64,000 bases of DNA, from the NCBI RefSeq assembly GCF_014205155.1, contig NZ_JACHMX010000001.1:4278001-4342000 (forward strand), given 5' to 3'. Made by a program: the position numbers and the translations under genes. Every line of letters starts with the position of its first letter. Position 1 is the first letter of the stretch. A model generated the notes under the pieces. The model worked only from the letters and a program-made list of their open reading frames with translations, made no database searches and had not been told where the DNA came from. Below, one piece after another: positions 1 through 64,000 of this stretch. The stretch is from Amycolatopsis umgeniensis (GTDB lineage: Bacteria; Actinomycetota; Actinomycetes; Mycobacteriales; Pseudonocardiaceae).

Positions 1-39
1 CGCCGCCCACTCGTGCTCCTTTCGTCGCATCGAGGGTAA

Positions 40-75
40 CCCGCGTTCGGAGTATTCGAATGATCCGAACGCGGG
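40..75. terminator. 12-bp perfect inverted repeat, likely terminator
   Basis: Arms at 40-51 and 64-75 are perfect complements around a 12-nt spacer. It sits 12 bp beyond the stop codon of the reverse-strand ABC permease at 87-1331, where a transcript end is expected. No clear U-tract is seen, as is usual in GC-rich actinobacteria. Confidence 0.6.
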
Positions 76-86
76 AACGGGTGACC

Positions 87-1331
87 TCAGGCGATCACGG
101 ACAGCAAGACGGAACCGACGACCAGCACGTCGACTCCCCTCAGCGCTTGGAGCCCGGCGGCACCGCCGCTGACGTCGTAGTTCATCGGCGGCCGGGTCGC
201 CGTCCGGAGCGCGGCGAAGACGGCGAGCGGGATCGCGAGCCACACCGGCCAGGCCGGAGTCACCCCGAGCGTCAGCGTCACCAAGCCGAGCAGGCCTCCC
301 CAGCCGAGGCCGAGCACCGCGATCACCAGGCCGTTGACCAGCCGTAGCTCCCAGTCGGACGCGCCGAGCCATCGCCTGCGGCCGGGGTTGCGCCACAGTT
401 CGCCGAGCCCGCCGACGAACGGCACCAGCGCCGCGTACGCGCCGAGCGCGAACAGCGGCCCCGCCGGGACGGCCGGGAACGCCAGATGTCCGGCACCGAC
501 CAGGCACGCGATCACCACACTGGCCGCCGCGAAACGCGAACGGCCGAGCACCCCGGCCCACGCGAGCCGCAGCGCCGTCGGACGCCGCAGCGAAAGCCAA
601 GGCACCGGCTTCGATTCCGGGATCAGCAGCATCGGGTCCATGAAGACCGCGGCCATCGCCCGCAGGAGCCGCGCGTTCCAGCCGTCGACGAGGTCCTGGC
701 GCCCGACCCTGGACACCGGTTCGCCGCCGAAGGCCACCGCCACCGCGACAACGAACAGCGCACCGGCCAGCACTTCGACCGCGATCGGGCCCAGCCCGGC
801 GGCGGCCACCGCCAGACCGGCCACCGCGAGCACGACCGGCGCGAACGTTTCCCCGCGGATCGCGGTCCGCCGCGCGGTGACGGCGGCCAGGACCGCCCCG
901 GCGGCGGTCAACGCCGACATCGCGATCCAGACGTCCTTCGATCCGCCGCCGATCGCGGTGACCAGCGCCCCGGTGTAGCCGACCACCACGACCAGCCCGA
1001 GCCAGAGCGTCCACATCCGCTTCGCGACGACACGGCGCCTGTCGACACCGGCGAAGTCCATCCACGTCAGCGCCGCCGGTTCGGCCCAGACGAAACCGCG
1101 GCGCAACAGGCTGCGCCAGAAGATCGCGCACAGCACGATCAGCAGGCCGAACACCGCCGGGAAATCCACAAGGGACTGTCCAAAAAGGAAATGACGCAGC
1201 TTCGGCAGGTTCTCGAACGCGGTGAAGAGCGCGCCGAAACCGAACAGCGCGAGAAAGGTCTGGTAATCCCCGTTGAGCAGTCCGCCGAATCGCTGTCGTC
1301 CCGGAACGTGCGTGGGGGCCTTCGTGGTCAC
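87..1331 (-). CDS. ABC transporter membrane protein (414 aa)
   Basis: This is a polytopic membrane protein with roughly ten hydrophobic segments spread over its length, no soluble domain and no ATPase motif. It most likely forms the membrane channel for the ATPase encoded just upstream. The GTG start at 1331 overlaps the ATPase TGA stop by 4 nt (GTGA), the typical coupled arrangement, so I prefer it to longer in-frame starts lying inside the ATPase gene. The substrate cannot be read from the sequence. It is the third gene of an LLM oxidoreductase - ATPase - permease operon. I recognise no specific named family. Confidence 0.75.
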   Translation of the reverse strand: MTTKAPTHVPGRQRFGGLLNGDYQTFLALFGFGALFTAFENLPKLRHFLFGQSLVDFPAVFGLLIVLCAIFWRSLLRRGFVWAEPAALTWMDFAGVDRRRVVAKRMWTLWLGLVVVVGYTGALVTAIGGGSKDVWIAMSALTAAGAVLAAVTARRTAIRGETFAPVVLAVAGLAVAAAGLGPIAVEVLAGALFVVAVAVAFGGEPVSRVGRQDLVDGWNARLLRAMAAVFMDPMLLIPESKPVPWLSLRRPTALRLAWAGVLGRSRFAAASVVIACLVGAGHLAFPAVPAGPLFALGAYAALVPFVGGLGELWRNPGRRRWLGASDWELRLVNGLVIAVLGLGWGGLLGLVTLTLGVTPAWPVWLAIPLAVFAALRTATRPPMNYDVSGGAAGLQALRGVDVLVVGSVLLSVIA

Positions 1332-1933
1332 CACAGCTCGAGGGTCGAGTCGGCCGCTTCGAGCAGCGGGGGATGGTGTGTCGCCACCACGACCGCCGCC
1401 CCGGCGCCGGTCGAACGCGCGATCAGCGACGTCAGCCATTCCTTCCCGGCGACGTCGAGCGCCCGCTCGGGCTCGTCGAGCAGCAGGACGTCGTGCGGCC
1501 GCGCCGTCGCGCCGAGGAGCAGCAGACGGCGGCGCTGCCCGGCGGAGAACTTGCCCGCGGTGACCTTCGCGCGTTCGGACAGGCCCGCGTCCGACAACAA
1601 GGCTTCGTGATCGCCGAGATCGGCTCCGAACGAACCCTCCAGCACTTCGAGATGCTGGAGCGGGGTCAATTCGGCGAAGAAATCGGAATCGTCGAACAGG
1701 ACGGAGACCTTGCGGCGAAAGGAAAGGTCACGCTCGTCGGGTTTTCCGCCCGCGACGACGACGCGTCCTCGTTGCGGCGCCTGCGTTCCGTACAGGCACC
1801 TCAGCAAAGTCGATTTCCCGACCCCGTTCGGGCCCGCGATCACCGCGCATTCGCCCGCTTCGACCTCGAAATCGAGGTCTTCGAACAACCAGTGCTCCCC
1901 GGCCTTGACGCCGAGCCCGCGTACGTCGATCAT
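1328..1933 (-). CDS. ABC transporter ATP-binding protein (201 aa)
   Basis: A compact ABC ATPase. Walker A is GPNGVGKST at residues 34-42, the signature region is FSAGQRRR, and Walker B is VLLLDEPERALD followed by the H-loop ATHH. At 201 residues it is at the short end for the family, resembling CcmA-type single-domain ATPases. It would energise the membrane protein at 87-1331. The start at 1933 overlaps the stop of the LLM oxidoreductase by 4 nt (ATGA), and its own stop overlaps the permease start by 4 nt, so the three genes are probably translationally coupled. Direction of transport is unknown; export is more likely because no binding protein is present. Confidence 0.88.
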   Translation of the reverse strand: MIDVRGLGVKAGEHWLFEDLDFEVEAGECAVIAGPNGVGKSTLLRCLYGTQAPQRGRVVVAGGKPDERDLSFRRKVSVLFDDSDFFAELTPLQHLEVLEGSFGADLGDHEALLSDAGLSERAKVTAGKFSAGQRRRLLLLGATARPHDVLLLDEPERALDVAGKEWLTSLIARSTGAGAAVVVATHHPPLLEAADSTLELW

Positions 1934-2802
1934 TTGCCGCGCACCAGGTCGATCACCGGTGCGAGCGGCTCCATATTGCGCTCGAGCACGGTGAAATACG
2001 TCAAGCCGAACCGCTCGCGATGGGCGAGGATCTGTTCGGCGATCTGCTCGTGGGTACCGATGAGCACCGTCGGCACTTCGGCGAGCTGCTCGACGGTGAG
2101 CGTGCCCTTCAGGAATTCGTGAGCACTTTCCAAACCCGCACGCCGATCGCGGGTCACCGTGACCACTTGCGAAATGACGTTGAATTCGGCGGCGCGGCCA
2201 CGCAGTTTCTCGCGGACGAAAGCCACGCGTCCGTCGATCCCGGCCGCGTCGTCGAGAACCAGCGCACCCCCGTCGGGAACGGCCGCCGTACCGGAGAATC
2301 CGATGATGTCGGCGTGTTCGGCGGCCAAGGCGAGCACCCTGTCCCCTCGACCGGCGATCATCAGCGGCGGGCCCGGTTTCTGCACGGTTTCCGGTTTATG
2401 GCCTTCGTCCGCGTAAAGCCTTTTGAGCTCTTTGATGGTGTGTTCGAGGTGTTCGACGCGCAGGCCGGCACGGGGGAATTCCATCCCCGCCGCTTCGAAT
2501 TCGGCCTTCCGGTACCCGGCGCCGAGACCCAGTTCGAGCCTGCCTTCGGTGAACTGGTCCGTGCCGGTGACGTCGCGGGCGAGCAGCACCGGATTGTAGA
2601 AAGCGGTGTTGATGACGAACGTGTTGAGCCGCACCCGCTCGGTCACCTCGGCGGCGAGCACGAGGGCGGGAAAGGGCGGCGCCATACCCAGATGGTCCGC
2701 CGCACCAACGACGTCGAAACCGAGGGCTTCGGCCTTGCGGCATTTCTCGACCCACGCCGCCCGGCTGTCCGGGACGACCATGTTCACGCCGAACTTGAGC
2801 AT
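1930..2802 (-). CDS. LLM-class F420-dependent oxidoreductase (290 aa)
   Basis: A TIM-barrel flavin/F420 oxidoreductase of the luciferase-like monooxygenase superfamily. Visible family features are the N-terminal LKFGVNM strand, the AADHLG segment, the VRLNTFVINTAFYNP strand with LLARDV, the LELGLGAGY motif, and the PLMIAGRGDRVLALAAEHADI region near residue 150. It matches the F420-using actinobacterial subgroup in length and layout. The substrate is unknown. It is the first gene of an operon with an ABC ATPase and permease (4-nt overlaps), a pairing that hints at modification and transport of the same small molecule; that link is inference. Confidence 0.85.
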   Translation of the reverse strand: MLKFGVNMVVPDSRAAWVEKCRKAEALGFDVVGAADHLGMAPPFPALVLAAEVTERVRLNTFVINTAFYNPVLLARDVTGTDQFTEGRLELGLGAGYRKAEFEAAGMEFPRAGLRVEHLEHTIKELKRLYADEGHKPETVQKPGPPLMIAGRGDRVLALAAEHADIIGFSGTAAVPDGGALVLDDAAGIDGRVAFVREKLRGRAAEFNVISQVVTVTRDRRAGLESAHEFLKGTLTVEQLAEVPTVLIGTHEQIAEQILAHRERFGLTYFTVLERNMEPLAPVIDLVRGK

Positions 2803-2830
2803 GCGGCCACGCTACCCATGCCGAAAGAGA

Positions 2831-2870
2831 AAGGCCTCATCCCCAGGAATGACCATGGGGATGAGGCCTT
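2831..2870 (-). terminator. Terminator of pckG
   Basis: Arms of 14 bp at 2831-2844 and 2857-2870 are perfectly complementary with a 12-nt loop. The element lies 16 bp past the pckG stop codon and before the start of the next reverse-strand gene. Confidence 0.75.
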
Positions 2871-2885
2871 CTCCGGTGTTCAGGA

Positions 2886-4709
<1,824 letters not shown>

Positions 4710-4733
4710 CTCTACTCCTGACTTCCGACGGCA

Positions 4734-4822
4734 GAAGCCCACATCGGGAACGACGCTGTTCCGATGCGGGCTTCAGTGCCGGCGACCGAATGGCTTCGCA
4801 CACCGGCGGGAAGACCGGTGTG
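4734..4822 (-). promoter_or_regulatory. Structured pckG 5' leader (two hairpins)
   Basis: The first hairpin (4734-4774) pairs GAAGCCC with GGGCTTC, then CATCGG with CCGATG, then AAC with GTT, with a mismatch and a bulge. The second (4799-4822) has 8-bp arms CACACCGG/CCGGTGTG. They lie 25-115 nt upstream of the pckG start on its mRNA. The rest of the 418-bp gene-free stretch 4710-5127 holds a 9-bp inverted repeat at 4923-4960 and the terminator at 5009-5036. I see no recognisable riboswitch class. Confidence 0.4.
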
Positions 4823-5008
4823 CAGGTTTTGGGATTCCCCGAGAGTAGCCGGATGACCGGCAGGTAACCGAGAGCTGACCTGTCGGTTCTCTCACAAGAA
4901 CGATAAGGGAATCGATTCAGTATCACCGGAATGGGCCATACGCAGAAATTCTTCCGGTGATCGACGGCACAACCGCCAGACCCTCAGTGGGCGAATCGGA
5001 CACGAGAA

Positions 5009-5036
5009 AGCCCGGTACGAGGTCTCGTACCGGGCT
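5009..5036. terminator. 13-bp hairpin terminator downstream of the DUF6802-like gene
   Basis: Arms 5009-5021 and 5024-5036 are perfect complements with almost no loop, so the top pairs would open. It lies about 90 bp beyond the stop of the reverse-strand gene 5128-5841 and upstream of the pckG promoter region. Confidence 0.65.
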
Positions 5037-5127
5037 GTTCTGTGACCAGAATTACACCGAATTGCCGGAAGAATGGACTGGACCACTCACGAATGGGTAT
5101 CCGTATTGGTTTAGTCCATTTCCGGAT

Positions 5128-5841
5128 TCAGTTCGGGCTGATCCACTGGCCGGTGGCGGAATCGATCTTCGCCACTCCTTCGAGTGTTTGGGTGCCCGCG
5201 CCGCCCCAGGCCGCGTCGCCTGCCGGGTCGCCGGCGGGAGCGCTCGCGAAGGCCGAGCCGATGTCCTCATTGACCACACCGCTGCTGGTCTCGGTCCACT
5301 GGCCGGGCCCGGTGTGCTCGTAGGTCTTGGAGTTGCCGGAAGCGTCGGTCTCCACCGCGATGTCGGCTTTGCCGTCGCCGTCCTTGTCGGTGAAGGCGAT
5401 CGTGCGGCCGTCCTCGGTCTGGATGACGGCGGTGTCGGGGGTCCCGTCGCCGTCGGTGTCGATCGTCGGCGGGCCGACCTCGACGTCGCCGCTGGGCATG
5501 TCGGCGTGCATGGTGCCGCTGGTGCCCGCGTCGCTGCCGCTGTCGTCGCTGCCGCCACCGGCCTCGACCCACGCGCCGGACGATTCGTCGTAGACGGCTT
5601 CCTGGACGACCTTGCCGTTCTCGTCGAGCACCGCGTACTGATCGGCGTCGCCGTCGCCGTCGGTGTCGACGAACGCCTGGCCGGTGCCGTCGTCGTGCTG
5701 GATGACGGCGGCGTCGTTCACGCCGTCCTTGTCGAGGTCGTAGTTGAGCTCGGCCTGGTACTCCTCGCCGTCAACGTGGACCGTGACCGCCTCCGTGGAG
5801 CCCGCCTCGGTGTCCGTGCCGCCGCTCTCGTCGACCCACAT
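5128..5841 (-). CDS. DUF6802-like acidic repeat protein (237 aa)
   Basis: An acidic, glycine- and aspartate-rich protein. It holds several DxDxDGxxD loops (for example DLDKDGVND, DTDGDGDAD, DTDGDGTPD, DKDGDGKAD) of the kind that bind calcium in thrombospondin-type and dockerin-like repeats. Two halves, each alternating D-loops with short strands (AVIQ, AVLDENGK), suggest an internal duplication. A Gly/Ser/Asp linker lies in the middle. There is no obvious signal peptide or membrane segment from the start at 5841. It resembles the uncharacterised actinobacterial DUF6802 family; no function is known to me. It is monocistronic, bounded by a terminator at 5009-5036. Confidence 0.7.
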   Translation of the reverse strand: MWVDESGGTDTEAGSTEAVTVHVDGEEYQAELNYDLDKDGVNDAAVIQHDDGTGQAFVDTDGDGDADQYAVLDENGKVVQEAVYDESSGAWVEAGGGSDDSGSDAGTSGTMHADMPSGDVEVGPPTIDTDGDGTPDTAVIQTEDGRTIAFTDKDGDGKADIAVETDASGNSKTYEHTGPGQWTETSSGVVNEDIGSAFASAPAGDPAGDAAWGGAGTQTLEGVAKIDSATGQWISPN

Positions 5842-5933
5842 GGGATAACCCCCTCGTTGACCTGCTGGTGTGTCGAAGCTTAAGACTCACCGTAGGCCCG
5901 TTCGGTTCCGGTCCACAACACCGGCCACCCTGG

Positions 5934-7757
5934 TCAGGCGTCGCGCAGTGACCGGATGCGACCGAGAAGCGACTCCGCGCGATCACGGCCGTCGGAGACG
6001 TCCTTCAAACGCTTCGCTACCGACGAGATCTTCTTGGCCCGTTCCTGCGCGCCCATCTTGATCGTCTTGTCGACTTCCTTCAACTCCGCCTCGATCGCGT
6101 CGATGCGGCGGCCGAGGGCTTCGTCGAGCGCCATCGACAGCTGCTGTTCGGCCTCGATCAGCTGCTCCGCGACGAGCTGGTCCAAGGTGGACCGCGCGTC
6201 GGCGATCGCCTCGACCAGCCATTGCTTCATATGCTGCTTGTCCGACGCGTGCTTGCGGGTCCGCGCCATCCACCATCCGGCGCCGAGGCCGATGATGATC
6301 GTGGCGGGCAGGATCACCGGGTTCAGGATCGCGACACCGGCCAGTGGCAGCGCGGCGACCTTCCCGGCACCGAGTCCGCCGGAAACACCCATGAAGATGA
6401 GCAATTTGTCTTCGGCCGTCGGCGGTTTCTTGTCCGGCGGGCGCAGGACGACCGGCGGACCGCCCGCCCTGGCGAACTGGCCGCGGATGATGTCGAGCTC
6501 TTCGGCCGAGAACAGCTCCGAAAGCGCGACGTTGGTGACCTGGTTGAGCCGCTGGGAGAGCAGCATCGAGATCCGCTGCGACGTCGTCTGCAGCGCGATG
6601 TCGACCTGCTGGGGCAGCGCGGCGAGGTCGTCACGCTTCGCGCCGTCGATCCGCTGCCGGAAATGGGTCGACGCGTCGCGCATCTGCCTGCTGGTCTCGT
6701 GCCCGACCTCGACGCGGGTCCGCTGGATCTCCGCGCGCAGTTTCAGCTGCCAGCCCCGGGTCGAAGAGCGGCGCTCGGTGGTCAGGTCGTCGCGGCGCTG
6801 GCGCAGCTGTTCCGCCTCGGCCTCACCGGCCGACAGCGCGCGGCTTTCCGCCTGCAGCTTCGCCTTGAGTTCGCCCAGCGCGCTCGAAAGCGCGCGCAGC
6901 GTGTTGGCCTCGCCCAGCATCGCCGAGCGGCCGACCAGCAACTCCTGCAGCGCGCCCTGCAACGCGGCGATCCCGGCCTTCTCGCGCAGCATCATGGCCA
7001 TCTGCTCGTTCGGGGCCTTGGCCGCCGTCTCGAACATGCGCGCGGACACCGGGTGGAACACCGCGTCGGCGAACCGGGGAGCGTGCTCGGCGAGCAGCCG
7101 CCTGTCGGCTTCGAGCACCTCGCGCCAGCCGCGGAACTGGTCGGTTTTGGTCAGCGCGAACAGCACTGTCTCGACGCGCTCGCCCATGTCATGCAGGAAC
7201 TGCAGTTCCGGCGCGGTGAAGGGAGAGGAAGCGTCGACGACGAACAGCAGCGCGGTGGCGCCCGCGGCAGCCTCCTTCGCCAGTTCGCCGTGCATCGAGT
7301 CGAGTCCGCCGACGCCCGGGGTATCCACAATGGACACACGCTCGAGCAGCGGGACCGGCCCTGAAACCTCGACGTAGCGCGGCGGGAGCTGGCCTTCCGG
7401 CAGTTCGTGCGCGGCCGAGACCCAGTGGATCAGGTCGTTGAGGTTGATCGGCACCGGTGCCAGCTGGCCCGGATAGCAGGCTTGGGCGGACCACTGCTGG
7501 GCGTGCTCGAAGACGAGGTACGTCGCCGTGGCGACGTCGGCGTCCACAGGGGACAGTCCCGGCATGGAGAGGAGCGCGTTCACGAGCGAGCTCTTGCCGC
7601 GGTTGGTCTCGCCGACCACCACGACCGACGGCTTCTTCGGCCGCGCCTTCCGGATGTCCTCGACCCATTTCGCCGCCTGAGGATCGGCTTCGCGGACGAC
7701 GGTGAGCAGCTGCTCGCGGGTGCTTTGGACGACCGCGGGCAAACCGGGTGCGGTCAC
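5934..7757 (-). CDS. Dynamin-like GTPase with membrane hairpin (607 aa)
   Basis: A bacterial dynamin-family large GTPase. The N-terminal G domain shows G1 GETNRGKSSLVNALL, a switch threonine in VATATY, G3 DTPGVGG and G4 TKTDQF. A long helical stalk with heptad character follows. Near residues 445-500 a hydrophobic pair of segments (GKVAALPLAGVAILNPVI, then ATIIIGLGAGWWMA) is the likely membrane paddle, then a C-terminal coiled coil. Such proteins tubulate, fuse or protect membranes. The start at 7757 overlaps the GrpE-like gene by 4 nt, so the two are coupled. A second, divergent dynamin-like GTPase lies at 9632-11263, as in the paired bacterial dynamins (DynA/DynB, IniA/IniC). The exact process is not known. 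Confidence 0.85.
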   Translation of the reverse strand: MTAPGLPAVVQSTREQLLTVVREADPQAAKWVEDIRKARPKKPSVVVVGETNRGKSSLVNALLSMPGLSPVDADVATATYLVFEHAQQWSAQACYPGQLAPVPINLNDLIHWVSAAHELPEGQLPPRYVEVSGPVPLLERVSIVDTPGVGGLDSMHGELAKEAAAGATALLFVVDASSPFTAPELQFLHDMGERVETVLFALTKTDQFRGWREVLEADRRLLAEHAPRFADAVFHPVSARMFETAAKAPNEQMAMMLREKAGIAALQGALQELLVGRSAMLGEANTLRALSSALGELKAKLQAESRALSAGEAEAEQLRQRRDDLTTERRSSTRGWQLKLRAEIQRTRVEVGHETSRQMRDASTHFRQRIDGAKRDDLAALPQQVDIALQTTSQRISMLLSQRLNQVTNVALSELFSAEELDIIRGQFARAGGPPVVLRPPDKKPPTAEDKLLIFMGVSGGLGAGKVAALPLAGVAILNPVILPATIIIGLGAGWWMARTRKHASDKQHMKQWLVEAIADARSTLDQLVAEQLIEAEQQLSMALDEALGRRIDAIEAELKEVDKTIKMGAQERAKKISSVAKRLKDVSDGRDRAESLLGRIRSLRDA

Positions 7758-8251
7758 TGGGCCTTCTTCGCGTAGACGATGACGATCGGCGCGCGCAGGA
7801 CGCGGTCGTGATCGGCGAAGCCGACGACCTCGGTCTCCGCGACGAGCCCTTCGAGCGCCGGGTCTTCGGTAGCGACCGCGCCACCGGCCTCGTGCACGGC
7901 GGGGTCGAACCGCTCGCCGTCGGGACGCAGGGCACGGACGCCGATCCCGGCGAGACCGTGTTCGAGCCGCTCGACGACGCCGCCGCTGCGGGCGCGATCA
8001 AGGGCGTACAGGCAGAGCTGGATCAGCGCCTGCCTGTCGGCGAGAGCCTGTTCGAGGTCGGCCGGACCCGTGGTCGTGGACTCCACATCGGTCTTCGACG
8101 TGGCTTCGACGGCCTCGGTTCCCTCGGGCGGCGAAGTCGCGCCGTCCGCCTCGGCGATGATCGCCGCGATGCTCACCGCCGCGATCTGGCCGGTGGGCAC
8201 GTCATCCGGATTCTCCTCGTCGACCGCCTTCTTGCGCAGCCACGCACCCAC
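7754..8251 (-). CDS. GrpE-like nucleotide exchange domain protein
   Basis: The C-terminal part reads like the GrpE beta domain: a PDGERFDPAVHEA segment, then two short strands and a final VLRAPIVIVY. GrpE proteins release ADP from DnaK-type Hsp70. Here the long dimerising coiled coil is short and the N-terminal half is acidic and Ser/Thr-rich, so this is a specialised paralog, not the housekeeping grpE. I chose GTG 8251 (165 aa, beginning with a GAWLRKK segment); an in-frame ATG at 8380 would give 208 aa with an Arg-rich, unconvincing N-terminus. The gene overlaps the downstream dynamin start by 4 nt, implying the two products act together. Confidence 0.65.
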   Translation of the reverse strand: MGAWLRKKAVDEENPDDVPTGQIAAVSIAAIIAEADGATSPPEGTEAVEATSKTDVESTTTGPADLEQALADRQALIQLCLYALDRARSGGVVERLEHGLAGIGVRALRPDGERFDPAVHEAGGAVATEDPALEGLVAETEVVGFADHDRVLRAPIVIVYAKKAQ

Positions 8252-8367
8252 TGTGTTACCTATCGCGCCCCCGCGATCGCGCTGCCAGAGCGCGCCTCTC
8301 GTAGTCCGATCGCGTTCACCCGACAGGCGCGCCCTGCCATCACGATAGCGGGGCCTGACGGCCGAAA

Positions 8368-8394
8368 AGCGCGACTTCAAAAGATCAAAAGACC
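8368..8394 (-). repeat. 27-bp dispersed repeat, copy 1
   Basis: The reverse complement matches 26269-26295 at 25 of 27 positions. Both copies lie upstream of a gene and point in the same direction relative to it, about 120 bp (here) and 55 bp (copy 2) before the start codon. An ATAGCG motif follows within 30 bp in both. Confidence 0.6.
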
Positions 8395-8403
8395 TTGGTC
8401 ACT

Positions 8404-9027
8404 TTAGCCGGTGGAACTGTTCCCTGTGACCGAAACGGGGCGAAGGAATCTGGCGACGAGCACCTTCATCACCGCGAGTTCCGCGGCCGGATCGAGGTCC
8501 GGCTCCAGAATCACGCGGGAGAGCGGCGCGTCGATCAACGCGACGAGCCAGCTGGCCGCCGTTTTCGGCTCGAATCCGGGATCGATCCGGCCCGCTTCCA
8601 CGGCGCGTGTCACGAGGCCGACCAGTGCGTCGCGCAGGACGCGATCGTTGCCCTGGACCAGCTCGGCGAGTTCGGGGTCGCGGGCGCACTGCGCGGCGAC
8701 CTCGAGGACGAGCTTGGCCGCGACGGGATGGAGGAGCTGTTCGGACATGTGGGCGATGACCTGGAGGATCGCCTCCCACGGATCCTCGATCTCACGGGCG
8801 GCCGCGATCAGGGCCGCGGTTTCGTCGCCGTCCTGTTCGAAGATGCCGACGAACAGCGCGCGTTTGTTCGGGAAGTAGTGGAACAGGCTGCCGGTGCTGA
8901 TCCCCGCGACACGGCAGATCTCCGCCGTCGTGGTCTTCTCGAAGCCCTTCTCCGAGAAGCACCACGCGGCGGCGTCGAGGATGGCGCGGCGTTTCGCCTC
9001 GTGCTTGGCCGGGTCGACCGTCCTCAT
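8404..9027 (-). CDS. TetR-family transcriptional regulator (207 aa)
   Basis: The N-terminal TetR helix-turn-helix is clear: RRAILDAAAWCFSEKGFEKT, then TTAEICRVAGISTGSLFHYF and PNKRALF. The C-terminal ligand and dimerisation domain is alpha-helical. The ATG at 9027 overlaps the stop of the membrane-protein gene at 9024-9503 by 4 nt (ATGA), so the regulator is the second gene of that operon. A 14-bp perfect palindrome at 9519-9532, at the start of the operon, is the probable operator, implying autorepression relieved by a ligand handled by the membrane protein. The ligand is unknown. Confidence 0.88.
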   Translation of the reverse strand: MRTVDPAKHEAKRRAILDAAAWCFSEKGFEKTTTAEICRVAGISTGSLFHYFPNKRALFVGIFEQDGDETAALIAAAREIEDPWEAILQVIAHMSEQLLHPVAAKLVLEVAAQCARDPELAELVQGNDRVLRDALVGLVTRAVEAGRIDPGFEPKTAASWLVALIDAPLSRVILEPDLDPAAELAVMKVLVARFLRPVSVTGNSSTG

Positions 9028-9503
9028 TTCACCGCCGGCGGTTCGGCGTGCCAGGGGTAGCCGTGCTCGATGAAGGCCTTGGCGACGGCTTTGCGATCGA
9101 CGTCGCTCTTCTGCCGCGCCAGTTCCCGGCCGTCGGCGGCGAGCAGGACGAGCTCCTTGTCGTCGAAGAAGACGGCCTGCAGCTTGGCTTCGTAGGCGCG
9201 GGTGCGCCCCTTGACGGTGAGGGTGATGCGGGTCGGCGTCACCTTGACGATGAGCCGCTCGTGCGCCCAGGCCGCGGCGAACAGCAGGCCGAGGACCAGG
9301 CCGGCGCCGGCCCCGGCGATCGGGCCCCACGGGTCGGGGATGTCCGAGACGAGCTGGAACGGGCCCTTGAACGGGACCCAGCTCAGGGAGACCACCCAGT
9401 CGGCGATCGACTGGAGGAACCAGCCGATCGCGGCGCCCACCAGCGGACAGCCGAGCCAGGAGGCCGTGCGCAGCCACTGGGGCTCGTCGACGATCGTTTC
9501 CAT
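9024..9503 (-). CDS. Small membrane protein, YqeB-like (159 aa)
   Basis: Two hydrophobic segments are visible: a first around residues 14-40 (LGCPLVGAAIGWFLQSIADW) and a second around 60-80 (IAGAGAGLVLGLLFAAAW). A soluble C-terminal domain of about 80 residues follows, rich in short strands (VTPTRITLTVKGRTRAY, AVFFDDKELVLLAADG). This is the layout of uncharacterised YqeB-type actinobacterial proteins. It is the first gene of an operon with the TetR regulator and probably the main regulated target. ATG 9503 is used; an in-frame ATG at 9512 lies closer to the operator and would add three residues. Confidence 0.6.
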   Translation of the reverse strand: METIVDEPQWLRTASWLGCPLVGAAIGWFLQSIADWVVSLSWVPFKGPFQLVSDIPDPWGPIAGAGAGLVLGLLFAAAWAHERLIVKVTPTRITLTVKGRTRAYEAKLQAVFFDDKELVLLAADGRELARQKSDVDRKAVAKAFIEHGYPWHAEPPAVK

Positions 9504-9518
9504 GGTGCCCATTATTAG

Positions 9519-9532
9519 ACCGAGCGCTCGGT
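9519..9532. promoter_or_regulatory. Probable TetR operator (ACCGAGCGCTCGGT)
   Basis: A perfect 14-bp palindrome 16 bp upstream of the membrane-protein start at 9503, in the promoter region of the operon that also encodes a TetR repressor. Half-sites of the ACCGAGCG type are common among TetR operators in actinobacteria. The pairing with this regulator is inference from position. Confidence 0.65.
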
Positions 9533-9558
9533 TTATCAATCCTGGGGCCCGGAACCGG

Positions 9559-9624
9559 CCGCGTTCAGTCCTCTGGATGCGGTAGTTGCGCGTGCAAGTA
9601 CCGCATCCAGAGGACTGAACGCGG
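9559..9624. repeat. Long perfect intergenic hairpin (26-bp arms)
   Basis: Arms 9559-9584 and 9599-9624 are exact complements over 26 bp. The 14-nt spacer contains a further 4-bp pairing (TTGC/GCAA). It lies 8 bp after the stop of the dynamin-like gene 9632-11263, so it probably works as a terminator. Its length and near perfection resemble the intergenic hairpins at 13740-13796 and 27944-27988. Confidence 0.7.
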
Positions 9625-9631
9625 GGGTGCG

Positions 9632-11263
9632 TCAGGCCTGCGGGTCGCGGATCTGCTGCCAGATGAGGAAGTAGGCCCGGTGCACGACGTGCGCGACGCG
9701 GCTCTGGGCGGGCGTCGCGCCGAAGGACGCGAAGGAGCGCCACCAGCCGGCGCGTTCGAGTGCGTGGGCGGCGAGATCGGCACGGGGAGCGCCCGGTTTG
9801 CCGAGCTGGGCGCCGATGTCGGCGTTGCTGCCGACCCGCAGGACCTCCTCGGACAAGTCCTCGGGCATGTCGACAGCGCCGGACGCGACCAGCGTGAGCG
9901 CTTCGAGCAGCCGCAGCTGGTGCGCTTCGGGCTTGGCCAGCAGGACCTCGATCGCGTCGTGGACGCGCTGCCGTTCGGCCGGGTCGCCCGAGGCGTGGGC
10001 CAGCGCGGTGACCGAAGCCAGCGCGGCGGCCGCCTTGATGCCGTCGGCGCGGGCGGCGAAGACGATGCTCAACCGCTGGCGGACGGCTTCGAGACCGGAG
10101 GCGTCGAGCAGCTTCCGCCGCAGCGAGCCCGCGGTGATCTCGGGTTCCTTGCGGATCGCTTCGACGGCGTACCGGACGCCGAACAGGTCCAGCTTCTCCA
10201 GCAGCCGCAGCCGGACGCCCGCCGCGACGTCGCAGTCCCAGCTGGTGAAGATGTCGGCCGAGATCAGCATGGTCTCGAGGATGTCGTCGTCCATCTCGGA
10301 CAGCTGGCGCAGCGCCTCGGCGTCCCCGGAGGTGAACCCGCCGGACTCCGCCGACTCGGCGATCAACCCGATCACCGGCAGCACGTCCGCGATCCTCGGC
10401 TTCAGCGTCGCGGCCTGCTTCTCCGACAGCAGCGTCGCGGCCTTCCACACGTCGCCGCCCGAGCCTTCGACCGACTCCGGCGCGATGGTGTCCGCCTTGT
10501 TGAGCACCGCGATCGCGTTGACCGGACCCGCCTCGCGGCTCGCTGTCGCGGCGGTGAACGCGGCGAGCGCCTGCTGGTCGTCGGCGCGCACGCCCTGTGT
10601 GACGACGTAGAGCACGGCCTCGGCGCCCGCGACGGCGTTGCGCGAGGTGTCGTCCAGCTCGTCCGAACCCTCTTCGTCGTCCTCTTCGTCGTCGTCGGGC
10701 TTGCGGTGCTTCGCCGCGCCCAGCAACTGCTCGGTCCGCGACACCGACGCGGCGTCGAGCGACCCGAGGCCGGGGGTGTCGATGACGGTCATGCCCTGCA
10801 GGACCGCGTTGGTGAGGTACGCCTCGATATGCGAGACCTTGTCGATGTCGATGCCCAGCTCGGCCGGGATCATCCCGTCGGCGGCGAAGGGCAGCACCTG
10901 CTTGCGGCCGTCGGTGAAGACGATCTCGACGCGGTCGACGGTTCCGTACTGGAACCGGGTCACCAGCCGGGTGCACTCGCCGACGTCGGTCGGCGCGACG
11001 CGGCGCCCGATCAGGGCGTTGACCAGCGTGGACTTCCCCGATTTGATCCGGCCCGCGACGGCGACCTGGAGCGGACCGCCCAGTCTGCGCAGCACCTCGG
11101 CGAAACCGGCCGCGGTCCGTGCGGACACCTGCGGCTGGAGCCGATGACACAGGTTCGCCACCGACATCGACAGCGGGCCGGCGAGACGGCCCTGTTCCGT
11201 CGGTGACGTCACGGCGCCTGTCCCCTCCCAGTCGTCAAAGCCTGCCGGGTCGAATCGTGCCAT
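9632..11263 (-). CDS. Dynamin-like GTPase (543 aa)
   Basis: A P-loop GTPase of the bacterial dynamin type. G1 is GRIKSGKSTLVNALIG, G2 the threonine in GECTRLVT, G3 DTPGLGSLD, and G4 LNKADT. An acidic insert (DDDEEDDEEGSDELDD) sits between G3 and G4. The C-terminal half is helical, without the hydrophobic paddle seen in the 607-aa partner at 5934-7757, so this may be the peripheral subunit of a two-dynamin machine. I prefer ATG 11263 over ATG 11272 because GAGG lies at the right distance before it. A large hairpin at 9559-9624 probably ends its transcript. Confidence 0.82.
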   Translation of the reverse strand: MARFDPAGFDDWEGTGAVTSPTEQGRLAGPLSMSVANLCHRLQPQVSARTAAGFAEVLRRLGGPLQVAVAGRIKSGKSTLVNALIGRRVAPTDVGECTRLVTRFQYGTVDRVEIVFTDGRKQVLPFAADGMIPAELGIDIDKVSHIEAYLTNAVLQGMTVIDTPGLGSLDAASVSRTEQLLGAAKHRKPDDDEEDDEEGSDELDDTSRNAVAGAEAVLYVVTQGVRADDQQALAAFTAATASREAGPVNAIAVLNKADTIAPESVEGSGGDVWKAATLLSEKQAATLKPRIADVLPVIGLIAESAESGGFTSGDAEALRQLSEMDDDILETMLISADIFTSWDCDVAAGVRLRLLEKLDLFGVRYAVEAIRKEPEITAGSLRRKLLDASGLEAVRQRLSIVFAARADGIKAAAALASVTALAHASGDPAERQRVHDAIEVLLAKPEAHQLRLLEALTLVASGAVDMPEDLSEEVLRVGSNADIGAQLGKPGAPRADLAAHALERAGWWRSFASFGATPAQSRVAHVVHRAYFLIWQQIRDPQA

Positions 11264-11342
11264 GCCGCTCATCCTCGGGTCGCACCGAAGGTGGTACCGG
11301 CGACCGACGCGCGAGCGGCCATGGCCGACATAGTGTTACCAG

Positions 11343-12572
11343 GTGCGACGGTTAAGCCTCTGGATGCGTGCTCACCCCATGGCCGGGGACAGTTTCATCG
11401 CCGTCGTCCTGTTGCTGACCGACCTGCTGTTCTTCGTGGCGGCGGTCGAGACGCCGGAAGTCCCGATGCCGCCCTGGTACGTGGTGCTTCCGCTGGACAT
11501 CGCGATGGTCGCCCCGCTGGTCTTCCGGCGGAAGGCCCCGCTGTGGTCGGCGTATCTGCTGCTGCTGATCGGCATCCCGCACGGTGCGCTGGAGCTGGGC
11601 GCGGCCAGCGCGTTCGCGGTGATCATCAGCATCTACTCGGTGCTGGTGTACGTCGGACGCAAGCAGGGGCTGCTGTACCTGCTGGCCACCTTCGTCACGT
11701 CGGGGGTCCAGCTGTGGGTCGACCCGCCGGAAGACATCTGGGTGCTGGCCATCATCGGCGTCTTCTCGGCCGCGCTGTGCTGGACGCTGGGCGAATTCGC
11801 GGGCGCGAGGCGCGCCTATCACGAGGAGGTGGAAGCCAGGTTGCATCTACTCGAGACGGAACGGGACCAGGCGACCAGGATCGCCGTCGGTGAAGAACGC
11901 GGACGGATCGCCCGTGAGCTGCACGACGTCGTCGCGCACGCGGTGAGCGTGATGGTCGTGCAGGCCGATGGCGCGTCCTACGCGGTCGACGGGAATCCCG
12001 AGATGGCGAAACGGGCCTTGCAGACGATTTCGGAGACCGGCCGCGGCGCGCTCGCCGAACTGAGGCGGCTGCTGGACGTGCTCCGCAGCGACGATGACGA
12101 CGAGCCGCGGGTGCCGCAGCCGGACGCCAGCGCGCTGACCGACCTCGCGGACCGGATCCGCCAGGCAGGCGTGCCGGTGACACTGGCGATCGGCTCCGAC
12201 GCGCTGGACGGGCTGCCCGCGGGTGTCTCGCTCGGCGTGTACCGGATCGTGCAGGAGTCGCTGACGAACACGCTGAAACACGCCGGCCAGGGCGCGCAGG
12301 CGGAGGTGCTGGTGCGCCGGGAGAAGGACGTGATCGACGTCCGGGTCACCGACGACGGTGCCGGCCGCGCGAAACAGCTGGTACCCGCCGCCACGAAGAC
12401 GGCGTCACATGCCGCACCGGCCGGTCCGAGAAAGCTCTCGGTCCCCGGTGGGAACGGATTGATCGGAATGAGGGAACGGGCGAACGTCTTCGGCGGCACG
12501 CTGGAGGTCGGACCCGCTCCCGGTGGAGGGTGGCAAGTGCACGCGAGGCTCCCGGTTAGGTTGGCGACGTGA
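11343..12572 (+). CDS. Sensor histidine kinase, HisKA_3 (NarL-type) family
   Basis: Five to six membrane segments fill residues 15-165 with no large extracellular domain, so it probably senses something in or near the membrane. A short coiled coil leads into the HisKA_3 dimerisation domain; His194 in RELHDVVAH is the phosphorylation site. The HATPase domain shows the N box (QESLTNTLKHA), the G1 box (DDGAG) and a late GGNGLIGMRERA motif. A Lys/Ala/Pro-rich insert lies between the last two. The start may be leaderless: TAGTGT lies a few nt before GTG 11343. It overlaps its response regulator by 4 nt. The stimulus is unknown. Confidence 0.9.
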   Translation: MRRLSLWMRAHPMAGDSFIAVVLLLTDLLFFVAAVETPEVPMPPWYVVLPLDIAMVAPLVFRRKAPLWSAYLLLLIGIPHGALELGAASAFAVIISIYSVLVYVGRKQGLLYLLATFVTSGVQLWVDPPEDIWVLAIIGVFSAALCWTLGEFAGARRAYHEEVEARLHLLETERDQATRIAVGEERGRIARELHDVVAHAVSVMVVQADGASYAVDGNPEMAKRALQTISETGRGALAELRRLLDVLRSDDDDEPRVPQPDASALTDLADRIRQAGVPVTLAIGSDALDGLPAGVSLGVYRIVQESLTNTLKHAGQGAQAEVLVRREKDVIDVRVTDDGAGRAKQLVPAATKTASHAAPAGPRKLSVPGGNGLIGMRERANVFGGTLEVGPAPGGGWQVHARLPVRLAT

Positions 12573-13225
12573 TCCGAGTGGTGGTCGTCGACGACCAGGA
12601 ATTGATGCGCGTCGGGTTCCGGATGGTCCTGGGCGCGCAGGCGGACATCGATGTCGTCGGCGAGGCGGGTGACGGTGCGCAGGCCATCCGCATGGCGGAG
12701 GAACTGCGGCCGGACGTCGTGCTGATGGACGTCCGGATGCCGGTGCTGGACGGGGTCGAGGCGACGAAGCGGATCGTCGAGGCCGGGACGGCGCGGGTGC
12801 TCGTGATGACGACGTTCGACCTGGACGAGTACGTCTATTCGGCGCTGCAGGGCGGGGCGAGCGGGTTCCTGTTGAAGGACACGCAGCCGGATCACCTGGT
12901 GTCGGCGCTGCGGGCGGTCGCTTCGGGCGACGCCGTGGTCTCGCCGTCGGTGACGCGGCGGCTGCTCGACCGGTTCGTCGGCCGCGGCGGAAAGCCGATG
13001 CGGGACGCGACCGAGCTCGACGTCCTCACCGAACGGGAGCGCGAGGTGCTCGTGCTGATCGCGAAGGGCCTCTCGAACCTGGAGATCGCCGAGACACTGT
13101 TCCTGTCCGAGGCGACGGTGAAGACGCACGTCGGGCGGATCTTGTCCAAACTGGATCTGCGCGACCGGGTGCAGGCCGTGGTGCTCGCCTACGAGACCGG
13201 TTTGGCGCGTCCCGGGGTCACCTGA
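12569..13225 (+). CDS. Response regulator, NarL/LuxR family (218 aa)
   Basis: The receiver domain has the acidic pair DDQ near the N-terminus, the phosphoacceptor Asp54 in LMDVRMP, the switch threonine in MTTFDLDEYV and the lysine in FLLKDT. The C-terminal LuxR helix-turn-helix reads LTEREREVLVLIAKGLSNLE followed by LSEATVKTHVGRIL. It is the cognate partner of the kinase 11343-12572 (GTGA overlap). No transporter or other obvious target adjoins the pair; the following VOC gene is 81 bp away and could be a target, but nothing in the sequence proves it. Confidence 0.93.
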   Translation: MIRVVVVDDQELMRVGFRMVLGAQADIDVVGEAGDGAQAIRMAEELRPDVVLMDVRMPVLDGVEATKRIVEAGTARVLVMTTFDLDEYVYSALQGGASGFLLKDTQPDHLVSALRAVASGDAVVSPSVTRRLLDRFVGRGGKPMRDATELDVLTEREREVLVLIAKGLSNLEIAETLFLSEATVKTHVGRILSKLDLRDRVQAVVLAYETGLARPGVT

Positions 13226-13306
13226 AATCCGCCAGGGAAAGTGGTCATTCGGTGAGCACTTTGCGATGGATCCTTGTCTTCGGAGCCACTACCTGAGGAG
13301 AAGGAC

Positions 13307-13720
13307 ATGCTGCGAGGTCTCACCACCACCACGTTCTACGCCGACGACATGACCGCCGCGATCGAGTGGTACTCGGACCTCTTCGGGATCGAGCCGTACT
13401 TCGTCCGCAACGGTCCTGACGGCTCGCCCGCGTACGTCGAGTTCCGGATCGGCGACTACCAGCACGAGTTCGGCCTGGTCCGCGGCGACTACCGGCCGCC
13501 GCTGGCCCAGCCCGGCCCCGGCGGGGCGATCGCGAACTGGGCCGTCGACAACGTCGAGGACGCCTTCGCGAAACTGCTCGAGAAGGGCGCGAAGGAGTAC
13601 GAGCCGATCATCGAGCGCGGACCCGGGTTCGTCACCGGGGCGGTCGTCGACCCGTTCGGCAACGTCCTCGGCGTCATGGTCAACCAGCACTACCTGGACG
13701 TGCTGGCCGGGAAGAAGTAG
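13307..13720 (+). CDS. VOC family (glyoxalase/bleomycin resistance fold) protein
   Basis: A single-module vicinal oxygen chelate protein of 137 residues. The paired beta-alpha-beta-beta-beta halves are visible: TTTFYADDMTAAIEWYSDLF begins the first, and NWAVDNVEDAFAKLLEKGA the second, ending in VVDPFGNVLGVM. Metal-ligand candidates are the Glu in YVEFRIG and His in YQHEFG. Substrate is unknown. ATG 13307 follows a strong AGGAGAAGGAC ribosome site, so I reject the longer in-frame start at 13274. It is a single gene followed by a large hairpin at 13740-13796. Confidence 0.85.
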   Translation: MLRGLTTTTFYADDMTAAIEWYSDLFGIEPYFVRNGPDGSPAYVEFRIGDYQHEFGLVRGDYRPPLAQPGPGGAIANWAVDNVEDAFAKLLEKGAKEYEPIIERGPGFVTGAVVDPFGNVLGVMVNQHYLDVLAGKK

Positions 13721-13739
13721 CCCCCGGGCGGTGGTTCGA

Positions 13740-13796
13740 GTGTCGCGAAAGCCACTTTCGGGGCATCTGACGTCCCGAAAGTGGCTTTCGCGACAC
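13740..13796. repeat. Intergenic hairpin with 23-bp perfect arms
   Basis: Arms 13740-13762 and 13774-13796 are exact complements with an 11-nt loop. It lies between the convergent VOC gene (stop 13720) and SDR gene (stop 13810), so it can terminate both. The core (GCGAAAGCCACTTTCGGG) has the look of a reused genomic element, not a unique terminator. Confidence 0.75.
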
Positions 13797-13809
13797 GGCT
13801 AGCGCGGCG

Positions 13810-14709
13810 TCAGCGGTACAGGGAGTGATCCGCCGTCTCCGGATCCTTGCCCGTCTCCCTGACTTCGGCCATCCACTTGCCGAAGTCGGGGCGCGAGCCG
13901 TCGACGTCGGTCAGGCCGTACTCGTTCATCAGCGTCCACGACGCCAGCGTCTTGCCCGCGAACCGCGAGACCTCCGGGTCGGTCGCCAGCTTCGCGACGC
14001 CCCGGCCGAGCAGCGTCGGGGTCTCCGAGATGGCGAAGTCGACCGGGGCCGCCTTGCCCACCGCGTCACGCCAGGTCTCCTCGGTGATCCCGAAGTAGTC
14101 GAGCATCGCCTCCGACCGCAGGAAACCCGGCGTGACGGTCATGCCGACGCAGTCGTACTTCTTCAGTTCGGCACCGAGCGCCCTGCCGATCGCGCGGATC
14201 CCGCATTTCGCGAGGAAGTACGGGATTCCCGCGCCGACGTACTCGTCATGGTCACCGTCGGTGACCTCGATGACGAGACCGCCCTCCCGTTTCACGACCA
14301 GCGGCAGCAGCCGGTGCAACGCGATCAGGTGCGTGTCGAGCGCGTTGTGCACCAGCGTGAGCGCGTCGTCGAGGCTGGAATCCCAGTACGCCCCGTCGAA
14401 GTCCGCGAACTGGTCTCCGCCCCAGACGTCGTCGACCAGCAGGTCGATCCGGCCGTCCACTTCGGACTCGATCCGCGCCCTCAGCGCGTCCACATCGGAC
14501 ACTTCGGTGAAGTCGGTGCGGACCGGGATCCCCCGGCCACCCGCCGCGTCGACGAGCTCCGCGGTGTCCTCGATCGTCTCCGACCGCTTCATCGGCGACT
14601 GCCGGTCCCGGGTCGTACGGCCGGTGACGAACACCGTCCAGCCGAGCCTGCCCAGCTCCACCGCGATCGCCCGGCCGCATCCCCGCGTCGCCCCCGTGAC
14701 GACGGCCAC
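13810..14709 (-). CDS. Short-chain dehydrogenase/reductase (299 aa)
   Basis: A Rossmann-fold oxidoreductase. The NAD(P)-binding TGATRGCGRAIA motif is at the N-terminus and VFVTGRTTRDRQ favours NADPH. The usual catalytic YxxxK is not in canonical form: the segment is YFLAKCGIRAIGRA, which keeps Y and K four apart (YFLAK), preceded by IEVTDGD where a serine is normally found. The C-terminal part is longer than in classical SDRs and resembles atypical members annotated only as SDR family. It starts 13 bp after the stop of a TetR gene in the same direction, so it is probably part of that regulator's operon and target. Confidence 0.82.
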   Translation of the reverse strand: MAVVTGATRGCGRAIAVELGRLGWTVFVTGRTTRDRQSPMKRSETIEDTAELVDAAGGRGIPVRTDFTEVSDVDALRARIESEVDGRIDLLVDDVWGGDQFADFDGAYWDSSLDDALTLVHNALDTHLIALHRLLPLVVKREGGLVIEVTDGDHDEYVGAGIPYFLAKCGIRAIGRALGAELKKYDCVGMTVTPGFLRSEAMLDYFGITEETWRDAVGKAAPVDFAISETPTLLGRGVAKLATDPEVSRFAGKTLASWTLMNEYGLTDVDGSRPDFGKWMAEVRETGKDPETADHSLYR

Positions 14710-14722
14710 TTTCCGGGTCCAT

Positions 14723-15310
14723 TCAGGACACTCCTTTCCACGCGGTCAGCACCGCGTCCACGTCTTGCCCCATTCGGTCGACGATCCGGCCCTTCGGCCG
14801 GATCGACCAATCCAGCGCGGCCCCGTTCGCCACCCCCAGCAGCACGCGCGCCGCCCGGACGACACCCGGGGCACCCGGGGCACCCGGGAGGTCACGCGCC
14901 GCGACGCGCATCAGCCGTCGTAATTCCGCTTCCACGGCGGTGAAGTGATCACCCAGCAGGGCACGCAGTTCCGGATCCCCGAGGTCCACTCCGAGCTGTC
15001 CGAGATGGTTCGCCGCGGTTTCCGCCGTCCCCAAGCCCTCGTAGATCACGACGACCGCCGCGCGCAGGGCCTCCACGGGATCGGCCAGCTCGCCGCAGTC
15101 CCGCATCAGCCCTACGACGGACTCCGTGTTCAACCGGCTCAACGCCTGGAGGAGGCCGTTTTTCGAGCCGAACCGCTGGGCGACGGTGCCGACCGCGACC
15201 CCGGCCTCCGCCGCCACCTGGGCGAGGGTGAAACCGGGGCCGACCCTGCCGATCACGGTCCCCGCCGCTTCCAGCAGGCGTTCGTCGGTGATGGTGCGAG
15301 GTCTCGCCAT
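14723..15310 (-). CDS. TetR-family transcriptional regulator (195 aa)
   Basis: A typical TetR N-terminal domain: ITDERLLEAAGTVIGRVGPG, then TLAQVAAEAGVAVGTVAQRF and GSKNGLLQAL. The helical C-terminal domain holds a proline/glycine/alanine loop (LPGAPGAPGV) encoded by a short GGGGCACCC repeat at 14873-14890. It is transcribed first in an operon with the SDR gene 13810-14709. An imperfect palindrome at 15319-15332, 9 bp upstream of the ATG, is the probable operator, implying autoregulation. The inducer is not known. Confidence 0.88.
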   Translation of the reverse strand: MARPRTITDERLLEAAGTVIGRVGPGFTLAQVAAEAGVAVGTVAQRFGSKNGLLQALSRLNTESVVGLMRDCGELADPVEALRAAVVVIYEGLGTAETAANHLGQLGVDLGDPELRALLGDHFTAVEAELRRLMRVAARDLPGAPGAPGVVRAARVLLGVANGAALDWSIRPKGRIVDRMGQDVDAVLTAWKGVS

Positions 15311-15318
15311 GCCATTAT

Positions 15319-15332
15319 TGAACCACGGTTCA
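15319..15332. promoter_or_regulatory. Probable TetR operator TGAACC-N2-GGTTCA
   Basis: Perfect 6-bp half-sites around a 2-bp centre, immediately upstream of the TetR start at 15310 and in the space shared with the divergent ABC cassette at 15501. It could regulate both directions, but the distance favours the TetR/SDR operon. Confidence 0.6.
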
Positions 15333-15500
15333 TTAACCCTGGCGAATCAGGGTCACTCTCAGGGGTATCACCGATCGCGTACGACGTCGGGAGACGGCAA
15401 GCTACTTCTCAGGTCGGGTACCAGGTTGGCACCTCAGGATGACGCGCTCGGCCACCCACATGGACGACGATTGTTTTCGCAGTCGCCGAGGGGAGCAGAC

Positions 15501-16439
15501 ATGATCGAGGCAGTGGGCCTCACCAAGCGGTACGGCAAGACACTGGCGGTGAACAACCTGTCCTTCTCCGTCGCGGGAGGGGAGGTCACCGGATTCCTCG
15601 GCCCCAACGGGGCGGGCAAGTCGACGACCATGCGGATGATCCTCGGCTTGGACAATCCGACCTCGGGCCAGGTGCGCATCGGGGGCAAGCTGTACCGCGA
15701 GCTCAAGGAGCCGCTGCGGACGGTCGGCGCGCTGCTGGACGCCAAATGGGTGCACCCCAACCGGTCGGCGCGGGCGCATCTGCAGTGGATGGCGAAGTCC
15801 AACAAGATCCCGGCGGCGCGGGTCGACGAGGTGCTCGAAACCGTCGGGCTCACCAGTGTCGCCGGAAAGCGCGCCGGCGGATTCTCCCTCGGCATGTCGC
15901 AGCGGTTGGGGATCGCGGCGGCACTGCTGGGTGACCCGGAGGTCCTCCTCTTCGACGAGCCGGTCAACGGCCTCGACCCCGAGGGCATCCTCTGGATCCG
16001 CAAGTTCATGCACCGGCTGGCCGACGACGGCCGCACGGTGTTCGTTTCCTCGCACCTGCTTTCGGAGATGGCGCTGACCGCGAGCCAGCTGGTCGTGATC
16101 GGCAAGGGGCAGCTGATCTCCCAGTCCTCCACCGAAGACTTCGTTTCGCGGGCCGCCGAGAACACGGTGAAGGTCCGGTCGCCGCAGCTGCCCGCCCTGC
16201 GCACCGTGCTGAGCCAGGCGAGCGCCCAGGTCGCCGAAGACGGCAAAGCGCTCGTCGTGTCCGGTCTGGACAGTGAAAAGATCGGCGAGATCGCCGCGGC
16301 CAACCAGATCGTGCTGCACGAGCTCAGCCCGCAGACCGGCTCCCTGGAGCAGGCCTTCATGCAGATCACCGGCGATTCGGTCGAGTACCACACCGGTCTC
16401 GAAACCGAAGCCGCCGAAGTGGTCGCCGCCGGCCAGTAG
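15501..16439 (+). CDS. ABC transporter ATP-binding protein, cassette A (312 aa)
   Basis: A drug-exporter-type ABC ATPase (DrrA/CcmA-like). Walker A is GPNGAGKSTTMRM, the signature region FSLGMSQRLGIA, Walker B LLFDEPVNGLD, followed by the H-loop SSHLL. The C-terminal 90 residues form the extra domain typical of natural-product and antimicrobial-peptide exporters. The ATG at 15501 follows a GGGGAGC ribosome site. It partners the permease 16469-17200. The whole cassette is closely paralogous to 17376-19045 (shared phrases NPTSG, PLRTVG, FDEPVNGLDPEGI), so one is a tandem duplicate of the other. Confidence 0.93.
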   Translation: MIEAVGLTKRYGKTLAVNNLSFSVAGGEVTGFLGPNGAGKSTTMRMILGLDNPTSGQVRIGGKLYRELKEPLRTVGALLDAKWVHPNRSARAHLQWMAKSNKIPAARVDEVLETVGLTSVAGKRAGGFSLGMSQRLGIAAALLGDPEVLLFDEPVNGLDPEGILWIRKFMHRLADDGRTVFVSSHLLSEMALTASQLVVIGKGQLISQSSTEDFVSRAAENTVKVRSPQLPALRTVLSQASAQVAEDGKALVVSGLDSEKIGEIAAANQIVLHELSPQTGSLEQAFMQITGDSVEYHTGLETEAAEVVAAGQ

Positions 16440-16468
16440 CCAACCACTCTTCCGAGGAAAGAAACGCC

Positions 16469-17200
16469 ATGACTCTGCTCGCCGTGGAACGCATCAAGCT
16501 GTTCACCACACGCTCACCCTGGTGGTGCGCGCTGGCCGCACTGGCGGTCGTGATCGGTTTCGCCGCCATCGTCTCCGGTGCCGCACCCGCCGGTGAACTC
16601 ACCGACGTGAGCCTGACCCAGTTCGGCTACGGCTTCGGGATGGCCGTGATCATGGTGCTCGCCGCGCTTTCGGTGACCACCGAATACCGCTTCGGCACCA
16701 TCCGGACCACCTTCCAGGCCGTCCCGAACCGCACCTCGGCGCTGCTGGCCAAGACCGGCGTCGTCGCGATCCTGTCGCTCGTGATCGGTGAGGTCGCCGC
16801 GTTCGGCGCCTGGGGCCTCGCCTCGGTCATGCGGCCGGAAGATCTCGCACTGAACACCACCGTGGAGTGGGTCGGCGTCGCCGGCGTGGGCGTGGTGTTC
16901 GCACTCGCCTCGGTGATCGCGGTCGCCATCGGCGTGCTGATCCGGCACAGCGCCGGCGCCATCTCGCTCCTGCTGATCTACGCCCTCGCGGTGGAGAACC
17001 TGATCCAGCTCATCCCGCGGATCGGCAAGGACATCTACGAGTGGATGCCGTTCCGCGTCGCCGACAGGTTCCTCAACGGCACGGGATCGGCCGCGGCCGA
17101 ATCGGCGTTGAGCCAGGGCGGTGCGCTGGCCTACTTCGCGGGCTTCGCGGCGATCCTGCTGACCATCTCGCTGGTCGTCGCGAACAAGCGCGACGCGTAA
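16469..17200 (+). CDS. ABC transporter permease, cassette A (243 aa)
   Basis: A six-helix ABC-2-type membrane protein. It starts with LLAVERIKLFTTRSPWW, the short amphipathic entry common to this family, and contains TTEYRFGTIRTTFQAVPNR after the second helix, a motif also present in the paralog as TEFNWGTMKLTFQAVPSR. It ends with a charged NKRDA tail. It lies 29 bp after its ATPase in the same operon. Substrate is unknown; export is most likely. Confidence 0.85.
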   Translation: MTLLAVERIKLFTTRSPWWCALAALAVVIGFAAIVSGAAPAGELTDVSLTQFGYGFGMAVIMVLAALSVTTEYRFGTIRTTFQAVPNRTSALLAKTGVVAILSLVIGEVAAFGAWGLASVMRPEDLALNTTVEWVGVAGVGVVFALASVIAVAIGVLIRHSAGAISLLLIYALAVENLIQLIPRIGKDIYEWMPFRVADRFLNGTGSAAAESALSQGGALAYFAGFAAILLTISLVVANKRDA

Positions 17201-17276
17201 GAACTTCCACAGGGGAGAAGGCCGGTCGTCAGGCTCGGGGGAGCGGGGCGATCCGGACGGGGAGAAAAAGGGGAAC

Positions 17277-17315
17277 AAGGACCGGGCCGCCTTATCGGGG
17301 GGCAGCCCGGTCCTT
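17277..17315 (+). terminator. Terminator of ABC cassette A
   Basis: Arms AAGGACCGGGC (17277-17287) and GCCCGGTCCTT (17305-17315) are complementary, 77 bp after the permease stop and before cassette B. It separates the two paralogous operons. Confidence 0.75.
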
Positions 17316-17375
17316 TCCCGTCGGGCCTCACGGCGGCACGTTCGGTAATGTCGGAATCCACCGGAGGGAGGGCCG

Positions 17376-18296
17376 ATGATCAAGGCCACCAAACTCACGA
17401 AACGCTACGGCGACAAGCTCGCCGTGGAAGACCTTTCCTTCACCGCCGAAGCAGGACGGGTGACCGGCTTCCTCGGCCCCAACGGGGCGGGGAAGTCCAC
17501 CACGATGCGGATGATGCTCGGGCTCGACAACCCCACGTCGGGCTCGGTGACCATCGACGGCAAGGCCTACCGCGAGCTGCGTGATCCACTTCGGACGGTC
17601 GGCGGCATGCTCGACGCCACCTGGCGGCACCCCGGCCGGACGGCGCGCGAACACCTCCGCTGGATCGCCGCGTTCAACGGCCTGCCCGACAAACGCGTCG
17701 ACGAAGTGCTCAACCTGGTCGGGCTGGGGTCGGTCGCGGGCAAACGGGCGGGGCAGTTCTCGCTCGGGATGTCGCAGCGGCTCGGGATCGCGACGTCGCT
17801 GCTGGGCGACCCGCGCGTGCTGCTGTTCGACGAACCGGTCAACGGGCTCGACCCCGAAGGCATCGTGTGGATCCGGCGGCTGATGCACGCGCTCGCCGCC
17901 GAAGGCCGCACCGTGTTCGTGTCCAGCCACCTGCTGCCGGAGATGGCGCAGACCGCGCAGGACCTCGTCGTGATCGGTCGCGGGAAGCTGATCTACCAGG
18001 GCACGATGGAGGACTTCGTCGGCCGCGCGAAGGGTCTCGGGGTGCGGGTCCGCAGCCCGCATCTGCCCGAGCTGAGGGAGGCGCTGACCGGCAAGGGCGC
18101 CGAATTCCGCGAGGAGGAAGGCGCGCTCATCGTGTCCGAAATGGACAGCGACGACATCGGCGAGCTCGCGTTCGCCGCGGGCGCGACCCTCCACGAACTG
18201 AAGCCGCTCACCGGCTCTCTCGAACACGCGTACATGCAACTCACCGCCGAAGCCGTCGAGTACGGCACCGGCGGAGTCCCGGAGGTCGTCCGATGA
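17376..18296 (+). CDS. ABC transporter ATP-binding protein, cassette B (306 aa)
   Basis: Paralog of the ATPase at 15501-16439. Walker A GPNGAGKSTTMRM, signature FSLGMSQRLGIA and Walker B LLFDEPVNGLD are the same; the C-terminal domain is more divergent. The ATG at 17376 follows GGAGGGAGGGCCG. Its stop overlaps the permease start by 4 nt (ATGA), tighter than the 29-bp gap in cassette A. Probable role: energising export of a small molecule or peptide by the membrane protein 18293-19045. Confidence 0.93.
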   Translation: MIKATKLTKRYGDKLAVEDLSFTAEAGRVTGFLGPNGAGKSTTMRMMLGLDNPTSGSVTIDGKAYRELRDPLRTVGGMLDATWRHPGRTAREHLRWIAAFNGLPDKRVDEVLNLVGLGSVAGKRAGQFSLGMSQRLGIATSLLGDPRVLLFDEPVNGLDPEGIVWIRRLMHALAAEGRTVFVSSHLLPEMAQTAQDLVVIGRGKLIYQGTMEDFVGRAKGLGVRVRSPHLPELREALTGKGAEFREEEGALIVSEMDSDDIGELAFAAGATLHELKPLTGSLEHAYMQLTAEAVEYGTGGVPEVVR

Positions 18297-19045
18297 CAGC
18301 GGCGAACATGCTCCGCGCGGAACGGATCAAGCTGCTCAGCACGCGCGCGCCCTGGTGGTGCGGCGGCATCGCGGTCGTGGTGGCCCTCGCCTACACCGCG
18401 TTGTTCTTCGGTTTCGTTCCGTTGGAGGGGCAGACCGACGTCACGTCGACCCAGATCTCCAGTGCCCTCGGGCGCACCGTGGTGCTGATCCTCGCCATTC
18501 TCGCCGCGGCGACGGAGTTCAACTGGGGCACGATGAAACTCACCTTCCAGGCGGTGCCGTCCCGAGTGCCGGCCCTGCTGGCGAAGGGCGCCGTCGTCGG
18601 GGTGTTCTCGGGACTGGTCGGGCTGCTGGTGGGCTTCGGCTCGTGGGCTGTCGCGTATCTGATCAAACCGGCCGCCGACCTGGGGCTGACCTCGGGCGCG
18701 GACTGGCGTGCGGTGGCGGGCCAGGGAGTGACCTTCCTGCTGACCGGGCTGCTCGGCGTCGGGCTCGGCCTGCTGTTCCGCAGCCCCGCGTTCGCCCTCG
18801 GCTTCGCGTTGGTCTGGACGCAGTTGATCGAAGGTCTCGTCATGCTGATTCCGAAGATCGGCGACGACATCTACCAGTGGATGCCGTTCTTCGCGGCGAA
18901 TCAGTTTTCCGGGCCGGATCTGACGGTTTCGATGCTGAAACTCGAGCCGCCCTTGGGGCCGTGGGGCTATTTGGCTTATTTCGCCGGTATCTGCGTGGTT
19001 GTTTATGCGGCCGGGCTGATGATCACCCATCGAAGGGATGCGTGA
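18293..19045 (+). CDS. ABC transporter permease, cassette B (250 aa)
   Basis: A six-helix ABC-2-type membrane protein beginning MLRAERIKLLSTRAPWW, clearly related to the cassette A permease. The shared intracellular motif here is TEFNWGTMKLTFQAVPSR, and the C-terminus ends HRRDA. The start is fixed by the 4-nt overlap with the ATPase stop. Compared with cassette A the last loop before the final helix is about ten residues longer. Confidence 0.85.
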   Translation: MTAANMLRAERIKLLSTRAPWWCGGIAVVVALAYTALFFGFVPLEGQTDVTSTQISSALGRTVVLILAILAAATEFNWGTMKLTFQAVPSRVPALLAKGAVVGVFSGLVGLLVGFGSWAVAYLIKPAADLGLTSGADWRAVAGQGVTFLLTGLLGVGLGLLFRSPAFALGFALVWTQLIEGLVMLIPKIGDDIYQWMPFFAANQFSGPDLTVSMLKLEPPLGPWGYLAYFAGICVVVYAAGLMITHRRDA

Positions 19046-19180
19046 GCTTTTACCGCGGCCAAAGGAGTTAAGTCCACGTTAAGAGCCTGTGGCTTCTCTC
19101 ACAGGATGCGGACATACTGTTCCTGACCGGGCGATGCTCGGGATGAGCCCTTTTTCGGCTCTCGGCCCCGGAGGTGATCC

Positions 19181-19756
19181 TTGACGGTGGATTCCGGTCA
19201 GGGAGTGGAACGCACGATCCCGCAAGCCCGCACGGAAAGTATGCAGCCTCGGCTCGAGCCCATGCTCGACCTCGAATGGTCACAGGCGATCGAACTGCCC
19301 CGCTCGGTGGCGTCCGCGACCCGGCCATCCGATATTCGCCGCGCCTGGGTACACCGCGCGCCCGAAGATCTCGTCGTCGCGCTGTACCGCGCGTCCAGTG
19401 GAATGCACGGGGAAATCCCCGCGCCGTGGTGGCTTCGCGCCGTCGTGGAAGGCAGGCTCGAATCGCGGGAACTCGGTTTCCGCATCGAAGATCGCATCGC
19501 AGGCCTGCTCGGCAGGCGTCCCGGTTGGGAATTCGTCCCGTGGGCCGCGGACGGGGAATCCGGCTACTGGGAGTTCATGCCTTCCGAACGCGGGGCTTCC
19601 GGTCATTCGATCCCGACCACGGTGCTGAACACCAGCCGTCACGACGGCTGGATCGACGTTCTCCCCGCCCATTCCAGTACGACGCCGCCGCCGATCTCGG
19701 TCGGCGGATTCGCCGGGCTGCGCTCGCGGCTGGGGGAGTTCGAAGCGGTCCGTTAA
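19181..19756 (+). CDS. Hypothetical protein (191 aa)
   Basis: I do not recognise a family. The protein is soluble, tryptophan-rich, without signal peptide or membrane segment. The most structured parts are PRLEPMLDLEWSQAIELPRS, VVALYRASSGMHGEIPAPWW and ELGFRIEDRIAGLLGRRPGW. The TTG start is chosen because GGAGGTGATCC, an almost full complement of the 16S rRNA tail, lies 6 nt before it; a GTG two codons on is the alternative. It lies in front of trmB (20 bp gap) but trmB has its own -10-like element, so co-transcription is uncertain. Confidence 0.6.
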   Translation: MTVDSGQGVERTIPQARTESMQPRLEPMLDLEWSQAIELPRSVASATRPSDIRRAWVHRAPEDLVVALYRASSGMHGEIPAPWWLRAVVEGRLESRELGFRIEDRIAGLLGRRPGWEFVPWAADGESGYWEFMPSERGASGHSIPTTVLNTSRHDGWIDVLPAHSSTTPPPISVGGFAGLRSRLGEFEAVR

Positions 19757-19776
19757 CCACCGCGTTTAATGGGCTG

Positions 19777-20484
19777 GTGGAAAACGAGGACCAGCCACGG
19801 ATGCGCAGCGTGGTCAGTTATGTCAAACGCGGCGGCCGGATGACCGTCGGGCAGCAGCGAGCCTGGGACGACCTCTGGCCGTCGCTCGGCCGCACGGTCG
19901 GCGAACTGCCCGAAGGCACGGTGGATTTCGGCGACTGGTTCGGCAGGCAGGCCCCGGTCATGGTGGAGATCGGCTCGGGCATGGGCGAGACCACGTCCCA
20001 GCTCGCGGCCGCCGCGCCGGAGCTCAACTACGTCGCGGTCGAGGTGTACGACCCCGGGCTCGGCCAGCTGATGCTGCGCGCGGAGAAGCTCGGGGTGGAA
20101 AACCTCCGGCTGATGCACGGTGACGCCGTCGTGCTGCTGACGTCGCACGTCGAACCGGGCTCGCTGTCCGGGGTCCGGCTGTTCTTCCCGGACCCGTGGC
20201 CGAAGAAGCGGCACCACAAGCGGCGGATCGTGCAGCCCGGGTTCGTCTCGCTGGTGGCTTCGCGGCTCACGCCGGGCGGGACCTTCCACATGGCGACCGA
20301 CTGGGAGAACTACGCGGAGCAGATGATGGAGGTCTGCTCGGCCGAACCTCTCCTGCGCAACTTTCACGCCGACGAACCCGGCGGCTGGGCGCCGCGTCCG
20401 GAGTGGCGTCCGATCACGAAGTTCGAGAACCGCGCCGACGTCGAAGGCCGGATCTCGCACGACCTGATCTTCGAGCGCGTCTAG
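19777..20484 (+). CDS. trmB: tRNA (guanine-N7)-methyltransferase
   Basis: It methylates G46 in the variable loop of tRNAs, using S-adenosylmethionine. Motif I is MVEIGSGMGE, the acidic YVAVEVYDPG strand follows, and the family signature FFPDPWPKKRHHKRRI is complete. The C-terminal THMATDW-type motif appears as FHMATDWENYAEQM. GTG 19777 gives 235 residues and is preceded by TTTAAT at the spacing expected for a leaderless mRNA; an in-frame ATG at 19801 is the alternative. A very strong terminator follows at 20509-20554. Confidence 0.95.
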   Translation: MENEDQPRMRSVVSYVKRGGRMTVGQQRAWDDLWPSLGRTVGELPEGTVDFGDWFGRQAPVMVEIGSGMGETTSQLAAAAPELNYVAVEVYDPGLGQLMLRAEKLGVENLRLMHGDAVVLLTSHVEPGSLSGVRLFFPDPWPKKRHHKRRIVQPGFVSLVASRLTPGGTFHMATDWENYAEQMMEVCSAEPLLRNFHADEPGGWAPRPEWRPITKFENRADVEGRISHDLIFERV

Positions 20485-20508
20485 ATTTTCTGAACGACTG
20501 AAACGCCT

Positions 20509-20554
20509 GAAAGGGCCGGTCAGGGACGTCCCCACGTCCTTGACCGGCCCTTTC
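20509..20554 (+). terminator. Strong trmB terminator
   Basis: Arms of 21 nt (20509-20529 and 20534-20554) pair throughout apart from one G-T, with a CCCC loop, 24 bp after the trmB stop. The remaining bases to 20717 show no gene. Confidence 0.85.
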
Positions 20555-20717
20555 TCGACACCCCCGTGCCTTGGGATGCCCCCTGCGCATCCCCGGTGCC
20601 CGTTCATCCATCCCCCGACAGAGGGATGACCGGGCACCCGGCTCGTGGGTGGTTACCTCCGACTCCACCCACGAGACCTGCCCGCCCCGGCGCCATGACG
20701 CCATTCGGGCGAACCTT

Positions 20718-22964
20718 TTACTCCTCGGCGAGCGGCTCCGACTGCACCCGCTTGAGCGCCGGGGTCGAGACGGATGCCCCGAGCAACGCCACCCCGATTC
20801 CCAGCACCACGGGCGCCAGCAGCCACGGGCTCAGCACGATCGGGTCCTTCTCGACCATGCTGTAGAGCCCGACGCCGACTCCGACCCCGACCGCACCCGC
20901 GCCGATGGTGGCCACCATCGCGGGCAGGGCCGCTTCCATCCGCAGCGCCCTCGCCAGCACCCGGACCGGCGTGCCTGCCGCGATGAGTGCCCCGAAGGTG
21001 CGGCGGCGGTCCATCACCGAACCGGCTGTCGCCACGGCAGCGCTGCAGCCGGCGAGCACCCCGGCGGCGATCAGGCCGATCACGGTGACCCGGCGCAGGT
21101 CGCCGAGTTCCTGCTGCTGGCCGATCAGGTGCAGGCCGCGGCTGCCGACCTCCTGGCCGGGTGCCGCCCCGACCAGCGCGGTCCGCACGACCTCGCCGTT
21201 CGCCGGGGTGGTCGGCACGACCACGTCGAACCTTTCCAGCGTGACCCCCGCGGGAACCAGGGCCGGGTCGATGACGATCGTGCTGAACGTGTCCTCTTCA
21301 GACTCGGGGAACGTGCGCGCCGGGACGTTCCCGAGCTTCGGACCGGCCTTGTCGTACTCCGGCACCACGTTGTACGCCGCCGGGTCGAGCTTGTAGCTGC
21401 TGTAGATCGCGGGTTCCGGGCCACAGGTGCCGCCGATGTTCACCCGGAGCAGCTTCGTGGCGTCCTCGCAGGTCATCACGAAAGCCCGGTTCAACGTCTG
21501 GGAGCGGGTGCCCGGCTCGCCGGTCGACAGGTAGACCTGGCCGACCGCGACGGCCTTCTCGGCGACCCCGTTGCGGGCGAGGGAGGCGTTGGTCTCGGCG
21601 GCGACTCGCTGTGCCTGGGTCGCGTCGGATTCGGCGTAGAGGACGCTGTCCTTGAAGGTCCGTCCACCGCCCGCCATCGACTCGAACGTGGGCAGCAGCG
21701 TGAGCGCCATCGAGCCGGTGAAGACGGCGAGCACGACACCCGCGGTGGCGCGGTAGGCGCTCTTCGGGTCGTCACGGAGCCTGCGCCCGGCCAGCAGCGA
21801 GGCCGGTTTGCGCCAGATCCGGACGAACGTGCCGCCCACCGCCGAGGTGACCCACGGTCCGATGATCGCGGCCGATCCGACCAGCAGGAACAGCCCGAAC
21901 ATGACCATCGGCAGGCTGGCGTCGTCCTGGGTGACCGCGAAGAGGAAGAAGGCACCGGCCACGGGGACCGCGAGCAACCGCCACCAGTGCAGTGGTTTGC
22001 GAGCGTGCGCCGAAGCCGCGAACAGCGGCGTCTTCAGCACGCGGCGGATGCCGAGGACCCCGGCGAAGACGACCAGCAGCGGGATCGCCACGGCGACCGC
22101 GATGGTCGAGCCGAGCGAAAGGCTGAAGTCCGAGGCGAGCCAGGTTCCGCCTGCCCACGGAACGAACGTCGAGAGGCCTTGGAGCGCCGGTGCCACGAGG
22201 ATGCCGAGCAGGGCGCCGACGACCGCGGACAACGCGGTCTCGGCGGCGACGATCTTCGTCACCTGGCCTGGCGTCGCCCCGGCCAGCCGCAACGCCGCCA
22301 TCCGCAGCTCACGCCGGGCGGCGGTGAGCCGGGCCGAGGACGCGACGAGCACCAGGCTCGGCACGAGCAGGACGATCACGCCGACCCAAGCGAGCAGTTC
22401 GAGCATCGGGTCGGGCTTCGCCTGCTTGTTGGGGAAGCCGTCCGCGGCGAGCGCCGATTTCGGCATCGTCTCCGGGGTGTGGCCGACCACTGCGACCAGC
22501 TGTTCCGGATACATCAGTGAGTCGGGCCCGAGTGCGTCGACGAGTTTGCCGAACCGCTCCCCGAGCTGGGCCTGCGGCACCGACTGGATCAGCTTCCCGA
22601 GCTCAGGCGAAACGATCGCCTCGCCGGGGGCCGGCAGCTTCGGGATGCCCGGCGGCAGGCTGAGCATCGGCGCGGTGCCGGTCTGGGCGATGTCGACGCG
22701 GATGATCTCGCGGTCGCCCGAGTAGTCCTTGTTCGCCGCCATCAGCAGCGGCGCCGGACGCTGACTCTGCCCAGAGTCGCTGTTGTAGCTGTAGATGTCC
22801 TGCCAGATCGCCCGCTGTGAGCGGGCCTGCGTGGCACCCGGGAGTGAGGCCAGCAGGAGCACCAGACTGGTCGCGACGGCGACCCCGACCGCGGTGAGGA
22901 TGGCCGACGTGCGGGTCCGGCGGTCGACCCGGAGCACCCGCATGGCCAGCTGGAAGCTGTTCAT
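20718..22964 (-). CDS. FtsX-like ABC transporter permease (748 aa)
   Basis: A MacB/FtsX-type permease. One membrane helix near residues 20-42 is followed by a large extracytoplasmic region (about 45-190). Three or four helices follow around 190-320. A second helix group lies at about 340-440, then a second extracytoplasmic domain with a Cys pair (MTCEDATK, GGTCGPE). The C-terminus has three helices with the FtsX motif RRRTFGALIAAGTPVRVLAR. Such proteins move lipids, peptides or antibiotics mechanically, without a classic channel. Its ATG overlaps the ATPase stop (TAATG). The operon diverges from a two-component system (23841-26260), a common regulator/transporter arrangement for envelope-stress or peptide resistance. 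Confidence 0.9.
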   Translation of the reverse strand: MNSFQLAMRVLRVDRRTRTSAILTAVGVAVATSLVLLLASLPGATQARSQRAIWQDIYSYNSDSGQSQRPAPLLMAANKDYSGDREIIRVDIAQTGTAPMLSLPPGIPKLPAPGEAIVSPELGKLIQSVPQAQLGERFGKLVDALGPDSLMYPEQLVAVVGHTPETMPKSALAADGFPNKQAKPDPMLELLAWVGVIVLLVPSLVLVASSARLTAARRELRMAALRLAGATPGQVTKIVAAETALSAVVGALLGILVAPALQGLSTFVPWAGGTWLASDFSLSLGSTIAVAVAIPLLVVFAGVLGIRRVLKTPLFAASAHARKPLHWWRLLAVPVAGAFFLFAVTQDDASLPMVMFGLFLLVGSAAIIGPWVTSAVGGTFVRIWRKPASLLAGRRLRDDPKSAYRATAGVVLAVFTGSMALTLLPTFESMAGGGRTFKDSVLYAESDATQAQRVAAETNASLARNGVAEKAVAVGQVYLSTGEPGTRSQTLNRAFVMTCEDATKLLRVNIGGTCGPEPAIYSSYKLDPAAYNVVPEYDKAGPKLGNVPARTFPESEEDTFSTIVIDPALVPAGVTLERFDVVVPTTPANGEVVRTALVGAAPGQEVGSRGLHLIGQQQELGDLRRVTVIGLIAAGVLAGCSAAVATAGSVMDRRRTFGALIAAGTPVRVLARALRMEAALPAMVATIGAGAVGVGVGVGLYSMVEKDPIVLSPWLLAPVVLGIGVALLGASVSTPALKRVQSEPLAEE

Positions 22965-23659
22965 TAAGCAGCCAACCTCGTCGCGATCAGGCCGTCGCGG
23001 ATGGAGACGGTGCGCGGCATGGCTTCGGCGAGTTCGCGGTCGTGCGTCACGACGATCACCGCGGCACCGCTGTCGGCGGCCGCGGAGAGCAGCGCGTCCA
23101 TGGTGGCGCGGCCGGTGCGGGTGTCGAGCGCGCCGGTCGGCTCGTCGGCGAAGATCACCTTCGGCCGGTGCGTCAACGCGCGTGCGATCGCGACGCGCTG
23201 CGCCTCACCACCGGAAAGCTCACCGGGGCGGCGCTTCTCCTTGCCCGCGAGCCCGAGCTTCGCCAGCCATTCGCGGCCTGCCTCGATGGATTCCTTGCGG
23301 CCCTTGCCACTCAGCAGCGACGGCAGCGCGACGTTCTCTTCGGCGCTCAGCTCGGCGACGAGCATGCCGGACTGGAACACGAAGCCGAACTCGGTGCGCC
23401 GCAGTTCGCTGCGTTTGCGCTCGTTGAGCTGGTCGACCCGCTGCCCGGCCAGGAAGATCTGTCCGGCGTCGGCGCGGAGAATCCCGGCGAGCACGTGCAG
23501 CAGGGACGTCTTGCCCGAGCCGGAGGGCCCGACGATGGCGACCGCGTCACCCGCCTGGATGTCGATGTCGATCCCGGCCAGCGCGTACTGCGTGCCGTAC
23601 TGCTTCACCAGCCCACGGCCCGAAAGCACCGGCTGCCCTGTCCACTGTGGATCTACCAC
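22964..23659 (-). CDS. ABC transporter ATP-binding protein, MacB/LolD type (231 aa)
   Basis: Walker A is GPSGSGKTSLLHVLAG, the Q-loop region EFGFVFQSGML, the signature LSGGEAQRVAIARAL, Walker B VIFADEPTGALD and the H-loop VTHDRE. These are the features of ATPases that drive FtsX-like permeases. It is the first gene of the operon, overlapping the permease by 1 nt (TAATG). The promoter lies in the 181-bp divergent region shared with the sensor kinase gene at 23841. Confidence 0.93.
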   Translation of the reverse strand: MVDPQWTGQPVLSGRGLVKQYGTQYALAGIDIDIQAGDAVAIVGPSGSGKTSLLHVLAGILRADAGQIFLAGQRVDQLNERKRSELRRTEFGFVFQSGMLVAELSAEENVALPSLLSGKGRKESIEAGREWLAKLGLAGKEKRRPGELSGGEAQRVAIARALTHRPKVIFADEPTGALDTRTGRATMDALLSAAADSGAAVIVVTHDRELAEAMPRTVSIRDGLIATRLAA

Positions 23660-23766
23660 CGTGATTCTCCCTAGTCAGTCACTTGGTGTTCTGCTTCGGG
23701 GAAGAGCTTCGCTGTGAAACACCTGTGTCCACTTCGGGCAGACGGCCAGTGCTGATCACGCGCGTA

Positions 23767-23812
23767 TCGGCCGATCGGCCGAGGTGGGTCGGGCCGGTCG
23801 GCCAAGGTGCGG
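23767..23812. promoter_or_regulatory. Candidate response-regulator binding sites
   Basis: A perfect 16-bp palindrome (TCGGCCGATCGGCCGA, 23767-23782) overlaps the first of two direct repeats, beginning at 23771 (CCGATCGGCCGAGGTGGG) and 23794 (CCGGTCGGCCAAGGTGCG). They match at 15 of 18 positions with a 23-bp period. They lie between the ABC operon start (23659) and the kinase start (23841), the expected place for binding by the regulator 25610-26260. Confidence 0.55.
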
Positions 23813-23840
23813 ACGGTGGCGGATCCTCTACCGTCACGGT

Positions 23841-25613
23841 GTGACAGCAGGTCCATCCCAGAACAAGTTCTCCGCACGGGCGAGTGCGCTCGCGCGCCGT
23901 ATCGGCATGCCCGCGGTGATCCTGCTGGCCGCGTTCGCGTTCGACCTGGCCTTCATCACCGACGCCGCCTTCGACGACGCCGGCCCGCGGTTCATCGACC
24001 TCCTGCTGTTCCCCGCCATCTTCGGGATGGTGTTCTGCGCGCTCTGGGCGCAGAAACGCGCCGCTGTCGCCGCCGTCGCCGCCTCGGTCGTACTGGTGGG
24101 TTACACGCTGGTCGTCCGGTACTTCCACATCCCGACCTATTCGAGTGTGCTCGCGAACCTGTCCATCACCGAGGTGGTGGCGGGGGTGGAGATCCTGTTC
24201 TACGCCGCGCGCCGGACGCGGCCGGGGGTCGCGTTCGCGGTGATCTCCGGCTTGGTGCTGGCCACCTTGACCGCGGTGTCCGGCCGGTACACGGAAGGGC
24301 TGTCGGGCGGCACCATGGCGCAGGCGATGCTGTTCGGCGGCATCCTGCTGGGCGGCACGCTGGTCTTCGCGATTCCCGGGCGCGACCGCATGACGAATCC
24401 GAAGCGCTACGAGAAGCTGCAGAAGCTCAACAAGCTGGTGATGGGCCAATGGCCGCTCATCGGCATGCTGAGCATCGCGCTGCTCCTGGAATTCACGTTC
24501 ACCTACGCCAGCCGGGCGCACGGACTGCCCATCCTGGTCTGCTCGATCATCGCCGCGGTCATCGCGGTCGCGGCACCGCGGCGACCGGCTGACGCGATGG
24601 TCGCGCTCACCGCGGTCATGCTGCTTTCGGCGATGGTGACGCCGTTCCTCCGGCTCCGCTACGACTACCCGACTCCGGGCGGGGTGCCGGGGACGCAGAT
24701 CGTCGCCGGGATGGGGCTGGTCATCACCCTGGTCCGCGCGGTCGGGCTCGCCAAGGCCACGTCACGGATCGGCGCGCTGTCCGCGGTGGTGGCGGGCGCC
24801 TGCATCCTCAACACCGGGCGGCCGACACCGACCCTGATGACCGACCCCGACAACATCGCCAGCTTCGCGGTCGCCGGAGTGCTGCTGCTCGGTATCTCGG
24901 TGGCGGTCGGCCTGGCGCTGCGTTCGCGGGATTCGGAGCGGACGCAGGTCATCCAGTCGGCGATCAGCGACGCGCAGACGTCGGAGCGGATGGCGCTGGC
25001 GCGGGAACTGCACGACGTCGTCGCCCACCACGTCACGGGGATCGTCGTCCAGGCACAGGCGGCGAAGATGATGGGCGAGAAGAACCCGCAGGTCGCGGTC
25101 GAAGCGATGGGCCGGATCGAGGACGCCGGGGTGGAGGCGCTCGCGGCGATGCGACGGCTCGTGCGGAGTATGCGCGGCGACGCCCCGGCCGGGAGCAGCG
25201 AGTTCAGCGAGCAGGCCACCACCGATCTCGCCGCCGACCTGCGGACGCTGATCGAACGGTCGAACCACGGTGTGAAGACGTCGATGAAGCTCGAGCTGCC
25301 GCCGAACGTGCCGCACGAGGTCGGGCGGTCGGCGTTGCGGCTGGTGCAGGAGTCGCTGACGAACGTCGGCAAACACGCGTCCGGCGCGAAGGAGGCGCTG
25401 GTGATCGCCGAGGTGACCGGGGCGGAACTGCACCTCCAGGTGACCGATGACGGACGCGAGCCCCACGGCCGTCCGGCCGGCGGGTCGGGCGGCTACGGTC
25501 TGATCGGGATGCGCGAACGCGTCGCCCTGCTGCACGGCCGGCTCTCCGCCGGGCGGGCGCCGGGCGGCGGCTGGCGAGTCGAAGCGTGGCTACCACTTGA
25601 AGGAGAAGAGTGA
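23841..25613 (+). CDS. Sensor histidine kinase, HisKA_3 family (590 aa)
   Basis: An unusually large membrane module of about ten or more helices fills residues 20-360, with only short loops. The dimerisation domain then has His391 in RELHDVVAHH, and the HATPase domain shows QESLTNVGKHA, DDGREP and GGYGLIGMRERV. Intramembrane sensing fits its place next to an FtsX-type ABC exporter. The start may be leaderless (TACCGT 6 nt before GTG 23841). It overlaps the response regulator by 4 nt and diverges from the ABC operon 20718-23659, its likely target. Confidence 0.9.
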   Translation: MTAGPSQNKFSARASALARRIGMPAVILLAAFAFDLAFITDAAFDDAGPRFIDLLLFPAIFGMVFCALWAQKRAAVAAVAASVVLVGYTLVVRYFHIPTYSSVLANLSITEVVAGVEILFYAARRTRPGVAFAVISGLVLATLTAVSGRYTEGLSGGTMAQAMLFGGILLGGTLVFAIPGRDRMTNPKRYEKLQKLNKLVMGQWPLIGMLSIALLLEFTFTYASRAHGLPILVCSIIAAVIAVAAPRRPADAMVALTAVMLLSAMVTPFLRLRYDYPTPGGVPGTQIVAGMGLVITLVRAVGLAKATSRIGALSAVVAGACILNTGRPTPTLMTDPDNIASFAVAGVLLLGISVAVGLALRSRDSERTQVIQSAISDAQTSERMALARELHDVVAHHVTGIVVQAQAAKMMGEKNPQVAVEAMGRIEDAGVEALAAMRRLVRSMRGDAPAGSSEFSEQATTDLAADLRTLIERSNHGVKTSMKLELPPNVPHEVGRSALRLVQESLTNVGKHASGAKEALVIAEVTGAELHLQVTDDGREPHGRPAGGSGGYGLIGMRERVALLHGRLSAGRAPGGGWRVEAWLPLEGEE

Positions 25614-26260
25614 TCCGGGTATTGATCGCCGACGACCAGGACATGGTGCGGATCGGCTTCCGGATGATCCTGGACGCTCAGGACGACATCGAAGTGGTCG
25701 CCGACGTGGCGGACGGCGTCTCGGCGGTGGCGAAGGCGCGCGAACTGCGGCCGGACGTCTGCCTGCTGGACATCCGCATGCCCGGGATCGACGGGCTCGA
25801 GGTCACCAAGCAGCTGGCGGGCCCGGACGTCGTCGATCCGCTGAAGGTGGTCGTGGTCACGACCTTCGATCTCGACGAGTACGTGCACACCGCGCTGCGG
25901 AACGGCGCCAGCGGTTTCCTGCTGAAGGACGCCGGGCCCGCGCTGCTGATCGAAGCGGTGCGCGCGGCCGCGCGCGGGGACGCGCTGGTGTCGCCGCAGA
26001 TCACCGTGCGGCTGCTGAAGCATTTCGACGGCGGGACGGTGAAACGCGATGTCAGCCCGCCTTCGGAGCCGCTGACCGCGCGGGAGCTGGACGTGGTCAA
26101 GGCGGCCGCGAAGGGGCTGACGAACACCGAGATCGGGGCCGAGCTGTTCCTGTCGCTTTCGACGGTGAAGACGCATCTGGCGTCCGTGCAGGGCAAGGTC
26201 GGTGCGCGGAACCGGGTGGAGATCGCGGCTTGGGCGTGGCGCAGCGGGGTCGTGGACTAG
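25610..26260 (+). CDS. Response regulator, NarL/LuxR family (216 aa)
   Basis: Receiver domain with the DDQ acidic pair, Asp54 in LLDIRMPG, VTTFDLDEYV and FLLKDA. The LuxR-type DNA-binding domain reads LTARELDVVKAAAKGLTNTE then LSLSTVKTHLASVQ. It is coupled to the kinase by a GTGA overlap and preceded by GAAGGAGAAGA. It is about as long as, and similar to, the regulator at 12569-13225. The paired repeats at 23771 and 23794 are its best candidate targets. Confidence 0.93.
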   Translation: MIRVLIADDQDMVRIGFRMILDAQDDIEVVADVADGVSAVAKARELRPDVCLLDIRMPGIDGLEVTKQLAGPDVVDPLKVVVVTTFDLDEYVHTALRNGASGFLLKDAGPALLIEAVRAAARGDALVSPQITVRLLKHFDGGTVKRDVSPPSEPLTARELDVVKAAAKGLTNTEIGAELFLSLSTVKTHLASVQGKVGARNRVEIAAWAWRSGVVD

Positions 26261-26268
26261 AGCCCCGT

Positions 26269-26295
26269 GGTCTTTTGCTCTCTTGAAGTCGCGCT
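26269..26295 (+). repeat. 27-bp dispersed repeat, copy 2
   Basis: Matches the reverse complement of 8368-8394 at 25 of 27 positions. It lies 55 bp upstream of the amidohydrolase start, pointing toward it, as copy 1 points toward the GrpE-like gene. Confidence 0.6.
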
Positions 26296-26350
26296 CCTGC
26301 GACGAGATAGCGGTCGGCGCGATAAAGAGCACGGTCCGTAAGCTCCAGTC

Positions 26351-27658
26351 ATGCAACGCCGTTTTCATGCTCCTGTCGTTCTCCCCGCCGACCCCGCTTG
26401 CTCGTTGCTGCGTGACGCCGTGGTCGACGTGGACGAGACGGGGCGCATCACCCATGTCGGCCCCTTCTCAGGGGCTCCCGAAACGTCCGCTCCCGTGACC
26501 CGGTTGAGCGGCATCCTCCTGCCCGGGCTGGTCAACGCGCACGCGCACAGCCCGATGACGCTGCTGCGCGGAATGGGCGGCGACCTGCCGCTGCTGCGGT
26601 GGCTGACCGAGATCATCTGGCCGGCCGAGGCGAAGCTGAAACCCGCCGACATCCGCACCGGCATGATGCTGGGCTCGGTCGAAATGCTGCGGCACGGTGT
26701 CACGACCAGCGCGGAGATGTACTTCGAAAGCGAGCAGCTCGCCGACGCGGTGCTCACCACCGGTGGCCGGGTGGTGCTGGGCCCGCCGATCATGGAACTG
26801 CCGGGGATGGACTGGCGCGCGATGCTGAAGGGCATCGAACGCTGGATCGACACCGACGGCCTCCGGTTCGGCCCCGGCGAGCGGATCGAGGTCGGCTACG
26901 GTCCGCACTCGGCGTACATGCTGAACGAAGAGGCGCTGCGGGCGACCGCGGAATCGGCGGCGGAACGCGGCGCGCTGGTGCAGATCCACGTGGCCGAGGC
27001 GGCGCTCGAAGACGTCAAGCAGCGTGAAGTGCACGGCTCGGTGCCCGCGCTGCTGGAGAAGGTCGGGATGCTGCGGGGCCGGACGCTGGCCGCGCACGCC
27101 ATCCACCTTTCCGACGAGGACATCGCGCTGTTCGCCGCGCGCGGGGTCGGGGTGGCGCACTGCCCGGGCTCGAACGCGAAGCTCGCTTCGGGCATCGCAC
27201 GAGTGACGGAACTTCGGAAGGCAGGCGTCGCCATCGGGCTGGGCACGGACGGCCCGGCGTCGAACGACGACATCGACCTGTGGGAAGAACTGCAGCTCTC
27301 GGCGATGTTCGCGCGGCTCGCGACCGGCGACTCGACCGTGCTGACCGCGGCCGACGCTTTCCTGCTCGGCACCCGCGGAAGCGCGGAAGCGCTGGGCCGG
27401 AACGACATCGGCGCGCTGGAAAACGGCCGGTGGGCGGACATGGTGCACGTCGACCTCGACGACCCGGCCTTCGCGGCGGGCCTCGACGTCCCCGACGAGC
27501 AGCTGCTCTCGAACCTGGTGTGGGCCGCGGGCTCGCGCCGCGTGCGCGACGTGTGGGTGGCGGGCGAACAGGTCGTCGGCGACGGCGAATCCCTGCGCGT
27601 GGACCGCACAAAGGTGCAAGCCGAAGTAGCCGAAACCTCTGCGCGGCTGCGCTCTTAA
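26351..27658 (+). CDS. Amidohydrolase, SAH/MTA deaminase-like (435 aa)
   Basis: A metal-dependent amidohydrolase of the cytosine/adenosine deaminase type. The metal-binding HxH is in GLVNAHAHSP, then VQIHVAEA, the histidine in AHAIHLSDEDI and the aspartate in GLGTDGPASNDDI. A small beta domain at both ends carries LPGLVNAH and RWADMVHVD. These features fit enzymes removing an amino group from adenosine-like compounds (S-adenosylhomocysteine, methylthioadenosine) or related heterocycles; the exact substrate cannot be set. TAAGCT lies 6 nt before the ATG, as in leaderless mRNAs. It appears monocistronic. Confidence 0.88.
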   Translation: MQRRFHAPVVLPADPACSLLRDAVVDVDETGRITHVGPFSGAPETSAPVTRLSGILLPGLVNAHAHSPMTLLRGMGGDLPLLRWLTEIIWPAEAKLKPADIRTGMMLGSVEMLRHGVTTSAEMYFESEQLADAVLTTGGRVVLGPPIMELPGMDWRAMLKGIERWIDTDGLRFGPGERIEVGYGPHSAYMLNEEALRATAESAAERGALVQIHVAEAALEDVKQREVHGSVPALLEKVGMLRGRTLAAHAIHLSDEDIALFAARGVGVAHCPGSNAKLASGIARVTELRKAGVAIGLGTDGPASNDDIDLWEELQLSAMFARLATGDSTVLTAADAFLLGTRGSAEALGRNDIGALENGRWADMVHVDLDDPAFAAGLDVPDEQLLSNLVWAAGSRRVRDVWVAGEQVVGDGESLRVDRTKVQAEVAETSARLRS

Positions 27659-27827
27659 CTCACCTACGCAGCCCCCCACCCGTCCCAGGGGGCGGCCCCG
27701 AGGCCAGTCTATCGGGACCGTGGGGGCGGGGCCGGGGGAAAGTGCCTGGTGAGGCTGGGTTGTCCACAACGGTCAGGCTGGTGTGGACAACCGGCGGTTT
27801 CGGGGCTGAGCCGGGGGCTTGACGTGG

Positions 27828-27951
27828 CTTCGGCGAAGGCGCGGAGGTCTGACGGCCACCTCGGCGAGGTCGCGGATGTCCCGACGTGGCATCGACGAAG
27901 GTGCGAATGTCCCGAAGTCGCATCGACGAAGTCGCGGATGTCTTGAAGGCC
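27828..27951. repeat. 31-bp tandem repeat, four degenerate copies
   Basis: Units begin at 27828, 27859, 27890 and 27921, exactly 31 bp apart. Each starts with CWTCGRCGA-type sequence, then a GCGGATGTCCCGA-like core. The last two are closest (CATCGACGAAG at both starts). It lies in the 462-bp gap between two convergent genes (27658 and 28121), and its end merges into the hairpin at 27944. The rest of the gap holds a GC-rich stretch with a weak TTTGAG/CTCAAA hairpin near 28026-28048 and no gene. Confidence 0.75.
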
Positions 27952-27988
27952 ACCTTTGGGACGTTGAGCGTCTCAAAGGTGGCCTTCA
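27944..27988. repeat. Intergenic hairpin with 19-bp stem
   Basis: Stem 27944-27962 with 27970-27988 (one G-T pair) around the loop GTTGAGC. It lies between convergent genes and directly abuts the 31-bp tandem repeat. The core TGAAGGCCACCTTT has the look of a widely used genomic hairpin. Confidence 0.75.
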
Positions 27989-28120
27989 GGACAGGTCAAG
28001 GTCGGCACGCGTGAGCCAATGCCGAGTTTGAGTCGCTGAGCGCCTCAAATGCGACATTGGGAACAGGCACCGCGGTGCGGGCGCCCCCAGGCACCGCAGT
28101 GGGCGTGCCGATCAAGAGGG

Positions 28121-28807
28121 TTAGATCAGGCCGCGCGGCCGGAGGGTCACGTCGGTGGGGTGCGCGTCACCGGTGGCGGAGACCGCGGCGAGGACGGCGG
28201 CCGCGACGGAATCGGGGCGCAGGAAGCGTTCCGGCTCGTACGGGCGGCCTTCGTCGGCGATGATCGTCTGCTGCATCTCGGTGTCCGTGCGGCCGGGGTA
28301 GATCGACGTCACCCGCAGTGTGGTTTCTTCGTCTCGCAGTGCGTCGGCGAAGGCGCGGACGGCGAATTTGCTCGCCGCGTACGGGCCCCAGCCCGGACGC
28401 GCGTTCTGACCGGCGCCCGAGTTGATCACGACGACGTGCCCTTTCGAGGCACGCAGCGCGGGCAGGAGTTGCCTGGTCAGCGTGACGACCGCGAGGACGT
28501 TGACCTCGAAGTTCGCCCGCCAGTCGGCGTCGGTGGCGGTCTCGACGGTGCCGAGCCGCGCGACGCCTGCCGAGTGCACAAGTACGTCCAGTTCGCCGAA
28601 CTCCGCGGTGGCCGCTTCCAGTGCCTCGGCGTCGGTCAACTCGACCGGCCAGGCCCGAGCGCCGGGCAGCGTGTCCGCCAGTTCACCGAGCGCGTGGGCG
28701 TCGCGGCCGCCGAGCAGCAAACGGTGGGTGGGGGCGAGCGCGCGGGCGACGGCGGCACCGATTCCGCGGGTGGCGCCGGTGACGAGGGCGAGGGGAAGAT
28801 CAGCCAT
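28121..28807 (-). CDS. Short-chain dehydrogenase/reductase (228 aa)
   Basis: A classical SDR. The cofactor motif is TGATRGIGAAVA, the structural motif appears as VHSAGVA (in place of NNAG), the catalytic serine is in VVINSGAG and the catalytic pair is in YAASKFAVRA. A GGRDA segment after the second strand suits NADPH. The substrate is unknown. Its ATG at 28807 is the first start after the 21-bp repeat array at 28833-28921, which therefore occupies its promoter region. Confidence 0.9.
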   Translation of the reverse strand: MADLPLALVTGATRGIGAAVARALAPTHRLLLGGRDAHALGELADTLPGARAWPVELTDAEALEAATAEFGELDVLVHSAGVARLGTVETATDADWRANFEVNVLAVVTLTRQLLPALRASKGHVVVINSGAGQNARPGWGPYAASKFAVRAFADALRDEETTLRVTSIYPGRTDTEMQQTIIADEGRPYEPERFLRPDSVAAAVLAAVSATGDAHPTDVTLRPRGLI

Positions 28808-28832
28808 ACCCGCCACGCTAGTACGGCGATCT

Positions 28833-28921
28833 CGCGTGCTCGAAAGCGTATCTCGCGTGATCAGAGACGGAACTCGCGTGATTGAAGAACGATCACGCGT
28901 GATTGAACGGACGACACGCGG
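28833..28921. repeat. 21-bp-periodic CGCGTGA repeats
   Basis: CGCGTG begins at 28833, 28854, 28875 and 28896, exactly 21 bp apart, with a degenerate fifth CGCGG at 28917. Flanks are partly conserved (CGCGTGATTGAA in copies 3 and 4). The array fills the space between the SDR start (28807) and the stop of the next gene (28930), so it is both promoter region and 3' flank. Confidence 0.7.
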
Positions 28922-28929
28922 CGGGGCGG

Positions 28930-30660
28930 TCAGGAACCGCAGGTGACCGGCGGCGTCGCCACCCGGGGGAACCGCACGGAACCGCGTGCGAACGACCCGA
29001 TGAGGTTGTCCGCGAACCGTCCCGCCGTCAGCGGATCCCGTACCGAAGCGTCGATCGCCACGATTCGCGGGCAGCTGAGCGCCAGCCGCGCGGCGGCGAC
29101 GTCCTCGGCGCGGACGGGGCCACCCTCGGCGATCGGGAGCCGCGCCGAATTCGCCAGTTCCCATACCGGGGGCAGCCATTTCTGGTGCCCGGTCCGGCCG
29201 TCGGGGAGCGACGTCGAATGCGCGGCGAACGGGTTGGCGAGGCCGTAGCCGTCGCGCAGTCGCGTCTCGAGCGGGATCAGCAGGCCGAGGGCACCCATGC
29301 TGTCCGCGGCGACGGTCACGTACGGCCGGTCCGTCGGATACGCGTACCAGCGCCTGGTCGTGTAGTCCTGGATCAGCACCGCCGGGCGTTCGACGCCCTG
29401 GATGGCGCCCAGCGTCGACGGCATCGCCGGGTGGTCGGCGTAGTCCTCGGCCAGGATCGGATGTTCGTGCCCGGTCGCCCGCGACCAGTACGACCGCTCG
29501 TCGGTGACGCCGACGGCACGCGGCTCGGCGGAATACGACGGGCGGAGCGAACCCGCGGCCACGAGCGCCCAGATGCCGACGGCCAGCAGGAACGCGGTGT
29601 TCACCCTGGTCACCGGCAGCGCCAGCGCGGGCAGCAGCAGGCAGAACAGCGCCGGGAGCAGCATGCGCCCGTGCATGAAATCGCCGCCGACCCTGATCAC
29701 GTACAGCGAAAGCAGTACCGCGCCGACGAGCGGGACCGCGGTCAGCACCGCGAAAGTCCTGTCCATAGTGGACGTCATGGTGAGGACGGCAACGGCGAGC
29801 AGGAGCACCGGGAGCAAGAGCCAGTACGGCTGGAAGAGGTCGATCAGATACGCCCACCCGCGAGTCCAGTTCGCCTCCGACGCTTCCTTGACCAGCGCGG
29901 TGTTCGGCGTCAAAAGACCGTAGTAGCCCATCCGGAAAACTTGATACGCCAACGGGAGCGCGGCCGCGACGGCCAGCAGCCCCACCGCATGACGACGCCC
30001 TGGCCGCAGAAGTACGAGCAGCGCCACCAGGGCGACGCCACTGAAGAGCGCGAGATCCGGCCGGACCAAAGGCCCCAGCCCCGCGACCAGAGCGACCGGC
30101 CAGTCGCGGAGATCGTCCATTGTGGACACGCGGCGGACGAGCAGCCACCAGGTGCCGCCCAGCCACAGCGTGATCAGGCCGGTTTCCAGCCCGGACGTCG
30201 CGAAGTCGCGGAACGGCGGCAGCGCGCAGACCACCAGGGCACCGGCGGGCGCGAGCCCGTGGAACGCCAGCGGCTGGTAGAGCCGACGGGCACCGTCCAG
30301 GCCGAAGAACAGCCCGGCGACCGAGAAGACCAGGCCGGCGACCACGGAGATCCACTCCAGCGGCACTCCCGGGACCAGCCCGAGGACGCTCAGTATCGCC
30401 GTCCACAAAGGACTGGTGTTGGTCTCGACCCGCTCGCCGATGTTGAACACCGGCCCGTTGCCCGCGAGGATCTGGCGGACCGTCCGCAGCACGATCAGCC
30501 CGTCGTCGCTCATCCAGCGGCGGCGCCAGGCGAGGTCGGCGTAGACCATCAGCACCAGGCCGAACCCGAACCAGGTCCACGTCGACGGCCGCAGGAACCA
30601 GGCGCGCGAAGGCCAGTCGGGCGTGTTCTCGCCCGTGGTCGTGCTCGTCTGCGTCATCAT
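28930..30660 (-). CDS. AftB-like GT-C membrane glycosyltransferase (576 aa)
   Basis: A polytopic protein with about nine to ten helices and a long C-terminal extracytoplasmic region starting near residue 350. The N-terminal loop SDDGLIVLRTVRQ carries the DD pair of GT-C enzymes, followed by FNIGERVETNTSPLWT, a phrase typical of mycobacterial-type arabinofuranosyltransferases such as AftB. These use decaprenyl-phospho-arabinose to extend arabinan outside the membrane. The AftB assignment is by motif memory and should be read as family-level. A basic, soluble N-terminus of about 25 residues precedes the first helix. It stands alone on the reverse strand. Confidence 0.7.
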   Translation of the reverse strand: MMTQTSTTTGENTPDWPSRAWFLRPSTWTWFGFGLVLMVYADLAWRRRWMSDDGLIVLRTVRQILAGNGPVFNIGERVETNTSPLWTAILSVLGLVPGVPLEWISVVAGLVFSVAGLFFGLDGARRLYQPLAFHGLAPAGALVVCALPPFRDFATSGLETGLITLWLGGTWWLLVRRVSTMDDLRDWPVALVAGLGPLVRPDLALFSGVALVALLVLLRPGRRHAVGLLAVAAALPLAYQVFRMGYYGLLTPNTALVKEASEANWTRGWAYLIDLFQPYWLLLPVLLLAVAVLTMTSTMDRTFAVLTAVPLVGAVLLSLYVIRVGGDFMHGRMLLPALFCLLLPALALPVTRVNTAFLLAVGIWALVAAGSLRPSYSAEPRAVGVTDERSYWSRATGHEHPILAEDYADHPAMPSTLGAIQGVERPAVLIQDYTTRRWYAYPTDRPYVTVAADSMGALGLLIPLETRLRDGYGLANPFAAHSTSLPDGRTGHQKWLPPVWELANSARLPIAEGGPVRAEDVAAARLALSCPRIVAIDASVRDPLTAGRFADNLIGSFARGSVRFPRVATPPVTCGS

Positions 30661-30710
30661 CCCGCCCGGCTCGGTTGCGTGCGCAGGAGATCAGGTCCGC
30701 GGGCCGCGAG

Positions 30711-31328
30711 TCAAACCGCGCGGGCCGCCAGGCAGGCTTGCGGTAGCTTCCTCCCTTCCATGGTCAGCCGCGCGGCGACCTCGAACCCCGCCTGGGCCAG
30801 CAGGCCGGCGACCCGGCCGGGGTCCAGCAGGTACGCGTCGTAGGTGACGGGGTGGCCGTACGCCTTCTCCGGGCTCAGCCGCTCGTCGCCGACGTGGAAT
30901 CCGACCAGCAGACGGCCACCGGGCGCGAGCGTGCGGCGGAACTCCGCGAACAACGCCGGAAGCACCTCGGGCGGCAGATGGAAGATCGACCACCAGGCGA
31001 CGAGGCCGCCCAGCTCGCCGTCCGGGAGGTCGAGGGCGGTCATCGAGCCGACGGAGAACCGCAGGTCCGGGTACTGGCGGCGGGCGATCTCGACCATTTT
31101 CGGCGACAGATCGACACCGCTGACGTCGAGGCCGAGCGACGCCAGGTGAGCGGTGACATGACCCGGACCGCAGCCGACATCGACGACCGGGCCGCGCACC
31201 TGCTCGGCGAACGCGGCGAGCATGGCGCGACCGATCGGCTCCTGGTCGAAGAGCTGCCCGACGCGGACGGCGTAGTCCTCGGCGACGGTGTCGTAGGAAT
31301 CGCGGGTGGCATCGAGATGAGAGGTCAC
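30711..31328 (-). CDS. Class I SAM-dependent methyltransferase (205 aa)
   Basis: Motif I VVDVGCGPGHVTAHLA, the acidic VSGVDLSPKM strand and the WWSIFHLP segment are those of small-molecule methyltransferases of the UbiE/COQ5-like type. A C-terminal AGFEVAARL strand completes the fold. I chose GTG 31328 (SHLDATRDSYDTVAEDYA); a longer frame opening at 31517 would run through the upstream gene and has no family support. The target is unknown; it is not obviously linked to neighbours. Confidence 0.85.
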   Translation of the reverse strand: MTSHLDATRDSYDTVAEDYAVRVGQLFDQEPIGRAMLAAFAEQVRGPVVDVGCGPGHVTAHLASLGLDVSGVDLSPKMVEIARRQYPDLRFSVGSMTALDLPDGELGGLVAWWSIFHLPPEVLPALFAEFRRTLAPGGRLLVGFHVGDERLSPEKAYGHPVTYDAYLLDPGRVAGLLAQAGFEVAARLTMEGRKLPQACLAARAV

Positions 31329-31360
31329 GGTGGGCGACGCTAGCGCCACCCACCGACAAT

Positions 31361-33001
31361 TCATGGCTCGAGCAGCCCCGCGTCCCTGGTCAGATCCTCC
31401 GGCGCCCCCAGCTTGGTCACCGGCGTGCATCCTGTCGCGGGATCCGCCGCCGAATCTGTTCCGTTGTACTGCGCGGCGCCGGACCGGGTCAGTTGCCGGG
31501 CCCCGGCGTCGAAGCACACCTGGTACGAGCCCTGAAGCACGCGTTCGAAGACGTACCGCCCGTCCGGCCCGGTCACGGTCGAGGCGACCTCCTTCGCGGC
31601 AGCGTCCTTCAAAGTCACCTTCACGTCCGGGACGCCGAGTTCGTCGCGGGTCTGCAGGCCGTCCTTGTCCTTGTCCAGCCAGACGAAGTCGCCCAGTTTG
31701 CTCATCGGCGCGTTCAAGCCCGCGGCCAGGGTCAGGTCCAGGCGTTTGCGGGGGCCGACCGTGGTGGTCGCGGTGCAGCCTGTCGCCGGATCGGCGTCCG
31801 AGTCCTTCGCGTCGTCACCCGCGTCCTTCGCCGTGTAGGTGTAGCCCGCGAACTCGGGCGGAAGCGCGCTGATGTCGAAGCAGACCTGGTAGATGCCGTC
31901 CTTCAGCTTGGTGAAGCGGTACTTGCCGGCGGCGTCCGTGGTGAGCGTGCCGAGTGCGGTGCCCGACGCGTCCTTCAACGTCACCTTCACCCCCGGGACA
32001 CCCTGCTCCGCGGGATCCTGCAGACCGTTCCGGTCGACGTCGTTCCAGACGAACTCCCCGATCTCGTCGATCGCGGGCGGCGGGGTGACCTTGATGGTCG
32101 TGGTCGCGGTCTTCTTCGGCAGCTTGCCGCTGGAGACGGTCACGGTGTTGACGCGGCCGTTGTCCGCTTCGGTGACGTTCTTGTGGTCACAGGTCACCGT
32201 CGCGGACTTGCCGCCGTCGAGACTCGCGATCGGGGTGGGCTTCACGTCGCAATACGGGTCTTCGACCTTGATGTCGGCCAGTGTCGTGGTGCCGTCGTTG
32301 GTCACCGTGAACCGGTAGTTCGCGGTGGTGCCCGCCTCGAGGGTGGCCGTGGCGCCCCAGGCACCGCTCGCCGGATCCCGCACCTCCGCCTTCGCCGAGA
32401 ACGACGCGACCTGCAGGTGCACGCAGTCCCACATGACCCAGTTGCGGTCGGTGGCGGCGAAGAACTTCACCGAGCTTGCCGACGGCGGGGCCGTCGACGG
32501 CGGGAAGTCCTGCCTCGCCAGTTTGCCGTCGGTCTCGACGGCGTGCGTGACCTTGAGTTTGTTCTCCAGGACGACCTTGTTCGACGCGTCGAAGAACCGC
32601 AGTCCCGTTTCCTGGACGGCGTCCGCGCGACGGAGGTTGTCGTCGTTCGTGCCTGTCCAGTCGGTGAGGGTGTAGACGGCGCCGGGGACGAACTTCATCG
32701 CCGCGTAGGCGGTGCTGACCATCTTGTCGGGCGTCGAGATCAGGGCGTACTTGCCGCCGTCCTGCTGGTAGCCGCCCATGGTCGACAGCCGGGGCCGCTT
32801 GCTCTTCGGGGTGCTGGTCGGCACCGGGGCGGCCGGGTTGAAGGTGTACCCGGTGGGCGGGCTGCCCTGCTCCACGCTCGGGTTCGGCGCGGCGCCGCCG
32901 GTGCAGCCGGACGGGACGGCCGGAGCCTGCGCCCGCGCGGGAAAAGCGCTCGCGCTCAGCAGGAGTGTCCCGGCCGTCATCAACACCAGTGCCCTTTTCA
33001 C
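31361..33001 (-). CDS. Secreted SdrD-B-like domain surface protein (546 aa)
   Basis: An exported protein. The N-terminus KRALVLMTAGTLLLSASAFP followed by ARAQA is a signal peptide with an AxA site. A domain of unknown type covers residues about 30-190. A DUF11-like stretch (TTANYRFTVTNDGTTTLADI) follows, then two SdrD-B-type beta modules. These read IGEFVWNDVDRNGLQDPAEQ and LGDFVWLDKDKDGLQTRDEL, each with the calcium-type DxDxxGxxD loop. No LPXTG sorting signal or C-terminal helix is seen, so it is probably secreted. GTG 33001 is chosen because it gives a clean signal peptide; no strong ribosome site precedes it. Confidence 0.82.
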   Translation of the reverse strand: MKRALVLMTAGTLLLSASAFPARAQAPAVPSGCTGGAAPNPSVEQGSPPTGYTFNPAAPVPTSTPKSKRPRLSTMGGYQQDGGKYALISTPDKMVSTAYAAMKFVPGAVYTLTDWTGTNDDNLRRADAVQETGLRFFDASNKVVLENKLKVTHAVETDGKLARQDFPPSTAPPSASSVKFFAATDRNWVMWDCVHLQVASFSAKAEVRDPASGAWGATATLEAGTTANYRFTVTNDGTTTLADIKVEDPYCDVKPTPIASLDGGKSATVTCDHKNVTEADNGRVNTVTVSSGKLPKKTATTTIKVTPPPAIDEIGEFVWNDVDRNGLQDPAEQGVPGVKVTLKDASGTALGTLTTDAAGKYRFTKLKDGIYQVCFDISALPPEFAGYTYTAKDAGDDAKDSDADPATGCTATTTVGPRKRLDLTLAAGLNAPMSKLGDFVWLDKDKDGLQTRDELGVPDVKVTLKDAAAKEVASTVTGPDGRYVFERVLQGSYQVCFDAGARQLTRSGAAQYNGTDSAADPATGCTPVTKLGAPEDLTRDAGLLEP

Positions 33002-33090
33002 AGGGCTGAAGCTAGTTACCCGGTCCGGGTTCCGTAATCGCTGAACCGTGTCGACGATCGCCCCGATCAGGCAGAACCGAGAGTGATCAG

Positions 33091-33124
33091 GGTGCCGCCG
33101 CCGTCTTCCCACGGCGGCGGCACC
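33091..33124 (-). terminator. Terminator of the first PhoX gene
   Basis: Perfect 14-bp arms 33091-33104 and 33111-33124 with the loop CTTCCC, 10 bp after the stop of the PhoX-like gene 33134-35233. Confidence 0.8.
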
Positions 33125-33133
33125 CCCGTCCCC

Positions 33134-35233
33134 CTACTTGACGCCGATGCGGCCGACCTGGCCCCAGCGTCCCTTCTTCCACACCGAAACGATCGACGGC
33201 CGCGGCTGCGCCGTGCCACCGTCCGGCCAGTGTGACGTCGGGTTCGCGGAACTGGCCGCGTTCTCACCCGGGTGCTGCACCGCGACGAGCACCAGGTGAT
33301 CGGTCACCACCGGGCCGCAGGTCTCCGCGCCGACCGGGACCGACAGGAACTGCTTGACGTGCCCGCGCTCCGGACCGTCGACGGGCACCGAGAACAGGCC
33401 GTCGTTGGAGCCGAGCGCGTTGCCGTCGGTGGAGATCCACAGGTTCCCGTGCCGGTCGAAAGCGACGTTGTCCGGGCACGAGATCGGGCTGACCTGGTCT
33501 TTCGGGAAGCCGCCGAAGTAGGTGTCGGCCGCCTTCGGGTCTCCACACACCAGCAGCAGACGCCACTTGAACTTCGTGGCGCCCGAGTCACCGCGATCCT
33601 CGTCCCATTCCAGGACGTGGCCGTTGCGGTTGTTGACGCGCGGGTTCGGCTCGTCGACGCCCGCCTTGCCCGCCGCGCCGCGGTCGCTGTTGTTCGTCAG
33701 CGCCGCGTAGATCCGGCCGTTGACCGGGTTGGGCTCGATGTCCTCGGGACGGTCCATCTTCGTCGGCTGGACCTTGTCCGCGGCCTGCCGCGTGAAGACG
33801 TAGACCTCTTCGGCGGTGAAACCGTCCACAAAGGACTTGTTGCCCGAGACCAGCGGGATCCACTCGCCGACGCCGTCGAATTCGCCGTCCGCGGGGAGCT
33901 TTCCGGTGCCGTCGATCTCGCCGGGGCTGTCGCCGGTGAACCGGGCGACGTACAGGGTGCCGTCGTCCAGCAGCGCGGAGTTGTGCCGCCGCGCGTGCGC
34001 GCTCTTGCCCGGCTTGTACTTGCCCTTGGAGACGAACTTGTAGATGTACTCGAACCGCTCGTCGTCACCGGAGTAGACGGCGACGCGGTTGTCCTTGGTG
34101 ATCTTGATGTTCGCGGCCTCGTGCTTGAACCGGCCGAGCGCGGTGTGCTTGACCGGTGTCGAGTTCGGGTCGTTCGGGTCGATTTCGACGACCCAGCCGA
34201 AGCGGTTGGCCTCGTTCGGCTCCTGCGCGAGGTCCCAGCGCTTGTCGAACCGCTCCCACTTGCGGGTGGTCCCGGCGCCGGAGAAGCCGTAGCGCTTCAG
34301 CCGCGCCGCCGCGACCGGGTCGGTGACCGACGCGGCGTTGGCGAAGTACTGGTTGACGTTCTCCTCACCGGAAAGCACGGTGCCCCAAGGGGTCACGCCG
34401 CCGGCGCAGTTGTTCTGCGTGCCGAAGACCTTGCGTCCGGTCGGATCCGCGGAGGTCTTGAGGAACTTCGACCCGGCCGCCGGGCCGCGCACCTCGAAGG
34501 CGGTGTTCAGCGTGATGCGGCGGTTGAACGGGCTCGGCACGGCGCGGAGCGCGCCGCCGATCGGGTCGCGGAAGGTCTGCACGACCGAGAGACCGTGCGC
34601 GGCCCAGGCGATCTTGACCTGCTCCTCGGTCGGGTTGGCCGGGTCGTACTGGTCGGCCGGGAACATGTGGACCTCGGTGGTGTACTCGTGGTTCACCACC
34701 AGCAGGTTGCGGATGCCCAGCGGATCCTGCGGGATCAGGCCGACGAAGTCGTTGTTGTAGCCGAACTGCTTCGCCTGCGCGGCCGCGGTCTGCTTGCGGA
34801 AGTCGAACTTCGGGGCGCCGAATTCGACGGCGTCGCCCCAGCGGATGACGACGCGCTGGTCGTAGCCCTCGGGGATGGTGACCGCGTCGACCTTGTTCGG
34901 CGGCACCGCTTCGAAGTCGGTTCCGGGGACCGGACGTCCGGGGCGGCCCGGCTTGCCGTGGCCCGCGGCCGCGACGTCGGCGGGCTCGGCCGCGGCCGCG
35001 GTGCCCGACAGCGCGGCGAAACCACCGGCGGCGGCGGCCATCACGGCGCTCGCCTTCAGCGCACCACGACGCGACAGCATGTTCTTGACGACGTCGCCGA
35101 AGTACTCGTTCTCGGAGGTGTTCGGCTCCGGGTGGGCGCACGCGTTGCCGCAGCGGTACTCACAGGTGACCGCGGAGCGGCCGCCGGGATGGGAGGTGAT
35201 CAACGGCAGGAGCCGCTGAGGCTCGAAGGACAC
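33134..35233 (-). CDS. PhoX-family phosphatase (DUF839), Tat-exported
   Basis: A 699-residue PhoX-type alkaline phosphatase, an enzyme class that uses Ca and Fe cofactors to release phosphate outside the cell. A Cys/His-rich N-terminal segment (CEYRCGNACAHPEPNTSENE) precedes the twin-arginine motif SRRGALKASAV at about residue 55. Conserved core phrases are LLVVNHEYT, CAGGVTPWGTVLSGEENVNQ, VEIDPNDPNSTPVKHTALGR, YSGDDERFEYIYKF and ISTDGNALGSNDG. GTG 35233 follows GGAGG. It is a close paralog of 35412-37454; each has its own terminator, so they are separate units. Phosphate starvation control is expected but no PHO box was identified. Confidence 0.92.
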   Translation of the reverse strand: MSFEPQRLLPLITSHPGGRSAVTCEYRCGNACAHPEPNTSENEYFGDVVKNMLSRRGALKASAVMAAAAGGFAALSGTAAAAEPADVAAAGHGKPGRPGRPVPGTDFEAVPPNKVDAVTIPEGYDQRVVIRWGDAVEFGAPKFDFRKQTAAAQAKQFGYNNDFVGLIPQDPLGIRNLLVVNHEYTTEVHMFPADQYDPANPTEEQVKIAWAAHGLSVVQTFRDPIGGALRAVPSPFNRRITLNTAFEVRGPAAGSKFLKTSADPTGRKVFGTQNNCAGGVTPWGTVLSGEENVNQYFANAASVTDPVAAARLKRYGFSGAGTTRKWERFDKRWDLAQEPNEANRFGWVVEIDPNDPNSTPVKHTALGRFKHEAANIKITKDNRVAVYSGDDERFEYIYKFVSKGKYKPGKSAHARRHNSALLDDGTLYVARFTGDSPGEIDGTGKLPADGEFDGVGEWIPLVSGNKSFVDGFTAEEVYVFTRQAADKVQPTKMDRPEDIEPNPVNGRIYAALTNNSDRGAAGKAGVDEPNPRVNNRNGHVLEWDEDRGDSGATKFKWRLLLVCGDPKAADTYFGGFPKDQVSPISCPDNVAFDRHGNLWISTDGNALGSNDGLFSVPVDGPERGHVKQFLSVPVGAETCGPVVTDHLVLVAVQHPGENAASSANPTSHWPDGGTAQPRPSIVSVWKKGRWGQVGRIGVK

Positions 35234-35345
35234 AGGGCCTCCATGTTCGCGGTGGGTTCACGTAGTCCAGTCGGGGGATCGCCGTGACGTTAAGCGACCA
35301 AAACGATCCAGTCCTGGACGGCAGATGAACAGCGCGCGAACGAGC

Positions 35346-35378
35346 GATGGCGCGCTGCCGGACCGGCCGCGCGCCATC
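35346..35378 (-). terminator. Terminator of the second PhoX gene
   Basis: Arms GATGGCGCGC (35346-35355) and GCGCGCCATC (35369-35378), 33 bp after the stop of 35412-37454. The inner 13 nt can pair further (GCCGG/CCGGC). Confidence 0.7.
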
Positions 35379-35411
35379 GACGAAAAGTACTGCTAGGACG
35401 TTGCTTGCCGA

Positions 35412-37454
35412 CTAAGAACCGATGTCGGACAGGCCGTGCCTGCCGGGTTTCCACACCGCCACCACCGACGGCCGGGGCTGGGTTTCGCCGCCGTCCGGCC
35501 AATGGGAGGCCGGTTTGTCGGCATTCGCGCCGTCCACTTCACCCGGATGCTGGACACAGACTGTGACGATCTTCTCTTCGACGATCGGGCCACAGGTCTC
35601 CGCGCCGCGGGGCACGGTGAGGAACAGTTTCAGCTCCCCGCGGTTGCGGCCCTCCAGCGGCACCGAATAGAGGCCGTCGTTGATGCCCAGCGCACCTGCC
35701 GAGTCGGTGGAGATCCACAGGTTGCCGTGCTTGTCGAAGGCCACGTTGTCCGGACTGGAGATCGGCGAGACCTGATCCTTGGGGAACCCGGCGAAGTAGG
35801 TGTCGGGCGAAGCCGGATCGCCGCACACCAGGAACAGCCGCCAGCTGAACGTCAGCGCGAGCGCGTCGCCGCGTCGCTCCTCGAACTCCAGCACCTGCCC
35901 GTGTTTGTTGTTCAGCCGCGGATTGGGCTCGGTGGCGCCTTCCTTGCCCGGCTTGCCGCGATCGACGTTGTTGCTCAGCGCGCAGTAGATCCGGCCGGTG
36001 CGCGGATGCGCCTGGATGTCCTCCGGGCGGTCCATCTTGGTGGCGCCCACGCGGTCGGCCGCCTCGCGGGTGAAGACGTACACCTCTTCGGCGGTCATAC
36101 CGTCCACAAAGGACTTCTTACCGGAGGCGAGCGGGATCCATTCGCCGCTGCCGTCGAATTCGCCGTCGCTCGGCAGTTTCCCGGTGCCGTCGATCTCGGC
36201 CGCCGGGCTGTCGCCGGTGAACCGGCCGACGTACAGCGTGCCGTCGTCGAGCAGGGTCATGTTGTGCCGCCGGGCGTGGGCGCTGTCGCCCCGCTTCATC
36301 CGGCCCTTCGAAATGAACTTGTAGATGTACTCGAAGCGCTCGTCGTCACCGGAGTAGGCGACCACGCGGCCGTCCTTGGCGACGCGGATGTTGGCCGTCT
36401 CGTGCTTGAACCGGCCGAGATGCGTGTGCTTGACCGGGGTGCTGTCCGGATCGTTCGGGTCGAGTTCGATCACCCAGCCGAAGCGGTGGGCCTCGTTCGG
36501 CTCCCTCGCGATGTCCCAGCGCGCGTCGAACCGCTCCCATTTCCGGGTGGTCGCGGTGCCGTTGATGCCGTAGCGCGCGTATCGCTTGCGCTTCGCGGGA
36601 TCGGTCACCGTGTCGGCGTTCCCGAAGTACTGGTTGATGTTCTCTTCGCCGGACAGAATCGTGCCCCACGGCGTGACGCCGCCCGCGCAGTTGTTCATCG
36701 TGCCCAGTACCACCGTGCCGGTGGGGTCCACGGCGGTCTTGAGCAGATCGCTGCCCGCCGCCGGGCCGGTGACCTTGAACGGGGTGTGCAGGGTGATGCG
36801 GCGGTTGTAGCGCGACATCTTCGGCCGCAGATGCCCGGTGTCCCGTCTGCGGGACACCTGGACGACGGTGAGCCCGTGCGCGGCCCAGGCGATCTTGACC
36901 TGTTCCTCGGTCGGGTTGTTCCGGTCGTACCCGCGGAACATGAACTCTTCCGAGGTGTACTCGTGGTTCGTGACCAAAAGCGAGGACAGCCCCCACCGGT
37001 CGAGGGGCAGCAGCGCGGCGAAGTCGCAGTTGTAGCCGAACTGCTTCGCCTGCGCGTCGGCGGTCTGGTGGTCGAAGTCGAACTCCGGCGCACCGGGCAG
37101 CACCGCGTCACCCCAGCGGATCACGATGCCCTGCCGATAGCCCTCGGGCACCACGACGGCGTCGAGCGTGTTCGGCTCGACACGCTGGTAGTCGGTGCCC
37201 GGTGGCGGTTTCGGGCGTCCCGCGGGCGCGGCGGACGCGGGACCGGCGAGCGCTATCGGCGTGCCGGCCGCCAGCGCGACGACGGCTGTCGCCTTCAGTG
37301 CGCCCCGGCGGCTCACCGCGCCGAGCACTTCGGCGAAGGTGGGGTTGTCCGAGGTGTTGGGCGCGTCGTGGAAGCACGCGTCACCACAGCGATAGGTACA
37401 GGTCACTGACGCCCGGCTTGGTGAGTGGCCGGTCAGCAACGGAAGGAACTTCAC
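35412..37454 (-). CDS. PhoX-family phosphatase paralog, Tat-exported (680 aa)
   Basis: Same architecture as 33134-35233: a leading CTYRCGDACFHDAPNTSDN segment, then SRRGALKATAVVALAAG as the twin-arginine signal, then the PhoX core with LVTNHEYTSEEFMF, CAGGVTPWGTILSGEENINQ, IELDPNDPDSTPVKHTHLGR and YSGDDERFEYIYKF. GTG 37454 follows GGAGGTCCGC; a longer frame beginning at 37739 runs into the MFS region and is rejected. The two genes probably arose by tandem duplication and have diverged in loops and signal region. Substrate range could differ (phosphomonoesters versus diesters), which the sequence does not show. Confidence 0.92.
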   Translation of the reverse strand: MKFLPLLTGHSPSRASVTCTYRCGDACFHDAPNTSDNPTFAEVLGAVSRRGALKATAVVALAAGTPIALAGPASAAPAGRPKPPPGTDYQRVEPNTLDAVVVPEGYRQGIVIRWGDAVLPGAPEFDFDHQTADAQAKQFGYNCDFAALLPLDRWGLSSLLVTNHEYTSEEFMFRGYDRNNPTEEQVKIAWAAHGLTVVQVSRRRDTGHLRPKMSRYNRRITLHTPFKVTGPAAGSDLLKTAVDPTGTVVLGTMNNCAGGVTPWGTILSGEENINQYFGNADTVTDPAKRKRYARYGINGTATTRKWERFDARWDIAREPNEAHRFGWVIELDPNDPDSTPVKHTHLGRFKHETANIRVAKDGRVVAYSGDDERFEYIYKFISKGRMKRGDSAHARRHNMTLLDDGTLYVGRFTGDSPAAEIDGTGKLPSDGEFDGSGEWIPLASGKKSFVDGMTAEEVYVFTREAADRVGATKMDRPEDIQAHPRTGRIYCALSNNVDRGKPGKEGATEPNPRLNNKHGQVLEFEERRGDALALTFSWRLFLVCGDPASPDTYFAGFPKDQVSPISSPDNVAFDKHGNLWISTDSAGALGINDGLYSVPLEGRNRGELKLFLTVPRGAETCGPIVEEKIVTVCVQHPGEVDGANADKPASHWPDGGETQPRPSVVAVWKPGRHGLSDIGS

Positions 37455-37494
37455 GCGGACCTCCGTCAGGCAGTTCGGGAGGTCGACGCTAGGG

Positions 37495-37533
37495 CACCGG
37501 ACCAACGAGAGGAAACCCCTCATTGGTCCGGTG
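37495..37533 (-). terminator. Terminator of the MFS/MarR operon
   Basis: Arms CACCGGACCAA (37495-37505) and TTGGTCCGGTG (37523-37533) with an inner GAGG/CCTC pairing, 17 bp after the MFS stop at 37550. Confidence 0.75.
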
Positions 37534-37549
37534 TTCACCTTTTGTTCTT

Positions 37550-38767
37550 TTACATCTCTTCGCCGACGAGGACCGCTTCCGCCGGAATCGTGTGCGGGTC
37601 CGCGGACTTTTCGCGAAGGGTCAGCAGCGCACCGGCGACCACGCACAGGATGGCGGCGATCACGAACGGCGCCTGCTTGGCGCCGAACCACTCGGCCAGG
37701 TGACCGACGACGGTCGCGGCGACCGCGCCGCCGAGCCACCGGCAGAAGTTGTACCCGGCACTCGCGACCGGACGCGGGGCGTCGCTGATCGACATGGCCG
37801 TCCCGGTGAAGAGCGTGTTCAGCAGCCCGGAGACCAGCCCCGACAGGATGATGCCGACGACCAGCACCGGCTTGCTCGGGATCGCCATGATCAGCAGCAG
37901 CACGGCGTACCCGAAGACGGAGACCACGGTCGCGTGCCGCTCACCGAGCTTCGCGGCGAGTTTCGGCGCCAGCACCACTCCCGCGACGGCGACCGAAAGG
38001 CCCCAGCCGCAGAAGATCAGGCCGACCGCGACGGCACTCCACTCCAGGACGAACGGCGACCAGGCCAGCACCACGAAGAACGCGGCGGTGTAGAGCGCGG
38101 AACCGATCGACGTGCGCAGGAGGCCGCCGTGCTTCAGCGCGCGGAACGGGTCGAGCAGGCGGACCTTCGGCCGCTTCGCCTTCGCGTCACTGGTCAGGAA
38201 GATCGAGCACAGCACGAGACCGCACAGCATCAGCAGCGAAGTGCCGATGAACGGGCCGCGCCACGAGATGCTGCCGAGCAGCGCGCCCAGCAGCGGGCCG
38301 ACCGCCAGGCCGACGCCGAGCGCCGCTTCGTAGAGCAGGATCGCGCCCGCCTGGCCGCCGGTCGCGGCGCCGACGATGACCGAAAGCGCGGTGGCGATGA
38401 AGAAGGCGTTGCCGAGGCCCCAGATCGCGCGCAGCCCGATGAGCTGCTCGATCGACCCGGACGCGGCGCACAGCGCGGTGGCGACGACGACCAGCGTCAG
38501 CCCGACGACCACGGTCCGCTTGGCCCCGAACCGGGCACTCATCGCGCCGGTCACCAGCATGGCGACCGCCTGGACGCCGAGATAGCTGGAGAACAGCAGG
38601 GTCACTTCGGACGGCGTCGCTTGCAGGCCCTCGGCGATCGACAACAGGATCGGGTCGACCAGCCCGATGCCCATGAACGCGATGACCGCGGCGAACGCGG
38701 TGATCCATACCTGTTTGGGCTGTCCTTTGAGAGCGTCCAACAGGCTCGAGTGGGACTCAGCGCTCAT
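37550..38767 (-). CDS. MFS transporter, drug-efflux type (405 aa)
   Basis: Twelve predicted helices in a 405-residue major facilitator. The N-terminal half has GIGLVDPILLSIAEGL and, after the second helix, the motif A-like segment ARFGAKRTVVVGL. The fifth helix has GLAVGPLLGALLG, similar to motif C of drug antiporters. It overlaps the MarR gene by 11 nt in the same operon, so it is very probably the transporter that MarR represses. The exported compound is unknown. Confidence 0.88.
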   Translation of the reverse strand: MSAESHSSLLDALKGQPKQVWITAFAAVIAFMGIGLVDPILLSIAEGLQATPSEVTLLFSSYLGVQAVAMLVTGAMSARFGAKRTVVVGLTLVVVATALCAASGSIEQLIGLRAIWGLGNAFFIATALSVIVGAATGGQAGAILLYEAALGVGLAVGPLLGALLGSISWRGPFIGTSLLMLCGLVLCSIFLTSDAKAKRPKVRLLDPFRALKHGGLLRTSIGSALYTAAFFVVLAWSPFVLEWSAVAVGLIFCGWGLSVAVAGVVLAPKLAAKLGERHATVVSVFGYAVLLLIMAIPSKPVLVVGIILSGLVSGLLNTLFTGTAMSISDAPRPVASAGYNFCRWLGGAVAATVVGHLAEWFGAKQAPFVIAAILCVVAGALLTLREKSADPHTIPAEAVLVGEEM

Positions 38768-39227
38768 CGCGGATCAGTTCCTCCTTCTTGTCTTCCTGAA
38801 TTTCCTGCCGCAGCAACTTGGTGAGGGCGGGGAGCGCGGCTTCGATCGCGGCGCGGTCGATTTCGTCCAGCTCGATGAGCCGCTCGCGGAGGAATTCCTC
38901 CCTGGCGACGATCAACTGACGATGGAAGCGTTGCCCCACCTCGGTGACCTCGACGAGCACGGCCCGGCCGTCGGCGGGGTCGGGACGGCGGCTGACCAGG
39001 CCGAGCCGCTCGAGACGGCGGACGACGTCGGTCATCGTCGGCATCCGGACCCGTTCCAGCTCGGCGAGCGCGCTCATCCGGCGCGGACCGCCGTTCAGCA
39101 GCTCCGACAGCACCGAACCCTGGGTGAGGGTGAGCTGCACCTGCGGGGTCTCCCGGCGGACCAGGTAGTACAGCCGGAACACCAGCGGGCGGAGCCGGTG
39201 GGCGAGGTCGGCGGCTTTCATGGTCAC
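38757..39227 (-). CDS. MarR-family transcriptional regulator (156 aa)
   Basis: A winged-helix MarR protein. Helix-turn-helix region LTQGSVLSELLNGGPRRMSA with ELERVRMPTMTDVVRRLER, and the wing SRRPDPADGRAVLVEVTEVG. GTG 39227 or ATG 39221 may start the protein; neither has a ribosome site, so the mRNA may be leaderless. A 13-bp-arm inverted repeat (39226-39265) overlaps the start and is the probable operator. It also lies in front of the divergent HAD gene, whose expression it might affect. Confidence 0.9.
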   Translation of the reverse strand: MTMKAADLAHRLRPLVFRLYYLVRRETPQVQLTLTQGSVLSELLNGGPRRMSALAELERVRMPTMTDVVRRLERLGLVSRRPDPADGRAVLVEVTEVGQRFHRQLIVAREEFLRERLIELDEIDRAAIEAALPALTKLLRQEIQEDKKEELIRDER

Positions 39228-39265
39228 TTAGCCATGCTAACTAAAATTACTGAGCATGGCTAAGT
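39226..39265. promoter_or_regulatory. Probable MarR operator
   Basis: Arms ACTTAGCCATGCT (39226-39238) and AGCATGGCTAAGT (39253-39265) are perfect complements around an AT-rich 14-nt centre. It straddles the MarR start and the divergent intergenic region. Confidence 0.7.
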
Positions 39266-39304
39266 AATCTGCCGCACAGGTCCGTCCGGCCTAGGCTTGG
39301 GACC

Positions 39305-40003
39305 GTGGAAGCGGTGATCTTCGATCTCGACGGTGTCCTGGTGGATTCGGAAAAGATGTGGGACGAGGTCCGGCGGGCGGTGGCCCACGAGTTCCACGGC
39401 ACCTGGCGGGACGAGTCGACCAGGGCGATGCAGGGGATGAGCACCCCGGAATGGGCCGCCTACCTGGCGCACGACCTCGGCGTCCAGCTCCGGCCGTCGG
39501 ATGTCGCGCAGGTGGTGGTCGAGCGGATGGCGCGCCGGTACGCGGAGAAGCCGCCGATCATCCCCGGCGGTCCCGACGTCGTGCGCGAAGTCGCGAAGCA
39601 CTGGCCGGTGGCGATCGCGAGTTCGTCGCCGCCGCTGCTGATCAAGGCGTTCCTGGACATCACGCGGCTGCCGGTGCCGACGGCGGTGTCCTCGGAGCAG
39701 GTCGGCGCGGGGAACACCAAAACCCGGAAAATGCACACCAATGGAGTAGAGCTCGAAGGCAAGGGCAAGCCGGCACCAGATGTGTACTTGTACGCCGCTG
39801 ACCTGCTCGGAGTCGATCCGAAACAGTGCGCGGCGGTCGAAGACTCCACCAATGGCCTGAAAGCCGCGATAGCGGCTGGCATGACGGTGTTCGCCGTGCC
39901 CAACCCGCACTTTCCGCCTGACCCCGACGTCCTCAAGCGAGTCACGGTGCTGTCGAGCATCACCGAGCTTCCGACAGCGTTGAAGTCACTACCCGACGCC
40001 TAA
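39305..40003 (+). CDS. HAD-family phosphatase; probable prophage attachment gene with phage-encoded 3' half
   Basis: A HAD superfamily (beta-phosphoglucomutase-like) hydrolase of 232 residues. Motif I is VIFDLDGVLVDSE, motif II ASSSPP, motif III the Lys in GKPAPDVYLYAADL, and motif IV VEDSTNGLKAA. Between VSSEQVGAG and GKPAPD, where relatives run on directly, about 17 residues are inserted (NTKTRKMHTNGVELEG). By hand count about 10 of the first 136 codons end in A or T, against about 25 of the 96 from 39713 on. The stop overlaps the convergent phage gene by 4 nt. I infer that the first part is host and the last third was supplied by the prophage, restoring a working gene. TAGGCT 7 nt before GTG 39305 suggests a leaderless mRNA. 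Confidence 0.85.
   Translation: MEAVIFDLDGVLVDSEKMWDEVRRAVAHEFHGTWRDESTRAMQGMSTPEWAAYLAHDLGVQLRPSDVAQVVVERMARRYAEKPPIIPGGPDVVREVAKHWPVAIASSSPPLLIKAFLDITRLPVPTAVSSEQVGAGNTKTRKMHTNGVELEGKGKPAPDVYLYAADLLGVDPKQCAAVEDSTNGLKAAIAAGMTVFAVPNPHFPPDPDVLKRVTVLSSITELPTALKSLPDA
39713..39763. other. Candidate attL / host-phage junction
   Basis: This 51-bp in-frame segment codes for the extra 17 or so residues in the HAD protein and is strikingly A-rich compared with the sequence before it. The change in codon usage falls at its left edge. It is the most likely place for the attachment-site arm left by integration. No second copy is available in the window to define the core. Confidence 0.5.
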
Positions 40004-40491
40004 CCCGCGCGTCGGCGAAGCTGTCGGGCCGCGTATCTCCGAAGATCACCGAGCGACCGCGGCGAACGACCGCGGATCTGCTTGCCGATCTCGCGATACT
40101 CGGACGTAGACAGGTCGACCACACGGACATAGAGCGTCCGCGGGTCAACGACGAGTTGTTCTGCGATCTCGCCGGGATCATCGGACCAGAGCAGCGCGTC
40201 GGCGAGTTCGGGAACGATGATCAGCCGGCGGGCGGCGATAGCGTGCACGCGCCGCTCGAGTCGGCTATCGAGCCACGCCACACCGCAGTAGCCGAGGACG
40301 TCATCGCGCCGCTCGTGGTGGACGATTTCGTGCGCAACAGTGCACCGCGCTTCGGCCTGGTGCAGGATCGGGTGCACCCGAATCCGGCCACCGCCGTAGT
40401 CGCCCCACCCTGTCACGGCGGACGACACGATCACCTCGGCGCCGAGCACTTCGGCGTGCCGGTACGGGTCGTAGACACGGCCCCATTCCAT
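40000..40491 (-). CDS. ImmA/IrrE-family metallo-endopeptidase (163 aa)
   Basis: A zinc peptidase with the HExxH motif in TVAHEIVHHERR near the middle. In ICEBs1 and related phages, ImmA cleaves the partner repressor to trigger induction. Here it lies directly downstream of the repressor gene in the same direction, which supports that role. The C-terminal segment SRLERRVHAIAARRLIIV carries the third metal-ligand region seen in the family (acidic Glu). Its stop overlaps the end of the convergent HAD gene by 4 nt. Confidence 0.88.
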   Translation of the reverse strand: MEWGRVYDPYRHAEVLGAEVIVSSAVTGWGDYGGGRIRVHPILHQAEARCTVAHEIVHHERRDDVLGYCGVAWLDSRLERRVHAIAARRLIIVPELADALLWSDDPGEIAEQLVVDPRTLYVRVVDLSTSEYREIGKQIRGRSPRSLGDLRRYAARQLRRRAG

Positions 40492-40525
40492 GCGTGTTCC
40501 TCCCCAACACGCGGGCGGTGGGAAG

Positions 40526-40993
40526 TCAGGCGCCGGTGTCCGGGCCGGGTTCGTCGGGCCGCTCGGCCTCGCTGAGCCACTCGCGTTCTTGTTGAACTCT
40601 CATTGGTTCCGTACTTGGGCTGTCGGCGACGAGCTGTAGAGGGTTACCCCTGCTAGACGTGGGATGTTTCACGCCAAGATCGGGAACAAGGGGTGTGACC
40701 TCCCTAAATCGCGCGTCGATCTCGTCGAGCAGCTCGCGCACCGAGTACGCCGCGAGGCTCTGCCGGGCCTCGCCCGGCGCGAGCAAGCCAGCGCCGACGA
40801 GCAACGGCACGAGTGGCTCGCCGAGCGCCTCCGCGACGGCTCGTGCGTTCGGGATCGTGGGCGGTGAGCCGCGGTTCCGCCAATCCGATATGCGGCTCTC
40901 CGAGACGCCGGCGGCGCGTGCGAGGTGTGCTGGTTTCCAGCCGCGCTGTTCGAGTTGCCCTTGTAGATATGTCCACCACTGCCCGTCAGCCAT
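40526..40993 (-). CDS. Phage repressor, XRE-type helix-turn-helix (155 aa)
   Basis: N-terminal DNA-binding domain: LEQRGWKPAHLARAAGVSES and RISDWRNRG, then a VAEALGEPLVPLL helix. The C-terminal half is proline- and glutamate-rich without the Ser-Lys dyad of a self-cleaving LexA/CI repressor, in keeping with cleavage by the ImmA peptidase downstream. ATG 40993 is used; an upstream in-frame ATG at 41017 lies inside operator 1. It probably maintains lysogeny by binding the three repeats at 41005-41146. Confidence 0.85.
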   Translation of the reverse strand: MADGQWWTYLQGQLEQRGWKPAHLARAAGVSESRISDWRNRGSPPTIPNARAVAEALGEPLVPLLVGAGLLAPGEARQSLAAYSVRELLDEIDARFREVTPLVPDLGVKHPTSSRGNPLQLVADSPSTEPMRVQQEREWLSEAERPDEPGPDTGA

Positions 40994-41004
40994 AAGCGGA
41001 ATCC

Positions 41005-41146
41005 TACTTCCGTGCATGGAAGTAACAACACCCGGCGATGTTCCTCGATCTCGCTACTTGCGTACACGGAAGCGTTGAAACTCGCTTCCACCTGCCCGTA
41101 TGGTCGATCTTCCTAGGGGGTTCGCGATCTTCTATACGCGGAAGCA
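41005..41146. promoter_or_regulatory. Immunity switch: three operator-like repeats and early promoter
   Basis: O1 at 41005-41024 is TACTTCC-N6-GGAAGTA with perfect 7-bp arms. O2 at 41055-41074 and O3 at 41127-41146 share CTT-N8-GGAAG. O2 matches O1 at 15 of 19 positions. A candidate rightward promoter is TTGAAA (41075-41080), 18 bp, TATGGT (41099-41104), lying between O2 and O3. The region separates the divergent repressor and Cro-like genes, as in lambdoid switches. Confidence 0.65.
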
Positions 41147-41161
41147 GGAGGGGAACGTTTA

Positions 41162-41422
41162 GTGACATCGCACGTACGTATCCGACCGGATGCGTTGAGC
41201 AAGATTGCCACTGCGAAAGGGCTGCGATCGCGGTACGCGCTCGCGAAGTGCCTCGGCATGAGTCAGTCCACCGTCGGGCGGGTGCTCGACGGTGAGCAGT
41301 GGCCCGGAAACGAGTTCATCGCCGCAACCATCAACGGACTCGGCATCACGTTCGACACGGTTTTCGAGGTCACCGGTGGTGACGTCGCCTCGACGCCCGA
41401 GTGCTCCGGGGTGGCCGGATGA
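41162..41422 (+). CDS. Cro-like helix-turn-helix protein (86 aa)
   Basis: A small XRE-type DNA-binding protein: ALSKIATAKGLRSRYALAKC then LGMSQSTVGRVLDGEQWPG. It is divergent from the repressor across the operator region and is first in the rightward operon, the position of Cro. The GTG start at 41162 follows GGAGGGGAAC. The stop overlaps the exonuclease start by 4 nt. Confidence 0.8.
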   Translation: MTSHVRIRPDALSKIATAKGLRSRYALAKCLGMSQSTVGRVLDGEQWPGNEFIAATINGLGITFDTVFEVTGGDVASTPECSGVAG

Positions 41423-42324
41423 GCGCCGCCGCTGTTCGCGTAGGCACGTTCGAGCCAGGTTCGGCCGAGTGGTTCGCCGCTCGCGCGTCCGCCCTCGGCG
41501 GTTCCGAGGTAGCGGCGGTGCTCGGCCTCTCGCCGTGGGAGAGCCGGTTTTCTCTCTGGCACAAGAAGAAGGGCAGCACCGGGCCGACCGATGACAACGA
41601 CGTCATGCGGTGGGGTCGCTGGCTCGAGGAGCCGATCGCCCGCGCGTTCGCCGCGGCACATCCCGAGTACCGCGTGCGCCGATCCGGGACATGGGCCAGT
41701 CGGGCGCGCCGGTGGCAGGTGGCAACACCTGATCGGTTGCTGTCCAGTCTGACCGCGCGCGCATTGCTCGAGGTCAAGACCGCGCACAACACGGACGAGT
41801 GGGGCGAACCGGGTACCGACGAGGTGCCGATCTACTACCGGACGCAGGCCCTGTGGCAGCTCGACACGCTCGGCCTGTCCCGCGCGCACATCGCCGTGTT
41901 GATCTCCGGGTCGGACTACCGCGAGTACGTCGTCGACTGGAACATCGCCGAGGTTTCCGTGCTCCGCGACGCCGCCCGCGAATTCCTCGACACCCTCGAG
42001 CGCGACGAACGCCCGGACATCGACGAGCACACCGCGACGTACCGGACGGTGCGCGCACTGCACCCGCTCATCGACGACGTCGAGATCGAGATCGCTCCAA
42101 CGCTTGCCGAGCGCTACCGCACCGCGGTCGCCGAGCACAAGGCCGCCGAGAACGCCAAGCGTCGCGCGGCCGCCGAAGTGCTCGACGCGCTCGGCTCCGG
42201 CCGGCGCGCCGTAGTCGCCTGCGAGTCCATCGCGATTCGCGTACCGGGCACTGGCGACTCGCCGCCGTCGCTGCGCCCGTCTCCCATCCGTTCGACACCG
42301 CAGAAGGTGAGCGCCGCAGCATGA
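41419..42324 (+). CDS. YqaJ-family phage exonuclease (301 aa)
   Basis: A lambda-exonuclease-type nuclease that resects DNA ends for single-strand annealing. The N-terminal motif GGSEVAAVLGLSPWESRF is diagnostic of YqaJ. The PD-(D/E)xK centre is TPDRLL with LLEVKTAH (D, then ExK), and EVPIYYRTQALWQL is the conserved helix after it. The tail is helical and basic. It works with the RecT protein encoded immediately downstream (ATGA overlap). Confidence 0.92.
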   Translation: MSAAAVRVGTFEPGSAEWFAARASALGGSEVAAVLGLSPWESRFSLWHKKKGSTGPTDDNDVMRWGRWLEEPIARAFAAAHPEYRVRRSGTWASRARRWQVATPDRLLSSLTARALLEVKTAHNTDEWGEPGTDEVPIYYRTQALWQLDTLGLSRAHIAVLISGSDYREYVVDWNIAEVSVLRDAAREFLDTLERDERPDIDEHTATYRTVRALHPLIDDVEIEIAPTLAERYRTAVAEHKAAENAKRRAAAEVLDALGSGRRAVVACESIAIRVPGTGDSPPSLRPSPIRSTPQKVSAAA

Positions 42325-43130
42325 CCACTCAGACCGTCACGTCGGCCGTCGCGCAGCAGCGGGACAGCTCGCCGGCCGCGCTGGTGCGCAAGTACCGCAC
42401 AGACTTCGCGACCGTGCTTCCCAGCCACATCAAGCCCGAGACGTGGCTGCGTATCGCTACCGGTGCCCTGCGCCGGAGTCCGCAGCTCGCGCACGCCGCG
42501 GAGAAGAACCCGACATCGTTGCTCGTCGCGCTTCTCGATGCCGCGCGCAAGGGGCTCGAGCCGGGCACGGAGCAGTACTACCTAGTGCCGCGCAAGACCA
42601 AGCGCGGTCCCGAGGTCCTCGGCATCACCGGGTATCAGGGCGAGGTGGAACTCATGTACCGGGCCGGCGCGGTGTCCTCGGTCAAGGTCGAAGTGGTGCG
42701 CGAACACGACACCTTCGCCTACAACCCGGGCGAGCACGACCGGCCGGTGCACGAGATCAACTGGCGCGCCGACCGCGGCGACCTGGTGCTCGCCTACGCG
42801 TACGCGAAGATGCGCGACGGGGCGACGAGCAACGTCTCGGTGCTCTCCGCCGACGACATCGCCGTCATTCTGTCCAAGGCCGAGGGCGCCGACTCGCCGT
42901 TCTCGCCGTGGCAGTGGAACCCCAAGGCGATGTGGCTCAAGTCGGCCGCGCACCAGCTCGCGAAGTGGGTGCCGACCAGCGCCGAGCGCGTCTGGCAGCC
43001 CGACGGGCCGCCGCCCGAGGTGCCGCCGGCCGCGCCGGTCATCCTGCCCACTACTGAGGACGTCGTCGACGCCGAAGTCGTCGACGACTGGCCAACCGCG
43101 CCGGCGGACACCGCGGACGGTGAGCGATGA
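42321..43130 (+). CDS. recT: RecT-family single-strand annealing protein (269 aa)
   Basis: Anneals complementary single strands made by the partner exonuclease. Family features are the N-terminal LPSHIKPETWLRIATGALRR, the core KGLEPGTEQYYLVPRK followed by GITGYQGEVELMYRAG, and the PWQWNPKAMWLKSAAHQLAK segment. The C-terminus is acidic and proline-rich, as in many phage RecT proteins. It overlaps genes on both sides by 4 nt. Confidence 0.93.
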   Translation: MTTQTVTSAVAQQRDSSPAALVRKYRTDFATVLPSHIKPETWLRIATGALRRSPQLAHAAEKNPTSLLVALLDAARKGLEPGTEQYYLVPRKTKRGPEVLGITGYQGEVELMYRAGAVSSVKVEVVREHDTFAYNPGEHDRPVHEINWRADRGDLVLAYAYAKMRDGATSNVSVLSADDIAVILSKAEGADSPFSPWQWNPKAMWLKSAAHQLAKWVPTSAERVWQPDGPPPEVPPAAPVILPTTEDVVDAEVVDDWPTAPADTADGER

Positions 43131-43309
43131 CCGCCACCAACGCGAAGGGGCTCGAGGTGATCGCCGACGAGCCCACCGAGGCGCCGATGCGCGCCAAGGG
43201 CGGCGCGCCGGTGCTCTGGCGGCTACTCGCCGACCTGGCCGAGTGGGCTCACGAGATCCGGTCGCGTCCGTGGGAGGGAGCCAAGCCGTGGCCGACCAGC
43301 TCGCTTTAG
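43127..43309 (+). CDS. Small phage protein (60 aa)
   Basis: Not recognised. A short, soluble protein with a helical stretch VLWRLLADLAEWAHEI. The ATG at 43127 overlaps the recT stop by 4 nt, and its 3' end overlaps the next gene by 22 nt, which supports real translation in this compact operon. Evidence rests on context only. Confidence 0.5.
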   Translation: MTATNAKGLEVIADEPTEAPMRAKGGAPVLWRLLADLAEWAHEIRSRPWEGAKPWPTSSL

Positions 43310-43632
43310 GGTTCGCCGACCGGCACGCTGGCCAAGAGGCCAACCTCGCCGCCGCGGTCGCCATGAACGGCGACTACCGGGCCGAGGCCGAGGCCGCGCT
43401 CGCCGAGCTGGTCCGCGAAGGCAGGCCGTTCACCGCCGAGGACGTCCGCAAGGCCGTTCCTAAGGAAGTCGAGCCGCACTCGCCGAACGTCCTTCCGTCC
43501 GTGCTCGGCACGTGGGCCGCACGTCGGCTGATCGTGCCTTGCGGCGAGTACCGCAGCCGCCGGCGAAGCCGCCGCGCGAGCCGCAACCGGGTGTGGATTG
43601 CTCGCGGACCGGTCGCGGAAACGCTTTCGTAG
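43288..43632 (+). CDS. Phage protein with winged-helix-like fold (114 aa)
   Basis: Not assigned to a named family. Residues 1-80 are helical (LALGFADRHAGQEANLAAAV, then EAALAELVREGRPFTAEDVR) and the VLPSVLGTWAARRLIVPCGE region resembles the wing of a small DNA-binding domain. The C-terminus is strongly basic (RSRRRSRRASRNR). GTG 43288 follows GGGAGGGAG. Last gene of the early recombination operon; a role in DNA replication or repair is a guess from position. Confidence 0.6.
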   Translation: MADQLALGFADRHAGQEANLAAAVAMNGDYRAEAEAALAELVREGRPFTAEDVRKAVPKEVEPHSPNVLPSVLGTWAARRLIVPCGEYRSRRRSRRASRNRVWIARGPVAETLS

Positions 43633-43781
43633 AACGGATTCCTTGTCACTTTGTTGTCACTTCACGCCCAAGTTCTTCTCTAGCGTTTCGAGCCAACACA
43701 GCAACAGGAGCACGTCACCGACCAGTGGCGGGCGCGGTGAAGCACGCCCGCGTCCGCCACTGCATCACTCCAGGGGGACCC

Positions 43782-44018
43782 GTGATCATCGAATTTCCCA
43801 GCACCAGGACCGCGGCCGCGCCCGTGCGCAAACTCGACGCGCTCGCCATCGAGGCGGCGCTCAACGGCCGACGCACGTACGACGATTTACACCCGCGCGA
43901 GGTGTTTGAGGTCGTCCGGATCGCTCGCCGCCGCGGCGACACCCTCGACCAGGTCGCCGAACTGCTCGACGTGGATTTCTTCACGATCTCCGAAGAGTAC
44001 AAAGCGGCGGGGGCCTGA
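43782..44018 (+). CDS. Small helix-turn-helix-like phage protein (78 aa)
   Basis: A short protein ending in a possible helix-turn-helix, ARRRGDTLDQVAELLDVDFF then TISEEYKAAGA. GTG 43782 follows AGGGGGACC. It comes after a 149-bp gap holding two TTGTCACTT direct repeats near 43642-43663, a candidate new promoter or regulator site. Its stop overlaps the initiator-like gene (TGATG). Function unknown. Confidence 0.6.
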   Translation: MIIEFPSTRTAAAPVRKLDALAIEAALNGRRTYDDLHPREVFEVVRIARRRGDTLDQVAELLDVDFFTISEEYKAAGA

Positions 44019-44896
44019 TGAGCGTTCAAGCCCTGCGTTGGGCCGCCGAGCAACGGGTCGGCGGCCCCATGCCCAAACTCGTGCTCTACGCCCTGGCCGA
44101 GCACGCCAACCGCGACGGCTACGCCACAACGTCACTTACAACGCTCGAGCGTGAAACCGAAGCGTCGCGCCGAACCGTGCAACGCGGGCTCGACACGCTC
44201 GTCGAGCGACAGCTCATCGGCCGTACCCGACGCCAGCGAGGTACCGGCGCCGACACGTCCAGCGAGTACCGCCTCATGCTCAATCGACCCGGCGACGGTG
44301 CCACACCGACGCCCCAGCGGGAGGGACACACCGACACCCCCGGGAGTCAGAACGACATTCCCCCCGTGTCAGAGCAACACCCCGGGAGTGTCGGACGGAC
44401 ACCCCACGCGGGTGTCACAGCGACACCCCAAGGTGAACCGGAACTACTGAACCGAACTACGGAACCAGGCCGTCACGCGCGCCCCCGCACGCGAGGCGCC
44501 ACCACCGCGGCAGAACTTTCGGCAACCGCATCTCGGCCCGACGCCTACCGACTGGTGACGTCCTGGCGCGACCAGACCGGCGCCGCCTACCGGCCGGCGA
44601 CGATTCGCGCGCTCGCCAAGCAGGCCGACGGCATCTTGCGCGACGGTGGCGCACTGGCCCCGCTGCGAGCCGCGCTCGACGAATGGGACCGCCGCCCTGA
44701 CGCTCGGCCCGGTCTGCTGCCGCACCTGTACGACGACGCGGTCAAGGCCGCCCGACGCATCGAGCAGCCGGCCGCGCATCCCCCGGTGCGCAGTGCTCGA
44801 GGCGAGAAAGTCCGCGGGTGGCTCGCGCTCGCCGCCGAGCCCGCGCCCGTCGAAGCCGAACCCGTCGAGCAGCTCGCCGAAGGGATGCGCGCATGA
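44018..44896 (+). CDS. Helix-turn-helix replication-initiator-like protein (292 aa)
   Basis: The N-terminal winged helix (MPKLVLYALAEHANRDGYAT, then SLTTLERETEASRRTVQRGL, GRTRRQR) is that of phage initiators and DnaD/O-like proteins. A Pro/Thr/Gly-rich middle section (residues about 95-150) is encoded by a cluster of GACACCCC repeats. The C-terminal domain (SWRDQTGAAYRPATIRALAK, LLPHLYDDAVKAARRI) may contact helicase or loader. As with lambda O, the repeats inside the gene are the likely replication origin. It is followed with a 4-nt overlap by a probable loader/zinc-finger gene. Confidence 0.7.
   Translation: MSVQALRWAAEQRVGGPMPKLVLYALAEHANRDGYATTSLTTLERETEASRRTVQRGLDTLVERQLIGRTRRQRGTGADTSSEYRLMLNRPGDGATPTPQREGHTDTPGSQNDIPPVSEQHPGSVGRTPHAGVTATPQGEPELLNRTTEPGRHARPRTRGATTAAELSATASRPDAYRLVTSWRDQTGAAYRPATIRALAKQADGILRDGGALAPLRAALDEWDRRPDARPGLLPHLYDDAVKAARRIEQPAAHPPVRSARGEKVRGWLALAAEPAPVEAEPVEQLAEGMRA
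44319..44435. other. Candidate phage replication origin (iterons inside the initiator gene)
   Basis: Repeats with a GACACCCC-type core occur at 44333, 44398 and 44422, with related CAACACCCCGGGAGTGTC at 44375-44392 and GTGTC at 44366-44370. One forms a palindrome, GACACCC-N5-GGGTGTC (44398-44416). The repeats disrupt ordinary codon use and code for a low-complexity Pro/Thr linker, which suggests selection on the DNA. Confidence 0.5.
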
Positions 44897-45408
44897 ACCG
44901 AGCAGAAGTCGCGACCCTGCTCGGCGCTGCCGCGGCCGTCGACCCGAAGGTGCCGCAACCCGATCCGGACGTGCTCACGATGTGGGCCGGCATCCTTGAC
45001 GACGTCCCGGCCGACGTCGCCGGCGCCGCCGTCCGCGCGCACTACCGGCACAACAGCGAGACCGTCATGCCGGCCGACATCGTCGAGTACTGGCGAACGA
45101 TCCGTCGCGACGCCGCCGAGCGTGAGCACAACGCGCAGTTGCGAACCCGCGCCATCGAGCGCCCGCCGAACCTGCGCGCCATCCGTGACGGTGTCGCCCA
45201 AGTTACCGCGGCGCTCGCCATCACCCGCGGAGTCGATCCCGAGTACGCCGAGGCCGAAGTCGAGGCCCGTCGCACCTACCTCGCCGTGGCGTGCACCTGG
45301 TGCAAGGCCCGACCAGGCGCACCGTGCACCGGTCCCGGTGGCAACCCGCTCACCAAGCAGCCCGCGCACGATGCCCGACTCGCCGACGCGCTCGCGTCCA
45401 CACGCTGA
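44893..45408 (+). CDS. Phage replication-associated zinc-finger protein (171 aa)
   Basis: The N-terminal part (LGAAAAVDPKVPQPDPDVLT, MWAGILDDVP, VRAHYRHNSETVMPADIVEY) resembles replicative helicase loader/inhibitor-type phage proteins. The C-terminus carries the actinophage zinc-finger motif CTWCKARPGAPCTGPGG followed by HDAR. It overlaps the initiator gene by 4 nt, which supports a replication role. The loader part is family-level inference. Confidence 0.7.
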   Translation: MNRAEVATLLGAAAAVDPKVPQPDPDVLTMWAGILDDVPADVAGAAVRAHYRHNSETVMPADIVEYWRTIRRDAAEREHNAQLRTRAIERPPNLRAIRDGVAQVTAALAITRGVDPEYAEAEVEARRTYLAVACTWCKARPGAPCTGPGGNPLTKQPAHDARLADALASTR

Positions 45409-45424
45409 ACACCAGGGGGAAACG

Positions 45425-45754
45425 ATGAACAACCACGACGAGACCACCGCTGCGACCGGTCGCCGGCGCCTCCGCGCGCACGCGCGCGTCGACGCCAGCT
45501 CGGCGGACACTTCCGGTGCGGGTTACCCCGGACCCGCGCCGGTCGACTCGTCGGCGCGCGAGCAGTTCGCCGCGTTGCTGCGCCGGGCCGGCGAGTACGC
45601 ACCGGCCGTCGTCGAGGGCGACCTCGGCTGCCGGCTCGGCATCGCGCTCGAGGGGCTTGCCCGGCAACCGGGTACGGGGTTGCTGCCCTACCGGCTTCGT
45701 CGGCTCGCCGAGGCCGTGCTCGCCGCGCCGCTAATCGACAAGGCGCCGCAGTGA
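45425..45754 (+). CDS. Phage protein of unknown function (109 aa)
   Basis: Not recognised. The first 50 residues are disordered and rich in Ala, Ser and Gly. The rest is helical (REQFAALLRRAGEYAPAVVE, LGIALEGLARQPG, YRLRRLAEAVLAAPL). The ATG at 45425 follows GGGGGAAACG and the end overlaps the WhiB gene by 4 nt. Confidence 0.55.
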   Translation: MNNHDETTAATGRRRLRAHARVDASSADTSGAGYPGPAPVDSSAREQFAALLRRAGEYAPAVVEGDLGCRLGIALEGLARQPGTGLLPYRLRRLAEAVLAAPLIDKAPQ

Positions 45755-46260
45755 CGCGCCGGCCGTCGTGGCGGGAGCGCGCAGCGTGCCGCGGGCGCCT
45801 CGACCTCGATTTCATCGACCCGGCCGACGAGCAAGTCGACCAGTGCCGCGCCGTCTGCGCCGAGTGCCCGGTGCGCGAGCTGTGCCTCGCCGACGCACTC
45901 GCTTCGGGGGAAGCGTGGGGGATCTGGGGAGGGCTCGACGCCGACGAGCGGGCCGCGGTCGCTGAGCAGGACGGACACCCCGCGCCGACGGTTCGGCCGG
46001 CGCACGGCACGAACGCCCGGTACGCGAAACACCGGTGCCGCTGCTCGGCGTGCACCGCGGCGCACGCCGAGTACGAACGCGAGCGCCGTGCCCGGCTCCG
46101 GGCTCGTCGGCGCGGCACGGTGCCGCGCGCTTACGTGCTCGCCGAGCCGGTCCGGTGCGGCCGCACGTGGGCCGGCGCCGGTCAGTACGTGCTAACGCTG
46201 CCCGGTCTCCCGATCCCGGCCGAGGCCGAACTCGACGAGCCGGTCGGCGCGGCCGCATGA
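45751..46260 (+). CDS. Phage WhiB-like iron-sulfur regulator with extra C-terminal Cys motif (169 aa)
   Basis: WhiB proteins are actinobacterial [4Fe-4S] transcription factors that bind the principal sigma factor. The four cysteines are in AACRG, then CRAVCAECPVRELC, and the WGIWGG turn is complete. After the usual domain (about 85 residues) the protein has a second segment, HGTNARYAKHRCRCSACTAA, followed by a very basic helix (RERRARLRARRRG) and a 40-residue tail. This second motif is common alone in phage proteins and looks metal-binding. Actinophage WhiB proteins can repress host whiB genes; the fusion suggests an added DNA-contact domain. GTG 45751 overlaps the previous stop. Confidence 0.82.
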   Translation: MTRRPSWRERAACRGRLDLDFIDPADEQVDQCRAVCAECPVRELCLADALASGEAWGIWGGLDADERAAVAEQDGHPAPTVRPAHGTNARYAKHRCRCSACTAAHAEYERERRARLRARRRGTVPRAYVLAEPVRCGRTWAGAGQYVLTLPGLPIPAEAELDEPVGAAA

Positions 46261-46583
46261 ACGGCACCGGTCGTAGGCTGTCCCGACTCGACACGAAGGA
46301 AGGTTCGTTGAGCGCACGCGTATTCGCCCGAAGCACGCTCATTGCCGGTGACCCGGTGAACTGTCGCCACGAACACCCGCACAAGCCCGACCGCGTGTGC
46401 CTGCTGGCCAAGGCGCACGGGGGTCTCGGCGCCGCTGCACCGCACCGCTCGGTCGAGGGCGACGAGTGGTTCGACGCCGTGTGCCGCGAATGCCGCGGCG
46501 CCGGCTCGGTCGACGGCGTCGAGTGCGCACCTTGCGCCGCCGGCGGATGGGTGCTCGTCGACCAGGCAGCCGGCGCCGCATAG
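46257..46583 (+). CDS. Phage zinc-knuckle protein (108 aa)
   Basis: A cysteine-rich small protein: CRHEHPHKPDRVC in the middle and CRECRGAGSVDGVECAPC near the end, the latter resembling half of a DnaJ-type zinc finger. The ATG at 46257 overlaps the WhiB stop. An internal TTG at 46308 preceded by GGAAGG could be the true start, giving about 91 residues. Function unknown. Confidence 0.6.
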   Translation: MNGTGRRLSRLDTKEGSLSARVFARSTLIAGDPVNCRHEHPHKPDRVCLLAKAHGGLGAAAPHRSVEGDEWFDAVCRECRGAGSVDGVECAPCAAGGWVLVDQAAGAA

Positions 46584-46628
46584 CCGTCGAGCCCGGTCGG
46601 TGACACGGCCGGCTCGAAGCTCGAGTGC

Positions 46629-47468
46629 ATGATCGACACGTGCGCCGCTCCGTTCTGCGCCAACGCGACCACCGGTGGCACGGTGTGCCCGTCGTGTCTC
46701 GGCCGGCTTCGGTCCGACCTGGTCGACGTCGCCGAGCTGGTCGACTACCTCGAGGACACGGTCGCCCGGCTCTCGAATACCGGGCCGCCGCGGGTCGGCT
46801 CTCGACCGGCCGAGACTGGGCTGCCGTTCAACGTCGGCGCCGCCGAGGTCCGCGACGTCATGCACAACGTGCTCTCGACGTGGGTGCGGGACTTGTGGGA
46901 GACGCACGGCTTACGCCAGCAAGTACCGACAGGCGAGACCGCGCCGGACGGCTCGCCGCTTACCGTCGCCGAGCTGGACCCGCTCGACCTTGACGACACC
47001 GTGCCCGAGATGGCCGCGTGGCTGCGCCGACACCCGTCGTGGGTCGAGTACCACCCGGCCGGCGGCGACCTGGTCGACGAGATCGGCGACGCCGTCGAGC
47101 AAGTCCGCCGGGCCGTCGACCTCCCGCCGGCGCGCGTGTACTGCGGGCCGTGCCCGGACTGCTCGGCCGCCCTCTACGCCCGACCCGAGCGGGCCGTCGT
47201 CGCCTGCCGCGAGTGCGGGATGCGCCATGACGTCGAGGCCCGGCGCGAGAAGTTGCTCGACGCCGCCCGGGACGTCAAGGCGACCGCGGCGGAGATCGCC
47301 CGCGCGTTGCCGAAACTGCTCGGCCGCGAACTGTCGGCGAACACACTGCGCACGTGGGCGCGCGCCGGCAAGCTCGACAAGCGCGAGCCCGACGAACACG
47401 GTCGGCCACGGTTTCGCGTCGGCGACGTCATCGACCTAGCCATCACTACTCCAACGCGAAGTCGGTAG
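46629..47468 (+). CDS. Phage zinc-ribbon and MerR-like DNA-binding protein (279 aa)
   Basis: Three parts are visible. An N-terminal zinc ribbon (CAAPFCANATTGGTVCPSC) comes first. A helical middle region with two further CxxC pairs (CGPCPDC, then CRECGMRHDV) follows. The C-terminal DNA-binding helix-turn-helix is of the MerR/excisionase type (TAAEIARALPKLLGRELSAN, TLRTWARAGKLDKREPDEHG, RPRFRVGDVIDL). This architecture is common in actinophages just before the terminase genes; a late regulator role is inference. The ATG at 46629 is the first good start after the previous gene. Confidence 0.72.
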   Translation: MIDTCAAPFCANATTGGTVCPSCLGRLRSDLVDVAELVDYLEDTVARLSNTGPPRVGSRPAETGLPFNVGAAEVRDVMHNVLSTWVRDLWETHGLRQQVPTGETAPDGSPLTVAELDPLDLDDTVPEMAAWLRRHPSWVEYHPAGGDLVDEIGDAVEQVRRAVDLPPARVYCGPCPDCSAALYARPERAVVACRECGMRHDVEARREKLLDAARDVKATAAEIARALPKLLGRELSANTLRTWARAGKLDKREPDEHGRPRFRVGDVIDLAITTPTRSR

Positions 47469-47495
47469 GTCAGGGCCAAGCTACGCTCACTGACC

Positions 47496-48218
47496 ATGAC
47501 CGTCAGAGCGTGGCTAAGTGGACGACCATTCGATCTTGAGATTGTCGCTCACCACTTCGGCGACGGAGACCCAGCCGTAATCTCTGACGAGAAGGACATT
47601 TACTACCTCACCTCGGGACATCTCGACGGCCTATTTGACATGGGGTCCCAGTTATTCGAGGCCGCCAAGAGTGAACTGAATTTAATCAATGGCATTACAA
47701 GGTTACTTGCCAGCGAATTTCAACCCGTTGATCTAACGGGCCGATTTGAGCACGACGGAAAACAACATGCGATCGTATTTGCACAAGCCGCGCTAGGCTC
47801 CCTTGGAGGCTTGACCGCCACAGCCGTCGCCACCGGTGCCAACACCGGAACGCCCAGGCCATCACCGGCTTCCAGCCTGCTCGCGGCAGCACGCAAGCAC
47901 CCTGACGCAACCGAAGTGCTAGCCCTTCTCTCGGAAAGAACCGTCACCCTCAACTGGTTTAGACTATATAAGGTCTTTGAGATAATTCGAGAGAATGTCG
48001 GCGGCAAGAATAAGCTGGTCGAGAAAAATTGGAAATCAAGGCAGGAAATTAGCGCTTTCACTGTTTCAGCCAACTCGCCGCATGTGAGCGGCGGCGCGGC
48101 TCGACATGCCCGAATGCCGCCAGGTTCCCCGCAGCAAACCATGACCATTCACGAAGGGCGGGCCATGATCGCTGACCTTCTAGTGTCTTGGTTGAAGTGG
48201 TTGGCTGCCTCGGAGTAG
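47496..48218 (+). CDS. AT-richer phage cargo gene (moron), 240 aa, unknown function
   Basis: Not recognised with confidence. Codon use is clearly AT-richer than in both neighbours (for example around 47640-47760 and 47950-48060), a sign of separate origin. The N-terminal half is strand-rich (YYLTSGHLDGLFDMGSQLFE), followed by a Pro/Thr-rich linker. The C-terminal half is helical (LYKVFEIIRENVGGKNKLVE) and ends HVSGGAARHAR, then MTIHEGRAMIADLLVSWLKW. The layout of a long helical C-terminal domain with an Arg-His pair recalls HEPN-like domains, but the match is weak. It stands alone between regulators and terminase with its own flanks and could be a lysogeny-expressed defence or exclusion gene. 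Confidence 0.7.
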   Translation: MTVRAWLSGRPFDLEIVAHHFGDGDPAVISDEKDIYYLTSGHLDGLFDMGSQLFEAAKSELNLINGITRLLASEFQPVDLTGRFEHDGKQHAIVFAQAALGSLGGLTATAVATGANTGTPRPSPASSLLAAARKHPDATEVLALLSERTVTLNWFRLYKVFEIIRENVGGKNKLVEKNWKSRQEISAFTVSANSPHVSGGAARHARMPPGSPQQTMTIHEGRAMIADLLVSWLKWLAASE

Positions 48219-48327
48219 CCCGACTCACAACCTCGGCACTCGTCAACATCGTGTAACCCACGAACCGGCCGGTTGTGCTTAAACTGGCGATTAGCAGCGG
48301 GTGAGCTGTACCCGCACCACGATCCGA

Positions 48328-48363
48328 CAGCCCCGGACTATCCTCCCCCTCGGTTCGGGGCTG
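48328..48363. terminator. Hairpin before the terminase genes
   Basis: Arms CAGCCCCG (48328-48335) and CGGGGCTG (48356-48363) with a 20-nt loop, between the cargo gene (stop 48218) and the terminase small subunit. It could end the cargo transcript. Confidence 0.5.
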
Positions 48364-48382
48364 TCTGCTGCCCGGGGGCGAG

Positions 48383-48883
48383 GTGATCACCTTGCCGCGC
48401 AATCTGATCACCGACGCCGACCGGGAGCGCGTGCGCGAGCTGCACGCCGAAGGCAAGACCCGCAACGACATCGCCCGGGAGATCAACCGCTCGCCGTCCA
48501 CGGTGACCGGCATTGCCCGCGCGCTCGGTCTGTCCTTCGACCGCTCGGCCACTGCCGCCGCCACGCACGCACGCCAGGTCGACAACCGCGCCCGCCGCAC
48601 GGACATCGTCGGCCGGCTCTACGGGCGCGCCGAGCGCATCCTCGGCCGCCTCGAGGCCGACCGATACATGTTCACCGCGAGCACGATCAACGGTATTGAG
48701 TCCAAGGTGCTCGACCACGTGCCGGCGCCGGACGAGAAGGCACTCGCGAGCGCGATGTCGACTCACCTCGGCGCCGCAGCCAAGCTCGAGCAGGTCGACG
48801 CCGACACCGGCGCCGAAAGCGCAAAATCGATGCTCGGAGGGCTCGCCATCGCGCTAGGTATTCAGGTTGCTATGGGCCGCTGA
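48383..48883 (+). CDS. Terminase small subunit (166 aa)
   Basis: Recognises phage DNA for packaging. The N-terminal helix-turn-helix VRELHAEGKTRNDIAREINR followed by SPSTVTGIARALG is typical, with a helical central and C-terminal part (ILGRLEADRYMFTASTINGI). It lies upstream of the large subunit, separated from it by a reverse-strand cargo gene. GTG 48383 is used; a TTG at 48392 preceded by GAGGTGATC is an equally plausible start three codons later. Confidence 0.8.
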   Translation: MITLPRNLITDADRERVRELHAEGKTRNDIAREINRSPSTVTGIARALGLSFDRSATAAATHARQVDNRARRTDIVGRLYGRAERILGRLEADRYMFTASTINGIESKVLDHVPAPDEKALASAMSTHLGAAAKLEQVDADTGAESAKSMLGGLAIALGIQVAMGR

Positions 48884-49382
48884 ATCGCCCGAGTACCCGC
48901 CTGCGTGAAAATCTTGACGGTTTAGGCAACCAATGATCACCCACTCTAACCGCAGGGCCATATTCAAGGCTAGTACCATCCTCGCTAAGTAACGGCCGGA
49001 AATTCACCCCAACTTCATCGAGATTAATTACAAATCTTTCCCCAGGATCAAGCTTAATAGGCGCGATTGAATTTAATCTACGCGGTGAAAGATAATGAAG
49101 CTCGCCACCTCTGCGCAGACGAGCGAAACCAATCCCACTGATCGTTACCGCTAGGCGTCCATTGTTTGCGATCGTCATCAAGTTGGCATATTCCTTGTCG
49201 CCATTTTCATCAATGCGTATAACTCCAATACCGATCGAGGTAACTACTCTCGAGCCTGATCGCCCAAAAGCTACCATCTGCCAAACGAGCGACAGACCTG
49301 CCACAACTAATGCTAGCCATGCAACAACCGCAGTCATAGCCACAGGATACGGAATAACTTTCGAGCTCACGACCCGAGGCAC
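48870..49382 (-). CDS. Reverse-strand membrane-anchored cargo protein (170 aa)
   Basis: Not recognised. One helix near residues 14-38 (MTAVVAWLALVVAGLSLVWQ) anchors a soluble domain of about 130 residues with short strands (LMTIANNGRLAVTISGIGFA, GERFVINLDEVG). The gene is AT-richer than its surroundings. It lies inside the terminase operon on the opposite strand: its end overlaps the small-subunit gene by 14 nt and its GTG start is only 10 bp from the large-subunit ATG. That position fits a gene expressed from the prophage, possibly a superinfection-exclusion protein at the membrane; this is inference from topology. Confidence 0.68.
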   Translation of the reverse strand: MPRVVSSKVIPYPVAMTAVVAWLALVVAGLSLVWQMVAFGRSGSRVVTSIGIGVIRIDENGDKEYANLMTIANNGRLAVTISGIGFARLRRGGELHYLSPRRLNSIAPIKLDPGERFVINLDEVGVNFRPLLSEDGTSLEYGPAVRVGDHWLPKPSRFSRRRVLGRFSGP

Positions 49383-49391
49383 GGTGAGTCA

Positions 49392-50645
49392 ATGCCGGTC
49401 AATCTGCCGTTGTCTGCGGTTCAGGTCGAATCGATGCGCGAGTCGCGTGCCCGGGTGAACATCTGGTCGGGCGCCATCCGGTCCGGCAAGACCATCGCGA
49501 GCCTGTTACGCTGGTTGATCTACGTCGCGCACGCGCCCCGCGGTGGACAACTCGTCGTTGTCGGCCGCACTCGCGACTCGGTCGCGCGCAACGTGTTCGC
49601 GCCACTGCAAGACCCGACTCTCTTCGGCGCGGTCGCCGATCACGTCCGCTACACCGCCGGCGCCCCGTCCGGCTGGATTCTCGGCCGGCAAGTGTTCGTG
49701 CTCGGCGCGTCCGACAGCAAGGCCGAGAAGGTCTTGCGGGGGCTCACGTGCGCCGGCGCGTACGTCGACGAGGTGACCGTCGTTGCCCGGGAATTCTTCA
49801 AGCAGTTACTAGGCCGGATGTCGGTTCCAGGCGCGCAACTGTTCGGCACCACTAACCCAGACAACCCTGCGCATTGGCTGAAACACGACTACCTCGACCG
49901 GCTCGCCGAGCTGCCCGACTGGCGCTCGTTCGCGTTCACCCTCGACGACAACCCCTCGTTGTCCGCCGAATACCGGGCGAGCATCCGCCGTGAGTACACC
50001 GGCTTGTGGTTCCGTCGGTTCATCCTCGGCGAGTGGGTCGCCGCTGAGGGCGCCGTGTTCGACATGTGGGAGCCTGGCCGGCACGTCGTGCCGTGGGCCG
50101 AGCTGCCCGACCTGCGGCGCCTGCTCGCCGCCGGCGTCGACTACGGAACCACGAACGCAACCGCGGCCCTGCTGCTCGGCCTCGGCGCCGACGACCGGCT
50201 GTACTTGGTCGACGAGTGGCGCCACGACCCCGCGCACGCGCGGACCCGGCTCACCGACTCCCAGCTCGCCGCCGGACTGCGCGAGTGGCTCGACCTCGAC
50301 CACCACCCGCGCCAGCAGGGCCGGCCAGAGTTCGTCGTCGTCGACCCGGCCGCCGCGTCGTTCCGGGTGCAACTCCAGTCCGACGGCGTGCTCACCCAAG
50401 CCGCCGACAACGACGTCGCCTACGGCATCCGGACCGTGTCGAGCCTGCTCGCCGAGGACCGGTTGCGCGTGGCCGATCGGTGCCGAGGCTTCATCGCCGA
50501 GGTACCCGGCTACTCGTGGGACGACAAAGCGACCGCCGCCGGCGAGGACAAGCCGATCAAGATCGCTGATCACTCGCTCGACGGCGGCCGCTACGCCGTG
50601 ACAACTACTGAGGCGCTCTGGCGGCCTGCTCTCGCCTCCGCTTGA
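49392..50645 (+). CDS. Terminase large subunit (417 aa)
   Basis: The packaging motor and nuclease. Walker A is GAIRSGKT (residues 27-34) and Walker B VDEV in GAYVDEVTVV, with the coupling motif GTTNPDNP. The C-terminal RNase H-like nuclease starts at GVDYGTTNATA, then VVVDPAAASF, and has the later acidic residue near SLDGGRYA. The ATG at 49392 is followed by a complete ORF with no disruption. It resembles PBSX/SPP1-type (terminase_3-like) large subunits. Confidence 0.93.
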   Translation: MPVNLPLSAVQVESMRESRARVNIWSGAIRSGKTIASLLRWLIYVAHAPRGGQLVVVGRTRDSVARNVFAPLQDPTLFGAVADHVRYTAGAPSGWILGRQVFVLGASDSKAEKVLRGLTCAGAYVDEVTVVAREFFKQLLGRMSVPGAQLFGTTNPDNPAHWLKHDYLDRLAELPDWRSFAFTLDDNPSLSAEYRASIRREYTGLWFRRFILGEWVAAEGAVFDMWEPGRHVVPWAELPDLRRLLAAGVDYGTTNATAALLLGLGADDRLYLVDEWRHDPAHARTRLTDSQLAAGLREWLDLDHHPRQQGRPEFVVVDPAAASFRVQLQSDGVLTQAADNDVAYGIRTVSSLLAEDRLRVADRCRGFIAEVPGYSWDDKATAAGEDKPIKIADHSLDGGRYAVTTTEALWRPALASA

Positions 50646-50883
50646 ACACTGGGTACGCCTCCGGTCGGCCCTGTTTGTCTTGTCCGACTGCCCACTCGGC
50701 CAGCGCCCACCCGGCGCGCTCGATGGCCTCGATTTGCTGGGACCAGTCGGCAACCTCGCCGGACATGGCGTGGTGCGTCGCCGGCCAGTTCAGCCGCGCC
50801 GCGAAAATGTAGTGACCAGCCGTGTACGCCTTCTGTGCGTCGGCGCCGGCTTGAGCCGCCTTGGCGTCCTTGATGAATCCCAC
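50605..50883 (-). CDS. Small reverse-strand phage protein (92 aa)
   Basis: Not recognised. A helical, Ala/Gln-rich protein starting GFIKDAKAAQAGADAQKAYT and ending with a basic VFKRRREQAARAPQ. GTG 50883 follows GGAGAAAC at a good distance. Its 3' end overlaps the terminase large subunit by 41 nt tail-to-tail and its start is 34 bp from the portal start. Overlap with an essential gene argues for a long-standing place in this phage, not a recent insertion. Confidence 0.6.
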   Translation of the reverse strand: MGFIKDAKAAQAGADAQKAYTAGHYIFAARLNWPATHHAMSGEVADWSQQIEAIERAGWALAEWAVGQDKQGRPEAYPVFKRRREQAARAPQ

Positions 50884-50916
50884 GTTTCTCCCTGCTCTGG
50901 TGAAAGGGGGTGCGTC

Positions 50917-52473
50917 ATGCCGTCTTCGTGGCCTCCCCCGCCGTTCGACGACGCGCACGCGCGTATGCGCGAGTGGGATGCCTGGTACACCGGTGATCCC
51001 GAGCGGCTCGTCGAGATCTACACCGGCGAACGCCGGCGCGCTGTTACACCTCGACTCCGGCCCTCGACCTACCGCGGCGGCCTCGTGGGCGGGCTCGCCC
51101 GGTTCTTCTGGGGCCGCCCGGTCCCCGTCGGCCAGACCCGACAACGACTGCATGTGCCGCTCGCCGCGGACATCGCGACCGCGTCGGCCGACCTCCTGTT
51201 CTCCGAACCGCCCCGCATCATCGTCGACGACACCGCGGCGCAGGCTCGGCTCGACCTCGCGCTCAACTCGCCGGCGATGCACTCGCGGTTGCTCGAAGCG
51301 GCCGAGATCGCCTCGGCGCTCGGCGGTGCCTACCTGCGCGTGGTCTGGGATGCCGACGTGGCCGAGCACGCCATGCTCGACGCCGTCCACGCCGACGCCG
51401 CGGTGCCCGAATGGCGTTGGGGTGAACTGGCCGCAGTCACCTTCTATACGCGGGTGCGCGTCGACGGGCCGGCCGTGTGGCGCCACCTCGAGCGCTATGA
51501 ACCGGGCCGAATCGTGCACGCATTGCACGTCGGCACCGACACCGAACTCGGCCGCCCTGTGCCGCTCGCCGAGGACCCGTCGACCGCATGGGCGGCGCCG
51601 CTGGTCAACGCCGAAGGCAACATCGCCACCGGCACCGACCGGCTCGCCGCCGCGTACGTGCCCAACGTCCGCCCTAACCGGGTGTGGCGCGGCACGCCAC
51701 AACTCGCGCCGCTGGGCCGGTCGGACTTCGACGGGGTCGAAGGTCTCTTCGACGCGCTCGACGAGGTCTACACGAGCTGGATGCGCGACGTCCGGATCGC
51801 CAAGGCCCGACTACTGGTGCCCACCGGGTACTTGCAGGACAACGGCGCCGGCCGCGGCGCGAGCTTCGACGAAGACCGCGAGGTCTACACCGAGTTGAAC
51901 GCGCTGTCGCGCGGCGGCTCGGACACCCTCACCGTCTCCGCGCACCAATTCGCCATCCGGGTAGCCGAACACCGCGACACCGCCGAGGACATCACCCGTA
52001 CCACGCTCCGCGCCGCCGGCTACTCGCTAGCGACCCTCGGCGACAACGACGGCGACGCCTCGATCACCGCGACCGAGGTCACCGCCCGCGAAAAGCTGTC
52101 GAACCGGACCCGCGACAAGAAGGCACGGTACTGGGCCTCCGGTCTAGCGCACGTCTCCGCCGCGCTGGTCGAGATCGACCGGGCCGTCTTCGGCGGCACG
52201 GCGACCGTGCCCGACCTGCCGAAGGTCGAGTTTCCCGACCGGACGCAACCGGACCCCGAAGCGCTCGCTCGGACAGTGCAGGCGCTCGGCGCGGCCGAGG
52301 CCGCATCGACCGATGTACGGGTGCGAATGGTTCACCCTGACTGGGAAGATGACCAGGTCGACGCCGAAGTCGCCGCCATCCTCACGGAGTCTGGCCGGAC
52401 GGTACCCGATCCGGCCAAGTTCAACGGTTCCGAAAAAACATCAACGCAAGCTAACAGCACTTTATTCCGCTAA
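50917..52473 (+). CDS. Phage portal protein (518 aa)
   Basis: Forms the dodecameric ring through which DNA enters the capsid. Family features include an N-terminal RMREWDAWYTGD, then RLHVPLAADIATASADLLFS, the long central beta/alpha region, and a C-terminal helical region with TTLRAAGYSLATLGDNDGD and ITATEVTAREKLSNRTRDKK. The last is the typical SPP1-gp6-like end. ATG 50917 follows GAAAGGGGG. The 3' end overlaps the reverse-strand cargo gene by 12 nt. The last 15-20 codons are AT-richer than the rest, as if the cargo insertion replaced the tail end of the gene. Confidence 0.92.
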   Translation: MPSSWPPPPFDDAHARMREWDAWYTGDPERLVEIYTGERRRAVTPRLRPSTYRGGLVGGLARFFWGRPVPVGQTRQRLHVPLAADIATASADLLFSEPPRIIVDDTAAQARLDLALNSPAMHSRLLEAAEIASALGGAYLRVVWDADVAEHAMLDAVHADAAVPEWRWGELAAVTFYTRVRVDGPAVWRHLERYEPGRIVHALHVGTDTELGRPVPLAEDPSTAWAAPLVNAEGNIATGTDRLAAAYVPNVRPNRVWRGTPQLAPLGRSDFDGVEGLFDALDEVYTSWMRDVRIAKARLLVPTGYLQDNGAGRGASFDEDREVYTELNALSRGGSDTLTVSAHQFAIRVAEHRDTAEDITRTTLRAAGYSLATLGDNDGDASITATEVTAREKLSNRTRDKKARYWASGLAHVSAALVEIDRAVFGGTATVPDLPKVEFPDRTQPDPEALARTVQALGAAEAASTDVRVRMVHPDWEDDQVDAEVAAILTESGRTVPDPAKFNGSEKTSTQANSTLFR

Positions 52474-53433
52474 ATTACGCTTCGTGGAAGTTTGAATCTT
52501 CTCTAAGGAGTAACCGCTCCGGCCAGGCTGATTACTGCCGCGCTTGAACATAGTTACCACCTTGAAGTGGCCCAAATATTCAAGGTCGGGCGACGAAACA
52601 AGCCGGGCAACCATAGGCGCCAGATGCTCAGGAACACTGGCTCGAAATGCGCGGCCGACTTGAGGCGCGAACCGCACAGTACTGGAGGACCACTCCCATC
52701 CGTCAACAGTGCCGACGATTGTCCGTTCCGCAACGGCACTAACAGTATCGCCTGCGGCATGCTCAAGCCTGCTAGCCGCTGGCATCGAGAGTCGGACTTC
52801 ACTGGTACCACGCGAAGCATCTGCCCAATGACCATAGAGCTCATAAGTGGACTCGCGCGTAACCTTCGCGAATTTCGCAAGTGCGTCACGAGCAGGGGAC
52901 GACAGATCATGCAAAGCCGCATCTAGCACTGCCGATGTAGGCTCGTCATGTTTTTGGGCAAGGTTCATCAGAACAACAAGTCGCCTAAGCGCTATTTCTT
53001 CAACAGGCTCAGGCCGCTTTGTCGGAAGGGCTCCGGCCTCAGCTCCAACATCCGGAGCAGCGACTAAAAGCCGCACGCTTCCCAGCGTGGGAGTAACACG
53101 CAGCGCACTATTAAATCGCGCTAGGCGACCAGTGCTTTTCGCAACATTTTTGATAACCTCATCTAGAGCCTTGAGAAAGGCTGCGAGCGATCCGGCATTG
53201 GTTGTATGCCCTTCGACGCCTGGCCCATCGAGATGAAGATCCAAGACGGAGGTGGGACCGTTGACACGCTCAGCTAAGTCGTTTAGGTGAGCAGTCATCA
53301 AGGGACGGCGAAGATCATCAGCGGGCACGCGTTCGACAAGATTCCTGTACCGATCAAGGTCGGTAGACCAGTCAACGACCGCACCAGTGCGGCGGGGCGA
53401 CCTACGACGATGCAAGGGCTCAGGCGTACTCAC
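52462..53433 (-). CDS. Reverse-strand cargo protein, partner of the nucleotidyltransferase-like gene (323 aa)
   Basis: I do not recognise a family. The protein is soluble with mixed helix and strand. Residues about 15-55 are helical (DRYRNLVERVPADDLRRPLM). A strand-rich block follows (SVLDLHLDGPGVEG, then LRVTPTLGSVRLLVAAPDVG) with a helix between (FLKALDEVIKNVAKS). A central helical region LRRLVVLMNLAQKHDEPTSA is followed by two more strand clusters ending LEYLGHFKVVTMFKRGSN. It starts at GTG 53433, overlapping the upstream gene by 4 nt (GTGA) after AGGTGG, so the two are translationally coupled. The pair is AT-richer than the phage backbone and opposes it, as expected of a lysogeny-expressed defence or toxin-antitoxin module. 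Confidence 0.7.
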   Translation of the reverse strand: MSTPEPLHRRRSPRRTGAVVDWSTDLDRYRNLVERVPADDLRRPLMTAHLNDLAERVNGPTSVLDLHLDGPGVEGHTTNAGSLAAFLKALDEVIKNVAKSTGRLARFNSALRVTPTLGSVRLLVAAPDVGAEAGALPTKRPEPVEEIALRRLVVLMNLAQKHDEPTSAVLDAALHDLSSPARDALAKFAKVTRESTYELYGHWADASRGTSEVRLSMPAASRLEHAAGDTVSAVAERTIVGTVDGWEWSSSTVRFAPQVGRAFRASVPEHLAPMVARLVSSPDLEYLGHFKVVTMFKRGSNQPGRSGYSLEKIQTSTKRNLAE

Positions 53434-53996
53434 GAGGACCACCTCACTTCCACAAAGCCCTTCGCGTCCTCTACCAGTCTCCCTTCTTCGTCCTGCTTTG
53501 GCGAGGGAAGCCGCAAGCGCGACCAGTTTTCATGCCAGACGTCGAGGTCCTCCACCGTAACCGCGTGACCTGCGGTATCAGGCGGGAAGTACATGAGGTA
53601 CTTGAAATCGGTCAGGTGATCGAGCTTCGTGCCACCAGGTTCGTACCGCTCGTCGCACTCCAAGGTGTGAATTCGAGCACCAGCTCCGCTCGGCCCACCG
53701 AACAGCGGCCAGCAAGACTTCCAAGCCAGAGCGTCGATCAGGACAAGCGCGTCCAGATCATTTGGCTTGTCACTGCCAGTGACGAAAGATCCGTTGATCC
53801 AGACAGCGAGTAGCGGTATGCCCTCCGCAGCGAGTCGCTCTAACCGGGAGCGAGCGAGCAGCAGCATCGAACGTCGATACGGCGAGTGACCGAAAAGTTT
53901 CTCCATCTCGTCCCAGCTAGCGGGATGAGCTGTGTCCGACCAGGGCAGGACTAGCTGACTGGGGTCGAAGTCGGACCGCTCGAGTGACGGAAGCAT
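53430..53996 (-). CDS. DUF6932-like minimal nucleotidyltransferase-type protein (188 aa)
   Basis: The N-terminal segment (SWDEMEKLFGHSPYRRSMLL) leads into a helix and then VWINGSFVTGSDKPNDLDAL. This has the nucleotidyltransferase signature of a GS pair followed about ten residues on by DxD (DLD). It resembles the uncharacterised DUF6932 family. Minimal nucleotidyltransferases serve as antitoxins that AMPylate HEPN toxins (MNT/HEPN) or as toxins in AbiE-type systems. The C-terminal part contains LDHLTDFKYLMYFPPDTAGH and WHENWSRLRLPSPKQDEEGR. It is the first gene of a two-gene reverse operon placed between portal and minor capsid genes. Activity is not shown by the sequence alone. Confidence 0.72.
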   Translation of the reverse strand: MLPSLERSDFDPSQLVLPWSDTAHPASWDEMEKLFGHSPYRRSMLLLARSRLERLAAEGIPLLAVWINGSFVTGSDKPNDLDALVLIDALAWKSCWPLFGGPSGAGARIHTLECDERYEPGGTKLDHLTDFKYLMYFPPDTAGHAVTVEDLDVWHENWSRLRLPSPKQDEEGRLVEDAKGFVEVRWSS

Positions 53997-54123
53997 CTTT
54001 GACCCCTCTCAATCGCAGCCCGACGCCTGAAGATCGCTACCCGGTTGCACACTGTTACCGATTGGTTCATTACACGATAGTCACGACTCCCAGCTCGGCG
54101 CGTTGACGAATTGGGGGCTGCCG

Positions 54124-56193
54124 ATGCCGTGGAAGCCCCCACTCGAGGTTGACGCTGCCGACGTCGTCGAGCAGCTCGCCGCGGACATCCTCGCCCTGTA
54201 CACGCAGGCCGAGGCGCGGTTGCTCGGCGACATCGCCCGCCGGGTCCGCGCCGAGCAGGACGTGCCCGAATGGGCCGCGCAGAAAACCGCCGCGGCGCGC
54301 GAGCTTCGGCTCGCCGCCGAGCGGATCGCTACCCAGGTCACCGGGCAGGCAGGCCAGGCGGCCGCCGATTCCGTGTTCGCCGCGTGGCAGGCCGGCGCCG
54401 AGCAGGGGCTCGCGCAGCTCGCCGAACTCGGCGCGCTGTCGTCCGAGCAGCTCGAGCAGCTCGCCGGCGTAGTGCCCGGAATGCAGGCGGCCGCCATCCT
54501 CGCCGCGGACCTCACCAGCCGACTCGAAGCGCTGCCGCTGCGCGTCTTGCGCTGGCAGCAGGACGCCTATCAAACAGCGGTCGCCGCCACGGCGCCCGAT
54601 CAGTTGCTCGGTACCAGCACGATCCACTCGGCGCAGCGTGCCGCGTGGGATCGTCTCGCCGCGCAAGGCGTGACCGGGTTCGTTGACCGCGCCGGCCGCG
54701 ACTGGAACCTCGCGAGCTACGTCGAGATGGCCGTGCGCACCGCGACCGGGCGCGCGTGGAACGACGGTCACCTCGCCCGGATGGCCTCCGCCGGCGTCGA
54801 GCTGGTCACGATCGCCCGCTCGCGTCATGCCTGCCGACTCTGTACCCGCTGGGAAGGGCGGGTGTTGGCGCTGTCCGGCCCGCCCGGCGAGCGCCAGGTC
54901 GAGCACACCCTCACCGACGAGACGGTCTCCGTCGACGTCGCCGCCACCGTCGAGCAGGCGCGGCTCGAGGGGCTCATGCACCCGAACTGTCGGCATCAGT
55001 TCGTGCCCTATCTGCCGGGCGTGACCAAGCTCGACGAGATTCGCGAGCACGACGCCAAGGCCGAGCAGGACCGCGAAGACCTGCGCGCGCTCGAGCGCAA
55101 GGTGCGCCGGAACAAGCGCAAGGCCGCGGCCGCGCTCACCGACGACGAGCGCCAGGCCGCCGAGCGTCGGGTGCGCGAAACGCAAGCCGAGATCCGCGAG
55201 CATGTGAAGCGGACCGGGCTCAACCGCAAGCGCTACCGCGAGCAGGTCAACCTCGGACACGGCGACCTGCGGGCCGCCGAGCGCCGGCGCGACCAGCTCG
55301 CCGACCAGGTCACCGAAGGCAGCGCCGAGCAGAACCGGCTCGACGCCATCGACGACGAACAGGCCCGCCGGCGCGCGGCCGAGCGGCTCGCCGCGGAGAA
55401 GGCCGCGGCCGACAACGCCATCGCCGACGCGCTCGCCGCGCAGCACCGCACGCCGGCCGAGCTGAGCGACGACGAACTCGCCGTCGCCGACCGAGCGTTC
55501 GCCGAGCGCGCCGAGTTGCTCGGCAAGCCCGGCCAGGTCAGCCGGACACACCAGGCCGTACGCGACGAGATCGAACGGCGCGCCGCGCCGCCGGCCGCGT
55601 CGGGCGACCTACGGGAGCTGTCCGACGAGCAGCTCGCCGACCGGCTCGCCGAAGTCGGCGACGACGAGGAGGCCGTCGAGGCAGTAATCGCCGAGCTGGA
55701 GCGGCGCGAAGCCGACCAGCAGTACGCCGACGCGGTCGCCGACGAGCCGGACGCCGAGAAGTGGGCCGAGGTCGACCGGCTCGTCGAGACCGGTCTCGAC
55801 TACGAGCAGGCGTACGCCGAGGTGTTCGACAAGGACGTCGAGAAGATGCGTCGCGAGGACGCCATCGCCCGACTTCGACGCGAGGGCTACCGCGGCCGCG
55901 GATTCGACGAACTCGCGCGCGCTGCCTATGCCGATCGCCTCGAACGCGACTACTTCGCCGCCGAGGCCGCTACAAACGGGTTCCTGCTCACGCGGGAAGG
56001 GCAGCAGGGCGGGCTCGATCCGCGGAACCTGTGGCGCCAGAACGAGAATTACGCGCGCCGGTGGGCGTCCGACGAGTTGAAGCAGTGGTGGGACGAAAAC
56101 GGTAGGGTCACGTTCGACCAGTTCGCCGACGAGTTGCTCGACGGCGGCAACGGAGAACGGTTCCGCACCGGGGGTGAGTCGTGGCAACAGTGA
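54124..56193 (+). CDS. Phage minor capsid protein (MuF/min_cap2-like), 689 aa
   Basis: A head-assembly protein placed after the portal as usual. The first 300 residues have the minor capsid core, including SRHACRLCTRWEGRVLALSG with a CxxC pair and a GLMHPNCRHQFVPYLPG motif (C and H typical of this domain). A long, charged, helical region (residues about 320-560) follows, full of Glu/Arg/Ala with coiled-coil pattern. An acidic C-terminal domain ends FDQFADELLDGG. The length is above average for the family, so an extra injected or toxin-like C-terminal domain is possible. ATG 54124 follows GGGGGC; a TTG at 54103 is less likely. Confidence 0.82.
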   Translation: MPWKPPLEVDAADVVEQLAADILALYTQAEARLLGDIARRVRAEQDVPEWAAQKTAAARELRLAAERIATQVTGQAGQAAADSVFAAWQAGAEQGLAQLAELGALSSEQLEQLAGVVPGMQAAAILAADLTSRLEALPLRVLRWQQDAYQTAVAATAPDQLLGTSTIHSAQRAAWDRLAAQGVTGFVDRAGRDWNLASYVEMAVRTATGRAWNDGHLARMASAGVELVTIARSRHACRLCTRWEGRVLALSGPPGERQVEHTLTDETVSVDVAATVEQARLEGLMHPNCRHQFVPYLPGVTKLDEIREHDAKAEQDREDLRALERKVRRNKRKAAAALTDDERQAAERRVRETQAEIREHVKRTGLNRKRYREQVNLGHGDLRAAERRRDQLADQVTEGSAEQNRLDAIDDEQARRRAAERLAAEKAAADNAIADALAAQHRTPAELSDDELAVADRAFAERAELLGKPGQVSRTHQAVRDEIERRAAPPAASGDLRELSDEQLADRLAEVGDDEEAVEAVIAELERREADQQYADAVADEPDAEKWAEVDRLVETGLDYEQAYAEVFDKDVEKMRREDAIARLRREGYRGRGFDELARAAYADRLERDYFAAEAATNGFLLTREGQQGGLDPRNLWRQNENYARRWASDELKQWWDENGRVTFDQFADELLDGGNGERFRTGGESWQQ

Positions 56194-56441
56194 CCGCCGA
56201 GCAAGTCCGCGCCGCCCGGGAACAGGGCTACGCCGCCGGCTACGGACTCGCGCCACCGACGCCGAACCCGTACACGCCAACGCATACGCCCGAGTGGCTC
56301 GGCCCACGGACGCCTGCCGAGCGCGCTCATCGGGAAAACGCCGAGCGTGGACCGCTTGCACTCGCGCGAGTCTGGCGGCAGGGCTACCAAGACGGGCAAA
56401 CGGTCTACGCGCGCGAACACGCGCCGGGAAGTACGTCCTAG
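56181..56441 (+). CDS. Small phage structural-region protein (86 aa)
   Basis: Not recognised. It begins ATVTAEQVRAAREQGYAAGY and has a Pro/Thr-rich middle and a helical end (ALARVWRQGYQDGQTVYARE). The GTG at 56181 overlaps the minor capsid gene by 13 nt and its stop overlaps the convergent reverse-strand gene by 4 nt. Confidence 0.6.
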   Translation: MATVTAEQVRAAREQGYAAGYGLAPPTPNPYTPTHTPEWLGPRTPAERAHRENAERGPLALARVWRQGYQDGQTVYAREHAPGSTS

Positions 56442-56746
56442 GACGGTTCGGCAGAGCCACCGTCGAGGAGTTCTCGTTCCCAGTCCTTGAGTTCCGGCTC
56501 GACCTTCGGTGCCGACGGACGGCCACCGCCCACCCCGCGCCCTGGCATTCCCGCTCGCCACCGCTCGATCTCTGGCAAGCGTGCCGGCAGCCAGCCGGGC
56601 ACCCCACCGTCGATTTCGACGTCGGGTTCAGGGAACGGATGCGCCGACTCGGCGGGGTACCGGCCGCGCCACTTGTCGACCGCATGGCGTGTAACGCCGA
56701 GGCGCTCGGCAATGCCGTTTACGCCAAGGTGACGAACGGTGCTCAC
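56438..56746 (-). CDS. Reverse-strand helix-turn-helix protein (102 aa)
   Basis: An N-terminal DNA-binding motif (GVNGIAERLGVTRHAVDKWR) of the MerR/excisionase or phage regulator type, then a Pro-rich linker with a recognition-like LPARLPEIERWRAG segment. It is the second gene of a two-gene reverse operon (ATGA overlap with 56743-56964) controlled by the promoter and two operators at 56979-57045. The most economical reading is that it is the autoregulator that binds those sites. It might equally be an excisionase or small terminase-like protein. Confidence 0.68.
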   Translation of the reverse strand: MSTVRHLGVNGIAERLGVTRHAVDKWRGRYPAESAHPFPEPDVEIDGGVPGWLPARLPEIERWRAGMPGRGVGGGRPSAPKVEPELKDWERELLDGGSAEPS

Positions 56747-56964
56747 GAGAGCACCGCCCCACCGAACAGCTCATCGCGCACGTACAGCGACAGCGGGCCG
56801 ACAGGTTCCGGCCACTTGAACGGCGCTGGTTCGACGATCACACGCTCGGCGGCAACCTCGGCGCACGCCTCCCAGATATCGACCTGCCCCGGGACCTGGT
56901 CGGCGACGTACTTGCGCATGGCCTCGGCCTCAAGCAGCGGGCCGACCTCGAAAAGTGCCTGCAT
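56743..56964 (-). CDS. Reverse-strand small protein of the operator-controlled pair (73 aa)
   Basis: Not recognised. Soluble, acidic, mixed alpha/beta: LFEVGPLLEAEAMRKYVADQ, then QVDIWEACAEVAAERVIVEP and LSLYVRDELFGGAVL. The ATG at 56964 follows GAGGGGAAGAAC. It is the first gene behind a near-consensus promoter and is followed, overlapping by 4 nt, by the helix-turn-helix gene. Small size, position and tight control recall toxin-antitoxin or immunity modules. The sequence gives no direct sign of toxicity. Confidence 0.6.
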   Translation of the reverse strand: MQALFEVGPLLEAEAMRKYVADQVPGQVDIWEACAEVAAERVIVEPAPFKWPEPVGPLSLYVRDELFGGAVLS

Positions 56965-56978
56965 GTTCTTCCCCTCTC

Positions 56979-57045
56979 AACGTTGTCTCCGATTTCGACA
57001 ACGTTAGAGACCAACTGAAACCTTGTCAAGAATCGAGACAAGGTT
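56979..57045 (-). promoter_or_regulatory. Promoter with two identical-pattern 27-bp operators
   Basis: Operator 1 (56979-57005) is AACGTTGTC-N9-GACAACGTT and operator 2 (57019-57045) AACCTTGTC-N9-GACAAGGTT; both have perfect 9-bp arms, centres 40 bp apart. On the reverse strand, TTGACA (57024-57029), 17 bp, TAACGT (57001-57006) forms a near-consensus promoter reading toward 56964. The -35 lies in operator 2 and the -10 overlaps operator 1, so occupancy would block transcription. Confidence 0.8.
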
Positions 57046-57097
57046 TCTCGCTCGGCCGGGCGCCGAGTCCCCACCCACGACCGCCCAGGAGGCAACC

Positions 57098-57769
57098 GTG
57101 TCCGCACCCATCACCCCTGCCGGCGCTGCTGGCGAGACGTTCGGCACACCCGGCGAGCCCAACACCGCCGGCCAGCCGCCCAGCACCGAGCAGGCACCGG
57201 CCGCCGGCCAGCCGAGCGCACCGGCACCAGCCGAGCAGGGACCAGCCGCGGACGAACTTGCCGCGCTGGACCCGGCGACGCTGGCGAAGATGGTGCGCGA
57301 CCTGCGCACCGAGAACGCCGCGGATCGCACGAACGCGAAGACGAAGGCGGCCGACGAGGCGCGGCAGCAGCTCGCGCAGGACATCAGCAAGGCCCTCGGC
57401 CTGGTCGCCGACGACGACAAGGCGGACCCGGCCAAGCTCGCCGAGCAGGTCACCGCCGAGCAGCAGCGCACCCGCGCCGCCTCGGTCGAGCTGGCCGTGT
57501 TCAAGTCCGCCGGCCAGCTCGGCGCCGACCCGGCCGCGCTGGTCGACTCACGCGCGTTCGTATCGGCGGTCGAGCAGCTCGACCCCACCGCGGCCGACTT
57601 CGCCGACAAGGTCGGCGCAGCGATCACCAAGGCCGTGACCGACAACCCGAAGTTGCGCGCCGCCGGCCAGGCGCCGCCGCGCAGCAGCGGGCAGCACGCC
57701 GGCGGGCCCGGCGAGAAGCCCGCCGCGAAGTCGCTCACCGACGCCATCTCACGCCACTACGGCAACTGA
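57098..57769 (+). CDS. Scaffolding-type protein (223 aa)
   Basis: Placed directly before the capsid gene. A Pro/Ala-rich, disordered N-terminus is followed by a long helical region (AKMVRDLRTENAADRTNAKT, then DEARQQLAQDISKALG) and a C-terminal helix cluster (FVSAVEQLDPTAADFADKVG), a composition typical of phage scaffolding proteins. GTG 57098 follows CAGGAGG. It is probably degraded or released after head assembly. Confidence 0.78.
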   Translation: MSAPITPAGAAGETFGTPGEPNTAGQPPSTEQAPAAGQPSAPAPAEQGPAADELAALDPATLAKMVRDLRTENAADRTNAKTKAADEARQQLAQDISKALGLVADDDKADPAKLAEQVTAEQQRTRAASVELAVFKSAGQLGADPAALVDSRAFVSAVEQLDPTAADFADKVGAAITKAVTDNPKLRAAGQAPPRSSGQHAGGPGEKPAAKSLTDAISRHYGN

Positions 57770-57785
57770 CCACTAGGAGAGTTCC

Positions 57786-58790
57786 ATGCCCGTGACCTTG
57801 GCCGAAGCCAAGAACAACGCACAGACCGACTACGACCCGGCCGTGATCGACGAGTTCCGAAAAGAGTCGGCGATCCTCGACTCGCTGATCTTCGACGACG
57901 TCGTCAACCCCTCCGGTGGAGGCGCAACCCTCACCTACGGATACCGCCGGCTGATCACACAGCCCACCGCGGATTTCCGCGCGCTCAACTCCGAGTACGC
58001 GCCGCAGAACGTCACCACCGCGCCGTTTTCTGTCAACTTGGCTGTACTCGGTGGCGCTTTTGAGGTCGACCGGGTCATCGCCAAGGTTGGCCCTGCCGCG
58101 TCCGCCGCGGTGTCGTTGAACATGTCGCAGAAGATCAAGGCCGCGAACACCCGATTTCAGGACGCGGTGATCAACGGCGACACCGCCGTCGACACCAACG
58201 GGTTCGACGGGCTCGACAAGGCGCTCGTGGGCTCCACCACGGAGTTTCGCGCCGGCCAGGTCACCGACTGGACCGACTTCGACACCAACGCGCGCGCCGA
58301 GCACAAGGCGCTCGACGCCGTCGACGAGTTCCTCTCGCTGCTCGACGGCACGCCGTCGGTGGTCATCGGGAACGCGAAGTCGCTTGCTCGAGTCCGGGCG
58401 GCCGCGCGCCGCGCCGGCATGTACACCCGCGACCCGGTCGAGGGGCTGATCGGCGTCAACGGCCGGCCGGTGGTCCGCGAGACCTACGGCGGGGTGCTGC
58501 TCGTCGACGCCGGCGCGAAGGCCGGCACGAACAACCCGATCGTGCCGATTCTCGGCCGGACCGTGGGCGGCACCGCGGCGACCGGGCTCACCGACTTGTA
58601 CGCCTACCGCGTGGGGCTCGACGGGTTCCACGGGGTCGCGACCGTCGGCACGCAGCTCGTCGAGAGCTGGCTGCCCGACTTCACCGTCGCCGGCGCGGTC
58701 AAGAAGGGCGAGGTGGAGCTCGGCCCGGTCGCCGTCGCGCTCAAGGCCACGAAGGCGGCCGCCGTCTTCCGCAACATCAAGGTGCAGTGA
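57786..58790 (+). CDS. Major capsid protein, HK97-fold (334 aa)
   Basis: The main head subunit. The N-terminal arm (AEAKNNAQTDYDPAVIDEFR) is followed by a strand-rich core (TYGYRRLITQPTADFRALNS, FSVNLAVLGGAFEVDRVIAK) and the helix SRFQDAVINGD-like segment (here NTRFQDAVINGDTAVDTNGF). The axial domain includes VIGNAKSLARVRAAARRAGM. This is the order of E-loop and P-domain elements in HK97-like capsids of actinophages. ATG 57786 follows AGGAGAG. It is probably the most highly expressed late gene. Confidence 0.92.
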   Translation: MPVTLAEAKNNAQTDYDPAVIDEFRKESAILDSLIFDDVVNPSGGGATLTYGYRRLITQPTADFRALNSEYAPQNVTTAPFSVNLAVLGGAFEVDRVIAKVGPAASAAVSLNMSQKIKAANTRFQDAVINGDTAVDTNGFDGLDKALVGSTTEFRAGQVTDWTDFDTNARAEHKALDAVDEFLSLLDGTPSVVIGNAKSLARVRAAARRAGMYTRDPVEGLIGVNGRPVVRETYGGVLLVDAGAKAGTNNPIVPILGRTVGGTAATGLTDLYAYRVGLDGFHGVATVGTQLVESWLPDFTVAGAVKKGEVELGPVAVALKATKAAAVFRNIKVQ

Positions 58791-59074
58791 TGCCACGACA
58801 CATCATCGAAACCCCGGTCGCCGACTACACGGGCACCGTCGCCGGTGTCCGGCTCACCGCCGGCCGCGGCGAGGCCGACGACGAGAACGCGGTCGCCTAC
58901 TTCCAGCGGCACGGCTACACCGTGACGCCGGTCGAGGACGACGTCGAACCCGCCGAGCCGGCCGTCGACGACCCGCCAGCCGACACCGCGCCCACCGACG
59001 AGACGCCGCTCGAGACCCCGCCGGCCGAGCCGGAAGGAACGAAGCGCACCAACCGCCGCACGCCGGCGAAGTAG
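58790..59074 (+). CDS. Small acidic head protein (94 aa)
   Basis: Begins IIETPVADYTGTVAGVRLTA then GRGEADDENAVAYFQRHGYT, a short fold common right after capsid genes (sometimes annotated as capsid decoration or completion protein). The second half is a Pro/Glu/Thr-rich tail ending in basic KRTNRRTPAK. ATG 58790 overlaps the capsid stop (TGATG). Confidence 0.68.
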   Translation: MPRHIIETPVADYTGTVAGVRLTAGRGEADDENAVAYFQRHGYTVTPVEDDVEPAEPAVDDPPADTAPTDETPLETPPAEPEGTKRTNRRTPAK

Positions 59075-59143
59075 CCGCCGCGGCCGGCACCCGTGCCCCG
59101 ACCGGGCGCCGGCCGCGGCCTCCACCAACGAGAAGGGGTCGCC

Positions 59144-59569
59144 GTGGCACGCGCGTACGCGACCGCCGAGGACTACGCGAACTGGCTCGACATCACCACC
59201 CCGCCCGAGGGCGTCACCCGGCAGCTTGCCCGCGCGTCACAGCTCGTCGACTGGCTGCTCGTCACCGCGGTCTACCTCACCGACCCGGCCGGCTACCCGT
59301 CCAACCCGGACGTGCGCGCCGCGGTACGCGACGCCACGTGCGCCACCGTCGCGTGGTGGGAAGACACCGGCGACGACTCCGGCGCGGCCGCCCGGTTCAC
59401 CTCCGCCGGCATCGGGTCCGTGAACCTCACCCGAGCGACCACCGCGGCCGCCGGCACACCGAGCGGCGCGCAAGCTGCCCGGCTTTCGCCAGAGGCCATG
59501 CAGATACTCACCGCGGCCGGCTTGCTCGGCGACTGCCCGGTCGAGCAGGAGGTCACCCGGTGGCGCTGA
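59144..59569 (+). CDS. Head-tail connector protein (141 aa)
   Basis: All-helical connector of the gp6/gp15 type: YATAEDYANWLDI, VTRQLARASQLVDWLLVTAV, VRAAVRDATCATVAWWEDTG, then LSPEAMQILTAAGLL. GTG 59144 follows GAGAAGGGG. It binds below the portal to close the head. It overlaps the next gene by 10 nt. Confidence 0.78.
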   Translation: MARAYATAEDYANWLDITTPPEGVTRQLARASQLVDWLLVTAVYLTDPAGYPSNPDVRAAVRDATCATVAWWEDTGDDSGAAARFTSAGIGSVNLTRATTAAAGTPSGAQAARLSPEAMQILTAAGLLGDCPVEQEVTRWR

Positions 59570-59889
59570 CCATGCCCGCGTTCCTGCTCCCGCACACCGT
59601 GACCGTCAAGCCCTACACCGGCACCGGCGCGTACGGCCCAACCTTCGGCCGGCCGTTCTCTGTCCGCCGCGCCTATGTCGAGGACCGCCGGCGCCTGGTC
59701 CGCGCATCCGACGGCGCCGAGACCATCAGCGAAACGACCGTGATCACCAGGCCCGACCCCTCCGTACCGGCCGGCTCCGAGGTCACCGTGTGGCCCGGCA
59801 CACCGGCCGAACGCACGGCGATCGTGATCACCGCGAGCACGTTCGACCACCCCAGCGCCCCGGCGCACCTCGAGATCACCCTCACGTAA
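59560..59889 (+). CDS. Head-tail stopper-like protein (109 aa)
   Basis: A small beta-rich protein (LPHTVTVKPYTG, SETTVITRPDPSVPAGSEVT, APAHLEITLT) of the size and place of the head-closure/stopper protein in siphoviruses. GTG 59560 follows AGGAGG inside the previous gene. Assigned mainly by position and fold type. Confidence 0.7.
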   Translation: MALTMPAFLLPHTVTVKPYTGTGAYGPTFGRPFSVRRAYVEDRRRLVRASDGAETISETTVITRPDPSVPAGSEVTVWPGTPAERTAIVITASTFDHPSAPAHLEITLT

Positions 59890-59903
59890 GGGAGGTACCC
59901 GCC

Positions 59904-60248
59904 GTGCGGCTCAAGACCGAGTTTCACTGGCAAGGCGATCACGTCCTCGAGGACTTCACACGCGGCGCGGAGAAGGGCGTCAAGCTCGCCGCCGAGCACG
60001 TCCGCAGTGTCGCCGTGAACCGGGCGCCCAAAGACACCGGCGCGCTCCGCAACACCGGCACGGCGACCACCGACGGGCTCAACGGCGCCGTCTCGTTCGA
60101 CACCGAGTACGCCGTGCGCCAGCACGAAGAGACCACCTGGCACCACGAAGACGGCGAAGCGAAGTACCTCGAGACCGCGCTCGACGACGAGATCGACGTC
60201 GCCCGGCAGATCATCGCCGCGCAGATCCGGAAGGCCACCCGCTCATGA
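59904..60248 (+). CDS. HK97 gp10-like tail completion protein (114 aa)
   Basis: Begins LKTEFHWQGDHVLEDFTRGA and has VNRAPKDTGALRNTGTATTD, the NRAPxDTGALRxS motif characteristic of the gp10/tail-completion family, then HEETTWHHEDGEAKYLETAL. It acts at the head-tail joint. GTG 59904 follows GGGAGG. It overlaps the tail terminator gene by 4 nt. Confidence 0.85.
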   Translation: MRLKTEFHWQGDHVLEDFTRGAEKGVKLAAEHVRSVAVNRAPKDTGALRNTGTATTDGLNGAVSFDTEYAVRQHEETTWHHEDGEAKYLETALDDEIDVARQIIAAQIRKATRS

Positions 60249-60673
60249 GGTTCGTCGTCGAGTTGGGCGACCTCATCGCGCGACACCTCGCCGCGGCCGG
60301 CGTCGGAACCTACCGGGTCGACGCCGGCTACGCGGCCAACGAAACCGGCATCGTGTTCGGTGGCCTGCCCGCCGACCCTCCGAGCGCGGTCGCCCTGCTG
60401 CTCTACCCGCTCACCCACGACACTGACGCCGACGCCGAGTACGGCCTGCGCATCCGCTTCCGCTCCGTCGGCCACGACCCGCGCGACCTGTTCGACCTCG
60501 TCGACGCCGCGTTCGACGCGCTCGCCGGCGCCGGCGAGCAGCAGCTCGGGCTCGGCGTCCACCTGGTCACGCGCGAGACCTCGAATCCCAGCGGCATCGA
60601 CCAGAACGGCCGCTACGTGCACACCGACACCTACCGGATTCAGGCATACCATCCGACCAGATATCGGCCGTAA
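60245..60673 (+). CDS. Tail terminator-like protein (142 aa)
   Basis: Position (after gp10-like, before the major tail protein), length and fold pattern fit the tail terminator that caps the tail tube. It opens FVVELGDLIARHLAAAGVGT, then IRFRSVGHDPRDLFDLVDAA and ends DTYRIQAYHPTRYRP. The ATG overlaps the previous stop (ATGA). A cargo gene is inserted 25 bp after its stop. Confidence 0.78.
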   Translation: MRFVVELGDLIARHLAAAGVGTYRVDAGYAANETGIVFGGLPADPPSAVALLLYPLTHDTDADAEYGLRIRFRSVGHDPRDLFDLVDAAFDALAGAGEQQLGLGVHLVTRETSNPSGIDQNGRYVHTDTYRIQAYHPTRYRP

Positions 60674-60698
60674 GCCAGACTGGTTACGGTATATCCCC

Positions 60699-61217
60699 AT
60701 GCAGACATCACAAGTGTCAATATGGGTTCCCATTGTTGTTGGAGCCATTGGACTAATTGGCGTTCTCCTTGGGCAACTCATTAACGGCTGGCGCGATAAG
60801 AACAAGGTGCTACAAGAAGAGGCATTCAAGCGAGCGGCCATCTGGCGCGACAAGAAGGTCGAAATATACGTCGAACTTATCGACCTATTTCAGAAGAACT
60901 CAAACCTTGCTTTGAAGATAGACAGCAAGGTTTATCCACACGAGGACGTTATGGACTCGATCGAGAAGTTCGCGAAGAACGGGGACAAGACAAAGAAGTT
61001 CCGCCCTCGACTTAGGCTCATGGCACCGAAAGCGGTCTACGACGCGTACACCTCGACAGTCAACGCCTATTCGGACTTCTTCCAAAAAGGCGTAGAAGAG
61101 TACATGAATGCTAGGAACCCCGATGCCGACCTGAGCGACGAGGTTTCAAAAATGTCCTCCGCGAACATGAAAATGCTCGCACAGATGAGGATGGATCTCG
61201 GTATCCCATACCCCTAG
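60699..61217 (+). CDS. AT-richer membrane-anchored cargo protein between tail genes (172 aa)
   Basis: Not recognised. One N-terminal membrane helix (WVPIVVGAIGLIGVLLGQLI) is followed by a charged, helical, coiled-coil-like cytoplasmic part (KNKVLQEEAFKRAAIWRDKK, YVELIDLFQKNSNLALKI) and a helical C-terminus (SSANMKMLAQMRMDLGI). The base composition is clearly AT-richer than the flanking tail genes. It lies exactly between tail terminator and major tail protein, adding a non-structural gene to a normally continuous pair. The topology suits an exclusion or defence protein at the inner membrane; that is inference. ATG 60699 is the first start after the previous stop. Confidence 0.7.
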   Translation: MQTSQVSIWVPIVVGAIGLIGVLLGQLINGWRDKNKVLQEEAFKRAAIWRDKKVEIYVELIDLFQKNSNLALKIDSKVYPHEDVMDSIEKFAKNGDKTKKFRPRLRLMAPKAVYDAYTSTVNAYSDFFQKGVEEYMNARNPDADLSDEVSKMSSANMKMLAQMRMDLGIPYP

Positions 61218-61230
61218 CACTGGAGTTTCT

Positions 61231-61752
61231 ATGGCTTTACGGTCCATGCTCGCCAGCGATTGGGCGCTCGACGTCGACACGGCCGCTAGCGGCGCCACTG
61301 CTCCACAGTGGACGCCGGTTCGTGGCCTGTCGAACTTCTCGGAGAGCACCGACGACAACACCGAGGACGACTCGACCAACGACGCGCCCGGTTGGGGCGC
61401 GGACGTCATCACGCAGCGGAAATGGAAGGTCGAGGCCGAGGGCAAGCGCAAGCGCGACACCGCGGCAACCGCCTACACCTCCGACCCCGGACAGGAGTTC
61501 ATCCGCAAGGCCGCGCGCAAGGTCGGTTTCTCGGCCGACGTGCACGTGCGGTGGTACCGCCGCGACGGCTCGCCGGACGCGTCCGAGGGCTACGCGCAGG
61601 TGTCCGAGTTCACCAAGGGCGGCGAAACGACCGACCTCGAGCCGTTTAACTTCACGTTGCTGGGCCAGGGCGAACCGCTCGAGATCGCCAATCCCGTGAC
61701 CACGCCACCGGCCGGCGGTGCCTCGGTCACATCGACGGGCGGGGGTAAGTGA
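61231..61752 (+). CDS. Major tail protein (173 aa)
   Basis: Forms the tail tube. It opens ALRSMLASDWALDVDTAASG, then WTPVRGLSNFSESTDDNTED, the typical opening of actinophage tail-tube proteins (marking a beta sandwich), with EGKRKRDTAATAYTSDPGQE and VSEFTKGGETTDLEPFNFTL later. The C-terminus is a Pro/Gly/Ser linker. It precedes the tail assembly chaperones as expected. Stop 61752 overlaps the chaperone ATG by 1 nt. Confidence 0.88.
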   Translation: MALRSMLASDWALDVDTAASGATAPQWTPVRGLSNFSESTDDNTEDDSTNDAPGWGADVITQRKWKVEAEGKRKRDTAATAYTSDPGQEFIRKAARKVGFSADVHVRWYRRDGSPDASEGYAQVSEFTKGGETTDLEPFNFTLLGQGEPLEIANPVTTPPAGGASVTSTGGGK

Positions 61753-62297
61753 TGGCGTATCGGGATCTCGACGAGCTGCTCGACGGCAGGCTCGAGCTGC
61801 CCATCGGCGGCACGGTCTACGCCGTTCCGCCGGTCGACGCCGAGACCGGTCTGCGGTTGCAGCGGCTTCACGACTGGATGTTCGGCGTGGCGGCCGCGGT
61901 CAAGGCACACGAGGACGACCCCGACGCCGGCGAGCTGTCGGTGCCGGAACCGGGCGGCGAGCTGCTGTCGGACGCGCAGGAAATCGACATGTACCGCAAG
62001 TCGCTCGGCACGGCCTACGACGAGATGGTCGCCGACGGGGTCGCGTGGCCGCGGTTCAAGGTCGCCGGGATGACCGCGTTTCTGCACCACACGCAGAGCC
62101 CGGAGGCCGCCGAGGCGTACTGGAACACCGGCGGCCGCCCGGAAGCCTCGGCGGGGAATCGGGCGAGCCGTCGCGCGGCGGCCCGATCGACCCCGCAACG
62201 GGCATCCGGGAGTGGTACGACCCGGACACGGAAGGCGGCGCCGGCGACGGCCCACGCTGGTCGGACATCTTCGCGCGCTGGTCGCTCGTCGAGCTAG
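61752..62297 (+). CDS. Tail assembly chaperone, short form (gpG-like)
   Basis: The unshifted product of 181 residues: AYRDLDELLDGRLELPIGGT, then PPVDAETGLRLQRLHDWMFG and AGMTAFLHHTQSPEAAEAYW. After about residue 135 the unshifted frame becomes a basic, low-complexity tail (ASRRAAARSTPQRASGSGTT), the usual sign that the useful reading continues in another frame. It helps the tape measure protein assemble the tail. Confidence 0.85.
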   Translation: MAYRDLDELLDGRLELPIGGTVYAVPPVDAETGLRLQRLHDWMFGVAAAVKAHEDDPDAGELSVPEPGGELLSDAQEIDMYRKSLGTAYDEMVADGVAWPRFKVAGMTAFLHHTQSPEAAEAYWNTGGRPEASAGNRASRRAAARSTPQRASGSGTTRTRKAAPATAHAGRTSSRAGRSSS

Positions 62298-62458
62298 ACC
62301 TGCACGAGGTCTACGGCCTCGACCTCGAGGTGCCCGGCCTGCTGCGCGCCCGCTCGTGGCGTTGGCTGCGTATCCGCATCGCCGGTTTGTTCTCCACCGA
62401 CGCGAGCCGGCTACGCCGTGCCCTCTACCCGGAGCCTGTTAACGCGTTAGGGCGTTAA
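61752..62458 (+). CDS. Tail assembly chaperone, -1 frameshifted long form (gpGT-like)
   Basis: A -1 shift near GCG GGG AAT at 62149-62157 would join the short form to the frame encoding ESGEPSRGGPIDPATGIREW, then WSDIFARWSLVELDLHEVYG and LRARSWRWLRIRIAGLF, the conserved second domain of actinophage GT proteins. The run of four G (GGGG) allows the P-site tRNA to re-pair after slipping. The stop codon (62456-62458) lies inside a perfect 52-bp palindrome. Confidence 0.8.
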
Positions 62459-62482
62459 CGCCCTAACGCGTTAACAGGCTCC
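62431..62482. repeat. Perfect 52-bp palindrome at the end of the tail chaperone gene
   Basis: Bases 62431-62482 equal their own reverse complement without a mismatch. Inside, GTTAACGCGTTAG and GGCGTTAACGCC form nested palindromes. It contains the stop codon of the frameshifted chaperone and ends 52 bp before the tape measure start. As RNA it would form a 24-26-bp stem with a minimal loop. Confidence 0.9.
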
Positions 62483-62534
62483 GGAGCACCAAAGCCGCCC
62501 CGCCCGTGACTGACCAACGGGCGGGGGTGGTCGC

Positions 62535-64000
62535 GTGGCGCTCACCATCGGCGAGCTTGTCGGGTATCTGCGCGTCGACGACAAGGGCGTCGCCGGCAAG
62601 CTCGCACAGGCCCGCGCCCGGTTCGCCGCAGCAGCACGTGACACCGACGTCTACGACAACGCGCTCATGCGCGCGGGCAAGTCCGCCCGCGACATGGCGC
62701 TGTCCGCCGGCGCGAGCGCACTCAAGGTCGGCGCACTCGCCGGTGCCGCGAACCTTGCCGGCGGCGCGCTCGGCGCGCTCGGCGGCGGCATCGTCACCGC
62801 GTCGGGCGCGCTGCTGATCCTGCCCGGTGCCGCGGTCGCCGGCGGTGCCGCACTGGCCTCGCTCAAGGTCGGGTTGTCCGGCTTCGGCGACGCCTTGAAG
62901 GCGATTGACGATCCGGCGAAGTTCGCCGAGGCCACCGCGAAACTCGCCCCCGCCGCGCGCGACACGGCGAACGCCGTGCGCGACTTGGCGCCAGCGTGGG
63001 ACGCGGTCAAACGCTCGGTACAGCAAGAGCTTTTCTCCGAGATGGGCGACGTGGTGCGCCAGCTCGGCGCGCAGTACCTACCGATCCTTAAGCGCGGTAT
63101 GACCGACGTCGCCTCGAGTTTCGGCGTCGGCGCCGCCGGCCTGGCCGCGTTCCTGCGCGAAGCGCAGACCGGGCGCGACGTGGCGACGATCTTCGACAAC
63201 AGCTCGACCGCGGTGTCGAACCTGGCCGAGGTCACGCAGCCACTCGCGCAGGTCTTCCGCGACGTCGCGGCCGTCGGCTCGACCGTGTTCGCCGACCTCA
63301 CCACCGGTGCCGGCTCGGCCGCCGAGCGGTTCGCCGCGTTCATCGCCGCGGCCCGCGAGTCCGGGCAGCTCGAGGCGTGGATGCGCAACGGGCTCAACGC
63401 GCTACAGCAGCTCGGACAGCTCGCCGGCAACGTCGGCGGCATCATCTCGGCCGCCTTCTCGGCGATGTCGACGAACGGCGTGTCGACCCTCGACGTGCTC
63501 GTGCAGGCAACCGGCGCCGTGCGGGACTTCCTCAACTCCGCGCAGGGCGCCACCCTGCTACAACAGGTCTTCGGCGGCATCGCCGCGGCCGGCCGCGGCC
63601 TGGTCCCAGTGTTCGCCGAGATCGGGCGCGTTCTGGTCTCCGACGTCGGCCCGGCGCTAGCCACCCTCGGCCCGCAGGTCGGCGCCGCGCTCGCGTCCCT
63701 GGCACCCGCCGTCGCGCCGCTGGGCAGCGTGCTCGCCGCCCTGGCCCCGGTGGTCGCCGCAGTCGCGCAGAGCTTGGCCGGCGGACTGGCCTCGGCCGTG
63801 ACCTCACTCGAGCCCGCCGTCGTCGCCTTGGCTCCCGGTCTGGCCACGCTCGCGAGCCAGATCGGCACCGTTCTCGCCGCCGCGCTCCAGGTCGCCAGCC
63901 CGCTTCTGGCGCTGCTCGCCGGTTTCCTGTCCGACAACATGACGTGGCTCGGCCCCCTGGCGATCGGGTTTGCCACCGTCGCCGTGGCCGCCGGTCCGCT
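62535..64000 (+). CDS. Tape measure protein (partial, runs off the window)
   Basis: Sets tail length. The frame is open from GTG 62535 to the window end (488 codons). It opens ALTIGELVGYLRVDDKGVAG, the usual first segment of actinophage tape measure proteins, then long helical Ala/Gly-rich hydrophobic stretches (LAGAANLAGGALGALGGGIV), LAPAWDAVKRSVQQELFSEM and repeated APAVAPLGSVLAALAPVVAA-type segments. Conserved motifs such as VQQELF and LLQQVFGGIAAAGRGL are in place. GTG is preceded by GGGGGTGGTC. Confidence 0.9.
   Translation, partial: MALTIGELVGYLRVDDKGVAGKLAQARARFAAAARDTDVYDNALMRAGKSARDMALSAGASALKVGALAGAANLAGGALGALGGGIVTASGALLILPGAAVAGGAALASLKVGLSGFGDALKAIDDPAKFAEATAKLAPAARDTANAVRDLAPAWDAVKRSVQQELFSEMGDVVRQLGAQYLPILKRGMTDVASSFGVGAAGLAAFLREAQTGRDVATIFDNSSTAVSNLAEVTQPLAQVFRDVAAVGSTVFADLTTGAGSAAERFAAFIAAARESGQLEAWMRNGLNALQQLGQLAGNVGGIISAAFSAMSTNGVSTLDVLVQATGAVRDFLNSAQGATLLQQVFGGIAAAGRGLVPVFAEIGRVLVSDVGPALATLGPQVGAALASLAPAVAPLGSVLAALAPVVAAVAQSLAGGLASAVTSLEPAVVALAPGLATLASQIGTVLAAALQVASPLLALLAGFLSDNMTWLGPLAIGFATVAVAAGP

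Follow-up and report, generated by a model that had tools for sequence, protein, structure and literature searches.

A serine-integrase prophage within a HAD phosphatase gene of Amycolatopsis umgeniensis that appears to supply an in-frame replacement for the displaced 3' end

The DNA analysed here (the window) comprises 64,000 nucleotides, bases 4278001–4342000 of the 9.2-Mb single-contig genome of Amycolatopsis umgeniensis. It contains a HAD phosphatase gene, the named close relatives of which are from Amycolatopsis, and within this gene a prophage of 42,228 bp is inserted. The open reading frame of the gene (39305–40003, plus strand; positions are those of the window unless otherwise indicated) is open across the left junction, attL, and encodes 232 amino acids. 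On its upstream side, the gene is divergent from a MarR–MFS pair. A perfect inverted repeat with 12-bp arms lies between the MarR and HAD genes (39227–39264) and is kept in relatives. This palindrome was matched once in the window and in none of 100 shuffles, and it is probably a MarR operator that would control both directions.

On the other side, the phage genes start at 40000 with a gene of a metallo-protease family (40000–40491, minus strand; phrog_87), a homologue of which, 87% identical, is found at the attL of a prophage in another genome, G054 (see below). It is followed by a helix-turn-helix phage repressor (40526–41017, minus strand; PF01381, phrog_3949), a YqaJ-like recombinase (41401–42324, plus strand; PF09588) and an open frame with a RecT domain, the listed start of which may be too early (41799–43130, plus strand; PF03837). 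The terminase large subunit (49392–50645; phrog_2, PF03237), a head morphogenesis or minor head protein (54103–56193; phrog_12049, phrog_581), the major head protein (57786–58790; phrog_212) and the major tail protein (61231–61752; phrog_3884) are all encoded on the plus strand. The phage genes, which also include an endolysin, continue past the window to the right junction, attR. No tRNA genes were found in the 64-kb window by ARAGORN. The initial annotation had noted that the stop codon of the HAD gene overlaps the first phage gene by 4 nt and had taken this spacing as that of co-evolved phage genes. The overlap is real, but the phage gene is on the minus strand and converges on the HAD gene, and the arrangement is not of the operon type.

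The 232-residue product scored 65.6 bits against the HAD-IA variant 3 model TIGR01509, above the cut-off of 29.4, and 95.2 bits against the hexitol phosphatase HxpB (YniC) equivalog, below its cut-off of 191. The closest solved structures are YniC/HxpB, of which 1te2 is the nearest, and the beta-phosphoglucomutases. The reading frame is made up of three segments: an N-terminal half of 136 codons (39305–39712, plus strand), in which 133 of 135 residues are identical to those of the relative P0125; an insert of seventeen codons, NTKTRKMHTNGVELEGK (39713–39763, plus strand); and a C-terminal tail of 79 codons and the stop (39764–40003, plus strand). The numbers of codons ending in A or T are 10 of 136, 6 of 17 and 19 of 79 in the three segments, respectively, which reproduces exactly the contrast of 10/136 and 25/96 that had been counted by hand in the initial annotation (Fisher p = 0.00014). 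In the C-terminal halves of 35 relatives, such codons make up 8.3% on average (range 0–16.5%), and the difference between the C- and N-terminal halves is 16.7 points in the chimera versus at most 7.6 in those 35 genes. The compositional switch had been placed at about 39713; this is exactly the first base of codon 137, which falls within the pentanucleotide GGGAA at 39710–39714.

The 17-residue length proposed for the in-frame insertion was likewise borne out by comparison with uninterrupted genes of the genus. Forty rows were compared by eye, leaving 35 distinct genes after removal of duplicates, and the insert was absent from all 35, which read ...SEQV[GD]AGKPAPD without interruption. (The HAD protein has matches in 79 of 80 genus genomes; the reading of the insert position covers the loci that were fetched.) The insert was also absent from 69 other aligned homologues; in three of these, the aligner had set two residues at that position. 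By their motifs, the lysine of GKPAPD, directly after the insert, and the catalytic aspartates would be the active-site residues.

If the prophage had split the gene, the original C-terminus should be left as an orphan fragment past the right end of the prophage, as the initial annotation had suggested. When the whole 232-residue protein was compared with its own genome, ten matches were obtained, corresponding to the gene itself, distant family members of no more than 49% identity, and one fragment, in which residues 151–229 were matched at 73% identity (genome positions 4359929–4360165). This fragment is the displaced host 3' end (genome 4359938–4360165; L010 4939–5166, plus strand), located on the same strand as the gene, about 42 kb downstream and 17.9 kb outside the window, at the far junction. 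The att site is thus inside a protein gene that has its original 3' end at the other end of the prophage. The GGGAA of attL is repeated at attR (genome 4359938–4359942), and there is no longer exact match between the two junctions. By BLASTN, no extended exact repeat was found on the two sides of the prophage; the matches were the two tails, 71% identical, and a chance match of 13 bases. The sites attB and attP share this very short core, GGGAA, and are otherwise different. When the host flanks were joined at GGGAA, the result was a gap-free protein of 210 amino acids, 94–98% identical to its best 12 matches and 97.6% identical to P0125 in an alignment of 209 residues.

Comparison of the two C-terminal ends indicated different origins. 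The displaced tail is identical to P0125, the same relative as for the N-terminal half, in 71 of 75 residues, while the tail now present in the gene is 76% identical to the displaced tail (57/75) and 73–78% identical to the listed members of the P0125 clade. Synonymous divergence (NG86) from 18 orientalis-type relatives was 0.13–0.29 for the N-terminal half and 0.23–0.42 for the displaced tail. (The N-terminal row of L012, misaligned by a two-residue difference, was disregarded.) For the present tail, dS from the same relatives was 1.39–3.14 with dN/dS of 0.07–0.15, and dS was lower, 0.81–1.62, from 16 mediterranei-type relatives, with dN/dS of 0.17–0.37. These dS values are near saturation, which makes the ratios rough, and dN/dS includes the time before capture; it was well below 1, at 0.07–0.37, in all 35 comparisons with relatives. 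These identities and dS values indicate that codons 1–136 and the displaced tail are parts of one host gene, and that the present tail is foreign, yet constrained like a protein. The earlier proposal that the prophage supplies a replacement 3' end is upheld by this foreign tail.

The displaced tail adjoins the gene for a 508-residue large serine recombinase (L010 3383–4909, minus strand), the start codon of which lies some 30 bp from the core of attR. The protein contains the domains PF00239 (Resolvase; 85.2 bits) and PF07508 (Recombinase; 25.4 bits, cut-off 21.1), and a recombinase of about 500 residues with these two domains thus lies beside the att site. Relatives of the integrase were found in 14 of 80 genus genomes (E ≤ 1e-30), 24 of 390 family genomes (E ≤ 1e-80) and one of 397 order genomes (E ≤ 1e-150), each count including the genome of the window itself. 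A search of genome_contigs with the integrase as the query gave 22 pattern matches and no confirmed relatives. In a phage collection, 786 records matched, all at less than 60% identity, the best among the 15 listed being 38%. The single match to the integrase in viral_contigs (L070) was identical to the window prophage in 9,668 of 9,668 compared bases; the IMG/VR record, a contig of 44,053 bp of what is likely the same prophage, probably derives from the same genome, and would then provide no independent test of the assembly.

Near the right end, the prophage contains two NUDIX genes, a thymidylate-kinase-like gene and a B12-binding radical-SAM gene (L009 9045–11679 and L010 2622–3179, minus strand), possibly a set of nucleotide-related cargo. 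Immediately outside attR (L010 5176–8760), the encoded proteins include a phosphorylase-superfamily domain, DUF7768 and an oxidoreductase fold. A BLASTN comparison of the 1.9 kb beyond the displaced tail gave no matches in the loci of nine relatives, and this flank may vary among relatives.

Within the 80 genus genomes, the closest relative of the integrase (55% identical) is that of the G054 prophage. This element resembles the window prophage in its integrase, its first gene and its attachment arms, but it is integrated in the MFS gene that neighbours the HAD gene, and it has no HAD tail. (The G054 junctions, L057 17045–17164 and L058 12845–13957, split the MFS gene at about codon 38, with residues 1–40 on the integrase side and 35–405 at the other end.) When the P' arm of the G054 prophage was aligned with the DNA of the insert at the crossover, 26 of 42 bases agreed; at this single offset, none of 20,000 shuffles reached that value. 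The agreement fades beyond about 40 bases. The P arms of the two prophages agree in 21 of 30 bases. In G054, the P' arm runs directly into the metallo-protease gene. Since the arms match and G054 lacks the HAD tail, the 17-residue insert, left unexplained in the initial annotation, is the P' arm of the phage attP, translated in frame, and the HAD tail is an additional segment that separates attP from the first phage gene. The bases presumed to be central are AA in the window prophage and TC in that of G054, as would be required by different targets. The P'-arm DNA pattern had no exact matches in viral_contigs or genome_contigs, and the first-gene query was matched in two of 23 genomes. Apart from the window prophage, far junctions were located for the G054 element and for one in genome G252, neither of which carries a homologous replacement end.

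The P'-arm match also bears on whether the gene is simply an insertion variant of the HAD family unlinked to the prophage, or the product of a mis-assembly. Nothing was found in favor of such an explanation, which would also have to accommodate the native tail displaced to the other end of the prophage, the reconstruction of an intact empty site and the identical IMG/VR record, for what a record probably from the same genome is worth, and we regard it as scarcely credible.

The insert and tail are found at the same place in two more proteins, P0123 (232 residues, from a JGI contig) and P0153 (231 residues, from Amycolatopsis sp. NPDC051061), which are the best two of 44 matches to the insert region. 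The organism that harbors P0153 also encodes an integrase 83% identical to that of the window (P0004), probably on the same contig as P0153. Among the proteins compared, the insert was not seen in any from a relative known to be free of the prophage, which would have spoken against a phage origin. The N-terminal half of P0153 belongs to another host clade, with 131 of 135 residues identical to P0162 versus 95 of 136 to the window protein, and a single clade of the three N-terminal halves was rejected (p = 0.00016). A single clade of the three C-terminal halves was not rejected (p = 0.32). Between P0153 and the window chimera (P0001), the linker is identical in 13 of 17 residues and the tail in 59 of 78, and both frames are open.

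These proteins could in principle reflect several independent captures, each phage at the HAD site having taken its tail from the local host. Consistent with this, the nearest match of the P0153 tail is P0218, a protein from the host clade of P0153 (63 of 75 residues), rather than the window tail, and in the free C-half tree the P0153 tail falls within that clade, the three tails remaining ungrouped. On the other hand, the junction LEGK|GKPAPD is common to the insert-bearing proteins, their linkers are similar, and Tyr163 is present in all three of their tails and in none of the 69 others. We therefore think repeated capture improbable, though a serious contender. Both sets of observations could be accommodated by one capture followed by recombination with host tails. 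We read the data as one capture of the HAD tail, after which the P0153 line may have recombined; because of the affinity of the P0153 tail to its own host clade and the ungrouped C-half tree, a single capture is not proven.

Taken as a whole, the observations favor, with a probability of about 0.85, a temperate serine-integrase phage that replaces the HAD 3' end with its own copy and keeps a single open frame. The chimera is still open as one protein because the phage carries the missing end of the gene in frame. Alternatively, host DNA beside attP may have been picked up by imprecise excision, the open frame being a matter of luck with no selected function. The G054 prophage integrates without a tail, so the tail is not needed for integration, and an in-frame joining is by itself not very improbable. 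Against such an accident, the frame has been kept in three proteins despite a diverged linker and tail, and the low dN/dS of the phage tail in every comparison, although it partly predates capture, points in the same direction. We consider an accidental capture unlikely.

In the favored replacement by the phage's own copy, the integrase would recombine attP with an attB inside the HAD gene, just ahead of GKPAPD. The phage carries a foreign copy of the last 79 HAD codons behind the P' arm of attP, presumably stemming from one capture by an ancestor of the phage lineage, and the single open frame after integration joins the host N-terminal half, the P' arm as a 17-residue loop, and the phage C-terminal half. 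This frame keeps the 5' region of the host gene, and the host 3' end has been moved to attR beside the integrase. If expressed and active, the chimera would spare lysogens the loss of the enzyme, and excision would rejoin the displaced end and restore the native gene. From the gene order, the circular phage would have the repressor, the metallo-protease, the HAD tail (antisense to both), attP and the integrase in succession, and integration would also part the integrase from the run of repressor, metallo-protease and HAD tail.

Phage 21 and e14, cited as precedents in the initial annotation, use tyrosine integrases. Integrases that target sites within genes are described as usually having an attP that carries replacement sequence, and for tyrosine integrases, of which those at icd are an example, identity blocks can reach about 250 bp (PMC10111431). 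In the same text, the E. coli icd prophages (phage 21, e14 and 50icd) lie inside a protein gene, the 3' sequence of which is replaced from the attP side, and the target stays functional (PMC10111431); the window chimera is alike in arrangement and may likewise be functional. The likeness to the precedent lies in the homologous, in-frame C-terminus supplied by phage DNA; the enzyme and the junctions differ. The integrase of the window prophage is a large serine recombinase, not a tyrosine integrase, the attL and attR junctions share a 5-bp core and no long stretch of identity, the tail differs by 24% at the protein level, and the product retains 17 codons of attachment arm.

Target disruption is what the serine-integrase studies consulted describe. 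In Mycobacterium abscessus, three serine-integrase sites are disrupted, with cores of 5–8 bp; Bxb1 in groEL1 and the M. abscessus prophages MabI/MabJ resemble the window prophage in having a serine integrase, a site inside an open reading frame and a short core, but their reading frame is reported as disrupted (PMC8092301). Disruption is likewise described for all 29 streptococcal ICEs of one serine-integrase survey (PMC4701971) and for serine-integrase IMEs (PMC5704250), and a large survey calls the target genes "disrupted" (PMC10083194). In streptococcal rumA elements, a serine integrase also changes the C-terminus of the target; this is reported to be a swap with the 3' part of the integrase gene itself, with a shifted frame and no homologous replacement (PMC4701971). 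The tools mu1/6 and pSAM2 are named as restoring their targets in a further source (PMC12924846). Among the titles and abstract openings listed from the open-licence literature, none described an element that combines a serine integrase with a homologous replacement of the gene end.

Elements in sigK or comK are known for regulated gene integrity, in which the target is off in the lysogen and on again after excision. A similar switch for the HAD gene would agree with the broken targets of serine-integrase elements in the surveys consulted. In the integrated state, however, the target frame reads unbroken through attL into a complete homologous C-terminal half, and the same architecture recurs in other proteins; we consider such regulation very unlikely.

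A predicted model of the chimera has a mean pLDDT of 87.4, compared to 92.1 for an intact relative, and retains the fold, with the same secondary-structure elements in order and one helix that extends into the low-confidence insert. A flexible loop directly before the active-site lysine could be harmful to catalysis. The genome also contains a HAD paralogue with 49% identity, so that the enzyme might be dispensable.

Serine integrases are in standard use for the genome engineering of actinomycetes. More tentatively, and with somewhat less than an even chance of being correct, it might be proposed that serine-integrase phages escape gene disruption by translating an attachment arm. The P' arm would then be doubly constrained, as integrase-binding DNA and as a protein loop, and lysogens would have chimeric enzymes with C-terminal halves from other species, their activity possibly changed. 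If true, there would be a second route to harmless integration, in which the target is kept open by a translated attachment arm that leads into a diverged end of 79 codons; one stretch of DNA would serve as both recombination site and protein loop; and phages would exchange halves of host proteins between species.

The MarR–MFS–HAD locus looks like a landing hotspot for the integrase family of the window prophage. In G252, the MFS gene lies next to a MarR gene and is split at about codon 26 by an element of about 10 kb, the integrase of which is 61% identical (L071 965–1461 and L101 from about 1505); the MFS gene is apparently truncated in both G054 and G252. Elsewhere in G252 (L093/L100; G252:C19:26304-28569), the gene for a second related integrase (56% identical) and a homologue of the first phage gene (65% identical) are separated by about 350 bp, with their 3' ends facing, an arrangement different from that in the window prophage. 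Amycolatopsis sp. NPDC051045 has a 64% identical integrase (P0005) and an uninterrupted HAD gene (P0188), and perhaps carries another element near the HAD locus.
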